Positions 1-63,566 of a DNA stretch of 63,566 nucleotides are shown here, one piece after another. Under the pieces are notes generated by a model. It was not told the DNA's origin. It made no database searches and saw nothing but the letters and a program-made list of their open reading frames with translations. The stretch lies in contig JAUHXA010000038.1 of NCBI GenBank assembly GCA_030427245.1, forward strand, positions 1 to 63,566, read 5' to 3'. Made by a program: the position numbers and the translations under genes. This stretch comes from Bacteroidia bacterium. Its GTDB lineage: Bacteria; Bacteroidota; Bacteroidia; Chitinophagales; UBA2359. Numbering within the stretch: the stretch's first letter is position 1; the number at the start of each line of letters is the position of its first letter.

Positions 1-183
1 ATTAATTTTTGTGCAAAAATAAAAACTATTTGCGGATGTCTCTTCAATTTAGCAGAAATAAGCAAGGAATAGGCATAATTGCTGACGGTGTTCAACTTCA
101 AAATCTACCTTCGATTTCTTCACCTACGGCGAATTACTGCAAATCAACATCTGGGAAACAGCTTGAAAAATGTGGTAAGCACA
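1..183. other. Edge region, no supported gene
   Basis: The first 183 bases hold only short open frames without recognisable features. One frame near 90-175 reads like a short protein C-terminus, but an in-frame stop lies just upstream. A CAAAAATA at 14-21 is a TAnnTTTG-type -7 box on the minus strand and could serve a gene lying before the window. Nothing firmer can be said. Confidence 0.3.
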
Positions 184-221
184 AAAAAACAGCTTTGCCC
201 TAATGAACAAAGCTGTTTTTT
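184..221. terminator. Bidirectional rho-independent terminator
   Basis: A perfect 14-bp stem (184-197 with 208-221) with a 10-nt loop. The arms begin and end in A6/T6, so a U tract follows the stem on both strands. On the minus strand it lies 35 bp after the RDD gene stop codon and would end that transcript. On the plus strand it would end whatever is transcribed from the window edge. Confidence 0.8.
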
Positions 222-255
222 ATTTATAAAATTTAAGTATCTGACAATATTCCTT

Positions 256-1029
256 TTATTCTTCGGCATCCAACACAATCGTGTCTGTCACCAAATCATG
301 CAACGTTTGGCGTTTTTTGGTAAACAATGCAATGAATGCGCCAAAGCCCAATAAGACTCTCGCAAAAAAGCGTACCGTTGCCCCCATAAAGGTCATTCGT
401 CTGCCATCACTGTGTTCGATTTTCAAGCCCATGATTCGCTTACCAAAGGATGCTTGATGCTTGGAACTTTCGGTAAGCGCAAAATATAGCCACATCAACC
501 ACATAGCCACAGGACCTGCTCTAAAAAGCATTGCCATCATTACAGAAAGGATCAACCAATCTATCCAAAATGCAATAACCCTTTTACCCACATGAGCATA
601 TTTTTTGCGCTTGATTTGCCGAACCTTCGTAGGAGCGCCTTGTTTTTCAGTCTGTTGTTCGGGTGCACGATTGGCAGCTTGCGCTCCCTCGCTCCCTCTC
701 CATCTTTTTCGCACACGCTCCCTCGCACTTGCCGCTTGACTTCCTCCATTTTGCTGAGGAGCCTTCTTGCGTTTTTCTCTGTATGCCCAGTAAAAACTGT
801 GAATATCCCTTTCCAGATACGTCTCCAATATTTCTTCTTTGGCAATATCTACGGACTCTTTACTTTCGTCAAGATAAGAAAGCTGCCAATCTCCATTGAA
901 AAGATCTTGATTAATGCGTTTTGCAGCATAGAGAATTTCTTCAAAAGTATTGACCGTATAAGTAACTATGTGGGCTTCTTCCCCTTTTTCGTAATCTATC
1001 AGTACAATAGGTTCCAATATTTCGCTCAT
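256..1029 (-). CDS. RDD family membrane protein
   Basis: A 257-residue protein whose C-terminal third (about residues 145-250) is an RDD domain. It shows the pattern KRVIAFWIDWLIL, then a second hydrophobic segment, then FGKRIMGLKI, as in RDD proteins. The N-terminal half is soluble and charged, with an Ala/Arg/Gln-rich low-complexity linker at about residues 95-135. RDD proteins are small membrane proteins; some are linked to ion homeostasis, but no function can be assigned here. I start it at the ATG at 1029 rather than an upstream in-frame ATG that would add 24 residues of poor quality. It is the last gene of a minus-strand run and is followed by the hairpin at 184-221. Confidence 0.75.
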   Translation of the reverse strand: MSEILEPIVLIDYEKGEEAHIVTYTVNTFEEILYAAKRINQDLFNGDWQLSYLDESKESVDIAKEEILETYLERDIHSFYWAYREKRKKAPQQNGGSQAASARERVRKRWRGSEGAQAANRAPEQQTEKQGAPTKVRQIKRKKYAHVGKRVIAFWIDWLILSVMMAMLFRAGPVAMWLMWLYFALTESSKHQASFGKRIMGLKIEHSDGRRMTFMGATVRFFARVLLGFGAFIALFTKKRQTLHDLVTDTIVLDAEE

Positions 1030-1174
1030 ATTGCGTTTCTTGTTGAAGGTTGATGGTGTTTGTGTTAAGAAAAAATCAAAAAGCAGCTTATAAAAACACA
1101 AGCTCTCTTAAATAACTAAAAAAAATTAAGGCTAAAAAGTTTCATTAAACTCAAAATTAGCATTTTTTAAGGTT

Positions 1175-2392
1175 TTACGAGTCCTTCAATAACTCTGTTT
1201 TCACCACAATTTCGCCATGTAGTGTGCGATGAACAGGACATCTATCTGCAATTTCGAGTAGTCGCTGTTTTTGTTCTTCGTTCAAATCTCCTTCCATTTC
1301 GATACATCGTTCGATATAATCAATCTTGCCTTTGGCATCTTCTATATGCCCTAAATCCTTGGCGTGAACTTTTTGGTGTCGCAAATGTACTGTCACTTCT
1401 TTCAAATCCCATTTTTTACGGCGAGCATACATCTGCAAAGTCATGCTTGTACAAGCTCCCAATCCCGACACCAATAAATCATAAGGTGTTGGGCCAAAAT
1501 CGTTGCCGCCTACTTCAATGGGTTCATCGGCAATGAAACGATGATTTCCAGTCACCACTTCGGTCACGAATCCTACATTCCCCGTCCTCACGACTGCTTG
1601 TTTTTTGGTGGTCAATGGATTTTCTTTGGGGCGAGGTATATATCGTCCTACCCAACAAGCAATCATTTCGCCTGCATAAAAAGAGTCTTCTTTGTCAGAC
1701 ATCAGATGGTCTGCACCGTCTAAGGAAACAAAACTTTTGGGATGCCGAGCCGCTTTGTAAATTTTGGCGGCATTATCTATTGTAACAATCAAATCTTGTG
1801 GCGAATGTAAAACCAACAATGCGGCTTCCAATCCATGAATGACCTCTTCAAAATTTCGGTTTTGGATGTCTTCCAAAAACTGCTTTTTGATGGTAAATGG
1901 GCGACCTCCAATATTTACTTCCGCCACACCTTTTTCTTCGATTTCTTCTTTTTTTGGTGCAATGAGATGCTGTACATGTGCGGGTTCGGATGGAGAACCA
2001 ATCATTACAACTGCCTTTATACTATCTATTTTAGAGTTTGCTAACAAAACGGCTGTTCCTCCAAGAGAATGACCAACTAACAATTCTACTTTACCAAATT
2101 CTTTTGCCATAAAGTCTGCGGCTGCAACCAAGTCTTCTACATTGGACGCAAAATTGGTGTCGGCAAATTCCCCTTCACTTTGCCCCAATCCTGTGAAATC
2201 AAAACGCAGTACACCGATGCCATTTTGGGTCAAGGCTCTGCTGATATTTCTTACTGCCGTCAGATTTTTATTGCAGGTGAAACAGTGTGCAAAGATGGCG
2301 TAGGTGAAAGGATGTTGGTCAGCAGGTAAATCCAACCTACCTGATAATCGTTGTCCTTCGGAGTTGGAAAAGGTTTGTTTTTGGGTTCTCAT
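1175..2392 (-). CDS. Alpha/beta hydrolase fused to OsmC-family protein
   Basis: A 405-residue two-domain fusion. Residues 1-255 are an alpha/beta hydrolase with the nucleophile elbow GHSLGG (Ser109) and a late catalytic His in GADHLM. Residues about 265-400 are an OsmC/Ohr-type domain with the two conserved cysteines in GACTSM and DRCPVH. OsmC/Ohr proteins reduce organic hydroperoxides through such a cysteine pair, and the hydrolase half could release substrates such as ester or lipid peroxides. That link is inference. The fusion is known as an annotated bifunctional protein in bacteria. It lies 91 bp downstream of the GNAT gene on the same strand. Confidence 0.88.
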   Translation of the reverse strand: MRTQKQTFSNSEGQRLSGRLDLPADQHPFTYAIFAHCFTCNKNLTAVRNISRALTQNGIGVLRFDFTGLGQSEGEFADTNFASNVEDLVAAADFMAKEFGKVELLVGHSLGGTAVLLANSKIDSIKAVVMIGSPSEPAHVQHLIAPKKEEIEEKGVAEVNIGGRPFTIKKQFLEDIQNRNFEEVIHGLEAALLVLHSPQDLIVTIDNAAKIYKAARHPKSFVSLDGADHLMSDKEDSFYAGEMIACWVGRYIPRPKENPLTTKKQAVVRTGNVGFVTEVVTGNHRFIADEPIEVGGNDFGPTPYDLLVSGLGACTSMTLQMYARRKKWDLKEVTVHLRHQKVHAKDLGHIEDAKGKIDYIERCIEMEGDLNEEQKQRLLEIADRCPVHRTLHGEIVVKTELLKDS

Positions 2393-2483
2393 TGACTCGT
2401 TCTAATTATTTTAGAAAATTGAAGTAAAAGTAAAGTATTGTTTTTTGGGAAACGGAACTGTCGTTTTGATTACTTAGGGTAAA

Positions 2484-2912
2484 TTAGGCTTTATTTTCAA
2501 GTTTTGCAAAAGCCACCAAATTACCTTCATCACAAGATTCAAAGCCAAGTGATTCGTAAAAACCTCTCGTCTCTGGATTGTCATCAGTTAAAAGCACTTT
2601 TTGTCGAATATGACTGAATTTTGCCAATACAGTCTTCATCAATTTTGTGCCTACTCCTCTCCTTTTATGGCTTTTGAGAACCAGAATGTCTTGTATATAA
2701 GCAATCGTAAAACCGTCCCCAACGACTCTCACCAAACCCACCAATTCTTCCCCTTCCATTGCAGTTAACACATAAAGCGAATTTTTGATGGCATTTTCCA
2801 ATTTTTCGGGGTCATTGGTATAGGCTTTCCATCCTGCGTTGTTGTAGAGCTTCAATAATTGAGATTGGGGAACTTGTTTGGTTTCTTGGTAAGTGATTGG
2901 AGTGGGCATCAT
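2484..2912 (-). CDS. GNAT family N-acetyltransferase
   Basis: A 142-residue single-domain GNAT enzyme. The acetyl-CoA binding motif A is visible as a beta strand (IQDILVL) followed by KSHKRRGVGTKLM at about residues 80-95, matching the family's Q/RxxGxG/A pyrophosphate loop. A C-terminal segment, RGFYESLGFESC, is the usual motif B. The acceptor substrate cannot be told from sequence. It starts 12 bp after the beta-barrel gene and is probably transcribed with it. Confidence 0.85.
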   Translation of the reverse strand: MMPTPITYQETKQVPQSQLLKLYNNAGWKAYTNDPEKLENAIKNSLYVLTAMEGEELVGLVRVVGDGFTIAYIQDILVLKSHKRRGVGTKLMKTVLAKFSHIRQKVLLTDDNPETRGFYESLGFESCDEGNLVAFAKLENKA

Positions 2913-2924
2913 GGGAAGAATTGT

Positions 2925-3698
2925 TTAGAAAAAATACCCAAGTCCAAGTTGAATACTAAGGTTTCTATCTGTATCTTCTCGACTGGGAAAAGTGGTGTTA
3001 TCGTCTTTAGGATAAAGGCTATAGTCATAATGGTTGTTGGTGACATCTGCCAAACATTGACTTACCCGTAAATCTACAATAAACCCTCCTCCTAAATAAT
3101 ACATTGCTCCAAGATTGATTCCAAAATCCAAAGAATTCAGAAAGCCATCTTCCTCAGAACTGCTTGGTAAAATGTTTCTAAAAGAATTATAATCTTGCCA
3201 ATCCAATTTCAAATCGGTCTGCTCACTATCTATAATATTACCAGCACTTGAGGCTTCAACCGTTCTCTTAAAATCTGCTTTTCCTGAAACTAAATATCCA
3301 ATGTTTGGACCGATGTAACCTTTCAAATTGCCCTCTCCAAAAAGGGCTAAAATAGGGAGATTTACGTATGTGTATGTAGAGTTTGCTTCTTGATTGATTT
3401 GGAATTCTACTAGCCCAGTAATAGGATTAATGTCTTCAATACTATATTCTTTCTTTGATACTGTTCCCCTTCTTTCATAGTTCAATTCTATCATCAGGTT
3501 GAACATATCCGAAACGTTGAACTTGTAAAACATGCCACCTTGAAAACCAGCCTTAAACCCTTCCCTTTCTCCTTCTTCTAAGTTGCCATAACTTTCCATT
3601 TTGCTAAGATTCAGACCGCCTTTCGCTCCAAATTGAGCATATACAGTGTTGGCGGAAATCATCAAGATGAAAAATAAGTACAAATTAATTCGATTCAT
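2925..3698 (-). CDS. Outer membrane beta-barrel (PorT-like) protein
   Basis: A 257-residue protein with a signal peptide (about residues 1-21, ending VYAQ) followed by FGAKGGLNLSK, the usual start of Bacteroidota outer-membrane beta-barrel proteins. Alternating hydrophobic strands and a C-terminal aromatic residue (LGLGYFF) agree with insertion into the outer membrane. Such proteins are often annotated porin family or PorT-like. No specific transport role can be claimed. A terminator at 3737-3770 separates it from aconitase, so it likely has its own promoter. Confidence 0.75.
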   Translation of the reverse strand: MNRINLYLFFILMISANTVYAQFGAKGGLNLSKMESYGNLEEGEREGFKAGFQGGMFYKFNVSDMFNLMIELNYERRGTVSKKEYSIEDINPITGLVEFQINQEANSTYTYVNLPILALFGEGNLKGYIGPNIGYLVSGKADFKRTVEASSAGNIIDSEQTDLKLDWQDYNSFRNILPSSSEEDGFLNSLDFGINLGAMYYLGGGFIVDLRVSQCLADVTNNHYDYSLYPKDDNTTFPSREDTDRNLSIQLGLGYFF

Positions 3699-3736
3699 TA
3701 CACAATGTTTTTTCGTTTTGAGATAAATCTATAACG

Positions 3737-3770
3737 AAAAAGAGCTTCCTCCAATTATTGAAGAAAGCTC
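3737..3770 (-). terminator. Rho-independent terminator after aconitase
   Basis: Read on the minus strand, an 11-bp stem (3770-3760 with 3752-3742, two G-U pairs) encloses a 7-nt loop and is followed by five U residues. It lies 46 bp after the aconitase stop codon. Confidence 0.75.
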
Positions 3771-3815
3771 CCTTTTATCTTTTCAAAACATGAAAATCAT
3801 TTTTTATTTCAATTC

Positions 3816-6089
3816 CTACGCCAATCCTCCCTCTTCTCGAATCTTATTCAAAGCAGAACCTGCTTTGAACCAATCGATTTGTACATTATTGTAGGTGTGT
3901 TTCACTTCAAAGCTGTCAATTGTACCATCTTTGTGGTTCAGTACAACTGTTAAGTTTTTGCCTGGAGCGAACTCGGTCAAACCCAAAATATCCACACTAT
4001 CGTCTTGGCGAACTAAGTCGTAGTCAGAAGGATTCACAAAGGTCAAGGCCAACATACCTTGTTTCTTCAAGTTGGTTTCGTGAATACGTGCAAAAGATTT
4101 CACAATCACCGCTCTTGCCCCCAAATGACGAGGCTCCATTGCTGCGTGTTCACGAGAAGAACCTTCTCCCAAGTTTTCTTCACCAAAAATCACTGTGCCT
4201 ACTCCAGCCGCTTTGTAAACCCTTGCAGAATCAGGTACGCCCATAAATTCATCTTTCAAGGTATTGTACACCTTGTTGGTCAATTCATTGAAGTAATTGA
4301 TAGCACCAGTGTATAAGTTGTTGGAAATGTTGTCCAAGTGACCACGGAAACGCAACCAAGGGCCTGCCATTGAAATATGATCAGTGGTACATTTTCCTTT
4401 CGCTTTAATCAACAATTGCAGCCCTTTCAAATCCGTTCCTTCCCAAGCTGCAAAAGGTGTCAATAACTCGATTCTCTTGGAATTTGGATCTACCGTTACT
4501 TCAACATTGCTACCATCTTCGGCAGGTGCCTGATATCCTCTGTCTTCCACATCAAAACCCTGTGTTGGCAATTCGTCGCCGCTTGGAGGATCCAATAAAA
4601 CATCTTCTCCATCCACATTTTTGATGGTATCTGTCAAAGGATTGAATTTCATGCTGCCGCCCAAAACCATGGCCGTCACCAATTCGGGAGACGCTACAAA
4701 GGAGTGCGTCAATGGGTTTCCATCGTTTCGCTTCGCAAAGTTACGATTGAAAGAAGTAATGATGGAGTTCTTTTTGTTGGGGTCTTTGGTGTGTCTTGCC
4801 CACTGTCCAATACAAGGACCACAAGCGTTTGCCAATACGACTCCACCCATTTTTTCGAGTAGATCCAATTGTCCATCTCGTTCTACGGTGAAGCGCACTT
4901 GCTCCGAACCAGGCGTTATGGTAAATTCTGATCTGGCAACCAGTTTTTTGTCTATCGCTTGCTGCGCAATGCTTGCCGCACGATCCAAGTCTTCGTAAGA
5001 GGAATTGGTACAACTCCCAATCAAACCTACTTCCAATTTTTCGGGATAACCATTTTCATCAATTGCTTCCGCCAATTTGGAAATCGGCCAAGCTAAATCA
5101 GGTGTGAAAGGTCCATTTACATGAGGCTCCAATGTAGAAAGGTCAATTTCAATGAGTTGGTCGTAGTATTCTGCTGGATTGGCTTCTACTTCCTCATCTG
5201 TCTGCAAATGCTCCAAAACGGTGTTTGCCAAGTCCGCCAAATCATTTCGATCCGTAGCACGCAAATACCTGTCCATTGCTTCACCATACTCAAAGATAGA
5301 AGTCGTCGCTCCAATCTCTGCGCCCATATTGCAGATAGTACCTTTACCTGTACAAGAAAGCTCTCTTGCACCAGGACCAAAATATTCCACAATCGCGCCA
5401 GTTCCACCTTTCACGGTCAAAATACCTGCGACCTTCAAGATTACATCTTTAGCGGATGTCCAACCATTCAGTTTTCCTGTCAATTTCACTCCAATGAGTT
5501 TGGGCATCAACAGTTCCCACGGCATCCCTGCCATCACATCCACAGCATCAGCACCTCCAACTCCAATCGCAATCATTCCCAAACCACCCGCATTAGGTGT
5601 ATGAGAATCCGTTCCAATCATCATTCCTCCAGGAAAAGCATAGTTCTCCAAAACTACTTGGTGAATGATTCCCGCGCCTGGCTTCCAAAATCCCAAGCCA
5701 TATTTATCAGATACCGAAGCCAAAAAATCATATACTTCTTTGTTCACATCTATTGCAGCGACTAAATCCTCGTCCGCACCGCTTTTGGCTTGAATCAAGT
5801 GATCGCAATGCACTGTTGAAGGAACGGCGACTTTTGGTTTTCCTGCCATCATGAATTGAAGCAAAGCCATTTGGGCTGTTGCATCTTGCATTGCTACACG
5901 ATCAGGTGCAAAGTTCACATAAGCCTTTGCTCTTTTGTATGGTTCTTCTGGAAGGTCTTCCCACAAGTGGGTATAAAGAATTTTTTCGCTCAAGGTCAAT
6001 GGACGATTGAGTTTTTCACGCACTTTGGCGATTTTACCAGGCAATTTATCATATACTGCCTTAATCATATCTAAATCGAATACTGCCAT
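3816..6089 (-). CDS. acn: Aconitate hydratase
   Basis: A 757-residue aconitase that interconverts citrate and isocitrate in the TCA cycle through a [4Fe-4S] cluster. The three cluster cysteines are visible as Cys360 (GSCTNSS) and Cys423/Cys426 (ACGPCIGQW). DSHTPNAGG is the substrate and catalytic histidine region, and the C-terminal swivel domain contains [11 protein letters not shown]. The length and the DLDMIKAVY start resemble the mitochondrial-type aconitase. A TATATTTG -7 box lies 48 bp upstream of the ATG and a strong terminator follows the stop, so it is probably monocistronic. The pathway partner isocitrate dehydrogenase is at 29.2 kb. Confidence 0.96.
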
Positions 6090-6136
6090 AATTGTATCGT
6101 TTGAAGGTTGGTTATTGAATTTATTTCTTTCATTGC

Positions 6137-6144
6137 AAATATAA
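6137..6144 (-). promoter_or_regulatory. Bacteroidota -7 box for aconitase
   Basis: Reads TATATTTG on the minus strand, a perfect match to the phylum's TAnnTTTG -7 element, 48 bp upstream of the aconitase ATG. A TTG lies 16 bp further upstream, which is shorter than the usual spacing, so the -33 element is weak. Confidence 0.5.
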
Positions 6145-6201
6145 CCATTTTTTATGCGACAATGAATTGAAAGCTTTAATAGCTTTGATAGAGCGAATTT
6201 A

Positions 6202-6744
6202 TCAATAATAAGGCGAAATCATCAAATATACCAATACGCCTGTAATGGAAACATATAGCCAAAGTGGCATCGTCCATCGAGCGATTTTTCTGTGTGCTTC
6301 AAATTTGCCTGTGAATGCTCTAAGAAAAGTAAATAAAATGATGGGTAGAATAATAGCAGATAAAACAATGTGTGTCAGCAGAATGAAGTAGTAAACGTAT
6401 CTGATAAATCCTTCTCCACCAAATTTTGTCGATTCAGTTAAACTGTGATAAGTGACATAGGAAACTAAAAAAGTAGCAGAAAGCACCAAAGCAGTAACAT
6501 TTGCGGCTTTGTGGGCTTTGATATTCTTGTTTTTGATGAAATACCAACTTAGCAGCAGCAATATGGTAACTGAACCATTTAGAAAAGCATGGAATTTTGG
6601 TAGTATCTTCAAATTGAAGGAGGTACTGATTTCTGGAGGAGAAATATAGAACAAAATCGTCACCAATAGAGGCACTGTAATGGATATGGCGACAATAATT
6701 TTTGCCCATAATTGTTCGTTGGAAAAGAACTTTGATTCATTCAT
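6202..6744 (-). CDS. DUF420 family membrane protein
   Basis: A 180-residue integral membrane protein with about five hydrophobic segments and conserved histidines in [10 protein letters not shown] and [12 protein letters not shown]. It matches the DUF420 family, which in Bacteroidota is usually found beside cytochrome oxidase assembly genes such as SCO. Here it is about 2.7 kb away from that cluster, separated by the plus-strand T9SS gene. I start it at the ATG at 6744; a TTG 21 bases upstream is in frame but overlaps the likely promoter. A role in oxidase assembly is inference from context. Confidence 0.75.
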
Positions 6745-6762
6745 ATCAATTCTATTTTTGCA

Positions 6763-6770
6763 CAAATTTA
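6763..6770 (-). promoter_or_regulatory. Bacteroidota -7 box for the DUF420 gene
   Basis: Reads TAAATTTG on the minus strand, 19 bp upstream of the chosen ATG. It implies a very short 5' leader and supports the ATG start over the upstream TTG, which lies inside the box. Confidence 0.45.
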
Positions 6771-6997
6771 GGCTTTTTTACCAACCTTTTGGTAAAACCT
6801 CGTTTGTCATTTCTTTCCTTCTATTTCTCCTTCAATAACTCAAATTTTGTCAGAAAGAAGGTGAAACTCCTACAAACTTTCCTCCAAAACTCCTTTTTTT
6901 ATAACAAACCCCGTTTATCTTTTTCAACAAATGCGTTATACTCATAGAAACATTCGATTCTGTAAGAAACACTTGTGTTCTCTAAACCATCTAATAC

Positions 6998-9382
6998 ATG
7001 AAACAACACAAACTATTTTACCGATATTTTTTATTCACTATTTGGCTGGGAATGGTCAATTCTTCTTTCTTACAAGCCCAAGAAGTGTATTTTTTTGAGA
7101 ACTTTGAGACGGGAGGGGCAAATTTGTTCTCCTTTCAAGACCGTATGACCCCTCCAGATGGATGGGAAACCCATGTTCTTTCTGGAGATTGGAACAACTA
7201 CTCTAGTGAAAGGTTTTATTTCCATTATATTTTAAATAACATTTACTATCCAGGTTATCCATTTGAAGGAAAATTTGCAATCTACAGTTCCTTAGGAGTT
7301 CCCTTCAATGGGATTCCTGACAGTAGTAGCATAGAGTCTCCTTCATTTGCTTTACCACAAGAAGATGTGCCTATTTTTTTAACATTTGACCATCAATTTA
7401 CATATTACAATGAAAAAGGAAACGGCATTGTTCAGATTTGGAATGGAACAAAATGGAATATCGTATATGAGGTGGGGTTTCAATCGGTAGGCTATAATGA
7501 AGATATCACCTTACGAAAGGTGGCTATTGAACACATAGATATTAGTGATTGGCTTACAGATTTGGATAGTACCAAAATTAGATTAACCTTTTACCATGAA
7601 TCAGGAAAAGATAGAGGTTCCTTATGGCTAATAGACAACTTAAAAGTCTTCACCCCTCCCCCTATAGATATAGGCACAATAACTATACAACATAGTGAAC
7701 TGCCCTATAACTGCTATACCGAAGATGAAACTTTAGAAATAAGCATTCACAACTACGGTTCGCGAGCTATCAACTTTGAAGAATTGCCCTTGAACTTACA
7801 CATTCAAACTACTTTAGAAAACACACAACAAAACTATACCCATACTCTAAATGAAGGTTCATTGGCAATGAATCAGAGCCAAAGTCTTTCAGTTTCAGGC
7901 ATAGACCTCTCGCAAGTAGGAGACTACCATATCCAAGCCTATCCCTACTTAATAGGAGATGAGACGCTAAAAAACGATACTACTCAACTTTATAGAACTA
8001 CTGTTGCCGCCCAACAACTTCCCTTGCCTTTATTGAATTTTGATGATTTTTCTTGGAGTGAAGCTAAGCCATTGGGGTGGTCTGGTGGTGTAAGCCCATG
8101 GTATTTCATGGATGACTTTGGCCACCCAAATGGGCTGAGTTTTTCTGACTATTTAGGGTTCGAATCCCATCCGTTTCTAAAAAGCCCTAAATTCATTGCA
8201 AAAAAATTAATAGAAATTTCTTTTGATTTAGCATTAACGGATATTGGAAATGAACAGGCATTTTGGAACCATCTAGGAGAAGGAAACCATATAGATATTC
8301 GCATTTCTACAGATTGTGGGCAAACTTTTGAAACGATTTACAGCATTACGCCCGATACGCCCATTCTACAAGCAGGGCAAAGAGAACGGTTTCGATTGGA
8401 GGGCTATGGAGAGCAAGAAATAATTTTGGCAGTTTTTGTAGCAGAAGAAAATCCCGTTGATTCTGGTTTGAGCCTATACTTTGATAACATCCAAATCAAA
8501 GAAGTAGAAGCACGAGACATTGGCGTAGAGGTTGCGGAAGGATTTATTGCAGGAAACTATACACCCGATTTAAGCATTCCCGATGATTGGTGGGTTTGTG
8601 GAGACTTCAACTACCCTGTTCAAATCAAATTAATCAATTATGGAGCCTTATTGCAAAATAATTTTGAAGTAGTTGGTACTATCAGCGAAGGATGGAATGA
8701 TGATTTCAGTGTTTTGATTGGTGAACCTTTGTATCCTGGAGAAGAACGAATCATCACTTTAGGAACGACTAACACCTACAATGCGGGGCAATACGATTTA
8801 GAGGCATATATCCGACTGCCCAACGATGACGACCACAGCAATGATACCTTGCGTGCCTTTTTACTGGCACTACCTCCCCAGCCTTCTGCTCAGTTTTTTT
8901 ATGAAAATGAAGGAGAAGGGAAAATACAATTTGCAAAAGCCATCTTTCCGGGCAATCCACAGTATGAATGGGATTTTGGAGATAACAAAGGAAGCAGCAC
9001 TTTTCGTGCCCCTACTTATACTTACGAGGAAAACGGTGCTTATGAGGTGACTTTAACAGTGACAGATGATTGTGGCAGTAATAGTTATACAGAGACTGTT
9101 GTGGTTGATACGGTGGTGGACATAGAAAATATTGACTTAGAACAGGTTCTAAAAATTATCCCGAATCCTTCTAAGGATGGTTTTAAGGTAGGCATTGAAG
9201 GACAAATACTTCCAACTGCTTCTATAAAAATATTTGCTACAAATGGACAATTGGTTTTTCAAGAGGATTATATCCATTTTCAAGAAGCTGAGGTTAAACT
9301 AAACAATTATTTTTCGGGAACTTACTTCCTTCAATTCACCACCCCCATCACAACTACTTCTTTCCAATTCTTCCTGCCATAG
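6998..9382 (+). CDS. Secreted T9SS type A sorting-domain protein with PKD domain
   Basis: A 794-residue secreted protein. It has a signal peptide (about residues 1-28, ending LQAQ) and two MAM/jelly-roll-like segments (about 30-215 and 350-500) that contain a typical FENFETG start and LWLIDNLKVF / LYFDNIQIKE ends. CARDB-like beta domains lie between them. A PKD domain (about 640-710, YEWDFGD and YTYEENGAYEVTLTV) is followed by a C-terminal type A sorting domain starting at IIPNPSKDGF. The sorting domain directs export by T9SS and attachment or release at the cell surface. No catalytic domain is visible. It lies on the opposite strand between two respiratory-gene blocks and may have been inserted there. 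Confidence 0.88.
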   Translation: MKQHKLFYRYFLFTIWLGMVNSSFLQAQEVYFFENFETGGANLFSFQDRMTPPDGWETHVLSGDWNNYSSERFYFHYILNNIYYPGYPFEGKFAIYSSLGVPFNGIPDSSSIESPSFALPQEDVPIFLTFDHQFTYYNEKGNGIVQIWNGTKWNIVYEVGFQSVGYNEDITLRKVAIEHIDISDWLTDLDSTKIRLTFYHESGKDRGSLWLIDNLKVFTPPPIDIGTITIQHSELPYNCYTEDETLEISIHNYGSRAINFEELPLNLHIQTTLENTQQNYTHTLNEGSLAMNQSQSLSVSGIDLSQVGDYHIQAYPYLIGDETLKNDTTQLYRTTVAAQQLPLPLLNFDDFSWSEAKPLGWSGGVSPWYFMDDFGHPNGLSFSDYLGFESHPFLKSPKFIAKKLIEISFDLALTDIGNEQAFWNHLGEGNHIDIRISTDCGQTFETIYSITPDTPILQAGQRERFRLEGYGEQEIILAVFVAEENPVDSGLSLYFDNIQIKEVEARDIGVEVAEGFIAGNYTPDLSIPDDWWVCGDFNYPVQIKLINYGALLQNNFEVVGTISEGWNDDFSVLIGEPLYPGEERIITLGTTNTYNAGQYDLEAYIRLPNDDDHSNDTLRAFLLALPPQPSAQFFYENEGEGKIQFAKAIFPGNPQYEWDFGDNKGSSTFRAPTYTYEENGAYEVTLTVTDDCGSNSYTETVVVDTVVDIENIDLEQVLKIIPNPSKDGFKVGIEGQILPTASIKIFATNGQLVFQEDYIHFQEAEVKLNNYFSGTYFLQFTTPITTTSFQFFLP

Positions 9383-9413
9383 ACACGATCTATAAACCGA
9401 TTTTTTCCTAAAG

Positions 9414-10133
9414 TTACTCTTCTTCATTTCCTTTCAACTTCCATTCAATTTCCCGTTTGTGTTTGGTAGGATACTCCAATTGCAGCCAACGAATATCTGA
9501 CATCAACGCTTTAACATCTTGAAGGGTTTCTAAATCATAATAGCCTCTGATAATGCCCTTTCTGCCTACCAACACATATTTTGAAGGATAAATCATAGTT
9601 TTTATATTGCTTGAATCGGACAGTGTAGGAAGGGGTAAATGATAGCCCTCTATGATTTGTCGGTTTACTGTTTCCTGTGTTCCACCCAACAAAAACCACC
9701 TTTCATCATCTATCTTATATTGCTGTACCAATTGTTGAAGCCTTTCAAGCGTGTCTATTGAAGGAACAACCGTATGCACCAATAGCAGCACTTCTTTGTC
9801 TTCTACAAATTCTTCTTGCAGCATCTTATAGTATTCATTCATTGCAGCCAACCTTGCTTCATCGTGACCTGCAAAGAAACCAACAATTAACACTTTATCT
9901 TTTGCATCTTCAGAAGTAAAGATATCCCCTGTTTGGGTAGTAAAAGAAAATTCGGGAAGGGTATGCCAAAGAGTATCGTTCACCAACGCTTTGTTAGGCT
10001 GCTGTGTATCAGAAGATAAAGGAACAAATCGCTTCAATCGTTTCTTAGCAGGCATTTCTTGATTGTCAAAGTAGAAATAAAATGCAAGCGGTATGATAAT
10101 AGCGATTATATAAGCAAGAACCGTTTTATTCAT
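9414..10133 (-). CDS. SCO1/SenC-like thioredoxin-fold protein lacking copper ligands
   Basis: A 239-residue membrane-anchored protein (hydrophobic segment at residues 5-22) with a thioredoxin-like fold of the SCO family. Visible family traits are the strand VLIVGFF, then WFLLGG, then YVLVGRKGIIRGYYD. True SCO proteins bind copper through CxxxC and a distal His and metallate the CuA site. In an ungapped alignment the two cysteines correspond to Asp91 and Leu95, and the His to Pro183, so copper binding by this route is lost. It lies downstream of oxidase subunit IV but beyond a terminator hairpin, and I see no clear promoter of its own. A structural or chaperone role in oxidase assembly is inference. 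Confidence 0.75.
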   Translation of the reverse strand: MNKTVLAYIIAIIIPLAFYFYFDNQEMPAKKRLKRFVPLSSDTQQPNKALVNDTLWHTLPEFSFTTQTGDIFTSEDAKDKVLIVGFFAGHDEARLAAMNEYYKMLQEEFVEDKEVLLLVHTVVPSIDTLERLQQLVQQYKIDDERWFLLGGTQETVNRQIIEGYHLPLPTLSDSSNIKTMIYPSKYVLVGRKGIIRGYYDLETLQDVKALMSDIRWLQLEYPTKHKREIEWKLKGNEEE

Positions 10134-10155
10134 TGGTGTTGTTTTCTAAAAATAC

Positions 10156-10199
10156 AAAACGCTATCATTGGCGTAGGACGACCAAAATGATAGCGTTTT
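10156..10199. terminator. Terminator after the cytochrome oxidase operon
   Basis: A perfect 14-bp stem (10156-10169 with 10186-10199) with a 16-nt loop and A/T-rich stem ends. On the minus strand it ends in a U run and lies about 80 bp after the subunit IV stop, before the SCO-like gene. Confidence 0.7.
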
Positions 10200-10281
10200 A
10201 TTTGTTTGACAAAATTTTGTCGTTTCTTTATAAATTGTTTTGTGAAACTAATCACTGGTCATAAACTAACCATTAATTTTC

Positions 10282-10725
10282 TTAGTGATGTTCTCCATCT
10301 CCATGATCATCTCCTCCGTGATGTCCATGTCCGCCTGTATGCTTTTCAATCTTTGCAGGGTCTTTCCAGCCTTGCTCAATTTGTACATCCCATCTTTGAC
10401 GGTTGTTTTTCCAAGCATCACCTTCCCACAAAAAAGCCACAATGAACCATATTAAGAATATAGTAGGCGTAAGAATGGTTAGAGTCAATGCTCTGAATTC
10501 ATATCGAACGTGCATAAACTCTCCAACGATGAAAAAAGCTTTCAATAAACTCGCTGCAATGAAGAAGCCGTTTAACAAGAATTTTGAAGTTCCAGGCTCT
10601 ACATAATTCATCCACATCAATGCAGCTACTACTTCAACAATCGTGATAACAGATAACCAGATAGTTGCTCGCCAAACCGCACTTACTTGACTTTTGTATT
10701 GTTCGTCGGTAATATGATGTCCCAT
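10282..10725 (-). CDS. Cytochrome c oxidase subunit IV family protein
   Basis: A 147-residue membrane protein with three hydrophobic helices (about residues 19-37, 48-66, 77-100). It matches the prokaryotic cytochrome oxidase subunit IV family, and MHVRYEFRALTLTI is a typical loop. The last 20 residues are a His/Gly/Asp-rich tail with ten histidines. It follows the two subunit III genes on the same strand and closes the oxidase operon before the hairpin at 10156-10199. Subunit IV is small and non-catalytic and stabilises the complex. The His-rich tail is unusual and could bind metal; that is inference. Confidence 0.85.
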   Translation of the reverse strand: MGHHITDEQYKSQVSAVWRATIWLSVITIVEVVAALMWMNYVEPGTSKFLLNGFFIAASLLKAFFIVGEFMHVRYEFRALTLTILTPTIFLIWFIVAFLWEGDAWKNNRQRWDVQIEQGWKDPAKIEKHTGGHGHHGGDDHGDGEHH

Positions 10726-10809
10726 ATTATTGAGAATTATTTTTTAATATTGTAACCACCAAATGTATTTGGTGAATTGATGATTGTTTTTTAATAAAGA
10801 ATTTGTCAA

Positions 10810-11493
10810 CTATAATAAGTAGAAAGCCAAGAATACAAATACCCACACTAAATCTACAAAGTGCCAGTATAAGCCTACTTTCTCTACCATTTCATAGTGT
10901 CCTCTTCTATGAAACACTCCTTGTGAGGCTTGAATCCAAATAATGATGTTCAGTACAACTCCACTAAATACGTGGAAACCATGAAATCCTGTAATCAAGA
11001 AAAACAACATTCCAAATGCCTGAGGACCATAAGGATTCCACCACAAAGTTGTTCCTCCGTGAATCAAGTGCATCCATTCCCATGCCTGACAGCCTAAGAA
11101 AGCAGCTCCTCCTACAATCCCCCAAAACATCCAAAACAATACACCATCTTTATTCATTCGATGTCCTTCTTGAACTGCTCGTACGACAAACACACTACTC
11201 AGAATAAGAATAAAGGTCATCAAACTCACAAATCCCAAAGGTACATCCCAACCTTCTAAAAAAGGAAAGGCATTGAATACCTTATTTGGGTCGGCCCATT
11301 CAGGACTGCTGAATCGAAGTGTTCCGTAAGAAATCAATAAGGCTGAAAAAGTGAATGCATCTGATACTAAGAAGTACCACATCATTAACTTACCATAGCT
11401 CACATTAAAGGGTGATTTTCCTCCCCCCCAATTAGAGCCATCCTCTACTGCTGCATGAGAATCATGTGCTTTGGTTAATGTTTCTGCTGCCAT
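10810..11493 (-). CDS. Cytochrome c oxidase subunit III
   Basis: A 227-residue membrane protein of the haem-copper oxidase subunit III family. Conserved features are KLMMWYFLVSDAFTF near the N-terminus, GCQAWEWMHLI, TGFHGFHVFSGV and the C-terminal YWHFVDLVWVFVFLAFYLL. Subunit III does not carry redox centres; it stabilises the oxidase and its proton uptake. It is the second of two adjacent subunit III-like genes and is the longer of the pair. The gap of 82 bp to the preceding gene suggests one transcript. Confidence 0.9.
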   Translation of the reverse strand: MAAETLTKAHDSHAAVEDGSNWGGGKSPFNVSYGKLMMWYFLVSDAFTFSALLISYGTLRFSSPEWADPNKVFNAFPFLEGWDVPLGFVSLMTFILILSSVFVVRAVQEGHRMNKDGVLFWMFWGIVGGAAFLGCQAWEWMHLIHGGTTLWWNPYGPQAFGMLFFLITGFHGFHVFSGVVLNIIIWIQASQGVFHRRGHYEMVEKVGLYWHFVDLVWVFVFLAFYLL

Positions 11494-11575
11494 TAAGCTA
11501 ATTTTTTATTTGTAGCAATAATAAAGCGGATTAAGCTCTTCTTTGGCATTGCTACATTATTTTATTTATATTCCT

Positions 11576-12175
11576 TTATTGATAGTATTGAAAAAAGAAA
11601 AACAAATACAACCACAAAACACCTACAAAGTGCCAATAAGTTGAAAGTAATTCGATTCCCAAAAATTTCTCAGGTTTCATATCATTAATGAGTTGCTCTG
11701 CTGCATCTGTTTTTTTGAAGGTTTTGAAATAGAAAACAGCCAAAAACAATAATCCAGCTAAAACATGCACTACATGAATTCCTGATATCACATATAAAAA
11801 AGCTCCCGAAGGATCATTTCCTTGTAAAATAATTCCAAAACTTGCCAGTGCTAACCATCCATAATATTGAAGCACAGCAAATCCAATTCCAAGCAAAAAG
11901 GTCAGGCCAACCATTCTTCTATAAAGCAATGAATCCCCCTTTTTAATGGCTCTTTCCCCTACAATCAAAGTTAAACTGCTCAACAGAATAACAATCGTAC
12001 TCGCCCAAAACAAATCGGGCAACTTGTAAGGAGTCCAGTTACCTTGTGCTTGTCGAACAATAAAAGCACTTGTCAAACCTGCAAACATCATAATGATGCT
12101 ACCAAGTCCCAACCAAAGCCCAAATTTTTTGGGATGAATGTTAGGGGTTCTCTTTTTCACAGATATTGTTGACAT
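11576..12175 (-). CDS. Second cytochrome c oxidase subunit III-like protein
   Basis: A 199-residue membrane protein, also of the subunit III family, with five hydrophobic segments and the motifs SGIHVVHVLAGL and STYWHFVGVLWLYLFFFFQYYQ at the C-terminus. It starts KKRTPNIHPKKFGLWLGL, typical of this shorter paralogue in Bacteroidota oxidase operons. I use the ATG at 12175; an earlier in-frame ATG would add six residues. Two distinct subunit III-type genes in tandem are common in this kind of operon, so this is not a recent duplication. Confidence 0.87.
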   Translation of the reverse strand: MSTISVKKRTPNIHPKKFGLWLGLGSIIMMFAGLTSAFIVRQAQGNWTPYKLPDLFWASTIVILLSSLTLIVGERAIKKGDSLLYRRMVGLTFLLGIGFAVLQYYGWLALASFGIILQGNDPSGAFLYVISGIHVVHVLAGLLFLAVFYFKTFKKTDAAEQLINDMKPEKFLGIELLSTYWHFVGVLWLYLFFFFQYYQ

Positions 12176-12261
12176 TTTCAAATACAAATTCAAAAAACAA
12201 ATGCAAATTCAAGAATTTCACATTGTTTTCTTTTTTAAAAATTTCTAATTTTTCTATCTCT

Positions 12262-13173
12262 TTACAAGAAGAACAATCTGTCTAAAACCATAACAGTCTG
12301 CAAAACCGGCAAATAGACAATAGATGCAAACATCAGCTTTAAGGCCGCTTTATCATCACATTCTTTATACAGATTGTATCCATAGTATAAGAACATTCCT
12401 CCTAATAACAGTGCAGTAATCACTGATATCATACTAATCAGGTTGATGGCGTAAGGCGCAAGTGAAACTACTATTAGGGTAACAATATACACCATTATTT
12501 GTACAGCAGTATATTTGTTTTTACCTGCGGAATTCGGCGACAGTTTGTACCCTGCTTTTTCATATTCTTCTGCTCCCAACCATCCAATGGCCCAAAAATG
12601 TGGAAATTGCCACAAAAATTGGATGCTAAATAATATTGAGGCCTCATAAGACCACAAAGAAGTGGCTGCTACCCATCCAATAACAGGTGGCAATGCACCA
12701 GGAATTGCTCCTATAAATACTGCAAATGGAGAAATTCGTTTCATGGGTGTATACACAAAAGCATAACTGAGCAAAGAAATCGCACCAATTAATGCCGCCA
12801 TTGTATTAAACATCAGACCCAATATTAACAAGCCTGCAATTCCGAATATGCCAGCTACTAATAGAGCTTCTACAACACTCATTCTATTGGCTGCAAGTGG
12901 ACGGTTTTTGGTACGTTTCATCAATCTATCATAGTCTTTTTCTATGATTTGATTAATAGCATTTGCAGAACCCGTTACGAGAAATCCCGCTAAACCCAAG
13001 AAAAGTAAGTCAATGAACAAAAAATTTCCTCCAATAGCCAACAAGTAACCAATGATTGCAGAAAAAACAACCGTTAAGTTTAAACGTACTTTTACCAAAA
13101 TCGAATAATCGCTTATTTTAGATTTCAGAAAAGTAATGTATTGGTTATAGGTAGCCTTTAAACTCGTTACCAT
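12262..13173 (-). CDS. ctaB: Protohaem IX farnesyltransferase (haem O synthase)
   Basis: A 303-residue UbiA-type prenyltransferase with about nine membrane helices. The first aspartate-rich motif is visible in NQIIEKDYDRLMKRTKNRPLA (about residues 85-105), and a second conserved loop appears in WLGAEEYEKAGYKL. It farnesylates haem B to haem O, the first step to the haem A used by oxidase subunit I encoded just upstream. No ctaA (haem A synthase) is seen in this window. It lies between coxA and the subunit III genes in one operon. Confidence 0.94.
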   Translation of the reverse strand: MVTSLKATYNQYITFLKSKISDYSILVKVRLNLTVVFSAIIGYLLAIGGNFLFIDLLFLGLAGFLVTGSANAINQIIEKDYDRLMKRTKNRPLAANRMSVVEALLVAGIFGIAGLLILGLMFNTMAALIGAISLLSYAFVYTPMKRISPFAVFIGAIPGALPPVIGWVAATSLWSYEASILFSIQFLWQFPHFWAIGWLGAEEYEKAGYKLSPNSAGKNKYTAVQIMVYIVTLIVVSLAPYAINLISMISVITALLLGGMFLYYGYNLYKECDDKAALKLMFASIVYLPVLQTVMVLDRLFFL

Positions 13174-13283
13174 TTTAATTATATTGTTTTATTGTTGTAT
13201 TGCTCAATGGCTACATTACTGAATATTGCAAATGAACAATTCAACAGTATAGCAATTCAGTCATATAACAATTCAACCATTCA

Positions 13284-15137
13284 TCAATGCCCCGATTCCG
13301 TTACTTTCAACCCTTGCGCCCTCATTTGATCATCCGATACTGTTTGAGGAATAAACTCATGTCCATCTTTTCCATAGTCATAGGCCCATCGGTGAACGTG
13401 AGGGATAGGTCCTACCCAATTCCCATGACCAGGTTCTATTGGAGAAGTCCACTCCAAAGTAGTAGAATTCCAAGGATTCAAACTTGTCATTTTCTTTCCT
13501 TTTACTGCGCTGTAAAAGAAATTAATTACAAACAAGAACTGAGCAAAGAAAACAATAATTGCAGCTACTGTAATGAATACTTTCAAATCTCCATATATAT
13601 CAAATGTTTGAAAGTATTCTAAGCTATAATAACGTCGTGGCACACCTGTCATTCCTTGATAGTGCATCGGCCAGAAAATACAATAACTTCCTACAAATGT
13701 CACCCAAAAGTGAACATATCCCAAAGTATTGTTCATCATGCGACCATTGAAGAGTTTTGGGAACCAGTGATACACCCCTGCCAATAATCCAAATCCGCCC
13801 GCTAGCCCCATCACAATGTGAAAGTGAGCCGTCACAAAATAAGTATCGTGCAAAGTAATATCTAAAGCAGAGTTTCCTAAGAAAATACCCGTCAAGCCTC
13901 CTGAGATAAATAGCGACACAAAACCAATCGCAAACAACATGGCTGGAGTAAAATTAATATTCCCCCGCCAAATCGTGCCTATCCAGTTAAATACCTTAAT
14001 CGCAGAAGGTACTGCAATTAAAAGTGTAAACAATACAAAAATAGAAGCGACAAATGGATTCAATCCTGAAATGAACATGTGATGCGCCCATACTAAGAAG
14101 GCCAAAACTGTAATGGCTAAGATGGATAGAACCATCGCCTTATATCCGAAAATAGGTTTTTTGGAATTAGTAGCCAATATTTCGGAAACCATTCCCATCG
14201 CAGGTAGAATAATAATATATACTTCTGGGTGTCCTAAGAACCAGAATAAATGCTGGTACAAAATAGGGCTACCTCCTTGTAGTACTTCGCCCGCTACGTT
14301 GGTCAAAGGTGCTCCTGCAATGTAGATGTCAGACAAGTAAAAACTTGTTCCCATTCCTCTATCAAACAATAATAGAATCATAGAAGACAACAATACAGGA
14401 AAGGATAAAACCCCCAAGATTGCAGTAAAGAAGAATGCCCATATTGTCAAAGGTAAACGCATCATCGTCATACCTTTTGTACGCATATTTAATACAGTGG
14501 TAATATAGTTCAAACCTCCCAATAAGGAAGAAATAATGAATAAACTCATGCTCAAAATCCAATAAGTCATCCCTGCTCCTGAACCTGGATCGGCTTGAGG
14601 CAAGGCACTCAATGGAGGATAAGCTGTCCAACCACCACCAAAAGGTCCTGTTTCGATAAACAAGGAAATGAACATTACCAATCCTGCGCTAAAAAAGAAC
14701 CAATAGGAAAGCATATTCAAAAATGGTGATGCCATATCTCTTGCACCACATTGAAGTGGAATCAAAAGATTACTAAATGTACCACTTAGTCCTGCTGTCA
14801 ATACAAAGAATACCATTACTGTTCCATGAATGGTAACCAAAGAATAGTAGCCTGATGGTGTCAAAATTCCTCCTTCAGCCCATTTTCCCAACAAGGTTTC
14901 CATAATAGGAAAAGTCTCGCCAGGCCAAGCCAATTGCAAACGGAATAGCACTGACATTAATACACCTAAAAAAGACCAAAATATACCTGTGATAAGAAAT
15001 TGCTTAGCAATCATCTTATGGTCTTGGCTAAAGATGTATTTTGAAATGAAGGATTCCTTATGATGATGCTCATCGTGATGATCATCATGACCATGCACAA
15101 CAATTTCGTGATGAAGTTTGATATCGGTAACAGCCAT
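13284..15137 (-). CDS. coxA: Cytochrome c oxidase subunit I
   Basis: A 617-residue catalytic subunit of an A-type haem-copper oxidase with 12 or more membrane helices. Visible key motifs are TIHGTVMVFF (low-spin haem ligand), WFLGHPEVYI (CuB His with cross-linked Tyr and the D-channel Glu of A1-type enzymes), AHHMF (CuB His pair), and HDTYFVTAHFHIV (high-spin and low-spin haem ligands). The N-terminus carries a His/Asp-rich stretch with nine His in residues 9-27. The start is the ATG at 15137; an upstream ATG would add 14 residues. It reduces O2 to water and pumps protons. Confidence 0.96.
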   Translation of the reverse strand: MAVTDIKLHHEIVVHGHDDHHDEHHHKESFISKYIFSQDHKMIAKQFLITGIFWSFLGVLMSVLFRLQLAWPGETFPIMETLLGKWAEGGILTPSGYYSLVTIHGTVMVFFVLTAGLSGTFSNLLIPLQCGARDMASPFLNMLSYWFFFSAGLVMFISLFIETGPFGGGWTAYPPLSALPQADPGSGAGMTYWILSMSLFIISSLLGGLNYITTVLNMRTKGMTMMRLPLTIWAFFFTAILGVLSFPVLLSSMILLLFDRGMGTSFYLSDIYIAGAPLTNVAGEVLQGGSPILYQHLFWFLGHPEVYIIILPAMGMVSEILATNSKKPIFGYKAMVLSILAITVLAFLVWAHHMFISGLNPFVASIFVLFTLLIAVPSAIKVFNWIGTIWRGNINFTPAMLFAIGFVSLFISGGLTGIFLGNSALDITLHDTYFVTAHFHIVMGLAGGFGLLAGVYHWFPKLFNGRMMNNTLGYVHFWVTFVGSYCIFWPMHYQGMTGVPRRYYSLEYFQTFDIYGDLKVFITVAAIIVFFAQFLFVINFFYSAVKGKKMTSLNPWNSTTLEWTSPIEPGHGNWVGPIPHVHRWAYDYGKDGHEFIPQTVSDDQMRAQGLKVTESGH

Positions 15138-15205
15138 AAGGGACTCGTTATTTATGTTTTTGAGAAAAAATATTCTCAAATATTATTAATAAAATTTATT
15201 TCTTC

Positions 15206-16252
15206 TTAAAGACTTGAAATGTCTTTTTCTTTCTCAATTGGCATTTCTTCCTCTGCCATATTATCTGCTCCCCCTTCCAACTTATCCAAACCTAATTGTT
15301 TGTAAGTAGGTTGTTGTTCCTTGAGCCATGCTTCGTACTCCTCTTCGGTTTCTACAATTACCACTTTTCTCATATTGTAGTGAGCTGCCCCACAAAGTTC
15401 CGCACAAGCCAATTCGTAATTGAAGTCAGGACCGAACGTTTTACGCATTTCTGCGGTAGTCTTTGTTGGAGTAAACCAAAACTGCGTTGGAATCCCTGGC
15501 ACACAGTCCATTTTCACTCTAAAGTGTGGCAAATAAAAACTATGTAAAACGTCTAAAGCATTCAATTTAAATACAACAGGTTTGCCAATAGGAAGGTGAA
15601 TTTCATTTGCAACAAAATCATCTTTATTAGCAGCATCTGTCCAATCTTGTCCTACTGCATTGTCAGGGCCAATCAATCGAATATTTTTAACCCCCAACTC
15701 ATTGTCTTCTCCAGAATATCTTATCGTCCACAAAAACTGTTGAGCAGTAGCTTCTACAACAATCGCTTCTGTTGGAGCAGGACCTGTGATCTTGAACCAA
15801 TTTCTGATGCCTTCATATACCAACAAAATCATGACAATTGCAGGAATCACTGTCCAAATCAACTCTAATTTGTTGTTGTGTGAATAATAGTAAGATTTCC
15901 TACCTTTTTCTTTTTTGTATTTAAAAGTAAAATAGAACAAGGCAATGTGGGTAATCACAAATACAGGGACGGTCACTACCAAAGTCCACTGGAACATGCT
16001 TCTCAGCCAAGCACCATGCTCAGAGGAGGGGAAAGGTAGGTAGGCTTCTTTAAACCAATAAGCAGAATAGAATGAGCCTATCAAACCTACTATTAAGAAT
16101 GCCATAAATAAGAAAGCATGTACTTTATTCGATGCCTCCATTGCTTTTTCCTCATCCTTCAAAATAGCTATAGACTCGCTTGCCTTTGATATTTGAAAGA
16201 GGATGATAAGCACCAGAGCTATTGTAATAATACCTAAAACTGTTGCAGACAT
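15206..16252 (-). CDS. coxB: Cytochrome c oxidase subunit II with CuA site
   Basis: A 348-residue subunit with an N-terminal membrane helix (residues 4-20), two more helices at about 47-68 and 88-110, and a periplasmic cupredoxin domain. The CuA ligands are clear: His in DVLHSFYLP, then Cys283 (with Glu285), Cys287, His291 and Met294 in CAELCGAAHYNM. It receives electrons from cytochrome c or directly from ACIII and passes them to subunit I. No C-terminal cytochrome c domain is present, so this is an aa3- rather than caa3-type subunit. It lies 183 bp after actF, joining the ACIII and oxidase gene blocks. Confidence 0.95.
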   Translation of the reverse strand: MSATVLGIITIALVLIILFQISKASESIAILKDEEKAMEASNKVHAFLFMAFLIVGLIGSFYSAYWFKEAYLPFPSSEHGAWLRSMFQWTLVVTVPVFVITHIALFYFTFKYKKEKGRKSYYYSHNNKLELIWTVIPAIVMILLVYEGIRNWFKITGPAPTEAIVVEATAQQFLWTIRYSGEDNELGVKNIRLIGPDNAVGQDWTDAANKDDFVANEIHLPIGKPVVFKLNALDVLHSFYLPHFRVKMDCVPGIPTQFWFTPTKTTAEMRKTFGPDFNYELACAELCGAAHYNMRKVVIVETEEEYEAWLKEQQPTYKQLGLDKLEGGADNMAEEEMPIEKEKDISSL

Positions 16253-16435
16253 AATATAAATAGTTAATCGTTTTACTTTTTTTTAAATCTGTTGCTAATA
16301 AACACGAAGATACTATAAATGTTCTAGTGAAAAAGTGACATATATCGCATTAAACCTTTCATTTCTTGCGAAATATCAATATTGTTTAACTAAAACGCAT
16401 CAACGAATATCAATGATTCAACAGTAACTTGCACT

Positions 16436-17623
16436 TTATGTATGGTGCAATACACTTTCTTTGAAGAAAGGATGCCCTTCTGCTTTCAACGCTGCTTTTG
16501 ATAAGGAATGGAATACTACGTAAATAAAGATTCCTCCTAATAGTAAGCCTATTCCAATTTCTAATGCACCAATAGAAGCAGGAGCCATATGGTTTTCTTT
16601 TAAAGCAGCAGGCATCATCATTTGATAAAAATCCATCCAATGTCCGATAATAATTGCACATGCCAAAACCCGCATTACTCCGTAAGTTCTTTTAGCTTTT
16701 CTTGTAATCAATATAAAGAAAGGAGCAATAAAGTTCAAAGCAAAAGTGATATACATAGTCAATGGATAATATTCTGCTCGAAGCTTGAAATACCCTGTTT
16801 CCTCTGGAATGTTTGCATACCAAATCAACATAAATTGCGAGAAGAACAAATATGCCCACGCAATACTGAAAGCAAACATAAATTTACCCACATCGTGTAA
16901 GTGCTCATCTGTCACTTCTTTCAAGTATCCCTGTTCCTTCAAATACATGATAAACAAAGATAAAAATGCACAACTTGTCACAAATGCACTGATGAAATTG
17001 TACCAACCCCACAAAGTACTGTACCAATGCGGCTGAACTGACATAGTATAATCCCAAGATGCTGTGGAACTTGAAATGGCAAAGACAAACAAAAATCCAG
17101 CAGCATATACTTTACTCTTTTCGTATAAGGCAATACTTGGATTGAGATCGTTCTGCAATGAGTTTTTTCTCAACAACCAAGTAAATCCGCACCAAAGTGC
17201 TAAGTACACAATTGTTCTTATCCAGAAAAATGAAACATTCAAATAAGGCTCCTTCCCTGCCAACAAATCCAATGGATCGTGAGCAGCAGCACCAGGCTGT
17301 GCCCAGTGATAGATAGATTGCATTCCGAGTGCCAAAATAATAATGGTCAAAATAGCCCCTACATATATGTAGTTTGCCATTCCTTCCGAAATTCTTCTCA
17401 ACAAAATATACCATCCTCCCCAACCAACTGTATGGGCTGCAATAAAGAACATGGCGGTCAAGGCAATCATCAAAAAGAATACATTATTGTACATGAATGC
17501 TGTCGCAATCCTTGTAGGATTCTCCAAATTAGTAAATATTCCGAACAACATCAACAGTAAGCCAATGCCCATCAGTATAAAACTATACTTTTTTTCCTTA
17601 CTTGAAAAGGTAAAACTTTCCAT
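16436..17623 (-). CDS. actF: ACIII membrane subunit ActF
   Basis: A 395-residue polytopic membrane protein with about ten helices, matching the ActF family of Alternative Complex III (a shorter relative of the ActC/NrfD fold). Recognisable segments are AHTVGWGGWYILLRR, SVQPHWYSTLWGWYNF and FSQFMLIWYANIPEET. In ACIII, ActC and ActF form the membrane core that anchors the complex, with the quinol site assigned to ActC. It is the last of six act genes and precedes coxB. Confidence 0.92.
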   Translation of the reverse strand: MESFTFSSKEKKYSFILMGIGLLLMLFGIFTNLENPTRIATAFMYNNVFFLMIALTAMFFIAAHTVGWGGWYILLRRISEGMANYIYVGAILTIIILALGMQSIYHWAQPGAAAHDPLDLLAGKEPYLNVSFFWIRTIVYLALWCGFTWLLRKNSLQNDLNPSIALYEKSKVYAAGFLFVFAISSSTASWDYTMSVQPHWYSTLWGWYNFISAFVTSCAFLSLFIMYLKEQGYLKEVTDEHLHDVGKFMFAFSIAWAYLFFSQFMLIWYANIPEETGYFKLRAEYYPLTMYITFALNFIAPFFILITRKAKRTYGVMRVLACAIIIGHWMDFYQMMMPAALKENHMAPASIGALEIGIGLLLGGIFIYVVFHSLSKAALKAEGHPFFKESVLHHT

Positions 17624-17666
17624 GAAACTTTATATTAATTGTTTAATTACTATAATTTTGCTCTTC

Positions 17667-18425
17667 TTATTCTTCCCCTGTCGCACTTGTTGAATCTTCC
17701 GTGCTTACTTCAGCTTCTTCTGTTGCAGCTTCATCTGTCGTCTCCTCAGTCACTTCTGTAGGAATAGGCTTTTTACCCAAAGCTACCTGATGCGCATCCT
17801 CAATAGAGACTTTATAATCCTTTGCAATCTTTTCTGCTTGCATATTTTTAATGTAAGCAATTACTTTCCATCTTTCTTCTTTTGTCAATTGAGAAGCATA
17901 AGATCCCATCAAGTTTTTTCCATAGTGTACTGAATGAAACATCTTACCTTCTGGCAATACCAAAATATCTTCTCTAAAGTAAGAAGGAGGAGGTGCAGGA
18001 TAAGCACCACTTTTTACAATCGGACCATCTCCAGCTCCTTTTGCTCCATGACAAATCGCACAATTGATTTCGTAAGCTATTTTTCCTTGTTCCAAAACTG
18101 TCTTATCATAAGCATCCAAAGGATTAACCAATGCTCGCCCTGCCTCTTCATAGCCCTCAGCCGTATCTTCAAAGTAATAAGGTACATAACCACGAGAAAC
18201 TGTTCCTGCAACAGGCTTCAAAGCTGCTTGATTATTCGGAAACAATTGGACTGAATCTCCATCTATCATGACGGTTCGCCCTTCAACGTAAGGCTCATAA
18301 GCCTTTGAATGTGTCATATCAGGCATATATTCACGTCCAGTGAAATCGCCATTTGCTTGACATGCTCCTAAAAAATACGCAGCTATGCAAGTGAAAAATA
18401 GGACTAAAAAATCGCGTTTATACAT
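17667..18425 (-). CDS. actE: ACIII monohaem cytochrome c lipoprotein ActE
   Basis: A 252-residue lipoprotein (lipobox YFLGAC, Cys21) with one c-type haem motif, CAICH, at about residues 121-125, and a later LMGSY that could supply the Met ligand. It corresponds to ActE of ACIII, a monohaem cytochrome on the periplasmic side. The last 40 residues are an acidic Glu/Thr/Ala-rich tail of low complexity, not needed for the fold. It lies 35 bp downstream of actD. Confidence 0.92.
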   Translation of the reverse strand: MYKRDFLVLFFTCIAAYFLGACQANGDFTGREYMPDMTHSKAYEPYVEGRTVMIDGDSVQLFPNNQAALKPVAGTVSRGYVPYYFEDTAEGYEEAGRALVNPLDAYDKTVLEQGKIAYEINCAICHGAKGAGDGPIVKSGAYPAPPPSYFREDILVLPEGKMFHSVHYGKNLMGSYASQLTKEERWKVIAYIKNMQAEKIAKDYKVSIEDAHQVALGKKPIPTEVTEETTDEAATEEAEVSTEDSTSATGEE

Positions 18426-18460
18426 TGTATCAGCTATTTTTTTTAAAATTTGAATTTGCC

Positions 18461-19063
18461 TTAGTGATGATGCAAATACTTTTCTTCTAAATAATCAAGG
18501 TCATCATGCTGCTTGAAAAGATTGTTGTGTAATTCGTTTTTCAAAGACACTGGACGCACTTCAATCGCACCATAACTCTTCAATAGCGAAGTCATTTTCT
18601 CCGCATCTTCATCTGTATGGTATTGCTTTCTATCAAAAACCATCGCAAAACGATCATCAGTAGTTCTTGGATCAAGTATTTCTACTTCTCTAAAAATAGA
18701 CAACCTGTTTCGCAAGTAATAAATTACCACCATTCCAATAGAAGCAAATAATACCGTCAACTCAAATGTAATTGGCACCCAAGAAGGAGCAGAAAAAAAC
18801 GGTTTCCCCCCTACGATAATAGGCCAATCCATTGCAGAAATAAAGGACATTCCCCCAATTGCAGTAAGAGTACCACACGCACCAATCACAAAACCAGCGG
18901 TGTGTAATCGAGTTTCTTGTAGCCCCATAGCTTCATCCAAACCATGAACAGGAAATGGAGTGAACACTTCTTTCATTTGGTAACCTGCTTTTCGCATCTT
19001 CACAGTGGCTTTTACCAAAGGCTCTTCGTCCTCGAAAAAACCCACTAAATATTTATGTTCCAT
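18461..19063 (-). CDS. actD: ACIII subunit ActD (DUF3341)
   Basis: A 200-residue protein of the DUF3341 family with a soluble N-terminal part (FFEDEEPLVKA, YQMKEVFTPFPVHGLDEAMG) and two membrane helices at about residues 55-78 and 98-117. ActD is an auxiliary membrane subunit of ACIII with no cofactor. Its place between actC and actE and the short gaps agree with the standard gene order. Confidence 0.92.
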   Translation of the reverse strand: MEHKYLVGFFEDEEPLVKATVKMRKAGYQMKEVFTPFPVHGLDEAMGLQETRLHTAGFVIGACGTLTAIGGMSFISAMDWPIIVGGKPFFSAPSWVPITFELTVLFASIGMVVIYYLRNRLSIFREVEILDPRTTDDRFAMVFDRKQYHTDEDAEKMTSLLKSYGAIEVRPVSLKNELHNNLFKQHDDLDYLEEKYLHHH

Positions 19064-19096
19064 ATTACAATGAAATTTGGAAAAATTGTCGTTTAA

Positions 19097-20539
19097 TTAT
19101 TTAGCATCCCTCTTTTCAACACCTGCCAAGTCACCTCCTACACCATATTGGTCTTTCTTTTGCTCCATTTCTGCGAACTTAGCAATGTATTGATCGCCAG
19201 ATGATTTGAGAATACTCTTCACCTCTGCAATCGCAATTACAGGTAAGGTTCGAGAGAACAATAAGAACAAAGTCATAAATATTCCCATCGTTCCTACAAA
19301 GATTCCTACTTCAATCCACGTCGGCGAATACATATTCCAACTTGAAGGAATATAATCCCTATGTAGAGAAGTTACGATAATCACAAAGCGCTCAAACCAC
19401 ATACCGATGTTGATTATGATAGACATTACAAAGGTAAATACAATACTTCGACGCAACTTCCTGAACCAAAACAATTGAGGTGAAATTACATTGCAGGTCA
19501 TCATTGACCAGTAAGCCCACCAATAAGGTCCAAATGCACGATTCACAAAAGCGTATTGCTCATAGACATTGCCTGAATACCAAGCAACGAAAAATTCTGT
19601 CGTATATGCTACCCCCACAATCGAACCCGTCAAGATAATTACCTTGTTCATAGATTCAATGTGCCCGATTGTAATATAGTCTTCTAAGTTCATCACTTTT
19701 CGAGCAATCAACATCAGTGTAAGTACCATAGCAAAGCCAGAGAAAATGGCTCCCGCTACAAAATAAGGAGGAAAAATGGTGGTGTGCCATCCTGGAATAA
19801 CCGAAGTAGCAAAGTCAAAACTTACAATAGAGTGTACTGAAAGTACAAGTGGTGTTGCCAAACCTGCCAAAATCAAACTCAAAGATTCAAATCGTTGCCA
19901 TTGTTTTGCAGTACCTGTCCACCCAAAACTCAAGGTCGAATAAATTTTTCGACGCAAGCCTTTTGAACGATCTCTAATCGTTGCGATATCAGGCACCAAA
20001 CCTGAATACCAAAACAGCAAAGAAACGGTAAAATAAGTACTAATTGCAAAAACATCCCACAATAAAGGTGAATTGAAGTTCACCCAAAGAATCCCTCTTG
20101 AATTGGGATAAGGGAAAATAAAGAATGCCAACCAAATACGTCCCATGTGAATACCGGGGAAAATGGCGGCGCACATCACCGCAAAAATGGTCATCGCCTC
20201 CGCTGCTCGGTTTACGCCTGTTCGCCATTTTTGACGAAATAAGAGCAAGATGGCAGAAATCAATGTACCTGCGTGACCAATACCAATCCACCATACGAAA
20301 TTGGTAATATCCCAGGCCCATCCAATCGTTTTGTTCAAGCCCCAAGTACCTATCCCCATCCAAATTGTCCAAAGGATACAACAGATACCTATAAAAGCAA
20401 TAACTCCTGAAATAGAGACAAGTATCAGCCATGATAAACTAGGTCGCCCTTCGGTGCAAGAAGCAATATCCTCCGTAATATCGTGGTAGGATTTGCTGCC
20501 CGTAATCAATGGCTCTCTTATCGGTGAACTATATTGCAT
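19097..20539 (-). CDS. actC: ACIII quinol-oxidising membrane subunit ActC (NrfD-like)
   Basis: A 480-residue NrfD/PsrC-family membrane protein with about ten helices. Conserved parts are WWIGIGHAGTLISAILLL, FAVMCAAIFPGIHMGR and SFDFATSVIPGWHTTIFPPYFVAGAI. In ACIII structures ActC carries the menaquinol site near the periplasmic side and hands electrons to the iron-sulfur clusters of ActB. It starts 28 bp after the actB stop codon. Confidence 0.94.
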   Translation of the reverse strand: MQYSSPIREPLITGSKSYHDITEDIASCTEGRPSLSWLILVSISGVIAFIGICCILWTIWMGIGTWGLNKTIGWAWDITNFVWWIGIGHAGTLISAILLLFRQKWRTGVNRAAEAMTIFAVMCAAIFPGIHMGRIWLAFFIFPYPNSRGILWVNFNSPLLWDVFAISTYFTVSLLFWYSGLVPDIATIRDRSKGLRRKIYSTLSFGWTGTAKQWQRFESLSLILAGLATPLVLSVHSIVSFDFATSVIPGWHTTIFPPYFVAGAIFSGFAMVLTLMLIARKVMNLEDYITIGHIESMNKVIILTGSIVGVAYTTEFFVAWYSGNVYEQYAFVNRAFGPYWWAYWSMMTCNVISPQLFWFRKLRRSIVFTFVMSIIINIGMWFERFVIIVTSLHRDYIPSSWNMYSPTWIEVGIFVGTMGIFMTLFLLFSRTLPVIAIAEVKSILKSSGDQYIAKFAEMEQKKDQYGVGGDLAGVEKRDAK

Positions 20540-20567
20540 AACTTCTCTGAGTTTGTTTTTAATTTAA

Positions 20568-23500
20568 TTAAGAATGACCGTCTTCGTGATGTTCTTCTGT
20601 ATGAGCAGCTACTTCCGCTGGTCTATTTCTAACCTTTGTCATGTACTTTACAGAAGACAAAACGTGAATCTCATGCAACAAGTCATAACTCCTACCATCC
20701 GCAAACATCTTACTTAGTTCTGAATCTTTGTCATTCATATCTCCAAATACAATTGCTTCAGCAGGACATGAGGTTTGACAAGCTGTTTTCACTTCTCCAT
20801 CCTTCAATTTTCGACCTGCTTTCTTAGCCTCCAATTTTCCTTCTTGAATGTTTTGAACACAGAAACTACATTTCTCCATCACCCCTCTCGAACGAACCGT
20901 TACGTCTGGGTTCAAGACCATTCTCGTCAAATCATCAGTCTGTGACCAATCATCATTATCAAAAATAGAATCTTTATAGAAACTATCCGCACTTTGATAA
21001 TCATACCAGTTGAATCGTCTTACTTTGAAGGGGCAATTGTTCGCACAGTATCTTGTTCCGATACAACGATTGTATGCCATTTGATTCAATCCCTCACTGC
21101 TGTGATTCGTTGCAGCCACAGGGCAAACATTTTCACAAGGTGCATTGTCACAATGCTGACACATCATCGGCATGTAGGTCACTTCTGGATTTTCGTCGTC
21201 TCCAGAATAGTAGCGGTCAATACGCATCCAGTGCATTTCGTGTGCTCTAAATACCTCATTTCGACCAACTACTGGCACATTATTCTCTACATTACAGGCC
21301 ACAACACAAGCTCCACAACCAATACAACTGTTCAAATCAATTGCCATTCCCCAATGATGTCCCTTCTTGAAATCATCCGTATGACTTCCATACACAGGAT
21401 CCTCGCCATACAATGTAAAGAAATGTTCATCATGAGAACCTTCTTCGCCATGTCCATGACCATCATCACTTCCATGTGAATGTTTGGCATCCCCACTGTG
21501 CTTGCCTTCTACTTTTGCTTTGTATTCGTCCAAAGACATTTCCAACACAATACCATCGCGCTCATTACCCAATGCTCCTGTATCATCAATTGTATGGTGA
21601 ATTTGGGTTTGCGCCAAAGGATAACCTGAGCCTACTTTTTCCAAAGTTACTCCTGTCAATCCACTATAGCCAAAAGTATCATTCCCTGTTCCCACCATCG
21701 GAAAAACATTGACACCCGATTCTCCAAACTTAGAACCCGATTTGGTACGTCCATAACCCAAGGCAATGGAAATTGTACCTTCTTTTTGACCAGGTTGGAA
21801 AATCAAAGGCAATTCAACACTGTATCCGTCTTTGGTTACTTTGATAATATCTTTTTCAATCCAGCCTTTAGAATCTGCGAATTTCTTGGAAACTGCTAAT
21901 ACATTATCCCAAGTTACCTTGGTGATATTGTCTGGATTTTCCTGTAAGAAAGGGTTATTGGCATATCTTCCATCACCCATATTGGTATTTTCATATAATA
22001 CCAATTCAATGTCACCGCCTTGTGTCGCGTCAATCGCTCTAATAGCAGATGATACATCTGAGCCTCCTCCAACTGAAGCAGTCTCGGCATCTTCAGTTTC
22101 TGTTGTTGCAGCAACCGCAGCAGTTGTTCCCTCTTCCAATTCATGTTCATGAGAACCATCTGTATGTTCTGCATCTGCATGAACATGAGCTTCAATCGAA
22201 GGAATTGTTTCTACCTCACTTGTTTCAGTAGCTTGTGTCACAATACCGCCTCCAGCAGTATTGTACATTCCACCTACCAAATTTCCTTTTGTTTTTTCGG
22301 GAGCATTTACTTCAAAAACTCCATCGTGCAATGCAGCATCCCAAAATGCTTGGAAGTTTTTAAAATTGCTTTTTGGATAGAGTTTGCTACTCCAATAAGA
22401 TTTGATATAGTTGTAGTAAGATGCCTGATTACCAGACCATCTCAGCAAACTTTGCTGCGCCTGACGGGTATCAAATAGAGGCGAGATAGTAGGTTGTCCC
22501 AAACTGAAATAACCGCCTTTTGGCTCGGCATCATTCCAAGACTCAAGGTAGTGACTGTCTGGGCATTTGTAGGTAATAAATTCAGAGGTTTCATCTTCTC
22601 TTTCATTGAAGGAAACCGTCAATCCTACTTTTTGAAGACCTGCTTTGAATTCTTCTGCTTTGGGATAGCTGTAAGCAGGGTTTACATTGTATAAAATAAC
22701 TGCGCCAACTTTACCGCTGTTCATATCAGCAACCAATTGTTGAACAGCTTTGTCATCACCACCAGCACCGTAAGGGGCATCTAAATTAATAGTACTGTTG
22801 TAGTTGCCTAACATTTCGTTGATAGCATTAACTACTTGCTGTACATTTGGATCATTAGAACCTGAAACCACCAGTGATTTGCCTTGCGCTCCTTTTAATT
22901 CCAATGCAGCCTTGTTAATAGCATCACTTGCAGTTCCGAGGTCTGCGCTTCCTCCCTGCAATGCTTTGTACAAAGCAACTACTGCTTTGCCTTCTTCTGA
23001 AGGCTTAATGGTTACACGTTTGTCGGCATTACTACCCGTTACAGACATATAAGACTCAAACTGCCAATGCTTTGACATTTTGGGGTGGTCTTTGCTGACT
23101 TTTCTGTTTTTGATGTACTGTTTGGTGAACTCTACTGGAGAAACCCAAGTATTGAGGAAATCTGCTCCAAAACTGACAATCACTTCTGCTTTGCCGAAAT
23201 CATAGGAAGGAATGACCTTTTTGCCGAAAGTACGCTGATTTGCTTCGCTGATACCCGCATTTGAAATCGGTTCATAAACAACGTGTTTAACATTGTTGTA
23301 GGCTGCACTGAATTCTTCAATAACCCTACGAGTCGAAGGGCTTATAATAGAATCGCTTAGGAGAACGACTTGTCCATTTGCACCTCGCAAAGCACTCATT
23401 ATTTCTCTGTCAGCATCTTCCCAACTGATTTTTTCAGCCCCTTTTTTAGCGTATCGCAATCTCGCACCATCGTACAAACTAACTACCGAAGCTTGCGCTC

Positions 23501-23900
23501 TTGCAGAAGTTCCGCCTTGTGAAATACCAGAAAGTTTGTTCCCTTCAATTTTGATAGGACGACCTTCACGGGTTTTCACCAAGATGCTACAATAGTCGCT
23601 GCCGTTGATATAGCTTGAAGCGTAGTAAGTAGCAATACCTGGAATGATTGTTTCAGGTTTGTCTAAATAAGGAATGGCTTTTTTGACAGGAATTTCACAA
23701 CTTGCAGCTATTGTGGCAGCTACAGTACTGAATCCCATGATTTTGAGAAAATCACGACGACTACCTTGCTGTTCTGAAACCACATTTTTGATTTCGGTAA
23801 GCAAAGGCAAATCCTCAGAAAATTCGCTGCGTTTTTGTTTCAGAAATTTCGTATCGTTCTGTAACTCTTCGTATCCTTTCCAGTACTTTGGTTGCTTCAT
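20568..23900 (-). CDS. actB: ACIII iron-sulfur subunit ActB, Tat-exported
   Basis: A 1110-residue fusion of a molybdopterin-oxidoreductase-like domain (about residues 70-760) and a four-cluster ferredoxin domain (about 840-1060). The latter shows [38 protein letters not shown] and CSFC...CQTSCP. A twin-arginine signal ([12 protein letters not shown], Arg48-Arg49) is preceded by an unusually long N-terminal extension, and Cys68 could be lipidated (AASC). The molybdopterin-like domain of ActB is known to lack the cofactor. Two His-rich insertions (about 565-590 and 800-830) and a His-rich C-terminus are present. The protein relays electrons from quinol to haems. Confidence 0.95.
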
Positions 23901-23961
23901 ACGATTTTATTGTTCTAAAATTCTTTTATCTTAAAGGTATTCGATACCTAAATAATCTATG

Positions 23962-25215
23962 TTAATAATGACACTTTTGACACTCTACTCCTCCAATATC
24001 TTCCACCGTCACCTTTTTCATCTCGCCGCTCTTCATTTGCTCATGGAATTTCTCATATATTTGGTAGTAGTCATTTCCTTTGAAATCCACCTCTGTGTTT
24101 CGGTGACAATTCACACACCATCCCATTCCTAAAGAAGAATACTGATAAACTTCTTCCATTTCTTGAACCTCCCCATGACAAGTTTGACATTCCAATTGTC
24201 CTGCAGTAACGTGCTGTGCATGGCTGAAATAAACGTGATCAGGAAGATTGTGAATACGAATCCATTCTATTGGCTTTTGCTCATAGCCTTCAATATACGC
24301 TTGATTTTCCACATCCCAACCAATGGCATTATAAATCTTAGCAATCTCCTCTGTTCCATACTTAGGGCCTTCTTTGATGGCTTTGTGACAATTCATACAG
24401 ACATTTGCAGAAGGAATCATTGCTGATTTGCCTTTTGCGGCACCAGCATGACAGTATTGACATTCGATTTCATTGATACCTGCGTGCAATTCATGAGAGA
24501 ATTTGATGGGTTGAGCAGGTTGGTAATTTTGCTGACGACCCAAACGCTGAGCATTGTCCACCGTTTTGTAGCCTACAAAAATGATAAGAGCCAAAGAAGC
24601 CAAAGTAATGACCTTCTTGCTTTTCATCAAGTCTCCAAAAGTCCATTTTTCAGGCACCAACATCCCCATTTTCTCTCGAACCAATTCGTTCAAAGTACCC
24701 GTTACACGATTCAAGATGAACATAATCGCCAATAATATCAAGGCAATTATCGCTAAGAAAATAGCCATTTGCGAACCTTCTTGAGGAGCATTTTCTCCAA
24801 TAGGTCCACCATCAGCCACAACAGGAACTTCCGTTTCCACTTTGATGTACTGCAATACCGCATCAATTTCTTCGTTAGGAATATTGAATGCGGTCATGAC
24901 TGACCCATTGTACTCGTTGAAAATTTTCACAGCATCGGGGTCACCTGCTTCCACCATTGCCTGAGAGTTCTTGATCCAAGAATAGAGCCATTCACTATCA
25001 TACTTGTCGTAAACCCCTGCCAATGCAGGACCTACAAGTTTGTCGTGAACCTTGTGGCAACTGGTACAGTTTGCTTTAAAAATGGTTTCACCTTTTAAAT
25101 ACACGGGGTCTTCCCGTGGAGTTTGGGCGAAACTATTTGTTTGTAATGCTAAGAATGTCAGTAAAATAAGTAATAGTCCAGCTATTCTGGACTTTGTATT
25201 ACATAATATCTTCAT
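23962..25215 (-). CDS. actA: ACIII multihaem cytochrome c ActA with N-terminal monohaem domain
   Basis: A 417-residue secreted and membrane-anchored cytochrome with six CxxCH motifs. One (residues 50-54, CTSCH) lies in an N-terminal class I cytochrome c domain with a candidate Met ligand in GSVMTAF. Five lie at 252-256, 273-277, 343-347, 367-371 and 412-416 in the ActA pentahaem domain. Two hydrophobic segments (148-168, 201-217) sit between the domains. A signal peptide spans residues 1-31. ActA takes electrons from ActB and passes them towards the oxidase. It is the first gene of the operon; a TAACTTTG -7 box lies 59 bp upstream. Confidence 0.94.
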   Translation of the reverse strand: MKILCNTKSRIAGLLLILLTFLALQTNSFAQTPREDPVYLKGETIFKANCTSCHKVHDKLVGPALAGVYDKYDSEWLYSWIKNSQAMVEAGDPDAVKIFNEYNGSVMTAFNIPNEEIDAVLQYIKVETEVPVVADGGPIGENAPQEGSQMAIFLAIIALILLAIMFILNRVTGTLNELVREKMGMLVPEKWTFGDLMKSKKVITLASLALIIFVGYKTVDNAQRLGRQQNYQPAQPIKFSHELHAGINEIECQYCHAGAAKGKSAMIPSANVCMNCHKAIKEGPKYGTEEIAKIYNAIGWDVENQAYIEGYEQKPIEWIRIHNLPDHVYFSHAQHVTAGQLECQTCHGEVQEMEEVYQYSSLGMGWCVNCHRNTEVDFKGNDYYQIYEKFHEQMKSGEMKKVTVEDIGGVECQKCHY

Positions 25216-25273
25216 AGGTCAAAGATTAAAATGCTTTTGAGTTGTTGTTCAAACAACCTTCATTTTGAGGTGG

Positions 25274-25281
25274 CAAAGTTA
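25274..25281 (-). promoter_or_regulatory. Bacteroidota -7 box for the ACIII-oxidase operon
   Basis: Reads TAACTTTG on the minus strand, a perfect TAnnTTTG match 59 bp upstream of the actA start codon. No clear TTTG -33 element is at the expected distance. It is the only good candidate in the 322-bp gap between actA and the next gene; the rest of that gap is AT-rich and shows no gene. Confidence 0.5.
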
Positions 25282-25537
25282 TAACACAAACTTTGAAAAG
25301 AATAGGAATTTTAACAGTTTTTTACTATTTAGAACCACTCTAAATAATGAATATAATTATTTGACATTAAATCAAATAGGCGATTTATTTTTGATTCTTC
25401 CATTTTTTTTTATAAAAATATGATAATTCTTTCATGCCACATTTTGAAGAAAACTCACCTTTGCTTTTCAATTCTATTTTATTTTCGCCTCAATTTGTTG
25501 AACTTTGTATTTCTTCACCTAACATAAACTTAAATAA

Positions 25538-25852
25538 GTGACTGGCTTTCTTCAAAACCTCAAAAAACGTTGGAGTATAGAAACTAACATCCAACTACTA
25601 ATTATCATAATAGTATTTGCATTGACGGGTTCATCGTCTGTTTATGTTTCTGAGAAAATAACAATGGGAATCGGTCAATTTGGATGGTTCAATGACTTTT
25701 GGCTGACAATCATCAAATGGGTATTTATTGTCACTCCTGTTTATGTGGTTTTGTTGGTAGTGATTGGGACACTTTTGGGGCAACGGGCATTTTTTGTTGC
25801 TTTTGCGAAGAAAATGTTGAAGGGAATTGGAAGGGTGTTTGGGATGAAGTGA
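25538..25852 (+). CDS. Small membrane protein (DUF6787-like)
   Basis: A 104-residue protein with two or three hydrophobic helices (about residues 19-38, 58-83) and a basic C-terminus. It opens with LQNLKKRWSIETNIQLLIIIIVFALTG in two parts, a pattern I associate with a Bacteroidota-only family of unknown function (DUF6787). The start is GTG at 25538; no ATG is available upstream in frame. It is divergent from actA. No function is assigned. Confidence 0.6.
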   Translation: MTGFLQNLKKRWSIETNIQLLIIIIVFALTGSSSVYVSEKITMGIGQFGWFNDFWLTIIKWVFIVTPVYVVLLVVIGTLLGQRAFFVAFAKKMLKGIGRVFGMK

Positions 25853-26222
25853 GTATTATTGGATTCTATATTGGATTTAAAATTGAACGCAGAGGCTAAT
25901 ACAAAGAGATTTTTCTATTTTGAGTAGAAAACTTTGCCAACACTTTTACTCATTTGACAAAGGCCTCCAAAACCTTCCGTCAAAATGAGCATGCTCCCCT
26001 TCTTCATTACAATTTCTTCCAAACATCCCGCTACACATTAAATAAAAAACTCACAATTCCCTACAAGACAATTCATTGCAGCATTTATTTATGCTACCCT
26101 TATTTTTTTCTTCAACACCTCATTAACCTTTTCCCTTAAACGCACATCCTCGATTTTAATCCAAAGGATATACAAAATAACGCAACAGCGTTTATTCACT
26201 TACTTTAAAAAATCCTTTGAAC
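25853..26222. other. 370-bp intergenic region
   Basis: AT-rich sequence between two plus-strand genes. I see no gene, strong hairpin or exact promoter motif. Short open frames here lack a plausible start or protein features. Confidence 0.4.
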
Positions 26223-27422
26223 ATGACAACATACAGAAAATTCAACTTATCCTTTTTCGCTTTGATTATTGCAGTACTTGTTTCTTCCTGTATCAATTCT
26301 AAGAAAGCTCTTTATGCGGGTGACTATGACACAACTGTAAGTCAGACGGTAAAGAAATTGCGAAATGGAAAAAACAAAGACAAACAAATTCTTTTATTGG
26401 AGGAAGCTTATTACAAAGCCAATCAACGAGACTTGGGCAATATTGCCGCATTGAGGACTGGTGGAAATCCTGACAAATGGCTCAGTATTTATTATGCTTA
26501 CAGTGACATTCAGAACCGACAAAATCTGGTTCGTCCTTTGTTGCCGCTTTTTATCAAGTCCGAAAACCGCCGAGCAAATATTGAAGTAATAAGTCATCAA
26601 CAAGATTTAGCAGTAGCCAAAGAAAAGGCTTCAGAATACTTATACGCTATTGCCCTTCGAAACATCGAAAGTGGTGACAAACTCAATGCTCGTGCTGCTT
26701 TTGATCAGTTGCAGGAATTGAAGTCTATTTATCCGACTTTTAGAGATATTGACACTCAAATCCAAAGAGCTGTCAATGCAGGTACGAATTATGTGTTGAT
26801 TAAGGCGGTGAATCATTCGGGTATGGTGATGCCCTTCAATTTTGAGCGAGAGTTGATGAACTTACATACTTCAAGCCTCAATGAAAACTGGGTGCAATAT
26901 TATCCGGAACCCATTGCAGGTGTTGATTTTGACTATGATGTAGTGGTGCGAATCGAACAAGTCGCTCTCAGCCCTGAATCTATTCACGAGAAACAATTCA
27001 GAGAAACCAAAACGATTAAAGATGGCTGGGATTATGTTTTGGATGCCAAAGGAAATGTGAAAAAAGACAGTTTGGGCAACGACCTAAAAGTGGACAGATA
27101 TGTGGATGTTTATTGTGATGTTATCGAAATTGAACAACACAAAACAGCTCGCATTGCAGGTAGGGTTCAATACTTCAATCGCCAAACAAACCGCTTGATG
27201 GAGTCGTTTCCGATTGCAGCAGATGCTGTTTTTGTGAACAACTATATCACCTTCAATGGCAATCGAAAAGCCATGAGCAGTCGAGTTGTGAATCTGTGTA
27301 ACAATCGCTTATTACCTTTCCCAAATGATATGGAACTTCTTTCGGAAGCTAATCTCCAATTGAAGGACATCGTAAGAGATGTATTGCACGACCACAGAAG
27401 AGTATTGGCGGCAGTGAATTAA
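26223..27422 (+). CDS. Lipoprotein of unknown function
   Basis: A 399-residue putative lipoprotein with a type II signal peptide (ALIIAVLVSSC, Cys at about residue 21). The first third (about 45-190) is alpha-helical and resembles degenerate TPR-like helical repeats (QILLLEEAYYKAN, DKLNARAAFDQLQELKSIYP). The rest is a mixed alpha/beta domain containing YVDVYCDVIEIEQHKTARIAG in two parts. I start it at the ATG at 26223, not the TTG two codons upstream. I do not recognise a named family. Confidence 0.65.
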   Translation: MTTYRKFNLSFFALIIAVLVSSCINSKKALYAGDYDTTVSQTVKKLRNGKNKDKQILLLEEAYYKANQRDLGNIAALRTGGNPDKWLSIYYAYSDIQNRQNLVRPLLPLFIKSENRRANIEVISHQQDLAVAKEKASEYLYAIALRNIESGDKLNARAAFDQLQELKSIYPTFRDIDTQIQRAVNAGTNYVLIKAVNHSGMVMPFNFERELMNLHTSSLNENWVQYYPEPIAGVDFDYDVVVRIEQVALSPESIHEKQFRETKTIKDGWDYVLDAKGNVKKDSLGNDLKVDRYVDVYCDVIEIEQHKTARIAGRVQYFNRQTNRLMESFPIAADAVFVNNYITFNGNRKAMSSRVVNLCNNRLLPFPNDMELLSEANLQLKDIVRDVLHDHRRVLAAVN

Positions 27423-27424
27423 AA

Positions 27425-28627
27425 CTAAAAGAAAACGGTTTTGTAAGGATAACGAATGGTGTATTCATCTCTCACTATTTGAATCAACATATCTCTCAGT
27501 TCTTCAATGCCTCTTTTTTCGATGGCGGACACAAACACACATTTCCCATCTGTTTGTTTCCGCCATTTGCGTTTTACTTCCTCAAGAATGTCTTTTTTTA
27601 CATCCTCGTCCAAAAACTCGTCAAATTCGGTTTCTTCATACAAGTCCAACTTATTGAAGACCATAATGGTATTTTTCTCCGATGCTCCAATTTCATTAAG
27701 GGTTTGCTGAACGACTTTGATGTGTTCTTCGTGTTGAGGGTGTGCCATATCAACTACATGAAGCAATATATCCGCTTCTCGAACTTCGTCCAAAGTTGAT
27801 TTGAAACTTTCGATAAGTCTGGTAGGTAGTTTGCGGATGAATCCTACGGTGTCAGATAATAAAAAAGGCGTGCGTTGTAAAACAACCTTGCGAACAGTTG
27901 TATCCAAAGTTGCAAATAGTTTGTCTTCTGCAAAAACCTCCGACTTGCTCAATAGATTCATCAGGGTGGATTTGCCGACATTGGTGTAACCGACCAAAGA
28001 CACTCGAATCAGTTCACCTCGTTTTTTTCGCATTGTAGTGCTTTGTTTGTCGATTTTATCGAGTCGCTCTTTGAGTAAGGTGATTTTTTTGTTGACTATC
28101 CGACGGTCTGTTTCAATCTCTTGTTCACCTGGTCCACGCATCCCGATGCCCCCTTTCTGGCGTTCTAAGTGTGTCCAAAGCCCACGTAGGCGAGGCAATA
28201 AGTATTGCATTTGAGCAAGTTCAACCTGTGTTTTGGATTGAGCAGTTTGTGCTCGTCCTGCAAAAATGTCGAGAATCAGAAAACTTCTATCTACGACCTT
28301 GCATTTCAATGCCTCTTCGAGATTGCCCTGTTGAGAAGGGCTTAAATCGTCGTCAAAAATCACCAAGTCAATTTCCTTTTCTTCCACATACTGTGCCATC
28401 TCTTCGAGCTTTCCTTTACCAACAAAGGTTTTTCGGTGTGGGTGCTTCATTCTCTGTTTGAATACTTTAAGCACCTCTGCTCCTGCCGTTTGCGCCAAAA
28501 AATCAAGTTCGGCGAGGTATTCATCTAATAAGGTTTCAGGTTGATCGGGAAGTATCAAGCCTACTAAAATAGCTTTTTCGAGCCCCATGCTTTGTTGGTC
28601 ACTGCTGAGTTCAATATATCCTTTCAA
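27425..28627 (-). CDS. hflX: GTPase HflX
   Basis: A 400-residue GTPase that binds the 50S ribosome and splits or rescues stalled ribosomes under stress. It has an N-terminal HflX domain with GKGKLEEMAQYVEE, a helical linker with RGPGEQEIETDRR, then a G domain. G1 is GYTNVGKST, G3 DTVGFIRKLP, G4 NKLDL and G5 SAIEKRG. The stop codon is only 2 bp from the convergent lipoprotein gene stop. A TATCTTTG -7 box sits about 160 bp upstream. Confidence 0.95.
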   Translation of the reverse strand: MKGYIELSSDQQSMGLEKAILVGLILPDQPETLLDEYLAELDFLAQTAGAEVLKVFKQRMKHPHRKTFVGKGKLEEMAQYVEEKEIDLVIFDDDLSPSQQGNLEEALKCKVVDRSFLILDIFAGRAQTAQSKTQVELAQMQYLLPRLRGLWTHLERQKGGIGMRGPGEQEIETDRRIVNKKITLLKERLDKIDKQSTTMRKKRGELIRVSLVGYTNVGKSTLMNLLSKSEVFAEDKLFATLDTTVRKVVLQRTPFLLSDTVGFIRKLPTRLIESFKSTLDEVREADILLHVVDMAHPQHEEHIKVVQQTLNEIGASEKNTIMVFNKLDLYEETEFDEFLDEDVKKDILEEVKRKWRKQTDGKCVFVSAIEKRGIEELRDMLIQIVRDEYTIRYPYKTVFF

Positions 28628-29178
28628 AATAAATTGTTTTAAAGGTTAGAAAAGTACTATACGAACTAAAGTTCGCACAGCAAAGAATTGAAGTCTAAAC
28701 ACTAAAGACGATTCATCACTAGAAACCTCTTCAAAGTAGTATTTAGAGGTTAAAAAAAACGCCAAATAGAACGCTTACACAATTCTTCAAAGATAAATAA
28801 AATGTAAATTTTGTTGAAGATGTTTAAAACATCTCTCCAAAAGAGAAGATAAAAAAGAGAGAGGAGAATTTCAGAAAAAAGTAATCAACATGATTTCTTG
28901 GTTTTCAACTTACCAAAAAAGGAAGGTGTAAGTTGTAATGTTAGTTAGAGATGTTTTCTACTTAAAAAGTCAAATACTGAACAGGGCTAAACGCTAGAAA
29001 GTTCCATTGAAGTAAAAAAACAATAAGTTCAATCGCCTTTTTTTGATTGATACAGAAAAAATGATGTTGATTGGCAAACATCCTCCTGCAAGTGATTTCA
29101 GGGATTTTATTTGAGGTAGAACTGTTTTTAGATTACAAGATTTAAAGGCTTTTATCGAAATATTTTCAATCAATATGC
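28628..29178. other. Intergenic region between divergent hflX and icd
   Basis: About 550 bp of A-rich sequence with purine-rich tracts (for example around 28840-28870). It contains a short palindrome, CGAACTAAAGTTCG, at about 28660-28673. No gene or RNA gene is recognised; it should carry the control regions of both flanking genes. Confidence 0.4.
28788..28795 (-). promoter_or_regulatory. Possible -7 box for hflX
   Basis: Reads TATCTTTG on the minus strand, about 160 bp upstream of the hflX start codon. It fits TAnnTTTG, but no -33 element is clear and the implied leader is long. Confidence 0.3.
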
Positions 29179-29186
29179 TATATTTG
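29179..29186 (+). promoter_or_regulatory. Bacteroidota -7 box for isocitrate dehydrogenase
   Basis: Reads TATATTTG, a perfect TAnnTTTG match, 60 bp upstream of the ATG. The -33 element is not evident. Confidence 0.5.
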
Positions 29187-29242
29187 GCTGATTAAATAAT
29201 TATCATTCATTTTGACCGATTTTTCGGTTATTTAAATAATAA

Positions 29243-31462
<2,220 letters not shown>

Positions 31463-31579
31463 GTTTAGTAACTCATGATTTCCACCGTCAGATGGAAGGA
31501 GCAACTAAGGTTTCTTGTTCTGGTTTTGGGAAGGAGATTGTAAAAAACATGTAGGAATACATAAAAATATATGAAAGTG

Positions 31580-31615
31580 AGTGGAAATGAATCATTAAGT
31601 TTGTTTCCACTTTTT
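31580..31615 (+). terminator. Probable terminator after isocitrate dehydrogenase
   Basis: An 8-bp stem (31580-31587 with 31604-31611) with a 16-nt loop followed by TTTT, about 120 bp after the icd stop. The rest of the 387-bp gap to the next gene is AT-rich and empty. Confidence 0.45.
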
Positions 31616-31848
31616 AGTATATTTATACATACAATCCCAAAAAAAAGAACTCTGCAAACGATACCCAACGCATTTTTTAACGTCTAAAAGAAAACCTATT
31701 ATTGTGATTGACTTTAATTAGAGATTAATTCTTAAAACTTAAACCAATTCTTCAAAAGAATGTCAGAACGATATATAAACCCTATTCTAATAACCAAAAA
31801 CGCAAAATTTTAACAAACATAATTACATTTTAATTTCATTATAGCATT

Positions 31849-32481
31849 ATGACAAACAAACTTTTCTCTATTATCTTAGGGGTTATTTTATTGATAGGTA
31901 TTTCTTCTTGCTCGCAAGCTCAGACTTCTCAAAAATCAAATACAGACGATTCCCAAATTATTGAACGAGCTTTCGCAACAATCCAACAAAAAGGGAATTT
32001 CTTTTTCATTGTTTTTGATGAAGAGCCCAAAGTAAGTTATATTGACACTGAATTGGATGCTCCTTTTCGTGAAGATAAAATGAGGGTTATCATTAGTGGC
32101 CAAAAGCTTCCCATCCCTCCAAATGTTCGCATGATTGGAAATCCTTTTAAGGTAACTATGATTGAAAAAAATGGAGGCATTCAAATTGATACGAGTATTC
32201 CCAAGTCTGATTCTACTTTCACCGATTTGGGTACAGTCCAAATGAAAGCAGACGTTTTTGTAATAGAAACTACTGAAACTGTTTATGTTCCCAAAAAATT
32301 GGGGGCAGATTTTCAAAAAGTAGGTAAAGCGGTCACATTCACTGCCAAAAAACTACCTATTCCTCCAAATGTTCGCATGATTGGACAGCCTATTGAGATT
32401 GTCACTATGAAAAGTACGCCTATAAAAAGCAAGCAATTGAAGCAAAACCTAAACGATAGAACTCGAACAAAAATCAAATAA
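31849..32481 (+). CDS. Lipoprotein with two repeated modules
   Basis: A 210-residue protein with a lipoprotein signal (LLIGISSC, Cys at about residue 24). Two modules of about 50 residues follow, each ending in the identical 12-residue motif KLPIPPNVRMIG (about residues 86-97 and 168-179). The coding DNA of the repeats is also nearly identical (32107-32139 and 32353-32385, 30 of 33 bases). The C-terminus is Lys/Gln-rich. It should sit in the periplasm or outer membrane. I recognise no family and assign no function. Confidence 0.6.
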   Translation: MTNKLFSIILGVILLIGISSCSQAQTSQKSNTDDSQIIERAFATIQQKGNFFFIVFDEEPKVSYIDTELDAPFREDKMRVIISGQKLPIPPNVRMIGNPFKVTMIEKNGGIQIDTSIPKSDSTFTDLGTVQMKADVFVIETTETVYVPKKLGADFQKVGKAVTFTAKKLPIPPNVRMIGQPIEIVTMKSTPIKSKQLKQNLNDRTRTKIK

Positions 32482-32510
32482 AACAGTATCCCCTTTATTT
32501 GAAATGTAGC

Positions 32511-32548
32511 TACTCGTATTCACTTTCTGACGAAAGTGAATACGAGTA
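32511..32548. repeat. Perfect 17-bp stem-loop without T tract
   Basis: Arms 32511-32527 and 32532-32548 are exact reverse complements around a 4-base loop (TGAC). It starts 30 bp after the lipoprotein stop codon. There is no T run on the plus-strand side, so it is not a classical terminator; it may be a 3' stabilising hairpin or a mobile-element relic. Confidence 0.7.
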
Positions 32549-32698
32549 ACTCCAAAGGTATTTGAGTGGTTGACTGGTCAGCCGAACATAACTTTTGATA
32601 GAGTAGCCTGTATTATAAGTGAGAACTTCTTTGAATTTGAACTAACTCCATGAACTAATGCAGGTTTTGGCACACTATATGGGGAGGATCATCAGGTT

Positions 32699-32941
32699 AT
32701 GCTCAGTTTAACAATAATTGTCATATTGTTGGGCAACGTTTTGGTGGTACTCCTCAAACGTTACTCTGTAATACAACAAGCAGTAGATGTTCGAGTAGTC
32801 AATTTTCAAAAGATTGATAGAGTGATTGCTTTTTGGAGTTATAAAATAGATAAAAAAACGGAGTGGCACAATCCTTTGCTGTTTCAGTTTTTGGTGGGCT
32901 ACTTTTTTGGAAGTGGAGCGCATAAGCCTACTCTTAGGTAG
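32699..32941 (+). CDS. Possible 80-residue small membrane protein
   Basis: An open frame with an N-terminal hydrophobic stretch (LTIIVILLGNVLVVLL) and a charged middle. It ends inside the hairpin at 32924-32948, which is the arrangement expected if this were a transcribed small gene. There is no family match I recognise and no clear ribosome site. The gap around it (32482-33000) contains no better gene, and another frame there reads like a decayed coding sequence. Confidence 0.2.
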   Translation: MLSLTIIVILLGNVLVVLLKRYSVIQQAVDVRVVNFQKIDRVIAFWSYKIDKKTEWHNPLLFQFLVGYFFGSGAHKPTLR

Positions 32942-32948
32942 GTTTTTT
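32924..32948 (+). terminator. Rho-independent terminator not tied to a known gene
   Basis: An 8-bp stem (32924-32931 with 32938-32945, including one G-U pair) with a 6-nt loop; the T run at 32943-32948 overlaps the stem end. No confident plus-strand gene ends here; it is 440 bp after the lipoprotein stop. It points to a small transcript in 32550-32945. Confidence 0.55.
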
Positions 32949-33000
32949 AAACAGAGTCTACTCCAATTTCTCGGAAAAATAATAGATAGAGGAAAGAAAC

Positions 33001-33633
33001 TTACTCGTCTAACCACCTTAGAAGATACTTTGATAAAACCTCAACATCCTCTTTTTCAGCTTCTTTATCAAACTCAATTGCCAATTTTGATGAATTGCCA
33101 ATCACCTCTTTTATATTTTTTTCTGAAACCAAAACAACCTCCTCACTTTCCTTATTCAGTAGATAAGGTAAACGGACTAATGCTTTTTTGGCAGCACTAA
33201 ATGCGCCTATCACACCAAACACATATGAAATATCATTATTTTTAATTCCATAATCTTTTGGGAACATTGGGATACCTGCATTAAAAAGAAAGTATTGTTC
33301 GTTTTCTCCCTCGACCTTACTGTACCAAACTTGAAGCTCATATTTAAGGCAGTTGAGGTACAAATCAGTTCCGTCCGAGTAAGCATAAACATTACCTCTT
33401 AGAAATTTCTTTTTAACATTCTTGTTTATCGGATTAAGTTGATAATCATTTCCGCCATTCATTTTTATTTCTCCTTTTGCCCTCTCCTCTAACTCCACAT
33501 CATAATTCTGAGAAGGTAATTTCTCTACTACTTCTTCGAAGCTCATATAAAGCCCTTTTGGGTAAGCATCATTTTGAGGTTTTGCTTGCACACTGAACAT
33601 TAGGATAATGACAATCAATAGTATTTTTTTCAT
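33001..33633 (-). CDS. Secreted protein of unknown function (DUF6563-like)
   Basis: A 210-residue protein with a signal peptide (about residues 1-19, ending VQAKPQ). The mature part begins YPKGLYMSFEEVVEKLPS, a start I associate with a Bacteroidota family of unknown function (possibly DUF6563). It continues with a beta-rich core (NVYAYSDGTDLYLNC, EQYFLFNAGIPMFP) and a Lys/Glu-rich helical C-terminus. No catalytic residues are evident. It is flanked by intergenic regions with hairpins and stands alone on its strand. Confidence 0.55.
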   Translation of the reverse strand: MKKILLIVIILMFSVQAKPQNDAYPKGLYMSFEEVVEKLPSQNYDVELEERAKGEIKMNGGNDYQLNPINKNVKKKFLRGNVYAYSDGTDLYLNCLKYELQVWYSKVEGENEQYFLFNAGIPMFPKDYGIKNNDISYVFGVIGAFSAAKKALVRLPYLLNKESEEVVLVSEKNIKEVIGNSSKLAIEFDKEAEKEDVEVLSKYLLRWLDE

Positions 33634-33873
33634 TTATTTTTTGTTTTTTATTCACACAAAATCCTTTATACAATAAAAAATTATTGATTTTTAGTAACGA
33701 TAAAAAAATAACCTGAACGATTTTTTAGCTAACTTATCCCAAACCCTATTAAAAGAGGAACAATAGTGTTTAAGTTATTTTTTTTTACTTATTTTGAGAA
33801 CAAATATGAAGAGATTTCGGTTTTGTTGTTTTGAACATAGTTTGTTCCAAGAACTCGGAAAACTTGTAGAAGG

Positions 33874-33912
33874 AAAGGAACTTCTTATATCGTATGAGAA
33901 GTTCCTTTTTAT
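33874..33912 (+). terminator. Strong terminator between divergent genes
   Basis: A near-continuous 16-bp stem (33874-33889 with 33893-33908) with a TCG loop, followed by further Ts. It lies between a minus-strand gene that starts at 33633 and a plus-strand gene that starts at 33997, so neither gene needs it. The rest of this 363-bp gap is AT-rich. It suggests an unannotated short plus-strand RNA ending near 33912. Confidence 0.7.
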
Positions 33913-33996
33913 TTATTAAATTTATCATAATTTTGTTGATAGCGAGTGATTGTACGTTGCAGAATTACTTACTGTCTAACTATTATTGATAAGTCT

Positions 33997-35058
33997 ATGA
34001 TTTTCAAAACAAGTCTCCTCTTTTCACTACTGTTGCTTTTTCCCTCCCTCCAATTCGCCCAATCCACCGAAGCAGAAACCTATGCCCAAACTGCCTCAGA
34101 ATACATGAAAAAAGGGGAGTATAGGGACGCAGCTAAATACTACAAAAAAGCCCACAAAGAGGACAAAAAAAACGATGAATATCGCTATCAACTTGCCTTA
34201 GCCTATTACCGTAACAGCAAATTTGATGATGCCATCGAATACCTTCAATCCATCATCCAGCAATCCCAAGAAAAAATAGAATACTACCGCCTACTCGCCA
34301 ATGCCTATGACCTAAATGGCGACTATTCACAAAGCATTAAAATCCTACAAAGAGCATTGAAGCAATATCCAACTGAAGCAGAACTATACTTTGATTGGGG
34401 AGTGATAGAATGGATCAGAGAAAAGCCAGAAGCAGCTTTGGACAAATGGGAACAAGGCATTAAAATTGACCCCAATCATGCCGACAATTATTATTGGGCT
34501 GCAAAAGTATATGCGACCTCCAATGAGCCACTTTGGACACTGCTATATGGAGAAATGTTTATGAATGTGGAAAGAAATGGAGGCGACCGCTTCAATGAAA
34601 TTGCCAAACTTGTTTTGGACACCTATTTGCGGGTGGCGAATGATACACTTGCTGAGCCCGAAATATTATTGCAGCGAACCCAAAACAATCCTTTTGAAAA
34701 AGGACATTACCAACTTCAAGAGATGTTGGCCAAAAACAAAACGCCAAATGAAAGTCACACGAATAGTATTGAAGCTGTTATCGAATACCGCAAACAATTT
34801 TTAGAGCTATGGCAGCAAAATTTTGATGGCAAATATCCTACTCCTCTCTACACTTATCATCAACAACTCACAGAATCAGGACATTTTGAAGCCTACAATT
34901 ATTGGCTCTTCAACCAAGCAAATATTCGAGATTACAATATTTGGATGCAGACCCTTGAAGGAAAAAAAGGATTTCAAAACTTTATGTCTTGGTATTTGAC
35001 CCATCCGATTCGGATTCACACACAGAGTTATTTGGTACGGACAGAATACCTTGAATAA
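33997..35058 (+). CDS. Exported TPR protein
   Basis: A 353-residue protein with a signal peptide (residues 1-22, ending LQFAQ). Four or five TPR units follow (about 28-190), for example AEAYAQTA-type helices, YRDAAKYYKKAHKEDKK, FDDAIEYLQSIIQQSQ and YSQSIKILQRALKQYP. The C-terminal 150 residues are helical with no known domain. TPRs mediate protein-protein contacts; the partner is unknown. The start is the ATG at 33997; a GTG further upstream would give an implausible N-terminal extension before the signal peptide. Confidence 0.75.
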   Translation: MIFKTSLLFSLLLLFPSLQFAQSTEAETYAQTASEYMKKGEYRDAAKYYKKAHKEDKKNDEYRYQLALAYYRNSKFDDAIEYLQSIIQQSQEKIEYYRLLANAYDLNGDYSQSIKILQRALKQYPTEAELYFDWGVIEWIREKPEAALDKWEQGIKIDPNHADNYYWAAKVYATSNEPLWTLLYGEMFMNVERNGGDRFNEIAKLVLDTYLRVANDTLAEPEILLQRTQNNPFEKGHYQLQEMLAKNKTPNESHTNSIEAVIEYRKQFLELWQQNFDGKYPTPLYTYHQQLTESGHFEAYNYWLFNQANIRDYNIWMQTLEGKKGFQNFMSWYLTHPIRIHTQSYLVRTEYLE

Positions 35059-35170
35059 TTGATAATGAAAAACGGTAAGTTATTTTATTGGGGTTACTCA
35101 GCCTATTCTTAACCTTCGACAAGTAAGACTGCAATACCAAGTAATCAGTGTTTGAAATTTCCTAAAACAG

Positions 35171-35202
35171 AAAAAACGCTCATTATAAAATAAGCGTTTT
35201 TT
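35171..35202. terminator. Bidirectional terminator between convergent genes
   Basis: A 10-bp stem (35171-35180 with 35193-35202), A6 on the left and T6 on the right, with a 12-nt loop. It lies between the TPR gene and the convergent YfiR-like gene and can serve both. Confidence 0.7.
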
Positions 35203-35286
35203 GTAGAAATGGGTAAATTTATTTTTAGGATGGAACGATGATTACTACTGCAATGAGCAAGAATCATTTTTATCGAATTATTTGTA

Positions 35287-35862
35287 TTAAGGTGTAGAAC
35301 CATTTGCAACGCCTCCTGATGGGCTGGAAGGTTCTGCTAAAATAGCAATTCGCAATAGTTGAGGACTTACTTTGAAGCCATAATTAATCATTTTACTTTG
35401 GTTGATTTCAAACTTCAATGCTCCTGTTCTGTTTTCAACAAAATTAATCAACCCTCCTTTTTGTGTGAAACCGGGTTTTTCACCTACTAGTAAAATACTT
35501 TTGCGAGCCAACTCCTCTAAATTAGGAGAAGTAATATTTTGGTCTTCACTAATAAACAAAATATGACACAAAGAGGTACTAGCAGACAAAAGTTCATTAA
35601 CATTACTAAAAGAACGCACCTTAACAGGTTTTGAAACAGTGTTTAAACTTGCTCTTTGTTCTAAAAAAGCCAGTACTTCTGTATTGCCTATTACCCCAAT
35701 GACAACTTGGTCATTAGATTGCCCTCCACTCCATTCCACATATTGGATGAAATTGTAAATATAATCCGCCTTTTGACTATTGGTATTCGCCTGAACTGGT
35801 AAATTCAAACAAACGAATAGTAAGCTTAAAATTAACAGCGATATTTTCTTTTGAGTTAACAT
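35287..35862 (-). CDS. YfiR family (DUF4154) periplasmic protein
   Basis: A 191-residue exported protein with a signal peptide (about residues 1-25, ending VQA). The YfiR/DUF4154 pattern follows: KADYIYNFIQYVEW, then VVIGVIGNTEVL, then CHILFISEDQN, then ILLVGEKPGF and GALKFEINQSKM. In Pseudomonas, YfiR is a periplasmic repressor of a diguanylate cyclase. In Bacteroidota it is often found with sensor kinases, but none is next to this gene. Role here unknown. Confidence 0.82.
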   Translation of the reverse strand: MLTQKKISLLILSLLFVCLNLPVQANTNSQKADYIYNFIQYVEWSGGQSNDQVVIGVIGNTEVLAFLEQRASLNTVSKPVKVRSFSNVNELLSASTSLCHILFISEDQNITSPNLEELARKSILLVGEKPGFTQKGGLINFVENRTGALKFEINQSKMINYGFKVSPQLLRIAILAEPSSPSGGVANGSTP

Positions 35863-36328
35863 AGATTTGGATGTTGCCGTGGTTCAGTTTAATTGTAAAG
35901 TATGGGTGTTTTAAATCATAGGCTTACTAGTTTTCTTCTTAGTTTTACGATTATATAGGGTAAGAAAGATTCGTTTATTCCAAAGCTTGACTATCGGAAG
36001 TCACAATTTTATAAAAACAAAAATCTTGCCAAAAATATTTTCATGTTGATTTTTTTTATTTTCAAATCTTTACAAAGATTTTAATTTTGAATTTTTGATA
36101 AAAAATTATATTCATGTTGTAAAAAGGCAACGCTTTTTAGCACATGGATGACAAGGAACGTGATAATATTTTTTGACTTCTTTTTGTTAATAAAGAGAAC
36201 TATTCTACCTCCTTATACGATTATTTTATTATAAAAGATACGAGCAGCCTTTTGCTCACATTCAAAGTCTCTATTCTGACTTTGTAATAATTGAATAGAT
36301 TAATGCATCGAAGCGTAAAAAAATATCT
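35863..36328. other. 466-bp intergenic region
   Basis: Very AT-rich region between divergent yfiR-like and porE-like genes. It contains a small hairpin near 36120-36140 (AAAAAG / CTTTTT around GCAACG). A near-consensus TGACTTTG box lies near 36278-36285, about 45 bp upstream of the porE-like ATG. No gene is seen. Confidence 0.35.
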
Positions 36329-38407
36329 ATGAATACTGTAAGACAATTTCTGTTACTTCTACTAACCTTAGGTTTATTCTCTGTGACAAGCTGCAAATTA
36401 TTTGAAGCTCCAATAGATGCTGCGACAGCTTATGAAAATAAGCAGTATGCTGTTGCCAGTAAATTATTGATCGAAGAATACAACAAGGAATCTGACCTTA
36501 TCAAAAAATCCAACATTGCCTACAAAATAGGAGAATCGTTTCGGATGACAAACAATACTAAAAATGCCGAAACTTGGTATGCCAAGGCATTGGATTACAG
36601 CACCGAACCCGCTGTTTTTTTTAAGTATGGTCTCATGCTCAAAGCCAATGGTAAATACAAAGAAGCCATTGTGAACTTTAGAGAATATGCTCTTAGCAAT
36701 CCCATTGATGCAGTGCGAGCGACCAAAGAACGACAAGCTTGTCAACAAGCATTAGAATGGGAAAAAGAGCCTACGGACTACAAAATCCTTCCATTGCAGG
36801 GCCTCAACTCTACTGCATCGGATTATGCTCCAGTATTGTATGTGGACAATCAATTGGTCTTCACCTCTGATAGAAGCGAATCTATGGGCGAAGACGAATT
36901 TGGTTGGACTGGAAATAAATATTCAGATTTGTTTGTGGCGAATTTACTAAACGAAGTAACGTACGATTTGCCTGTCCAATTCGGAGATTCCATCAACACA
37001 GCCTTCAATGAAGGGGTCGTGAGTTTTACTTCCGATTACAGTACGATTTACTTTACAGCTTGCGGTAGTCCTCACGAAAAAGACGACTTTTGTCAGATAT
37101 ATGTCACTACTAAAGGTGAAGGAGGAAAATGGAAAGTTCCTGTTCAAGTCGTACTTTTTGAAGCAGACACCATCAATGTCGGACATCCTTACATTACTCC
37201 CAACGGCAAGGAATTGTATTTTGCAGCAGATGCTCCCGACAGCTATGGCGACAAGGACATTTACATGTCTTCCATCACTCCCGAAGGGTTATGGAGTTAT
37301 CCCAAAAATCTTGGACCCGAAATCAATACAGAGGGCTACGAAGGGTTTCCGTATATCGGAACGGACGGACGACTCTATTTTGCTTCAAATGGGCATTATG
37401 GCATGGGAGGATTGGACTTATATCGTGCTGACCGTGAGAAAAAAGGCTGGACGAACATTCAAAATCTAAAAGCCCCCATCAATTCTTCTGCCGATGATTT
37501 TGGTATTGTCTTTTTCCCCTACATCGAACCCGAAATGATGGACAAAGTGGAGGCAATGGGCTATCTGAGTTCTGCTCGAAATGGCGGAAAAGGGGCTGAT
37601 GATATATACAAGTTTGTACTAGAAATTCCCGAAGAACCACCTGTGGTGATTATAGACACTATTCCTCCTACTCCTGTTATTCCCAAAGAACCGATTTATG
37701 TTTTGGAAGGAAAGGTATTTCAAAAAATATTGGCGAATCCCGACGATCCCAATAGTGGCGTGATTCGTCGAGATCCAATCCCCAATGCAGTTGTTGAAGT
37801 CTTGGGCTTAAGTGCCAACAGCCGAATCGGAAAGCGTTTGGTGACAGACGAAACAGGTTTTTTCTCCTTAGAAGTAGAAAAAGAAACAGACTACAAGGTT
37901 CGTGCTTCCTCTGCAGGTTTTTTGGCTGCTTCAGTCAATGCTTCAACCAAAGGAAAAACAGGCTCACCGGGCGAAACAGTGAAAACTTATGTAGAAATCA
38001 CTCTTGACCGAGTATTCATCCAAAAATCCGTCACACTTCAAAACATTTACTACGATTTGGATAAATGGGATATACGGGAAGATGCCAAACCTGCTCTTAA
38101 TCAGGTTGCAACAGTGATGCTCGAAAACCCTACCATTGTCGTAGAAATGGGTTCTCATACGGATTCACGAGGGAAAAACCCTTACAACCTTGAGCTTTCC
38201 CAGAAAAGAGCAGAATCGGCAGTAGATTACCTTACTTCAAAAGGTATAGAACGAAACCGATTGATTGCAAGAGGCTATGGAGAAACACAATTGACCAATG
38301 GGTGTGATGACAGTGCTACCTGTAGTGAAGAAGAACATCAAGCCAATCGCCGAACTACTTTCAAGGTCGTATCTAATAAATATCGAGGAGGAAGTGCAGG
38401 ATTCTAA
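36329..38407 (+). CDS. porE: PorE-like OmpA-family lipoprotein of the T9SS
   Basis: A 692-residue lipoprotein (lipobox LFSVTSC, Cys22). Its domain order is TPR helices (about 30-150), PD40/WD40-like beta-propeller blades (about 155-430, with LVFTSDRSE, IYFTAC, LYFAADAPDSYGDKDIYM and LYFASNGHYGMGGLDLY), a carboxypeptidase-regulatory-like domain (about 450-565) and an OmpA C-terminal peptidoglycan-binding domain (about 570-690, MGSHTDSRG, NLELSQKRAESAVDYL). This order matches PorE of Porphyromonas gingivalis, a T9SS component thought to tie the machine to peptidoglycan. Similar proteins also occur outside T9SS, so the symbol is provisional. Confidence 0.78.
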   Translation: MNTVRQFLLLLLTLGLFSVTSCKLFEAPIDAATAYENKQYAVASKLLIEEYNKESDLIKKSNIAYKIGESFRMTNNTKNAETWYAKALDYSTEPAVFFKYGLMLKANGKYKEAIVNFREYALSNPIDAVRATKERQACQQALEWEKEPTDYKILPLQGLNSTASDYAPVLYVDNQLVFTSDRSESMGEDEFGWTGNKYSDLFVANLLNEVTYDLPVQFGDSINTAFNEGVVSFTSDYSTIYFTACGSPHEKDDFCQIYVTTKGEGGKWKVPVQVVLFEADTINVGHPYITPNGKELYFAADAPDSYGDKDIYMSSITPEGLWSYPKNLGPEINTEGYEGFPYIGTDGRLYFASNGHYGMGGLDLYRADREKKGWTNIQNLKAPINSSADDFGIVFFPYIEPEMMDKVEAMGYLSSARNGGKGADDIYKFVLEIPEEPPVVIIDTIPPTPVIPKEPIYVLEGKVFQKILANPDDPNSGVIRRDPIPNAVVEVLGLSANSRIGKRLVTDETGFFSLEVEKETDYKVRASSAGFLAASVNASTKGKTGSPGETVKTYVEITLDRVFIQKSVTLQNIYYDLDKWDIREDAKPALNQVATVMLENPTIVVEMGSHTDSRGKNPYNLELSQKRAESAVDYLTSKGIERNRLIARGYGETQLTNGCDDSATCSEEEHQANRRTTFKVVSNKYRGGSAGF

Positions 38408-38560
38408 AATCAAATGATTCATTTACAGTCATTTGTTTGAATTACGACTAAAATACGGAACAGGTCTTGAGTTTGCCATGGGAATACTGAAAAAATAACT
38501 TTTCATTTTATTCTTGTAAGGCGTTGGCTTTGAAGCTTTCTATCATTCAAAATTCCTTAG

Positions 38561-38568
38561 TATCTTTG
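38561..38568 (+). promoter_or_regulatory. Bacteroidota -7 box for the BatE-like gene
   Basis: Reads TATCTTTG, 20 bp upstream of the ATG, implying a short leader. No clear -33 element. Confidence 0.45.
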
Positions 38569-38587
38569 TCGAAGCAAAAACGGAAGA

Positions 38588-39370
38588 ATGACTAAACAGG
38601 CAATGAACATCTTTTTTTACAAGTTACTGTCCTACTCCCTATTACTGTTCTTTACTATGTTTTCCTTTGCAGCGACTCCCAAAGAGCAGATGGCAAAGGC
38701 AAATGAGTTGGCAGCAAGTGGGAAGTATGAGGAAGCCATCAAAATTTATCAAACTTTGATGGCTGAAGGGCAAGAATCTTGTGTATTATACTATAATTTA
38801 GGCAATGCATATTATCAACAGGGAAACTTATCATCGGCAATTTTGCAGTATGAAAGAGCCAAGAAAATTTCGCCAAAAGACAAAGACATTCTCCACAACT
38901 TGAACATCGCCAATCAGAACGTGAAGTTTCCAGTCAACAATCTCCCGACTTTATTTTATGTTCGTTGGTGGCAAAATATAGTGAATACCTTTTCGCCCAC
39001 TGTTTGGGGAATTTTGTGCTTAATGGCACTTTGGGGAAGCTTCATTGCATTTGGATTATTCATCTATCGCCCCGAAACCAAGCTCAAAAAACGCAGTTTT
39101 TACAGTGGAGTCACACTGGGGATTTTGACTATACTATTGTTACTTTTTGCTTACAGTCGCTATGAATATCGTTATTCCCAATCCTATGCCATTGTCACAG
39201 TAGAAGAAGTGAATCTACAATCAGCTCCTTCTGACGACAGCGAGGTAAGCACCAGCCTGACGGAAGGCGTAAAAGTAGTCGTTGAAGACCAGTTGGACGA
39301 ATGGGTGAAAGTTTCGTTGAGTGATGGACGTGAAGGGTGGATTGCTTTGAAGTCCATAGAAATGATATAA
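38588..39370 (+). CDS. BatE-like TPR/SH3 membrane protein
   Basis: A 260-residue protein. It has a signal or anchor segment (about 8-28), two to three TPR units (about 32-115, YEEAIKIYQTLMAEG, YYNLGNAYYQQGNLSSAILQYERA), two membrane helices (about 138-160 and 175-195) and a C-terminal bacterial SH3 domain (about 205-260, VNLQSAPSDDSEVSTSLTEG and EWVKVSLSDGREGWI). This architecture fits BatE of the Bacteroides aerotolerance (Bat) operon. The other bat genes (MoxR, BatA-D) are not in the window, so the gene is either separated from them or a stand-alone relative. Confidence 0.75.
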   Translation: MTKQAMNIFFYKLLSYSLLLFFTMFSFAATPKEQMAKANELAASGKYEEAIKIYQTLMAEGQESCVLYYNLGNAYYQQGNLSSAILQYERAKKISPKDKDILHNLNIANQNVKFPVNNLPTLFYVRWWQNIVNTFSPTVWGILCLMALWGSFIAFGLFIYRPETKLKKRSFYSGVTLGILTILLLLFAYSRYEYRYSQSYAIVTVEEVNLQSAPSDDSEVSTSLTEGVKVVVEDQLDEWVKVSLSDGREGWIALKSIEMI

Positions 39371-39398
39371 GCGGATTCAACTCCATTACCAACCATTT

Positions 39399-39950
39399 CT
39401 ATATAGCCATGATTTCCTTTTCCTTCGCAGCCACAATCTTTTCTATCCTACTGATGTGTGTATCTGTCAAATCCTGAACCTCTTTTTGCACGCCTTTTAG
39501 GATGTCTTCAGATAAATCATCTTTTAATTTTTTCAAATCATTATTGGCATCCCTACGTACATTTCTTACACTCACCTTAGCATCTTCACCAATCGCATGT
39601 ACTTGTTTGGCAAGGTCCTTACGACGTTGTTCAGTTAGCGGAGGCATATTAAGCCGAACCATTTCGCCATTGTTTTGAGGCGTAACTCCCAAATTTGCAG
39701 CAAAAATAGCCTTCTCAATGGGTTGAAGCATATTTTTTTCCCACGGTTGGATGGTCAATGAGCGGGCATCTGGCGTACTGATAGTTGCCACCTGACTAAT
39801 AGGTGTTTGGGAACCATAGTAATCTACAAATACACCATTCAACATAGAAGCGGAAGCCTTACCCGCACGTACTGTAATCAATTCTTTTTCGAGATGTTTG
39901 ATAGCTTCATCCATTAACATCTCCGTTGTCTCCAATATGTCATCTGTCAT
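39399..39950 (-). CDS. frr: Ribosome recycling factor
   Basis: A 183-residue protein matching the usual length of RRF, which with EF-G splits post-termination ribosomes. Conserved parts are HLEKELITVRAGKASASML near the N-terminus, LTIQPWEKNMLQPIEKAI, RLNMPPLTEQRRKDL and the C-terminal helix. The ATG at 39950 is used; a TTG three codons earlier is less likely. It is not next to pyrH, its frequent neighbour, but lies 73 bp downstream of the TPR-CHAT gene on the same strand with no clear promoter between, so the two may be co-transcribed. Confidence 0.96.
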   Translation of the reverse strand: MTDDILETTEMLMDEAIKHLEKELITVRAGKASASMLNGVFVDYYGSQTPISQVATISTPDARSLTIQPWEKNMLQPIEKAIFAANLGVTPQNNGEMVRLNMPPLTEQRRKDLAKQVHAIGEDAKVSVRNVRRDANNDLKKLKDDLSEDILKGVQKEVQDLTDTHISRIEKIVAAKEKEIMAI

Positions 39951-40023
39951 AATTATCAATTTTTTGATTTTTAAATAAGCGGTTTGAAAAACTCAAATTG
40001 CAACCGTAAAGTTAAAAATTTAT

Positions 40024-43008
40024 TCAATCAATTGCTTGCTTACCCTCTAAGATTCCAATGTAAGCAAATCCTGCCCAATCTTGTGGGTTGCTGTCTTGCA
40101 GTAGGATGCGCTTACATTTTGCTTTTTGGAGAGCTTTTGCATAAGAATCTCCATCCAGTATGTATTCAAATAAATGCTGTACCAATTCGCTACTCGACTC
40201 ATCAGGAATATCAAATTGAGTAAAAATGATGTTGCTCGCTCCTGCATACAAAAAACCTCGATTCAGAGCCATCATTCCTTCTCCTTTATACAGTTTTCCC
40301 ACACCACTGCTGCAGCTACTCAGCACGACCAACTTGGTTTGACGAAGATTCAAATGGTAAATTTCGGGTATGGTCAGCACATAATAAGGACTATTCTTTT
40401 CTTCTTTCGATGGCTCACCAACATCTGAATTAGCCAAATAAATGCCAGATAAATTTTGGTGTTCGTCGTGAACAAGGCCATGTGTAGCAATCAAAATATA
40501 TTCATGGTGAGGCATTTCTTCAAAAAATACCTGTTTAGAAGCAGCAGCATATAAAAATGCTTTTGCGTCCATTTTTTTGTGCTGAAATAGCTCATATACT
40601 CGCTTCACCTCCAATGCTGTACTGGGCAAGTTCTGCAATTCGTTTCCATCTCCACTTACGTTTCTCAATCGTTGGGTTTTCCCTTGATGAGTTTTCCACG
40701 CCACAGCTTTCAGCGTATTCACATCCGATTTTTGCTGAAAAACGACGGGTGCAATACCCAAAAAGCGGCCATCTTTACTCTGCTTTCGTCCATGCCAATT
40801 GTTTTGGGTGTGCTGCCACAAATGGGCAGAATAGTGGTAGGCAATCGCATAGTCGTGTATCAAGTAGGGTAAATTTGAAAAAGAATCTTCTTCAACAGAG
40901 ACTTCTGTTGACAATGGCAATAACAGCGCATCAAAAGCCAACAAATGCAATACATCATCCCGAATAATCAACAATTCTTCTTTTTCTATCCAATAATCTT
41001 CAATCGGCTTCAATAGAAAATCATATAATTTGTTAGCTGCTTCAATAAATAACTCCTCGTCCATCCATTCAATAGCCCGATGAAAATTATCCAACATCTC
41101 CACAAAATCACTGGGTTTTTGAAGAGTTATTCCTCCATACTTCTGCGGTGTAATCACGAAAATAAAAATGCTGTTTTCGCCCACAAAATATTCAATGAAA
41201 ACGGATGAAGCGCCTATTTTTTCTTGAACGAGCTCAATCTGAATGTTTTCTATGGCATACTTCAATTGGAAATAATCTGCATAATCTGTTTCTAATGTTT
41301 CAATAAGGGTTTGGTATTCTTCATGAAAATCGAAATGTTGTTGCTGCAATTTTTGAAGAAGTTTGCTACTCTGTGGAGTAGAAGCCTTCAGTTGTTCTTG
41401 TATAATTTTTTTGTCCAAATACTTCAATTCAATCTCTAATTCTTGGATTTTTTCCTGCAATCCTGTTGGAATATTGGAGGCAGTGAGGGCATTGTTGTTT
41501 TTCAAATTTCCCAACAAAACCATACTTTTCCCTTGCTCCGAAAAATCAAAGGCTTTTTGCAAATATATTTTTGAGTGAGTGACTTCAAAATGCCAAAAAG
41601 CTGCTTTTATTGCTCCTTCGTAAACGGGCAGAATACTTTTAGATAAACTCAGTTTGGATTCGTCTGCCTTGTAACTTTGCCGAATGTGTTGAATCAAATT
41701 CACCGCCGCTTCAAAATGCCAAAAAGATGCTTTTATTGTGTTTTCGGGTATTTGTGTATTTAAATTTGAATCTTGAATTTCCAAAGATTTTTCCCACAAA
41801 GAGGCGGCTTTTCCATTCAGCGCATAGAGGAGGGCATTTTCATTTTCAAAGCCTTCAAGGTTGGGGATTGCCTCTACATCATCGGTTTGATAGTTTGGTA
41901 ATACCTTTTGCAGAACTTGATGAAAGCTCGAAATAGCTGCATCGAACTGCTTGCTTCTACGATAAATATTGGCTATTTCATTGCAGACCATTGCTATGCG
42001 GGGATGTTTTTCGGCTACAAAATGCTGGTATTGTTTTAGGGATTGCTGCAAATAGGAAAGAGCTGGGTCAAACTGTTTTTGTTTGCCTTTGACAATTCCC
42101 ATATTCATCAAAGTTTGGGCAATTGTGGGATGCTCATTTGCGTAAATATTTTGCTGAATTTGAAGTGCTTGTTGATGTTTTTGAATGCTTTTGTGATACT
42201 CATTTTGAAGGCTATAACAACTGCCCATATTATTGTGAATCTGTGCCGTTGTAGCGTGGTTTTCGCCCAAAGCAGTTTGACTTAGATTCAATGCCTTTTC
42301 GTAAAATTGCAGTGCTTCCATGTATTTTTCATTCATTCGATGGCACCAACCGATGTTGTTGTAGGCATGAATCAATTGAGGGTGGTTTTTTCCCAGCGTT
42401 TGTTCCCAAATATTGAAGGCTTGTTGGTAATACAGTAGGGCATTGGTGTAGTCGTTTTTCAGCCCATATACATAGCCTGTATTGTTGTACGCAACGGCGG
42501 TTTGTTCATGTGTATTTCCCAATGTGTGTAAGTAAATGTGGATAGCTTGTTGATGGTGGATAATTGCTTGTGGAATATTACCTTTCTCGCCATATATCCA
42601 ACCTAAATTACTGTGAATCATACCCAAGTCAGAGTGAAAGTTATCCACATAATGTTGTTGAAAAATGTGGAAAGCTTGTTGGTAGTGCTGCAAAACTTGG
42701 TCTGACTCCCCTAACAAACTGTAGGTATAACCAATATTGTTGTGAGCATGTGCCAAATGAAGGTGGTTTGGAGCTAAATTTTTGGCGACGGTTTGAAGGG
42801 AAGATTGAAGGTAATGTAGGGCTTGTGTCGTTTTGGAAAGGTGATTGAAGTTTTTTCCGAGTTCATTGCAGGCTTGCACATAATTACGCCAATCTTTTAG
42901 AATTTCAAAATTGGATAATGCCTCTTGAAGTAGGGCAATTGCTTTTTTATATTGAGCATTTACGGTGAGTTCTTGGGCTTTGTCGAAGATTTTGCCTGCC
43001 TCGTTCAT
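40024..43008 (-). CDS. TPR-CHAT protein (caspase-like protease)
   Basis: A 994-residue protein. Residues about 1-370 are roughly eight tandem 42-residue TPR units of the kinesin-light-chain type (YNNIGYVYGLKNDYTNALL and similar). Residues 370-600 are helical with a coiled-coil stretch near 510-570, and about 600-994 form a CHAT domain. The caspase-type dyad is intact: His843 (IATHGLV) and Cys899 (LSSCSSG), followed by GEGMMALNRGFLYAGA. CHAT proteases cleave specific protein substrates when their TPR part is engaged. No signal peptide is present, so it is cytoplasmic. No gasdermin, gRAMP or STAND partner is adjacent; the substrate is unknown. Confidence 0.88.
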   Translation of the reverse strand: MNEAGKIFDKAQELTVNAQYKKAIALLQEALSNFEILKDWRNYVQACNELGKNFNHLSKTTQALHYLQSSLQTVAKNLAPNHLHLAHAHNNIGYTYSLLGESDQVLQHYQQAFHIFQQHYVDNFHSDLGMIHSNLGWIYGEKGNIPQAIIHHQQAIHIYLHTLGNTHEQTAVAYNNTGYVYGLKNDYTNALLYYQQAFNIWEQTLGKNHPQLIHAYNNIGWCHRMNEKYMEALQFYEKALNLSQTALGENHATTAQIHNNMGSCYSLQNEYHKSIQKHQQALQIQQNIYANEHPTIAQTLMNMGIVKGKQKQFDPALSYLQQSLKQYQHFVAEKHPRIAMVCNEIANIYRRSKQFDAAISSFHQVLQKVLPNYQTDDVEAIPNLEGFENENALLYALNGKAASLWEKSLEIQDSNLNTQIPENTIKASFWHFEAAVNLIQHIRQSYKADESKLSLSKSILPVYEGAIKAAFWHFEVTHSKIYLQKAFDFSEQGKSMVLLGNLKNNNALTASNIPTGLQEKIQELEIELKYLDKKIIQEQLKASTPQSSKLLQKLQQQHFDFHEEYQTLIETLETDYADYFQLKYAIENIQIELVQEKIGASSVFIEYFVGENSIFIFVITPQKYGGITLQKPSDFVEMLDNFHRAIEWMDEELFIEAANKLYDFLLKPIEDYWIEKEELLIIRDDVLHLLAFDALLLPLSTEVSVEEDSFSNLPYLIHDYAIAYHYSAHLWQHTQNNWHGRKQSKDGRFLGIAPVVFQQKSDVNTLKAVAWKTHQGKTQRLRNVSGDGNELQNLPSTALEVKRVYELFQHKKMDAKAFLYAAASKQVFFEEMPHHEYILIATHGLVHDEHQNLSGIYLANSDVGEPSKEEKNSPYYVLTIPEIYHLNLRQTKLVVLSSCSSGVGKLYKGEGMMALNRGFLYAGASNIIFTQFDIPDESSSELVQHLFEYILDGDSYAKALQKAKCKRILLQDSNPQDWAGFAYIGILEGKQAID

Positions 43009-43018
43009 TTTTTGGATT

Positions 43019-43026
43019 CAAATTTA
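43019..43026 (-). promoter_or_regulatory. -7 box for the TPR-CHAT gene, near-leaderless
   Basis: Reads TAAATTTG on the minus strand, only 10 bp upstream of the ATG. If real, transcription would start within a few bases of the start codon, giving an almost leaderless mRNA. Confidence 0.4.
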
Positions 43027-43081
43027 CGAATAGATTGGGAACTAAGGCAAATTCAAATTAAAAACTCAAATGCAAAACTTG

Positions 43082-43131
43082 TCCCGCATTTTAATCGGGA
43101 TACAATCAATACTTTGTAAGCGAGCAAAGTA
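43082..43131. repeat. Two tandem small hairpins
   Basis: TCCCG (43082-43086) pairs with CGGGA (43096-43100), and TACTTTG (43110-43116) pairs with CAAAGTA (43125-43131). They lie in the 344-bp gap between the divergent TPR-CHAT and TMEM220-like genes; nothing else is recognised in that gap. They may be a REP-like relic. Confidence 0.35.
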
Positions 43132-43352
43132 AATTGCAGAAATGCCTAATTTAATATTTTAGTTTGCCTAAATGAAACAAAGATAAGGAGCTCTTCATCA
43201 AAATTTACACATTGAAGGAAAGAGAAGGATAGGCTTTTCTTTTGGAATAGGATTTGTACTTTTGCAGTAGATAGAGGAGGGGGTAGTAAGACTTTGAAGA
43301 AGGAATGCTTATATTTAAACTTTCTCTTATTTGTTGAATTTGAATTTCTGAC

Positions 43353-43724
43353 ATGAAAGCACGTTTAGTAAACATCATTTTAGCTTTGATTTTCTTTGCC
43401 TTTGCAGCTGTGCAGTACAACGATGCGGATGGCGTATTGTGGGTATTTGTGTATAGTATTGTGGGGCTTATCTCTTTATTGGGAGTTTTCAAAGAATACA
43501 ATAGAGCTATGTTGCTTTCTATGATGATATTGTATTTTGGTGGGTTTGTATATTTGCTTCCAAATGTATTTGATTGGTTGATGAACTACGAACTTGGTGA
43601 ATTAGTCGAATCTATGAAAACGGAGAAGCCATTTATCGAAAAAAGTAGGGAAGCTTTAGGTTTGTTGCTGTGTTTTCTTACAATCTGGTATCATTATTAC
43701 GAATCAAAAATCAAGAGTCGCTGA
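43353..43724 (+). CDS. TMEM220-like small membrane protein
   Basis: A 123-residue protein with four hydrophobic helices and the conserved start FAAVQYNDADGVLWVFVY (about residues 17-34), typical of the transmembrane protein 220 family. Function is unknown in bacteria and animals. Its last 21 bp overlap the 3' end of the convergent TonB-receptor gene, so the two 3' ends cannot be separated by a terminator. Confidence 0.8.
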   Translation: MKARLVNIILALIFFAFAAVQYNDADGVLWVFVYSIVGLISLLGVFKEYNRAMLLSMMILYFGGFVYLLPNVFDWLMNYELGELVESMKTEKPFIEKSREALGLLLCFLTIWYHYYESKIKSR

Positions 43725-46700
43725 GGCAATGACTGAACGACCTAAAATGGGTCTTGCCAATCGAGTAGGGGCTGTTCTTGCACCAATAATTCTTGGATTT
43801 CCTTCCGTCAACCCGATGCTATTTGTCAAGTTTTGGGCGTGAATCAAAAGGGAAAGATGCTGCTTTGACGTCACAGATATTTCCATACTTGCTCCCAAAT
43901 TGAAGCTGGTAAAGGCAGGTAAACTTGCCGTATTGGTTTCGTCACTGAATCGGTGACCAAAGTGCTGAACGGTTCCAAAGAACTTGAAGTTTTGGTATTC
44001 ATAAGAAGGCATGAGTGTAAAAAAGACATTGGGGATTCTTTTTACACGATTTCCGTCAATGGGAGGTAGGTTGGGGAGTTCTTGGTTTTTGGTCACTTGA
44101 TAAGCCGCATGTTGTACTGTTGCCTTCACATCCAACTTGAAGTTTTTGATAGGTCGGCTGGTGAGTTCCAGTTCTGTTCCAATGGTTTGTGAACCTCTTG
44201 TCCGAAAAGCCAAGACATTTCCGAGTGTGTCAATAGACGCATCGGTGGTGAGTTGATTGCGGATTGATGTGTAAAACAATGAGCCAAAGAGAGCGATTTT
44301 TGGTGCAGAATATTTATAGCCTGTTTCCAATAACAAAACATTTTCTGTTTGACCTCCTTCCGATTGACGGGCTTGCCAATTGTCAAAATCGGGCGTTCGA
44401 TAGCCTTTCGTTGCTCTTGTGTAAACCGACATATCTGCACTGATATTGTAGTTTGCTCCTAATGAAACGGCATAGTCGTGAAAAGTCCAGCTGTAATAGT
44501 CATAGGTGTCGTTTCCCCAAAGGATGTTTGCCAATACAGGATTGATAGAAAGAGTATCGCTTGCGGGAACATCGTCGTTTAGGTCAAAAACTTCGGTATT
44601 TTCAAGGCTTCCGCTTGTGGAGAGGGTTTCATAGCGAAGTCCTGCATTGAAGGTCAGTGTGGGCTTGAGTGTCCATTGCTCATCCACAAAAATTGCTAGG
44701 ACTCTTGCTTTTCCTGTATTGTTTTCCCATACATTGAAGGCTTGATAGGTTGTAAAGCCGTTATGTGTTGTTGTATTTAGGTATTGTCCATCTCTATCAT
44801 AAAAATCTAAATTCAGACGTTTTGCCTTTTCATCTTTTACCTCTATCAACAAGTTTGCCCAATGTCTTTTGGTGTTATCTCTAAACTCACTCAAATAGAT
44901 TCCCAATGTAAAAAAATGATTATCGGATTTTTTGACAATTTCTAAACTGTTTATAAAATTCTGCAATTGAAGGTCATTGTGCCACCAACCTTGTTCTCCT
45001 ACCAATCCATTTCCATTCAACGAATTTTCTTCAAAAGGTTGGTTGCTATCTGCATAACTGTATTGATAGTTTGTTGCGCCGACTATATTGATCATTTTTT
45101 CTTTAGCGTATTGTTCGGCGGTGACGGGTTCAAAAACGGAAATGACGGCATCTGTTCCTTTGTAGATATAGCTCAAGCGATTTTTGTTGACTACTGTCCA
45201 ATCTTTCAAGATTTTGAAGGACATTTCTGTACCAATATAGCCCAGTTTTGTATGAAAACCGTCCTTCAAGTCGTAGCTTTTGATTCCGTTAGGAGTTGGG
45301 AAATGAACTATGGTTTCATTGAGGGCATTCATGGTTCCATAGTTGGGGTTGAAGTTGGAAATAGGCGCAGGCGTAGGTGAGTTTTGAAGCGGAATCGGGA
45401 GGTAAAATATATTCCTATCGTTTAGGTATTTGGCAGACAGACGAATGTAGCCTTCCTTGACTTTTCGAGTGAGATTGATTTTTAGTTGTCCTCCTTTATT
45501 TGCAGTATAACCTGGAGGGCGAATTCCCTTGTCTGTACGGTAAAATCCTCCGATATTGAAGAAGGTATTTGGACTCATTTGGCCTCCTAAATTTGCATCT
45601 AGTCTAATTTGGCCAAAATCACTCGTTTGCAGTTTTACTTTTCCTTTGATCTTATCGGTAAACTCTTCACCCGTTTTATTGATGAAGTTGATAATACCGC
45701 CTGGGGCATTGCTGGCAAAAATATTTCCTGAACCACCTCGCAAGGCTTCGATTTTTTTCAAGGATAAATCTACTCGAATAAAATTATCGGCACTCACCCA
45801 GTCTATATTTCCTGCTTCATAAATAGGCAGGCCATCTTCTTGAAGTACAATGTACTGAAAGCTTCCTTCGGCGGACATTCCTCTCGAAAACAGATTGTTG
45901 TTGGTTTCGCCACCCGAACTTTCTACATAAAATCCAGGGATGTATTGAAGTACATTTGCAGTGCTGCGAGGAGCTATTTTTTCTAAAAAAGAAGTGTTGA
46001 TAGTTGTTAGCGCAACACTCGACTCAATTTTACTGATGCTATTGAGCGTGCCCGTGACGATTACATTCTTCAATTCAAGAAAATCTTCGTTCATAGAAAC
46101 GTCTATTTTCGTCGCTGTATTTGGGTTCACTACGACTTCTTCTTCGCTTGGCAAAAACCCTAAATATGAAGCACATACTGTATAGTTGTCGGGCTGCACA
46201 TTGACGATTTTAAATTCTCCTTTATAGTCAGTAGGTGCGCCAATCTGAGTGCCTTTCAGTATCACATTTACATTTTCTAAGGGTTTGCCATGAATGTCGG
46301 TAATCCTTCCTTTGATAATGCCCTTGTCTTTGGCAAGTTGGGTTTGGGGAGCGAGAATGACAAAAGTATGTTGGTTGATTTCTTGAAATTTTAAGCTAAA
46401 AGGTTGAAGCAGTTTGTTTAGAGTTTGGTGAATATTGTCTTCAAAAACAAAATTGGGAGATAGTACCATTCCATCAATAATGTCGCTTTGGTATAGAATA
46501 GAGACTTCAAAATGAGATTCTATTTCAAAAAGCATATCCTTGAGGCTAATGCTTTGGTTTATAACAGTTGCTGTTGGTTTGGTTTCTTGGGCAGAAGCGA
46601 AGTAATCACTGTAACAAAGAAAGAGAAATAAATAGATTCCAGTCCTAAAAATGTCCAAAAAACGCCGATGGTCTTCAATATGTGAGATACTTCGGTACAT
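43704..46700 (-). CDS. FecA-type TonB-dependent receptor
   Basis: A 998-residue outer-membrane receptor. It has a signal region (about 15-38), an STN signalling domain (about 45-115, INQSISLKDMLFEIESHFEV), a carboxypeptidase-regulatory-like domain (about 127-210, GIIKGRITDIHGKPLENV), a plug (about 225-335, RGGSGNIFASNAPGGIINFI) and a 22-strand barrel with a terminal aromatic (SATLDF). The STN domain means that it signals through the FecR-like protein encoded upstream. Carboxypeptidase-regulatory plus plug is common in Bacteroidota. The substrate is unknown; siderophore or haem would fit the FecA class but is inference. Confidence 0.92.
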   Translation of the reverse strand: MYRSISHIEDHRRFLDIFRTGIYLFLFLCYSDYFASAQETKPTATVINQSISLKDMLFEIESHFEVSILYQSDIIDGMVLSPNFVFEDNIHQTLNKLLQPFSLKFQEINQHTFVILAPQTQLAKDKGIIKGRITDIHGKPLENVNVILKGTQIGAPTDYKGEFKIVNVQPDNYTVCASYLGFLPSEEEVVVNPNTATKIDVSMNEDFLELKNVIVTGTLNSISKIESSVALTTINTSFLEKIAPRSTANVLQYIPGFYVESSGGETNNNLFSRGMSAEGSFQYIVLQEDGLPIYEAGNIDWVSADNFIRVDLSLKKIEALRGGSGNIFASNAPGGIINFINKTGEEFTDKIKGKVKLQTSDFGQIRLDANLGGQMSPNTFFNIGGFYRTDKGIRPPGYTANKGGQLKINLTRKVKEGYIRLSAKYLNDRNIFYLPIPLQNSPTPAPISNFNPNYGTMNALNETIVHFPTPNGIKSYDLKDGFHTKLGYIGTEMSFKILKDWTVVNKNRLSYIYKGTDAVISVFEPVTAEQYAKEKMINIVGATNYQYSYADSNQPFEENSLNGNGLVGEQGWWHNDLQLQNFINSLEIVKKSDNHFFTLGIYLSEFRDNTKRHWANLLIEVKDEKAKRLNLDFYDRDGQYLNTTTHNGFTTYQAFNVWENNTGKARVLAIFVDEQWTLKPTLTFNAGLRYETLSTSGSLENTEVFDLNDDVPASDTLSINPVLANILWGNDTYDYYSWTFHDYAVSLGANYNISADMSVYTRATKGYRTPDFDNWQARQSEGGQTENVLLLETGYKYSAPKIALFGSLFYTSIRNQLTTDASIDTLGNVLAFRTRGSQTIGTELELTSRPIKNFKLDVKATVQHAAYQVTKNQELPNLPPIDGNRVKRIPNVFFTLMPSYEYQNFKFFGTVQHFGHRFSDETNTASLPAFTSFNLGASMEISVTSKQHLSLLIHAQNLTNSIGLTEGNPRIIGARTAPTRLARPILGRSVIASATLDF

Positions 46701-46730
46701 TTTTTTTTAGTAAGACGCAGAAAAATGACT

Positions 46731-47786
46731 TTAGGATGGATTGTCGCTCAAAATAATTTCTTTTTTCTCTTTGTCTACCTTTATGTTTACTTCCAAAATA
46801 ATAGGGAGGGCTTCTAAAAGTACATCCAAATTGTTGGTAGGAATAGTACCCGTTAATTCTTTGTTGAGTAATTCTACATTCGTCGTTTTTACCTGCCAAC
46901 CATATTGATTCTTAATGAACAGCGCCAATTCTGACAAAGAGGTTTGGTCACATACAAACTTGTTGGAGAGCCAGCCTGTGTAAGTATCGGGATTCACTTG
47001 TTCGTGAATGAATTGTCGTTTTTTTGTATTCACCTCAAAGAGTTGGTTGGGAGACAATTGCAAGATTTTATTTTGTAGAACATGCTTCAATTCGATGGAA
47101 TCTAAAAAGGAAACGAAATCATCAGAAGTTTCTGACAAATGTACTTCTACCTTTCCTTCTTTCAACATCACCTGATGTTTGTTTGGGCGACTAATCAGGT
47201 TAAAGCTCGTACCTACTACTTTAACATCAAAAGCATCTGTATGAACTACAAATTGAGCATGATTTTTTTGATGCACTATTTCAAAAAATGCTTCGCCTTT
47301 CAAGTTGACCTTTCTCAATTGCCCCTCTTTCCAGTCTTTATCATAAACAATGCTTGAATTGGCGTTGAGTATTACCTCCGAACCATCAGGCAAAATCAGG
47401 TTTTGTTTTTCGCCGAAAGCTGTCGTATGGGTGATTTGTCCAAAATTTCCAATGAAGTAAAACAAGCTTAAGCTACTGACAAATAGAAAAACCGCTACAA
47501 TAGCAGCATATTTTCTCCATCCAAAAGAATGAGAGGAGTTTTTAGTATCTATTTGAGCCAATGTTTGTTGCAGAGCTTGCTCCATTTTTATGGAGGCGGG
47601 GGGAGAGGAACGAAACTGTAAAACCTTGATAAGTTCTGCTGCCTTTATTAAGGTATGTTTTTTTTCAGGAGAGTCTGAGAGAAAGTGCTGCCAAAATTCT
47701 TCTACTTCTCCTCCACCTAAAATCCATTTTCTGAAATAGTTGTCTGTAACAAAATCTTCCACAGAATAATTAACATATTTTTTCAT
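46731..47786 (-). CDS. FecR family anti-sigma factor
   Basis: A 351-residue single-pass inner-membrane regulator. The N-terminal cytoplasmic part (1-85) binds the sigma factor, a membrane helix is at about 90-112 (YAAIVAVFLFVSSLSLFYF), the FecR domain follows (about 120-225, TAFGEKQNLILPDGSEVILNANSSI) and a C-terminal STN-like DUF4974 domain is at about 270-345. It relays receptor occupancy to the sigma factor. It lies between the sigma and receptor genes on one strand, 30 bp before the receptor. Confidence 0.93.
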   Translation of the reverse strand: MKKYVNYSVEDFVTDNYFRKWILGGGEVEEFWQHFLSDSPEKKHTLIKAAELIKVLQFRSSPPASIKMEQALQQTLAQIDTKNSSHSFGWRKYAAIVAVFLFVSSLSLFYFIGNFGQITHTTAFGEKQNLILPDGSEVILNANSSIVYDKDWKEGQLRKVNLKGEAFFEIVHQKNHAQFVVHTDAFDVKVVGTSFNLISRPNKHQVMLKEGKVEVHLSETSDDFVSFLDSIELKHVLQNKILQLSPNQLFEVNTKKRQFIHEQVNPDTYTGWLSNKFVCDQTSLSELALFIKNQYGWQVKTTNVELLNKELTGTIPTNNLDVLLEALPIILEVNIKVDKEKKEIILSDNPS

Positions 47787-47830
47787 TCAAACAGCGACAG
47801 TCGCTAATCTTAGCCTAAATTAATAAAACC

Positions 47831-47842
47831 CTATAATTATAG
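47831..47842. promoter_or_regulatory. 12-bp perfect palindrome upstream of the FecR gene
   Basis: CTATAATTATAG is a perfect palindrome 45 bp upstream of the FecR-like start, in the 140-bp gap after the sigma factor gene. It could be a dimer-binding operator, or chance in AT-rich DNA. Confidence 0.25.
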
Positions 47843-47926
47843 AGTGTCGAATTACCGGTTTGTACTCAAATAGTATAAAAATAATATTTGTTTCATAGGT
47901 GTTTGTAAGGCAATGATAAACATCCT

Positions 47927-48559
47927 CTATGTTTTAATGGTTTTTCTAAGGATTTTTAATGCCCGATGAACAGAATTGCGAATAGACTGGTACTTTAAGA
48001 GGGTTATTTCTTCAATCTCTTTATAGTCGAGATTGTCTTTAAACTTCAAATAAATGATTTCCCTTTGAGATATCGTTAGTTTTTTCAAAGCATTTGATAC
48101 CTTCAATTGAATTTCTTGATTCATTTCGACGGCAATCATCAAATCTTCTGTTGAAAGACTAAACGAATCAGGTTGAATATTGGTATGATCAAATAACAGC
48201 ACAACTTTCCTTTGCTTTTTTAATTCTCTTAATAAATTGCGGCGAAAGGACTTAAAAAGGTAGGTCTTTACATGATGAACATCCGACAATTTTTCTCTTT
48301 TTGCCCACAATTCTACAAACAAATCCTGAATCGTATCCTTCAATAATTCTTCTTTGTGGTTAACCAAATGTGTGCCATATTCATACAGACTTGTATAATA
48401 TTTTCTAAACAACTGAGCAAAAGCAGTTCGGTTTCCTTGCTTCAATTGCAGCCATAAAACTTCATCATTTTGATATTTATAAGGAAGTTGTTTCAAATAA
48501 TGTAATTGTTTGTTTGTAGTTTGTTGAGGTAAATATACAATGTTTAGCAGAAAATACAT
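47927..48559 (-). CDS. FecI-type ECF sigma factor
   Basis: A sigma-70 family ECF factor of about 210 residues. Region 2 is visible in FAQLFRKYYTSLYEYG and DLFVELWAKREKL; region 4 in LTISQREIIYLKFKDNLDYKEI with RNSVHRALKILRK. I start it at the ATG at 48559, which gives a normal N-terminus; an upstream ATG at 48670 would add 37 residues not typical of the family. It probably drives its own operon and the receptor when FecR is signalled. Confidence 0.88.
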   Translation of the reverse strand: MYFLLNIVYLPQQTTNKQLHYLKQLPYKYQNDEVLWLQLKQGNRTAFAQLFRKYYTSLYEYGTHLVNHKEELLKDTIQDLFVELWAKREKLSDVHHVKTYLFKSFRRNLLRELKKQRKVVLLFDHTNIQPDSFSLSTEDLMIAVEMNQEIQLKVSNALKKLTISQREIIYLKFKDNLDYKEIEEITLLKYQSIRNSVHRALKILRKTIKT

Positions 48560-48725
48560 TTTTTTTATTAGCCTCCCAAAATAGTTTCCCAAGAATCGGG
48601 GCAAACTATAGTATTGGTTTCTTATCGCAGAAAACTCCCTAACATCTAACTGCAAAAAACCTTTTATCACTAAAATATTCGAAGAACCAAATTTTCAAGC
48701 TTGAATTTTGTTTATATTTATCCCT

Positions 48726-49736
48726 ATGAAAAAAATCAATCTTCTCCTCATTCTTATTTATTGTTTGACAATAAGTGCTTGTTTGACAATGGGCATCAAA
48801 GGCGAACAAGCAATGGAATATGTATTGCAGCTTTCAGATAATGGCAACATCAACCAGCTAGAAGAAAAAACCATCGAAATTTTATCGGAACGATTGAAAG
48901 GCTATGGTTATACCAACAAACAATTTTCCTTCAATATTTTACCAGAGAAACAATTGAAGGTAGATATTGCAGCAATAGACGATTCTGAAAGGATCAAAAA
49001 ACTGCTAACCGAAAGAGGCTATTTTTCGATGCAAGAATGTTTTAACAAAAGTGAGGTTTTTGCCGATAATCCTGCCGAAACAATAGATATATTGCTGCAA
49101 TCTGCTTTTCAAAGGAAGGCGGACAGGCTGCAGCAAATAGATAATACCCAAGCAGCTTCTGATAATGAAGAAAAATTTCGGCACTTGTTCAGTGCTGTGT
49201 TTGAAGTCAATGAAAGAAAGGGGGCAGAATTGGGCTATGCTTTGGGAAAAGATACAGCACAAATTAACAGCTATTTAACGGATACCAACATCAAAAATTT
49301 ATTTCCCAATAATGCCACTTTTATGTGGAATCGTTCGCCCAATCAATATTTAGAACAAAAGAACAAGTTCACTCTTTACGCTGCAAAAGTGCCTATCAAT
49401 CAAGAGGATTTTTTAGACAACAACGATATTTTGGAAGTTCGAGCAGACAAAGACTATAACAACCTTCCTATCGTCAGTTTGGTCTTTAAAGAATCGAGCC
49501 ACAAAAAATTGGAAAAATTGTCTGCAAGAAACATAGAAAAAGCTATTTTGATAACCCTCAATAATCAAGTGGTTTCTGCTCCAATAGTAATGACGAAATT
49601 AACTGGTGGTGCAGCTCAAATTAGCGGCAACTTTACCGAACTTGAAGCGACGGATTTTGTGAATATGCTCAGTAAAAAGCCTTTGCCTTTGGAGGTGGGA
49701 TTGGTGTCGGAGAAGGTGAGTGGAACTAAAGAATAA
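48726..49736 (+). CDS. SecD P1-like lipoprotein
   Basis: A 336-residue lipoprotein (lipobox CLTISAC, Cys19). The mature part resembles the periplasmic P1 domain of SecD: EYVLQL, EKTIEILSERLKGYGY and LKVDIAAIDDSERIKKLLTERGYFSM match the base subdomain. KAILITLNNQVVSAPIVMTKLTGGAAQISGNF with TDFVNMLSKKPLPLEV (split here) matches the conserved SecD end of P1. The six membrane helices of SecD that conduct protons are absent. It cannot drive translocation alone; it may bind exported proteins or the Sec machine. The start is the ATG at 48726. Confidence 0.75.
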   Translation: MKKINLLLILIYCLTISACLTMGIKGEQAMEYVLQLSDNGNINQLEEKTIEILSERLKGYGYTNKQFSFNILPEKQLKVDIAAIDDSERIKKLLTERGYFSMQECFNKSEVFADNPAETIDILLQSAFQRKADRLQQIDNTQAASDNEEKFRHLFSAVFEVNERKGAELGYALGKDTAQINSYLTDTNIKNLFPNNATFMWNRSPNQYLEQKNKFTLYAAKVPINQEDFLDNNDILEVRADKDYNNLPIVSLVFKESSHKKLEKLSARNIEKAILITLNNQVVSAPIVMTKLTGGAAQISGNFTELEATDFVNMLSKKPLPLEVGLVSEKVSGTKE

Positions 49737-49741
49737 AAAAA

Positions 49742-49796
49742 AACTTCAAACCCAAGTGCAAAAATCGAATATGTTTTTATGCTTAGATTTGAAGTT
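49742..49796 (-). terminator. Long imperfect hairpin, terminator between convergent genes
   Basis: Outer arms AACTTCAAA (49742-49750) and TTTGAAGTT (49788-49796) enclose a second imperfect stem of about 11 positions. On the minus strand it is followed by a T9 run, ending the beta-barrel transcript; on the plus strand it can protect the 3' end of the SecD-like mRNA. Confidence 0.6.
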
Positions 49797-49852
49797 CTCA
49801 ATAAAATATTGTCTGATTAAAGTCGTGAAACTAATCACAAGTCACCAATCAA

Positions 49853-50563
49853 TTAATTGATATTGTAACTCAATCCCACTTCAAATCCACCTGTCACTGC
49901 TCTACCTTCAGGTCTATCAGTTAACCAATGGCCGTTTTGGTCTTTGTTTTCGACATCTCCCAAAGAACCATCAAAGCGGAATGAAGTATTGAGATACAAG
50001 CTTTCACCAATCGAAAAACGTGCGCCAATGCTCATAACCAAGCCCAAATAATTCCCTTCATATAAATCTTCTAAAGTATAGCCATTAAAGGATTCTGCAA
50101 CATCATCAACAGAAGATTCTGCGTTGGTCAAGAAAGCGAGTTGAGGACCAAACGTAAACAAAAAAGCCGTTCCTGCATCAGGATTTGAGTTGAATTTCAA
50201 CAACAAAGGAATTTTTAGATAGGTTAAATCCATCGTTCTATCTGTACCAACCCAACTACTGGGTAATATACCTCCAAATGCACCGCTGCCATCCGAATCA
50301 TAGTCCTGTCCTTGCTTAGAGATAATAAGTCCCGTTTGTAACCCTATGGCATCACTGAAATTAAAACCTACTTTTGCGCCATAAGCAAAGGAATATTTAG
50401 GTACGTAATCTAATCGAGCACCTTGGTCTGAATCGTCTTTGTTGAAAACCCAAACCGATTGAGGCATTACAAAAGCACCTACCTCAAGCCCTGCCTGACT
50501 AAATGCGGGGACAGACATCAATAATGCAAAAAATACGAATAATATCTGTTTGATTTTAAACAT
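49853..50563 (-). CDS. Outer membrane beta-barrel (porin family) protein
   Basis: A 236-residue protein with a signal peptide (about residues 1-22, ending PAFSQ) and alternating amphipathic strands ending GGFEVGLSYNIN. Features typical of the Bacteroidota PorT-like beta-barrel family are YGAKVGFNFSDAIGLQTGLIIS (split) and YLKIPLLLKF. Function is not determined. It is followed by the hairpin at 49742-49796. Confidence 0.75.
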   Translation of the reverse strand: MFKIKQILFVFFALLMSVPAFSQAGLEVGAFVMPQSVWVFNKDDSDQGARLDYVPKYSFAYGAKVGFNFSDAIGLQTGLIISKQGQDYDSDGSGAFGGILPSSWVGTDRTMDLTYLKIPLLLKFNSNPDAGTAFLFTFGPQLAFLTNAESSVDDVAESFNGYTLEDLYEGNYLGLVMSIGARFSIGESLYLNTSFRFDGSLGDVENKDQNGHWLTDRPEGRAVTGGFEVGLSYNIN

Positions 50564-50689
50564 AGTTCCTGTTGGTTTTTAAATATTAAAAATTAGATTT
50601 ATTTTCTACGAAAGAAGGAAGAATTGAGAGATGATGTATAACCATTGAATTACACTCCCGCCTCTCACTTCTCTGCTATCTTATCCATT

Positions 50690-53600
50690 TTATTCTTTTA
50701 TAATTTTTTGGGTCTGTGTTGTGGAGCCATCAAAAACACGCACAAAATAAACACCTATTGGGTAATCGCTTACATTGATTTCTACCTCATTGATGCCTTT
50801 TTCGCTTTCGATTTTCAAGCTCTCCAAAACTCGCCCTTCAATGTTGTAAACGCTTATATCAACCGTTCGTTCTTCAGAAATCGTAAAATTAATATTGACT
50901 TCGTTTTTAGCAGGATTTGGATAAACACGGACAATTTCAAATCCTCTTTCTCCTCTTTGAAGTGAAATAGTATTTGAAACCGATTCTTGTCCATTGAAAT
51001 CTGTTTGACGCAATTGATAATAACTTACACCACTTGGAGCATTTCTATCCAAAAATTCATACGATTGCAAATTCTGACTATTTCCTTGACTTTCCATTGT
51101 TGCAATTCCTTCAAAAACTTTTCCATCAATCGAACGCTCCAAAGTAAAATAGTCGTTGTCTATTTCCGTAGCCGTAATCCATTGAAGTAAATTGCCGTCT
51201 GTCAAAACTTCTCCTTCAAAAGTAAGGAGTTCAATAGGGTTTTTCTTACAAGCCACCGTTCTATTTTCTGTTTGTATCAAACAAAAGCCATCGGTCAAAT
51301 TGAAGGAAATTATATCTCCATCTGCTGCATTGAAAGAAAATGAATCTACTGGAAGCTGCAACACAGTGCTAAAACTTCCGCTGACTGAATAAGTTCCTTC
51401 CGAATCAAAGGCGGGATAACCTCCTGACACGACTCCATGAATCATTGCATCTCCTGTGGACAAGTCACAATTGATATCAAATACCAACTCCAATGGCTCT
51501 AAAAACACAACAGGTGTACCGACTGCCACAGAAAGACACTCACTATCTGAATCGGGAATACCATCGCCATTATCATCTGGCCCAGCTACTGCCGAAACAT
51601 AATAAACAGTATTGGTCAAAATATTTTCGTCGGAAAGCGTGTCAAAAGTACCTGCATTTAGATTGGTCGCCAAAATGTTACCTAAAGTAGCATTGTCGCT
51701 ATCATGCAAAACGTAAATCAATACATCCCCTTCTCCCAAATTAGAACCTGTGGTATTGAAGTTGCTCAAACTACCTGCACAGATTGGATTTACCATATCT
51801 GTTAAAGGCATCGTTCCTGCATCTGCAAAACAAGGTTCGGGGCAAGGAGAAGTGCCATCTACTATTTCAATCAAAGTTCCATCAGAAGCTTCAAATGAGA
51901 AAGGTTCACCACAAGGAATTGGGTCACTTTCAAAGATGTTGCCAGTAGTCAAACCATCAATCGTATAATCACCACTTCCCCCTGACATGGTAATCGTCAC
52001 CGTATATGTCAAGCCATCGGGCGAAACAGTAATCGTGAAATCCACTACAAATGGGTCACCCACGCAAGAAGGGTGGTCAGCAGGTAAAACAGTGACTGTA
52101 ATGAATGTGGCAGATACTTCGGCACAAAATCCGTTGTCGTCAATCAAAGCCAATAAGTCCGCCAAAGTGCCATTGGCAATAATGTCATTGAGGATAGATT
52201 CTTCATCTTCTGCAAAGTTGATGGCATAATATTGGAAAGTTCCCACTTCCAAAACTTGTGTCACATTGTCTTCAATAAAAATCGGAATCGAACCATCGAC
52301 TGGTGAAACGCCCAAAAACTGCGTATTGAAGCCTGTGCCATTATTGTCACCTGCTACTTGAAAGGTTAATTCGTCTCCAAAACAAATCGTCACATCTTCG
52401 GCAGGATTCACAATCGTTCCCACACTTGCATCACACATATAACAGGCATCGTCGTTGGGCGGCAAAAAGGTAATCGTTGCTCCTTCTGCTTCTATCATTC
52501 CACAAAGAGTTCCATCATTTATCAAGGCTTGTAAATCGTTGATAGATGCGCCATTGTCAATTTGTGCTGTCAATTCTGGTAAAAGAGAGGTAAACAAATT
52601 GAAGGAATACAGGGTATATGTTCCCGCATCCAAACAAAAATCTCCTACCGTAATCGCATCTACAATCGGTGCATCGTCACTCGTTGTTATCAATATAATT
52701 GTTGAAAAACCTTCACTTTGATTGTCGCCCGCTACAGTCACTGCAATACATTCGCCTTCACAAATACTCTCAATATCTGCCGAAGAATCGCCCGCATTTG
52801 GTTCGCAAGCCAAACAGTTTGGATCATTGGCAGACAAAACGGTTATCAATAAAGGTGAGTCTACTATGTCCGCACAAATTTCATCCGAACCCACAAAGGC
52901 TGTTATATCCATTCCGGCATTGATGGCAGCGACTACCGCCTCCACATCTGCAACTGAAACATTGACCACATAAATCTCAAAATCCCCTTCTGTAATCCCC
53001 AAACTCGTTGGAGAAAAAGTAATTGTTGGGTCATCGGCTGGAACTGTTCCTCCCAAAATCAAATTACCGTCTTGCTCCAAATACCAAACATTGGTAAAAC
53101 CATTGCTTCCACTTGCGCCATTCACTGCAAATACCAAACTTTCTCCTACTACCGCACAGACTGTTGTATTGTCTGCCGATAAAGAATCAATTGCAGCATC
53201 ACAACAATCAGGTGTTCCGTCAAATAGGACAGTAATTGTTGTACCCACTTCTTGAATATCTGCACAAACATTGAGGCCATTCAGTTCTTCAAGTGTCGTT
53301 GCACTATTGACTGCATCGGCATCGTTGTCGTCATAATTAATCGCAACAATTGTATAAGTTCCTGGAGCTAAATTAAGCTCCCCAGGATTTGCAATATTTA
53401 CAATCACCCCCATTTCATCGATAACTACAAAGCCAGAGGTAAAACCATCTTTTGCATCACCTATTAGGGTAAAATTGAAGCTTGAACCTTCACAAGTCGT
53501 TATTTCTCCTTCAAAATTAACTGTACCAAAATCAGCATCACAAGGCGGTGCAGTTTCGATTACTTCAATGCAAAATTCACCCGATTCGTTGTCAAGACCA

Positions 53601-54535
53601 TCTACCATGATGTGATAAGTTGTACCTGATGTTGTAGCAAATTCGGTAATGCTCGACAAGAAATTCCCTCCGTCAATATCATCGTTACAAGCTACTTCGG
53701 TCAAACCGTCACAGCCGCCTGTATAAATCGCCATTTGACTATCCGAAATCAACACATCTGCCGCCGCACAAGCATTGACGCTAATCGTATATTCTCCACC
53801 CGTTCCTTCAAAACTGAACCAAACTGTATTGGCAATTCCTTCGGGCGAACAACTCGGTTCATCCAAATCATTTTCTCGTGTTGCACAAATATTAGAGTAA
53901 GCACTGTCAACTTCAGTAGGAAAAACCATTGTTCCTGCTTGAAGTGTCAATGGAATCGCATCCACACATTCGTCATTTACTTCAAAATCATCGCAATCGC
54001 TTTCGCACTGTGTCGGATTGTCTTCTGGCACAAGAAAAGTGATGCAAGGATAATCCAAACCGACTGCTATTCCTGTGCAATCGTCTTCAATCGCTAAACC
54101 ACCAATATCTCCATCAATAATCGGCACGAGGCAAACGGTGATTTCCGATTCGCCAGGAGTAGGCAGATTCGCAAAACTAAAATCTGCTTCGCCTCCTCCA
54201 ATAATCACATTACCATCTGGATTCCGCAAAACGACAGGGCGTTTGCAGGGATCGCTGTCGGGTTCTACAGTAGTAGGCTGACAATCGTACACCGCCCAAA
54301 TAATGCCAGGATTCGGCTGGTCATTGCCTGCCTGAAAACTAAGATTGGGTAAGGTGACGGTTTGGTTGATACAAACAGTGGTATTGTCGCCTATGGTAAT
54401 CGTACCGTCGGGCGTATCAATGGTAAAGTTGGAAAAGTCAATCGTACATTCTTGGGCTGCAATAAATTGACAGCTAAGGAATAAGAATAAGGCTAAAAAT
54501 TGTCTAACGAAGGCGTAAGTAGAATTTGGCTTCAT
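50690..54535 (-). CDS. Large secreted T9SS type A sorting-domain protein with five repeats
   Basis: A 1281-residue secreted protein with a signal peptide (about 1-28, ending FIAAQ). An N-terminal domain is followed by a pre-peptidase-like domain (about 185-335, VWFSFEGTGGEYTISVNAC, CNDDIDGG, YHIMVDG). Five degenerate repeats of about 115-150 residues follow, each opening with a Cys and a short D/E-G-T segment (CDADFGTV, CDAAIDSL, CEPNAGDS, CDASVGTI, CFADAGTM) and containing a second Cys about 15 residues later. The C-terminal sorting domain begins VYPNPAKNEV. It has no visible enzyme domain; an adhesin or surface-layer role is plausible but unproven. Confidence 0.85.
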   Translation of the reverse strand: MKPNSTYAFVRQFLALFLFLSCQFIAAQECTIDFSNFTIDTPDGTITIGDNTTVCINQTVTLPNLSFQAGNDQPNPGIIWAVYDCQPTTVEPDSDPCKRPVVLRNPDGNVIIGGGEADFSFANLPTPGESEITVCLVPIIDGDIGGLAIEDDCTGIAVGLDYPCITFLVPEDNPTQCESDCDDFEVNDECVDAIPLTLQAGTMVFPTEVDSAYSNICATRENDLDEPSCSPEGIANTVWFSFEGTGGEYTISVNACAAADVLISDSQMAIYTGGCDGLTEVACNDDIDGGNFLSSITEFATTSGTTYHIMVDGLDNESGEFCIEVIETAPPCDADFGTVNFEGEITTCEGSSFNFTLIGDAKDGFTSGFVVIDEMGVIVNIANPGELNLAPGTYTIVAINYDDNDADAVNSATTLEELNGLNVCADIQEVGTTITVLFDGTPDCCDAAIDSLSADNTTVCAVVGESLVFAVNGASGSNGFTNVWYLEQDGNLILGGTVPADDPTITFSPTSLGITEGDFEIYVVNVSVADVEAVVAAINAGMDITAFVGSDEICADIVDSPLLITVLSANDPNCLACEPNAGDSSADIESICEGECIAVTVAGDNQSEGFSTIILITTSDDAPIVDAITVGDFCLDAGTYTLYSFNLFTSLLPELTAQIDNGASINDLQALINDGTLCGMIEAEGATITFLPPNDDACYMCDASVGTIVNPAEDVTICFGDELTFQVAGDNNGTGFNTQFLGVSPVDGSIPIFIEDNVTQVLEVGTFQYYAINFAEDEESILNDIIANGTLADLLALIDDNGFCAEVSATFITVTVLPADHPSCVGDPFVVDFTITVSPDGLTYTVTITMSGGSGDYTIDGLTTGNIFESDPIPCGEPFSFEASDGTLIEIVDGTSPCPEPCFADAGTMPLTDMVNPICAGSLSNFNTTGSNLGEGDVLIYVLHDSDNATLGNILATNLNAGTFDTLSDENILTNTVYYVSAVAGPDDNGDGIPDSDSECLSVAVGTPVVFLEPLELVFDINCDLSTGDAMIHGVVSGGYPAFDSEGTYSVSGSFSTVLQLPVDSFSFNAADGDIISFNLTDGFCLIQTENRTVACKKNPIELLTFEGEVLTDGNLLQWITATEIDNDYFTLERSIDGKVFEGIATMESQGNSQNLQSYEFLDRNAPSGVSYYQLRQTDFNGQESVSNTISLQRGERGFEIVRVYPNPAKNEVNINFTISEERTVDISVYNIEGRVLESLKIESEKGINEVEINVSDYPIGVYFVRVFDGSTTQTQKIIKE

Positions 54536-54607
54536 TGAATGTGTTTTTTAAACTAATTAAGTTTTACTTTGCAGAGAGAATCTCAAAAGGATAAGCTATG
54601 AATGGCT

Positions 54608-54615
54608 TATCTTTG
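54608..54615 (+). promoter_or_regulatory. Bacteroidota -7 box for tatC, within a hairpin
   Basis: Reads TATCTTTG, 80 bp upstream of the first tatC ATG. The box overlaps the right arm of an inverted repeat (AAAGGATAAGC near 54586-54596 and GCTTATCTTT at 54605-54614), which could be an operator or chance. Confidence 0.4.
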
Positions 54616-54695
54616 TCTATAACGATAAAATGAGTGGAAACGAATGAAAATTTAGGGAAATAAATACATTATTTTTCATCGTTTCTTAAAATAAA

Positions 54696-55604
54696 ATGCA
54701 AGGTACTAATGTTTTTACGAAAATTAAGCATAAGGTTTACCTCGCTATGACAAAACTTCAAAGCAAGTTTATGAGCAATCAATCAGAAATGTCCTTTATT
54801 GAGCATTTGGAAGAATTGCGGTGGCATATTGCACGCTCTTTGGCTGCAATTGGCATTTTTGCAGTCCTCGCTTTTCTCGCCAAAGGTTTTGTGTTCGACA
54901 TCCTATTATTTGGTCCTAAAGAAGCCTGGTTTCCTACCTATGTGGGTTTTTGCAATCTTTCCCATTACTTTGGTTTTGGTGAAAGTCTGTGTTTCAACCC
55001 CAAACATTTTGACATCATTGTTGTAGACCCAATGGCACAGTTTTTATCCCACATCAAAGTTTCGATTGTGATAGGGCTTATTCTGGGTTTTCCTTACATT
55101 TTTTACGAAATGTGGAAATTTATTGCTCCTGCACTCTACGAAAACGAAAAGAAATATACAAAAGGAATCGTTTTTATCAGTTCACTGTTGTTTTTGATAG
55201 GTGTTGCTTTTGGCTACTATGTATTGTGTCCTTTTTCCTTGAATTTTTTCTCCAGTTATACGGTCAGTGCTGAAGTCACCAATACTTGGCGATTGACCTC
55301 TTATGTTTCGCTGATAGCGACTTTAACCTTAGCAGCAGGAGTGATGTTTGAATTGCCAATGGCCGTTTATTTCCTTTCCAAAGTGGGTATTGCGACTCCC
55401 GAAAGTATGCGACAATACCGCAAACACGCTTTTGTTGCGATTCTACTTTTGTCGGCTGTGATTACCCCACCTGATGTAATTTCTCAATTGCTGGTCGGTT
55501 TTCCCGTTTATTTGCTGTATGAAATGAGTATTTTTATTTCGGCAAGAGTGCAGAAAAAAGAATTGGCATTGGAGAAAGCGGAGGAAGCGAAACTTAATCG
55601 CTGA
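54696..55604 (+). CDS. tatC: Sec-independent protein translocase TatC
   Basis: A protein of up to 302 residues with six membrane helices. TatC signatures are EMSFIEHLEELRWHIARS near the N-terminus, VIGLILGFPYIFYEMWKFIAPALY, FGYYVLCPFSLNFF and the last helices ending LLYEMSIFI. TatC recognises twin-arginine signals and forms the receptor core of the translocase. ActB, encoded in this window, carries such a signal. The first ATG is at 54696, but the ATG at 54771 would give a 277-residue protein closer to the family's usual N-terminus. tatA is not adjacent. Confidence 0.93.
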   Translation: MQGTNVFTKIKHKVYLAMTKLQSKFMSNQSEMSFIEHLEELRWHIARSLAAIGIFAVLAFLAKGFVFDILLFGPKEAWFPTYVGFCNLSHYFGFGESLCFNPKHFDIIVVDPMAQFLSHIKVSIVIGLILGFPYIFYEMWKFIAPALYENEKKYTKGIVFISSLLFLIGVAFGYYVLCPFSLNFFSSYTVSAEVTNTWRLTSYVSLIATLTLAAGVMFELPMAVYFLSKVGIATPESMRQYRKHAFVAILLLSAVITPPDVISQLLVGFPVYLLYEMSIFISARVQKKELALEKAEEAKLNR

Positions 55605-55754
55605 TTTTGCAGATAGGCACTTAGGACTGCAGATACCATGGATGTTGCACTTGTAGTAAAATACAAACTCAAATTCAAAACCACACTGGATTTTGTACAT
55701 TTGACAAGTACTGCAATACAAGAAAATAATTTGAGTTCACTTTGTTAGGAGTAC

Positions 55755-55855
55755 AATATTTGTAGAGACTTCTCGTAAGAATACTCACAACTCCGATGGA
55801 GTTCTGTAAGCACTTTTTCTATTTTTCTACAAATATTTAAGCCCTACGGACTTTC
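55755..55855. repeat. REP-like intergenic palindromic element
   Basis: Outer 12-bp arms AATATTTGTAGA (55755-55766) and TCTACAAATATT (55826-55837) are exact reverse complements. Inside lies a perfect small hairpin AACTCC-GAT-GGAGTT (55789-55803); just outside follows an imperfect one (AAGCCCTACGGACTT). This TCTACAAATATT plus CCTACGG layout resembles short repeats I know from Bacteroidota intergenic DNA. It sits between tatC and ridA. Confidence 0.5.
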
Positions 55856-55874
55856 TAAACTAAGATTTTCAATT

Positions 55875-56258
55875 ATGCGACAAAACATTTCCTCCAATAC
55901 CAAATGGGAAAACATTGTAGGGTATTCACGAGCTGTGAGAGTCGGCAATATCATTGAAGTAGCTGGAACAACGGCTGTAGACGGCGAAACGATTATTGCA
56001 CCCAAAGATGGTTATGAGCAAACCAAATTCATTTTTAGGAAAATAGAAAAGGCTCTGCAAGAAGCAGGAGCAGAATTGCAAGATGTGGTTCGCACCCGAA
56101 TGTTTGTGACCGATATCGGGTATTCTGATGACGTTGGGAGGGCGCACAGCGAATTCTTCAAAGAGATTCGACCTGCTGCTACAATGTTGGAGATTTCAAA
56201 ATTAGTGGAAGATGATTTGGTGGTGGAGATTGAAGTGACGGCGATTTTATCTATTTGA
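55875..56258 (+). CDS. RidA family protein
   Basis: A 127-residue protein of the RidA/YjgF/UK114 family. Conserved features are YSRAVRVGNIIEVAGTTAVD, QTKFIFRKIEKALQEAGAEL, the key Arg in VVRTRMFVTD, and a C-terminal LVEDDLVVEIEVTAI. RidA proteins hydrolyse reactive enamines/imines produced by PLP enzymes. The Arg of the substrate site is present; the residue pattern does not settle whether this is true RidA or an Rid1-7 relative. It starts 270 bp after tatC. Confidence 0.88.
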   Translation: MRQNISSNTKWENIVGYSRAVRVGNIIEVAGTTAVDGETIIAPKDGYEQTKFIFRKIEKALQEAGAELQDVVRTRMFVTDIGYSDDVGRAHSEFFKEIRPAATMLEISKLVEDDLVVEIEVTAILSI

Positions 56259-56337
56259 ACCACAAAAGGCACAAAGAACACAAAAGCTGTGTCGTATTTC
56301 TTTTGTAACCTTTTGATACTTTTGTGGTTCAAGAAAA

Positions 56338-56931
56338 TCAAGTCCTCGTCCTATCCAGCCATTTCTCCTGATGGTCTGCAATCGGTTGATAATCTTGCAA
56401 TATTTGCAGCAAATCGGCAGGCGACCTTGAGGCACAAAGCATATCATAATTGCTTTGACTCAAAAAACGCTCACTGACCATAGTCTCGAAAAAGGCGAGT
56501 AAATGGTCGTAATATCCATCGACATTTAAGATGCCAAAAGGTTTGGGATGCAAGCCCAGCTGTCCCCATGTGAAAATCTCGAAAAATTCTTCCATTGTAC
56601 CGATTCCACCAGGCATGGTAATAAAAGCGTCTGATAAATCTGCCATCAATTCCTTTCGTTGGTGCATCGTGTCGACCATTTTCATTTCGGTCAATCCCGT
56701 ATGCCCTACTTCTTTGTCCATCAAAAAGTGAGGAATTACCCCAATTACTTCACCACCTTTTTCGAGTACTGCATCTGCAATAATACCCATCAAACCCACA
56801 TTGCCGCCCCCAAAAATGAGGCGGATGTTGTTTTCAACCAACAAATAGCCCAACTGCTTTGCAGCTGTGGCATATTCAGAATTTGTCCCTGAATTGGAAC
56901 CACAAAAAACACAAATACTTTTCAAGGTCAT
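56338..56931 (-). CDS. LOG family protein (TIGR00730)
   Basis: A 197-residue Rossmann-like protein of the LOG (lysine decarboxylase-like) family. The signature PGGIGTMEEFFE (about residues 107-118) and the earlier LIFGGGNVGLMGIIADAVL are clear. Members hydrolyse nucleoside 5'-monophosphates such as cytokinin ribotides, releasing ribose 5-phosphate. The natural substrate in Bacteroidota is uncertain. It is convergent with ridA. Confidence 0.9.
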   Translation of the reverse strand: MTLKSICVFCGSNSGTNSEYATAAKQLGYLLVENNIRLIFGGGNVGLMGIIADAVLEKGGEVIGVIPHFLMDKEVGHTGLTEMKMVDTMHQRKELMADLSDAFITMPGGIGTMEEFFEIFTWGQLGLHPKPFGILNVDGYYDHLLAFFETMVSERFLSQSNYDMLCASRSPADLLQILQDYQPIADHQEKWLDRTRT

Positions 56932-56999
56932 TTAACGAAAATTAAAATTAACAATTATTGGATGCGAGAAGCGGGAATAGAGAGACGAGAGGTAATAAT

Positions 57000-57142
57000 T
57001 TTAGACTTTGGACGAAAGAAGTAGGACGTAAGGTTTTGTAAGTCAAATATTTAATCGAATTAAAAATTGAATCACAAATTGTTTATTATCAAATACTTAA
57101 ATCCTACTTCTCGCTTCTCACATCTTTCGTCCAAAATCTAAA
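57000..57142. repeat. Long inverted repeat between LOG and manC genes
   Basis: Arms 57000-57018 and 57124-57142 match as reverse complements at 18 of 19 positions. A further 8-bp pair (57019-57026 with 57102-57109) lies inside, and a 13-bp segment at 56961-56973 matches 57113-57125 with one mismatch. The right arm ends at the base before the manC stop codon. It could be a MITE-like relic or a terminator structure. Confidence 0.6.
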
Positions 57143-58228
57143 CTACATAAACTTCATTCCCTTAGTTTTTTTCACATCTGCATTGATTTGTTTGACTTTC
57201 TGTTCATCTTCTAAGCGGCAAATCAATAGAACATCTTCAGTATCTACCACACAATACCCCTCCAATCCTTGCACAATCACCATTTTGTCTTTAGGGGCAA
57301 TGACAACCGAGTTTTGAGTATCGTAGAGCATTACATCTTCGCCCTCCACCGCATTGTTGAAGTAGTCTTTGCCGTGATTTTCCCAAAGAGAAGTCCAAGT
57401 TCCCAAATCATTCCAGCCAAAGCTTGAAGGCAAAACATACACATTTTCAGCATGTTCCATGATAGCATAGTCAATAGAAATATTGCGACACAGTGAATAA
57501 GCCTTTTCTACAAAAGCTTCTTCGGCATCGGTATTGAAGATTTTTTCACCTCCTTCAAATAACTCACTTATTTCTGCTGAATGGGTGCGAAATGCGCTGA
57601 TAATGCGCTGAACATGCCATATAAAAATACCCGAATTCCAAAGAAAATCCCCACTTTCCAAGAATACCTTTGCCAAATCTAAGTTCGGTTTTTCGGTAAA
57701 GGTTTTCACTTTGTATAGCTCGCCAGATGGCTTGTCTTCATCGTATTGAATGTAGCCATAACCTGTGTCTGGGCGATGCGGCTTGATACCCAAAGTCACC
57801 AAAGCGTCTTGATTGGCTGCAAAATCTAAGGCTTTGTGAATCTGATTTGTAAAAGCAGCAGAATCGAGGATGAGATGATCGGAAGGTGCGACAATAAAAG
57901 TTGCATCGGGATTGATAGCTGCCAATTTGTAGGCAATGTATGCTACACAAGGGCCTGTATTTCTTCGAGCAGGTTCTGCTACTATTTGAAAATCTTGAAG
58001 GGTAGGTAATTGCCTTTTCATTTCTTTGGCATACATCTCTCCTGTGACGATGTAAATATGGTCTTCAGGAACAATTTTGGCAAATCGCTCGTAAGTGGTC
58101 TGAATCAAAGTTTTGCCTGTTCCCAACACATCCAAAAATTGTTTGGGGCGACTGATTCGACTTTGTGGCCAAAAACGACTTCCTATACCTCCTGCCATTA
58201 TTGCTACATAAAAATTACTGTTATCCAT
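57143..58228 (-). CDS. manC: Mannose-1-phosphate guanylyltransferase
   Basis: A 361-residue single-domain nucleotidyltransferase that makes GDP-mannose for glycan synthesis. The signature GGIGSRFWPQSR (about residues 12-23) is at the N-terminus; FTEKPNLDLA, LWNSGIFIWHV and IDYAIMEHAENVYVLPSSFGWNDLGTW (split) are the downstream sugar-binding motifs. The isomerase domain found in longer ManC/AlgA proteins is absent. The start is the ATG at 58228; a longer frame would add 22 residues with no family match. Confidence 0.93.
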   Translation of the reverse strand: MDNSNFYVAIMAGGIGSRFWPQSRISRPKQFLDVLGTGKTLIQTTYERFAKIVPEDHIYIVTGEMYAKEMKRQLPTLQDFQIVAEPARRNTGPCVAYIAYKLAAINPDATFIVAPSDHLILDSAAFTNQIHKALDFAANQDALVTLGIKPHRPDTGYGYIQYDEDKPSGELYKVKTFTEKPNLDLAKVFLESGDFLWNSGIFIWHVQRIISAFRTHSAEISELFEGGEKIFNTDAEEAFVEKAYSLCRNISIDYAIMEHAENVYVLPSSFGWNDLGTWTSLWENHGKDYFNNAVEGEDVMLYDTQNSVVIAPKDKMVIVQGLEGYCVVDTEDVLLICRLEDEQKVKQINADVKKTKGMKFM

Positions 58229-58446
58229 TGATATTGTTTGTTTTTTAGAATAAAAAAGGACGCTTGTTAAAATAGTATGCAAAAAAATGTGCATCTAATA
58301 GGTTCAACTCAAACCAAGTTCAATTTGTTTAGATTCTTACAAATATGATACCTACTGGAAATTCGAGGTCAAAAATCAACTTCAAACTCAAAAAAAGTGA
58401 ACAATTCTTCTTTTAGTTTTCACTCGGTACTAATTAAGTAAGGGTA

Positions 58447-58527
58447 AAAAAATAACTCCTCGTTTTCTTTTGCCAACATACCCCATCCCCTTTCAAAAGG
58501 GGAATATTGGTCGATGAGTTATTTTTT
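58447..58527. repeat. Nested palindromic element after kdsD
   Basis: Outer arms 58447-58462 and 58512-58527 pair at 15 of 16 positions. Nested inside is CCCCTTT-CA-AAAGGGG (58487-58502). On the minus strand the outer arm ends in a T run, so it can act as the kdsD terminator. The rest of the 351-bp gap to manC is AT-rich without a gene. Confidence 0.55.
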
Positions 58528-58579
58528 CTTTTTTACTAAGTGCGTTTTGAAGTAGAATCTGTACTTTGTATTTGAGTTT

Positions 58580-59620
58580 TCAGACCAAGCCTTCTCTAAT
58601 CAAATCATGGATGTGAACAATTCCCATATACTTGTTTTCTTCAACCACCACCAACTGAGTAATTTTGTATTGTTTCATTTGTTCCATTGCTTCAACAGCC
58701 ATTGCATCTTGCTCAATAGTTTTGGGGTGTTGAGTCATAATGTCTTTTGCAGTAAGTTGTCCAACATCTGTATATTTTTGAAGAGTTCTCCGCAAATCTC
58801 CATCTGTAATTACTCCCATCAATACACCTTGTTCATTCACTACGGCAGTTGCACCCAACATTTTGGAGCTTATTTCGATGATAATGGAACGAATACCTGC
58901 CGAATCCAATACTTTTGGAGCTGCATTTTGAGTGTATAAATCCGAGACACGAAGATAGAGTTGTTTGCCAAGTGAACCACCTGGATGAAATCGGGCAAAG
59001 TCTTTGGTCGTGAACCCTCTCAATTCCAAAATACAAACTGCCAAGGCATCTCCCATTGCCATTTGTGCTGCGGTGCTTGCAGTTGGTGCAAGGTTGTGTG
59101 GACAGGCTTCTTGTGTAACAGTGGTATTGATGGGAAAATCGACTTGTTGGGCAAGGTAAGAATTCATATTACCTACCAGAGCAATGAGTTTACTGCCTAC
59201 ATTTTTCAACAAAGGAATCAGCACTTTGATTTCGGCGGTTTCTCCACTTTTAGAAAGACAAATCACAACATCTCCTTTCTGAATCATTCCCAAGTCGCCA
59301 TGAATCGCATCAGCCGCGTGCATAAATAGGGCAGGTGTGCCAGTAGAATTGAAGGTAGCTACAATTTTTTGAGCTACAATGGCACTTTTTCCGACTCCTG
59401 TTAGCACGACCCTACCTTTGGCTTTTAATATAGCTTGTACACTCTCTCTAAAATTTTCGTCAATAAATCCCTTTAACCTTTCTATAGACTCTACTTCGAT
59501 TTGAAGGGTGCGTTTTGCAATTTTGTTTATTTTTTCGTTTAGTAAGCTATTCAATGAGGTTAATTTTTGTTTTATGATAAAAATGTTCGTAAATTTAAGA
59601 AAACTGTAATCAGCACCCAT
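58580..59620 (-). CDS. kdsD: KpsF/GutQ (KdsD-type) sugar-phosphate isomerase
   Basis: A 346-residue protein. An SIS domain (about 55-195) contains VLTGVGKSAIVAQKIVATFNSTGTP (split) and CLSKSGETAEIKVLIP; two CBS domains follow (about 220-280 and 290-346). Such enzymes convert ribulose 5-phosphate to arabinose 5-phosphate for Kdo, a core sugar of lipopolysaccharide. CBS domains bind nucleotides and could regulate it. The N-terminal 20 residues are unusual; a shorter start may be used, but no internal ATG is available near there. A separate transcription unit from manC. Confidence 0.9.
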   Translation of the reverse strand: MGADYSFLKFTNIFIIKQKLTSLNSLLNEKINKIAKRTLQIEVESIERLKGFIDENFRESVQAILKAKGRVVLTGVGKSAIVAQKIVATFNSTGTPALFMHAADAIHGDLGMIQKGDVVICLSKSGETAEIKVLIPLLKNVGSKLIALVGNMNSYLAQQVDFPINTTVTQEACPHNLAPTASTAAQMAMGDALAVCILELRGFTTKDFARFHPGGSLGKQLYLRVSDLYTQNAAPKVLDSAGIRSIIIEISSKMLGATAVVNEQGVLMGVITDGDLRRTLQKYTDVGQLTAKDIMTQHPKTIEQDAMAVEAMEQMKQYKITQLVVVEENKYMGIVHIHDLIREGLV

Positions 59621-59817
59621 TTTTTAGACCTAAAAAGCCATATTAAGCCTGCAAAAGTTTGCCACAGAACAAAGCCCTAACTTATTTGTTGGTGTGCCAT
59701 ACTTCCAAATGATTTTACTTAGTTATTTGGATGCTTATAATTTTTGCAGTAATTTCACTTTTTGTTTCAAGCAAAAAACACATTAATTAAAGAATTAAAT
59801 TATTCAATTGCCCAACT

Positions 59818-62025
59818 ATGGAAGCAGTAGTAGTAGCAGACAGATTGCAGCAGGCGTTATCAGAGTATTTTGGCTTCAATTCATTCAAAGACAACCAAAA
59901 ATACATCATTGAAAACATATTAGAAGGTAGAGACACATTGGTCATAATGCCAACAGGTGGTGGAAAATCATTGTGCTATCAATTACCTGCTATTATGAGT
60001 GAGGGAACTGCCCTTATCATCTCTCCGTTGATTGCATTGATGAAAAATCAAGTTGACATGATGCGTGGATATAGTAGTATTGACAGCATTGCTCATTTTA
60101 TGAACTCTTCGCTGAGCAGAAGTCAACTCAAAAAAGTAAAAGAAGATTTGCTAAGTGGCGACACAAAAATGCTTTATGTCGCTCCTGAAACACTGACTAA
60201 AGAAGATACCATTGCTTTTTTTAAGCAAATAAAAATATCTTTTGTGGCAGTAGATGAAGCTCACTGTATTTCTGAATGGGGTCATGACTTTAGACCTGAA
60301 TACCGTCGTATTCGTGAGATGGTAGATGCTATTGATGAAAGTGTGCCTATTGTAGCCCTTACTGCAACGGCTACTCCAAAGGTAAGAACCGATATTATGA
60401 AAAATCTTCGGTTGAAAAATCCTTATACTTACATAGCTTCTTTTAATCGTGACAACCTTTATTATGAAGTGCGTCCAAAAGGAAAAAAAGAACAGGTCCT
60501 GAGCCAAATCATTCAGTTTATTAAAAGCGATGATCCTAAATCGGGTATCATTTATTGTCTAAATCGAAAAACAACCGAACAGATTGCAGAAAGCCTAATG
60601 GCAAATGGCATCAAGGCTGCAGCTTATCATGCAGGTTTGGATTCTACAACTCGTTCTCTCAGACAAGATCAATTTTTGCAGGAAGACATCAATGTGATTG
60701 TTGCCACAATTGCTTTTGGAATGGGAATAGATAAGCCCGATGTGCGGTTTGTGATTCACTTCAATATGCCTAAAAGTCTTGAAAACTACTACCAAGAAAC
60801 AGGTCGTGCAGGTAGAGACGGCATGGAAGGGCAGTGTATTGGATTTTTCAACTATGCGGATATGACCAAGTTGGAGAAGTTTATGCGAGATAAACCTGTG
60901 GCAGAGCGTGAAATTGGCGGACAACATTTGGCAGAAGTCATTGGATATGCGGAGTCTGCTGGCTGTCGCCGACAATATCTTTTGCATTATTTTGGGGAAG
61001 ATTACGAAGTCGAAAGATGCAAAGGCATGTGTGACAATTGTCGAAACCCAAAGGAAAAGCATGAGGTAAAAGAGTTGACTCAATTGATGCTAAGTGCGGC
61101 CTCAGAACTGCAAGAAAACTACCCAAGCAAATACATCATTGAATTTTTGATGGGTAGTAAAGCACAAGAAGTTATCAACTTCAAACACGATGAACTTCCA
61201 AGCTACAACAAAGGAAAAGAGTACGATACCACTTTCTGGAACTCGGTTATCACACAGGCATTACTCAACAATCTGCTCCGCAAAGACATCGAAAATTATG
61301 GTTTGTTGAAAATCACTCAAAAAGGTCAGGATTTTATCAAAAATCCTTATTCCATCAAAATCGCAGTGAACCATAACTATGACAATGTGAATGCAATGAT
61401 GGCTGAAAACGAGCCTCAAAAAGCGACTGCCCTCGATCCTGTTCTGATCAAAATGCTGAAAGACCTCCGTAAGCGAGTTGCCAAACAAAAAAGTATTCCT
61501 ACGTATGTCATTTTCCAAGACCGTTCGTTGGAAGAAATGGCTACCTACTACCCCATCAACAAAACGGAGCTAGAGAATATAACAGGGGTCAGTAGGGGAA
61601 AGGCAGCAAAATATGGACGTGAATTTTTGAAGTTGATTACCAAATACGTAGAGGACAACGATATCGAACGTGCCAACGATTTTGTAGTAAAAACAACAGG
61701 CAGCAAATCAAAGGACAAAATCTACATTATCCAAAATATTGACAAGCGAATTCCTTTGGATGCTATTGCGAAGCATCTTAACCTAAATATGGAGCCTCTG
61801 CTTACCGAAATTGAGAAAATTGTGGATGCAGGTACAAAATTAGATTTGAAATACCACATCAATAATGTATTGGATGAATATCAACAGGAGGAATTGTTTG
61901 ATTACTTTATGGAGACGGAGAATCCTTCAGTAAAAGATGCCATGAAGGAATTGGACGACGACGAATATACAGAAGAAGATATTCGCTTGATGTATATACA
62001 GTTCATGGCTAAAATGGCGCATTAA
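59818..62025 (+). CDS. recQ: ATP-dependent DNA helicase RecQ
   Basis: A 735-residue helicase. Motifs are MPTGGGKSLCYQLPA (Walker A), VDEAHCISEWGHDFRPEYRR (DEAH and aromatic loop) and QETGRAGRDG (motif VI) for the two RecA-like domains. A zinc-binding motif spreads over CRRQYLL, CKGMCDNC; then a winged helix and an HRDC domain (about 525-600). A C-terminal helical extension (about 650-735) ends the protein. RecQ unwinds recombination intermediates and stalled forks. It is followed 18 bp later by the prohibitin-like gene. Confidence 0.95.
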   Translation: MEAVVVADRLQQALSEYFGFNSFKDNQKYIIENILEGRDTLVIMPTGGGKSLCYQLPAIMSEGTALIISPLIALMKNQVDMMRGYSSIDSIAHFMNSSLSRSQLKKVKEDLLSGDTKMLYVAPETLTKEDTIAFFKQIKISFVAVDEAHCISEWGHDFRPEYRRIREMVDAIDESVPIVALTATATPKVRTDIMKNLRLKNPYTYIASFNRDNLYYEVRPKGKKEQVLSQIIQFIKSDDPKSGIIYCLNRKTTEQIAESLMANGIKAAAYHAGLDSTTRSLRQDQFLQEDINVIVATIAFGMGIDKPDVRFVIHFNMPKSLENYYQETGRAGRDGMEGQCIGFFNYADMTKLEKFMRDKPVAEREIGGQHLAEVIGYAESAGCRRQYLLHYFGEDYEVERCKGMCDNCRNPKEKHEVKELTQLMLSAASELQENYPSKYIIEFLMGSKAQEVINFKHDELPSYNKGKEYDTTFWNSVITQALLNNLLRKDIENYGLLKITQKGQDFIKNPYSIKIAVNHNYDNVNAMMAENEPQKATALDPVLIKMLKDLRKRVAKQKSIPTYVIFQDRSLEEMATYYPINKTELENITGVSRGKAAKYGREFLKLITKYVEDNDIERANDFVVKTTGSKSKDKIYIIQNIDKRIPLDAIAKHLNLNMEPLLTEIEKIVDAGTKLDLKYHINNVLDEYQQEELFDYFMETENPSVKDAMKELDDDEYTEEDIRLMYIQFMAKMAH

Positions 62026-62043
62026 TTCTAAATCAAAAATATT

Positions 62044-62868
62044 ATGGATCCCCAAAAACAGTTTGCAAAATACGCCATCATCGGCACCATCATTTTCATT
62101 TTTTTACTGTTGTTTACCAACAGCACCTTTATCACCATTAACGCAGGAGAGAAAGGTATCCTCTTTAAGAAATTTGGAGGTGGTTTGGACCACACCAAAG
62201 ACGAAGTGTATGGACAAGGCTTTCACATCGTAGCTCCTTGGAATCAGATGATTGTGTATGATGTACGTGAACAAATCAAGGAAGAAAAAATGGATGTGCT
62301 TTCAAGCGACGGTTTGCCGATAGAAGTAGACGTATCTGCTCGCTACCATCCTGTAGGAAACAAAATCGGTTATCTACACAATGAAATTGGAAAAGAGTAC
62401 GAAGATATTGTATTGAAAGATGTGGTCCGTTCTGCGGCAAGAGAAGTCATGGGTAAATACACTCCAGAAGAGCTGTATGCTGACAAAAGAGATGCGGTGA
62501 GAGAAGAAATCGAGGAAATTGTGCGTACGCAACTCGAAAAAAAATACCTTAAACTGCAAGCGGTGAATATACGCTCCATCAAACTTCCGAAGACGATTGA
62601 GGATGCGATTCAAACCAAATTGGTACAGGAACAGGAAAAAGAACAGTATCAATTTAGATTGGAGAAGGAAACCAAAGAGGCTGAACGTCGCAAGATTGAA
62701 GCTACGGGTAAAGCCGAAGCCAACCGCATTATCAGCGAAAGTTTGACCGACAAAATCCTTCGTGAAAAAGGGATTGAAGCAACTTTGGAACTTGCTCATT
62801 CTCCGAATTCTAAAGTCGTTGTGATTGGTTCATCTGATAGTGGATTGCCATTGATTTTGGGGCAGTAG
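62044..62868 (+). CDS. Prohibitin family (SPFH/Band 7) membrane protein
   Basis: A 274-residue protein with one N-terminal membrane helix (about 11-29) and an SPFH domain (about 30-200) including INAGEKGILFKKFGGGLD, GQGFHIVAPWNQ and VVRSAAREVMGKYTPEELY. A coiled coil follows (about 195-235, QEKEQYQFRLEKETKEAERR). Prohibitin-like proteins form large membrane rings and often guard AAA proteases. It is close behind recQ and probably co-transcribed. Confidence 0.92.
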   Translation: MDPQKQFAKYAIIGTIIFIFLLLFTNSTFITINAGEKGILFKKFGGGLDHTKDEVYGQGFHIVAPWNQMIVYDVREQIKEEKMDVLSSDGLPIEVDVSARYHPVGNKIGYLHNEIGKEYEDIVLKDVVRSAAREVMGKYTPEELYADKRDAVREEIEEIVRTQLEKKYLKLQAVNIRSIKLPKTIEDAIQTKLVQEQEKEQYQFRLEKETKEAERRKIEATGKAEANRIISESLTDKILREKGIEATLELAHSPNSKVVVIGSSDSGLPLILGQ

Positions 62869-62893
62869 AAACCACATATAAATTTGAGGAATA

Positions 62894-62937
62894 AAAAGGG
62901 TAGAGACGTTATAGTAGCATAACGTCTCTACCCTTTT
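62894..62937. terminator. Bidirectional terminator, 19-bp perfect stem
   Basis: Arms 62894-62912 and 62919-62937 are perfect reverse complements with a 6-nt loop; the stem ends are A4/T4. It lies between the convergent prohibitin-like and M20 genes. Confidence 0.85.
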
Positions 62938-62985
62938 AGTTTTTGATAATTTTGATATTAAAATGATAACCGAATCCATTCTATT

Positions 62986-63566
62986 CTACTGAGCTTGCAA
63001 TTCTCTCACCGTCAGCCAAGCCATCACCCCTGCTCCCACCTTTAGAGCTTCTTCGTCAATATTGAAGGTCGGAGTATGGACTCCCGAAGTAATCCCACGA
63101 GCTTCGTTGCGAACGCCCAATCGGTAAAAACAGCCTTTTGTTTTTTGGGTATAATGAGCAAAATCTTCCGATGTCATGCGTTGAGGAATATCCACCACAT
63201 TTTCACTCCCCAAATATTCAATGGCTGCGGTTTTGCAGCGATTGGTGAGGGCTATGTCGTTAATCAAAAACGGATATCCTACTGCAATATCAAAATCACA
63301 CTTTCCGCCCATACTTTCCGCCATCATCGTTGCCATTTTGGTCATCAATTCATGGGCTTCAAAACGCCATTCTTCGTTCATCGTTCGGAATGTTCCCTTC
63401 AATCTCACCGTATTGGGAATGATATTGTACGTTCCGCCGTCGGATTGAATAGAACCAAAAGTCAACACAGAAGGAATAATCGGGCTGCAATTTCGACTCA
63501 CGATTTGCTGCAAAGCAGTGATGATGTGAGAAGTAATCACAATGGGGTCAATCGTATTGTGTGGCA
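62986..63566 (-). CDS. M20 family amidohydrolase, partial (C-terminal part)
   Basis: The C-terminal 193 residues of an M20D-type metal-dependent amidohydrolase, with its start beyond the window end; the frame is open to base 63566. Visible parts are HNTIDPIVITSH, the dimerisation-domain segment FGSIQSDGGTYNIIPNTVRLKGTFR (split), MTSEDFAHYTQKTKG with a metal/catalytic Glu-Asp, and GVHTPTFNIDEEAL with the last metal His. Members hydrolyse N-acyl amino acids, IAA conjugates or hippurate; the substrate is not determined. Confidence 0.9.
   Translation of the reverse strand, partial: PHNTIDPIVITSHIITALQQIVSRNCSPIIPSVLTFGSIQSDGGTYNIIPNTVRLKGTFRTMNEEWRFEAHELMTKMATMMAESMGGKCDFDIAVGYPFLINDIALTNRCKTAAIEYLGSENVVDIPQRMTSEDFAHYTQKTKGCFYRLGVRNEARGITSGVHTPTFNIDEEALKVGAGVMAWLTVRELQAQ

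Follow-up and report, generated by a model that had tools for sequence, protein, structure and literature searches.

The SCO gene and its oxidase cluster

The window, by which we mean the whole stretch of DNA analysed (63,566 nucleotides), corresponds to contig C121 of a genome of 7.58 Mb in 187 contigs (G000; completeness 100, contamination 0.43). It carries an aa3-type oxidase cluster with the gene order COX2-COX1-CtaB-COX3-COX3-COX4, and the SCO gene that is the subject of this report adjoins COX4. The features of this region are as follows:

6202..6765, minus strand: DUF420 gene (CtaM-type assembly factor), the neighbour of SCO in relatives (Pfam and the relatives' gene order)
6998..9382, plus strand: gene inserted between SCO and DUF420, encoding a 794-aa protein with PKD and Por secretion C-terminal domains (domain search)
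9414..10133, minus strand: ligand-free SCO1/SenC-family protein, 239 aa, with a predicted N-terminal membrane anchor (open reading frame, PF02630, AlphaFold model, orthologue profile)
9588..9590, minus strand: Tyr182 codon, at the column of the distal copper-ligand His (alignments with orthologues)
9849..9863, minus strand: former CxxxC motif, now D91-E-A-R-L95 (alignments with orthologues)
10065..10127, minus strand: predicted N-terminal transmembrane helix, residues 3-23 (structure model and alignment)
10140..10200, minus strand: hairpin resembling a terminator, with a T-rich stretch after it, in the interval from COX4 to the SCO start (direct folding)
10282..10725, minus strand: COX4_pro, oxidase subunit IV (Pfam)
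10810..11493, minus strand: COX3, second copy (Pfam)
11576..12193, minus strand: COX3, first copy (Pfam)
12262..13173, minus strand: UbiA prenyltransferase (Pfam), which we take to be CtaB-type from its position and family
13284..15179, minus strand: COX1 (CoxA; Pfam and His motifs)
15206..16252, minus strand: COX2 (CoxB) with an intact CuA motif, CAELCGAAHYNM (Pfam and motif)

Further genes on the minus strand of the window presumably form an alternative complex III set. The SCO gene itself is a single intact open reading frame with an ATG start. Its product, hereafter the window SCO, has a predicted helix at residues 3-23, which may serve as the membrane anchor named in the original prediction, with the domain that follows in the periplasm, as is usual for SCO proteins.

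The placement at the end of an oxidase operon holds for the gene order, whereas the hairpin separates SCO from COX4 and the inserted gene separates it from DUF420; CtaM is given as a DUF420 protein in PMC9145763. The hairpin (-21.8 kcal/mol, z -6.2, with none of 200 shuffled sequences reaching that stability) sits immediately upstream of the SCO start codon and may cut transcription of SCO from the oxidase operon. It was found by direct folding and is absent from the output of a consensus terminator scan. Among 15 family loci examined, hairpins of similar strength occur in G015 and G012, both of which keep the copper ligands, and the hairpin is thus not specific to ligand loss. The insertion, which runs in the direction opposite to SCO, is found in G000 alone among the loci with both genes in the stretch; in the relatives with both genes, SCO and DUF420 lie within about 400 bases of each other.

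Family membership and predicted fold

The window SCO matches the SCO1-SenC model PF02630 with an E value of 4.2e-9 and 36.9 bits (cut-off 22.8), and it scores 190.6 bits against a profile of 12 orthologues, all of them intact SCOs, with both ligand-free proteins described here excluded. An AlphaFold2 model based on an alignment with 13 relatives has a thioredoxin-like body (pLDDT 83.8, pTM 0.76); 12 of these relatives keep the ligands, so the predicted SCO fold leans on intact proteins. Residues 170-176, which precede the column of the distal His, have a pLDDT below 50.

In a structural comparison with VIA-align, the best match to this model was 4hde, a SCO1/SenC protein (Z 20.6, rmsd 2.1, 166 residues aligned), followed by BsSco 1xzo (Z 19.2, rmsd 2.4, 164 aligned). 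All of the top 14 rows are titled SCO except 3me7 and 3me8 (aq_2194 of Aquifex; Z 17.1 and 16.2), and apart from aq_2194 the non-SCO families begin at Z 14.9. A sequence search of the PDB up to E 0.01 returned three distinct sequences, namely 4hde and the B. subtilis Sco entries 1xzo and 1on4. The SCO fold signatures that had been read from the sequence are therefore borne out by PF02630, the orthologue profile and the predicted model. Assignment to a non-SCO thioredoxin family, which would have counted against that reading, is rejected, as PF00578 gives 16.8 bits, below its cut-off of 26, and SCO chains come first in the structural comparison. An NCBIfam scan of six SCO proteins gave nothing near a cut-off.

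Loss of the copper-site residues

Alignments with orthologues confirmed that Asp91 and Leu95 occupy the two CxxxC cysteine columns. The distal His had been matched to Pro183, which is off by one column: the window reads TMIYPSKYVLV where relatives have DFIHTEKFVLV, so that Tyr182 aligns with the His, while the Pro183 column holds Thr, Ser or Asp in relatives. Both features of a copper-binding SCO, the CxxxC motif and the distal His, are hence absent. The protein contains no cysteine at all, and its five histidines (57, 90, 120, 165 and 225) all lie off the ligand columns. An alternative Cys or His at the copper site, which would have weakened the original prediction, is rejected on this alignment. 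A protein without cysteine can be neither a normal copper carrier nor a thiol reductase. Judged from its sequence, the window SCO does not qualify as a conventional copper chaperone.

The shell of the site is altered as well, with D85, F88, P92, I94, P96, S119, D123 and F180 of the intact form all lost. The window SCO keeps 7 of 18 conserved positions in the copper-site segments, compared with 25 of 35 (71%) elsewhere. Among the 15 orthologues with intact ligands, 16-18 of 18-20 site positions and 30-35 of 35-41 non-site positions are retained, the lowest outside the site being G005 (30 of 41, 73%). With segments that we drew ourselves, the clustering of changes around the copper site has p 0.037 in G000 and 0.086 in G002, the second ligand-free case described below. 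Without the three ligand columns these values become 0.117 and 0.228, so that concentration beyond the ligands themselves is a tendency and is not proven.

A second ligand-free SCO in the same family

Of 20 family genomes, 19 have a SCO match and 17 have a SCO of the cox type. COX4 adjoins the cox-type gene in 15 of these 17; in the stretch scanned, G005 has DUF420 only and G004 has neither neighbour. A tree built without the ligand columns places the 17 cox-type SCOs on one side of a branch (90/80) from 28 other SCOs, although in a smaller tree four rows from other families fall among the cox-type rows, which leaves the exact limits of the group unsure. The window SCO is 29-37% identical to seven intact orthologues; five of these seven share 52-60% identity with one another, and where they were paired with G007 or G001 the values are 36-45%.

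The ligands C, C and H are kept in 15 of the 17 cox-type SCOs and are all absent in two, the window SCO and that of G002. A search of this locus in relatives for the same ligand-free form, proposed as a check, found one with different replacements, N/S/N in place of D/L/Y:

1501-2163 of locus L024 (G002:C238), minus strand: ligand-free SCO of G002, at the same locus as the window SCO

The gene order around it is DUF420-SCO-COX4-COX3, and the SCO gene directly abuts DUF420. The G002 protein lacks the ligands and is not free of cysteine; the cysteine-free case is the window SCO. It scores 15.6 bits with PF02630 (cut-off 22.8) and 17.6 bits with PF00578, both below cut-off, and it is absent from the matches of a PF02630 search at E<=0.001. 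Against the profile of 12 intact orthologues it reaches 156.3 bits. Its model (pLDDT 82.8) has SCO chains first, with 4hde at Z 19.0 (rmsd 2.3, 160 aligned), and a putative disulfide isomerase, 2ls5, already at rank 9 (Z 15.9). Its filing as a SCO therefore rests on the orthologue profile, the gene order and the model. Annotation relying on the Pfam model would miss this protein, and since that standard model misses one of the two ligand-free SCOs, more may exist.

In a wider survey, 228 distinct SCO sequences comprised 222 with C, C, H, four with C, C, Y (one of them, L093, a doubtful alignment), the window SCO with D, L, Y and the G002 protein with N, S, N; this sample of loci held no third ligand-free SCO. 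The survey scored 275 loci, of which 271 had a match, and L005-L008, four places of weak PF02630 similarity in the window's own genome, yielded no match. Rows that were nearly identical were merged, and loci that duplicated places already covered or carried other oxidase genes (L100-L121), as well as housekeeping loci (L122-L179), were omitted. Most loci entered the survey through their similarity to ligand-free or cox-locus queries; two match lists gave 59 and 60 further places from among the matches listed, and one similarity search across 395 genomes had no match at threshold in 216, which the survey excludes. Because loci were partly picked from match lists, the counts describe a sample and not prevalence. 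A milder ligand change is seen in L078, L320 and L346, which keep CxxxC and carry Tyr at the distal His (FIYSDKL); L078 comes from a Mucilaginibacter record.

One ligand loss or two

The two ligand-free proteins could descend from a SCO that lost its ligands once and was acquired by G000 and G002 through gene transfer or left in them by the differential loss of an older duplicate, a history compatible with any of the functional readings below and one that we consider rather improbable. The SCO tree without ligand columns joins them with support 99/93, an LG+G4 tree of the cox-type rows with four rows from other families groups them at 83/79, and they have in common S119V and the loss of Gly201. 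However, they are the two longest cox-type branches, the setting in which long-branch attraction arises, and each is placed elsewhere once the other is removed. Their identity is 24%, and each cox-type stretch scanned showed one SCO match only. Placement of the G002 SCO with those of G017-G019 is not rejected (p-AU 0.178 with G000 included, 0.124 without).

Other genes of these genomes also speak against a single origin. The concatenated operon genes reject G000 and G002 as sisters (p-AU 0.0148). In rpoB, rpoC and gyrB, G002 falls with G017 and G019, which belong to one genus (100/100), and the pairing of G000 with G002 is again rejected (p-AU 0.0253). The SCOs of G017 and G019 have intact ligands; as the housekeeping genes put G002 with a genus that keeps them, two separate losses are favoured over one. 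We read the grouping in the SCO tree as long-branch attraction, a reading that is not proven.

Copper demand and other SCO copies

A lost demand for copper is rejected as the background of these changes. COX2 of G000 has the intact CuA motif, with the upstream segment LDVLHSFYLPH, and the COX1 His motifs are intact too. The corresponding COX2 segments in G002 are CAELCGVSHFNM and LDVLHNFYLPH, and the motif C-x-E-x-C-x3-H-x2-M is kept in both genomes. One other COX1-family gene was found in the window's genome, its type recognised from sequence:

1459-3579 of locus L121 (G000:C89), plus strand: fused CcoN-CcoO-type cbb3 oxidase gene, 706 aa

The search for a second SCO with intact ligands in the window's genome, proposed as a check, turned up three, on contigs C78, C35 and C74, all with C, C, H. 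The C35 type is present in 11 family genomes in the SCO tree, and the C78 gene adjoins cytochrome c. The C74 gene clusters with genes for a multicopper-oxidase/cytochrome c protein, which we call NirK-like, and for an FGE-sulfatase-domain protein. In G002 there are two further ligand-complete SCOs (C66 and C33). Among strong PF02630 matches, a SCO gene beside an FGE-sulfatase-domain gene occurs in these two genomes only (L117, G000:C74; L207, G002:C33).

Beyond the cox-type copy, matches to PF02630 at E<1e-15 number three in G000, two in G002 and none or one in the other 15 genomes, a threshold chosen after the match list had been seen and with several genomes incomplete. Under random ranking, the chance of finding both ligand-free genomes in the top two places is 1 in 136, a figure that carries the same post hoc threshold. 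At Pfam's own cut-off, other genomes too have several extra matches (three in G007). Copper supply by PCuAC was considered and rejected, with no PF04314 match in any of the 20 family genomes and a match in 3 of 14 control genomes.

Possible functions of the ligand-free SCO

The window SCO is a real, unusual variant within a known family, and for it a new function as scaffold or chaperone, as originally proposed, is possible. The reading that we prefer, and hold at about even, is that an oxidase-cluster SCO orthologue lost its copper site and has been retained as a copper-free pseudo-SCO scaffold. A paralogous SCO would now load CuA, which would have freed the operon copy from that task. The anchored thioredoxin-like body would remain under selection and might act as a scaffold or holdase by docking on apo-CoxB or the CoxB assembly complex. 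Such docking would involve neither copper transfer nor thiol exchange, as the plant protein HCC2 functions without ligands. Both ligand-free SCOs keep the predicted anchor, the D-T-x-W-H-T segment and the C-terminal L-E-Y-P.

Less probable, although a serious competitor, is that the gene is under relaxed constraint, no longer needed and turning into a pseudogene: on this view the ligands were lost once paralogues could load CuA, the sequence now drifts, and the frame is intact only for the time being. The long branches, the unshared replacements and the upstream hairpin also fit a copy that is slowly losing its role. Among the 17 cox-type SCOs, the two ligand-free proteins have the longest terminal branches (1.87 in G002, 1.34 in G000), compared with 0.44-0.59 for the nearby intact SCOs of G004, G009, G013 and G016, 0.98 for G001 and 1.07 for G005, the highest intact value; the operon genes of G000, G002, G013 and G001 have similar branches (0.35-0.38). 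Conserved positions outside the copper site have been lost too (10 of 35 in G000, 14 of 35 in G002), and both genomes have additional SCO copies. The hairpin between COX4 and SCO points the same way, as does the gene that parts SCO from DUF420, in G000 only.

Against decay, both genomes have an open frame, of 236-243 codons counted from stop to stop, and the share of conserved non-site positions kept in G000 (71%) is close to that of the intact G005 (73%). The anchor, as predicted, and the two conserved segments named above are retained in both proteins, both are modelled with a SCO fold, though with the lean on intact relatives in the alignment, and in G002 the SCO gene still lies directly against DUF420.

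A new metal or redox site is improbable. It would consist of His90-Asp91-Glu92 and Tyr182, with hard N/O ligands (for iron, zinc or manganese, for example) replacing the soft Cys and His. Asp91 and Tyr182 lie exactly on ligand columns, His90 and Glu92 flank Asp91, and the three CxxxC-keeping SCOs L078, L320 and L346 likewise carry Tyr in the His column; however, G002 has K-N-P-N and Asn at these places, and the residue set is thus not shared. An error of sequencing, assembly, binning or alignment is very unlikely: the genome is split into 187 contigs, but its completeness is 100 and its contamination 0.43, 11 of 18 conserved copper-site positions are changed with the frame still open, the alignment is good on both sides of each motif, and a second genome has the same kind of loss.

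Returning to the copper-free scaffold, its general form would be that the oxidase clusters of bacteria may include a SCO devoid of cysteine as a pure CoxB assembly scaffold while a distinct SCO paralogue loads copper, a split that would have arisen at least twice in one family. We advance this wider proposal tentatively and think it somewhat unlikely. The question that the window SCO addresses is whether SCO proteins have a role beyond thiol chemistry and the binding of copper. Should the window SCO prove to help aa3 assembly, neither thiol exchange nor binding at the known site could account for that role, and a cysteine-free SCO beside an oxidase with intact copper motifs therefore offers a clean test of a non-thiol role.

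Comparison with known SCO systems

The SCO1/SenC/PrrC family, including BsSco (YpmQ), human SCO1 and Bradyrhizobium ScoI, resembles the window SCO in the predicted single transmembrane anchor, the thioredoxin-like fold, the neighbourhood of oxidase genes and the profile match, whereas the window SCO lacks CxxxC, the distal His and any Cys. Among open-access papers, judged by title and the beginning of the abstract, none dealt with a bacterial oxidase operon that carries a ligand-free SCO; surveys by Banci and colleagues (2007, 2011) may include sequences of this kind.

The working analogue is plant HCC2 (Arabidopsis At4g39740), which likewise lacks CxxxC and His and coexists with a ligand-complete SCO (PMC3971200, PMC6696091). 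The combination of a ligand-free and a ligand-complete SCO in one organism is found in G000 as well. According to PMC3971200, HCC2 keeps five other cysteines and is dispensable for COX activity in Arabidopsis; the window SCO has no cysteine. HCC2 is mitochondrial, the window SCO is encoded in a bacterial oxidase cluster, and the two are likened by description, not by sequence; descent of the window SCO would be separate, because its orthologues are intact bacterial SCOs. HCC2 is reported to interact with the metallochaperone module (PMC6696091) and gives partial rescue of a yeast sco2 sod1 double mutant exposed to oxidative stress with paraquat (PMC6307045). The review PMC6696091 calls the activity of the ligand-free HCC2 “very surprising” and asks what its other function is. 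As HCC2 retains other cysteines, a link to copper is not fully excludable there (PMC6307045).

Thermus thermophilus Sco1 resembles the window SCO as a SCO without copper delivery of its own in vitro (PMC6696091); it reduces the CoxB cysteines, with pCuAC as the copper donor, whereas the window SCO has no thiols and, unlike in Thermus, a PCuAC match is lacking in all 20 family genomes. Within the family itself, intact cox-locus SCOs, such as those of G016, G013 and G019, occupy the same site beside COX4 and DUF420 with the same architecture and keep C, C and H. Two ligand-free cases in one family, together with intact orthologues in sister genomes, thus provide natural controls.
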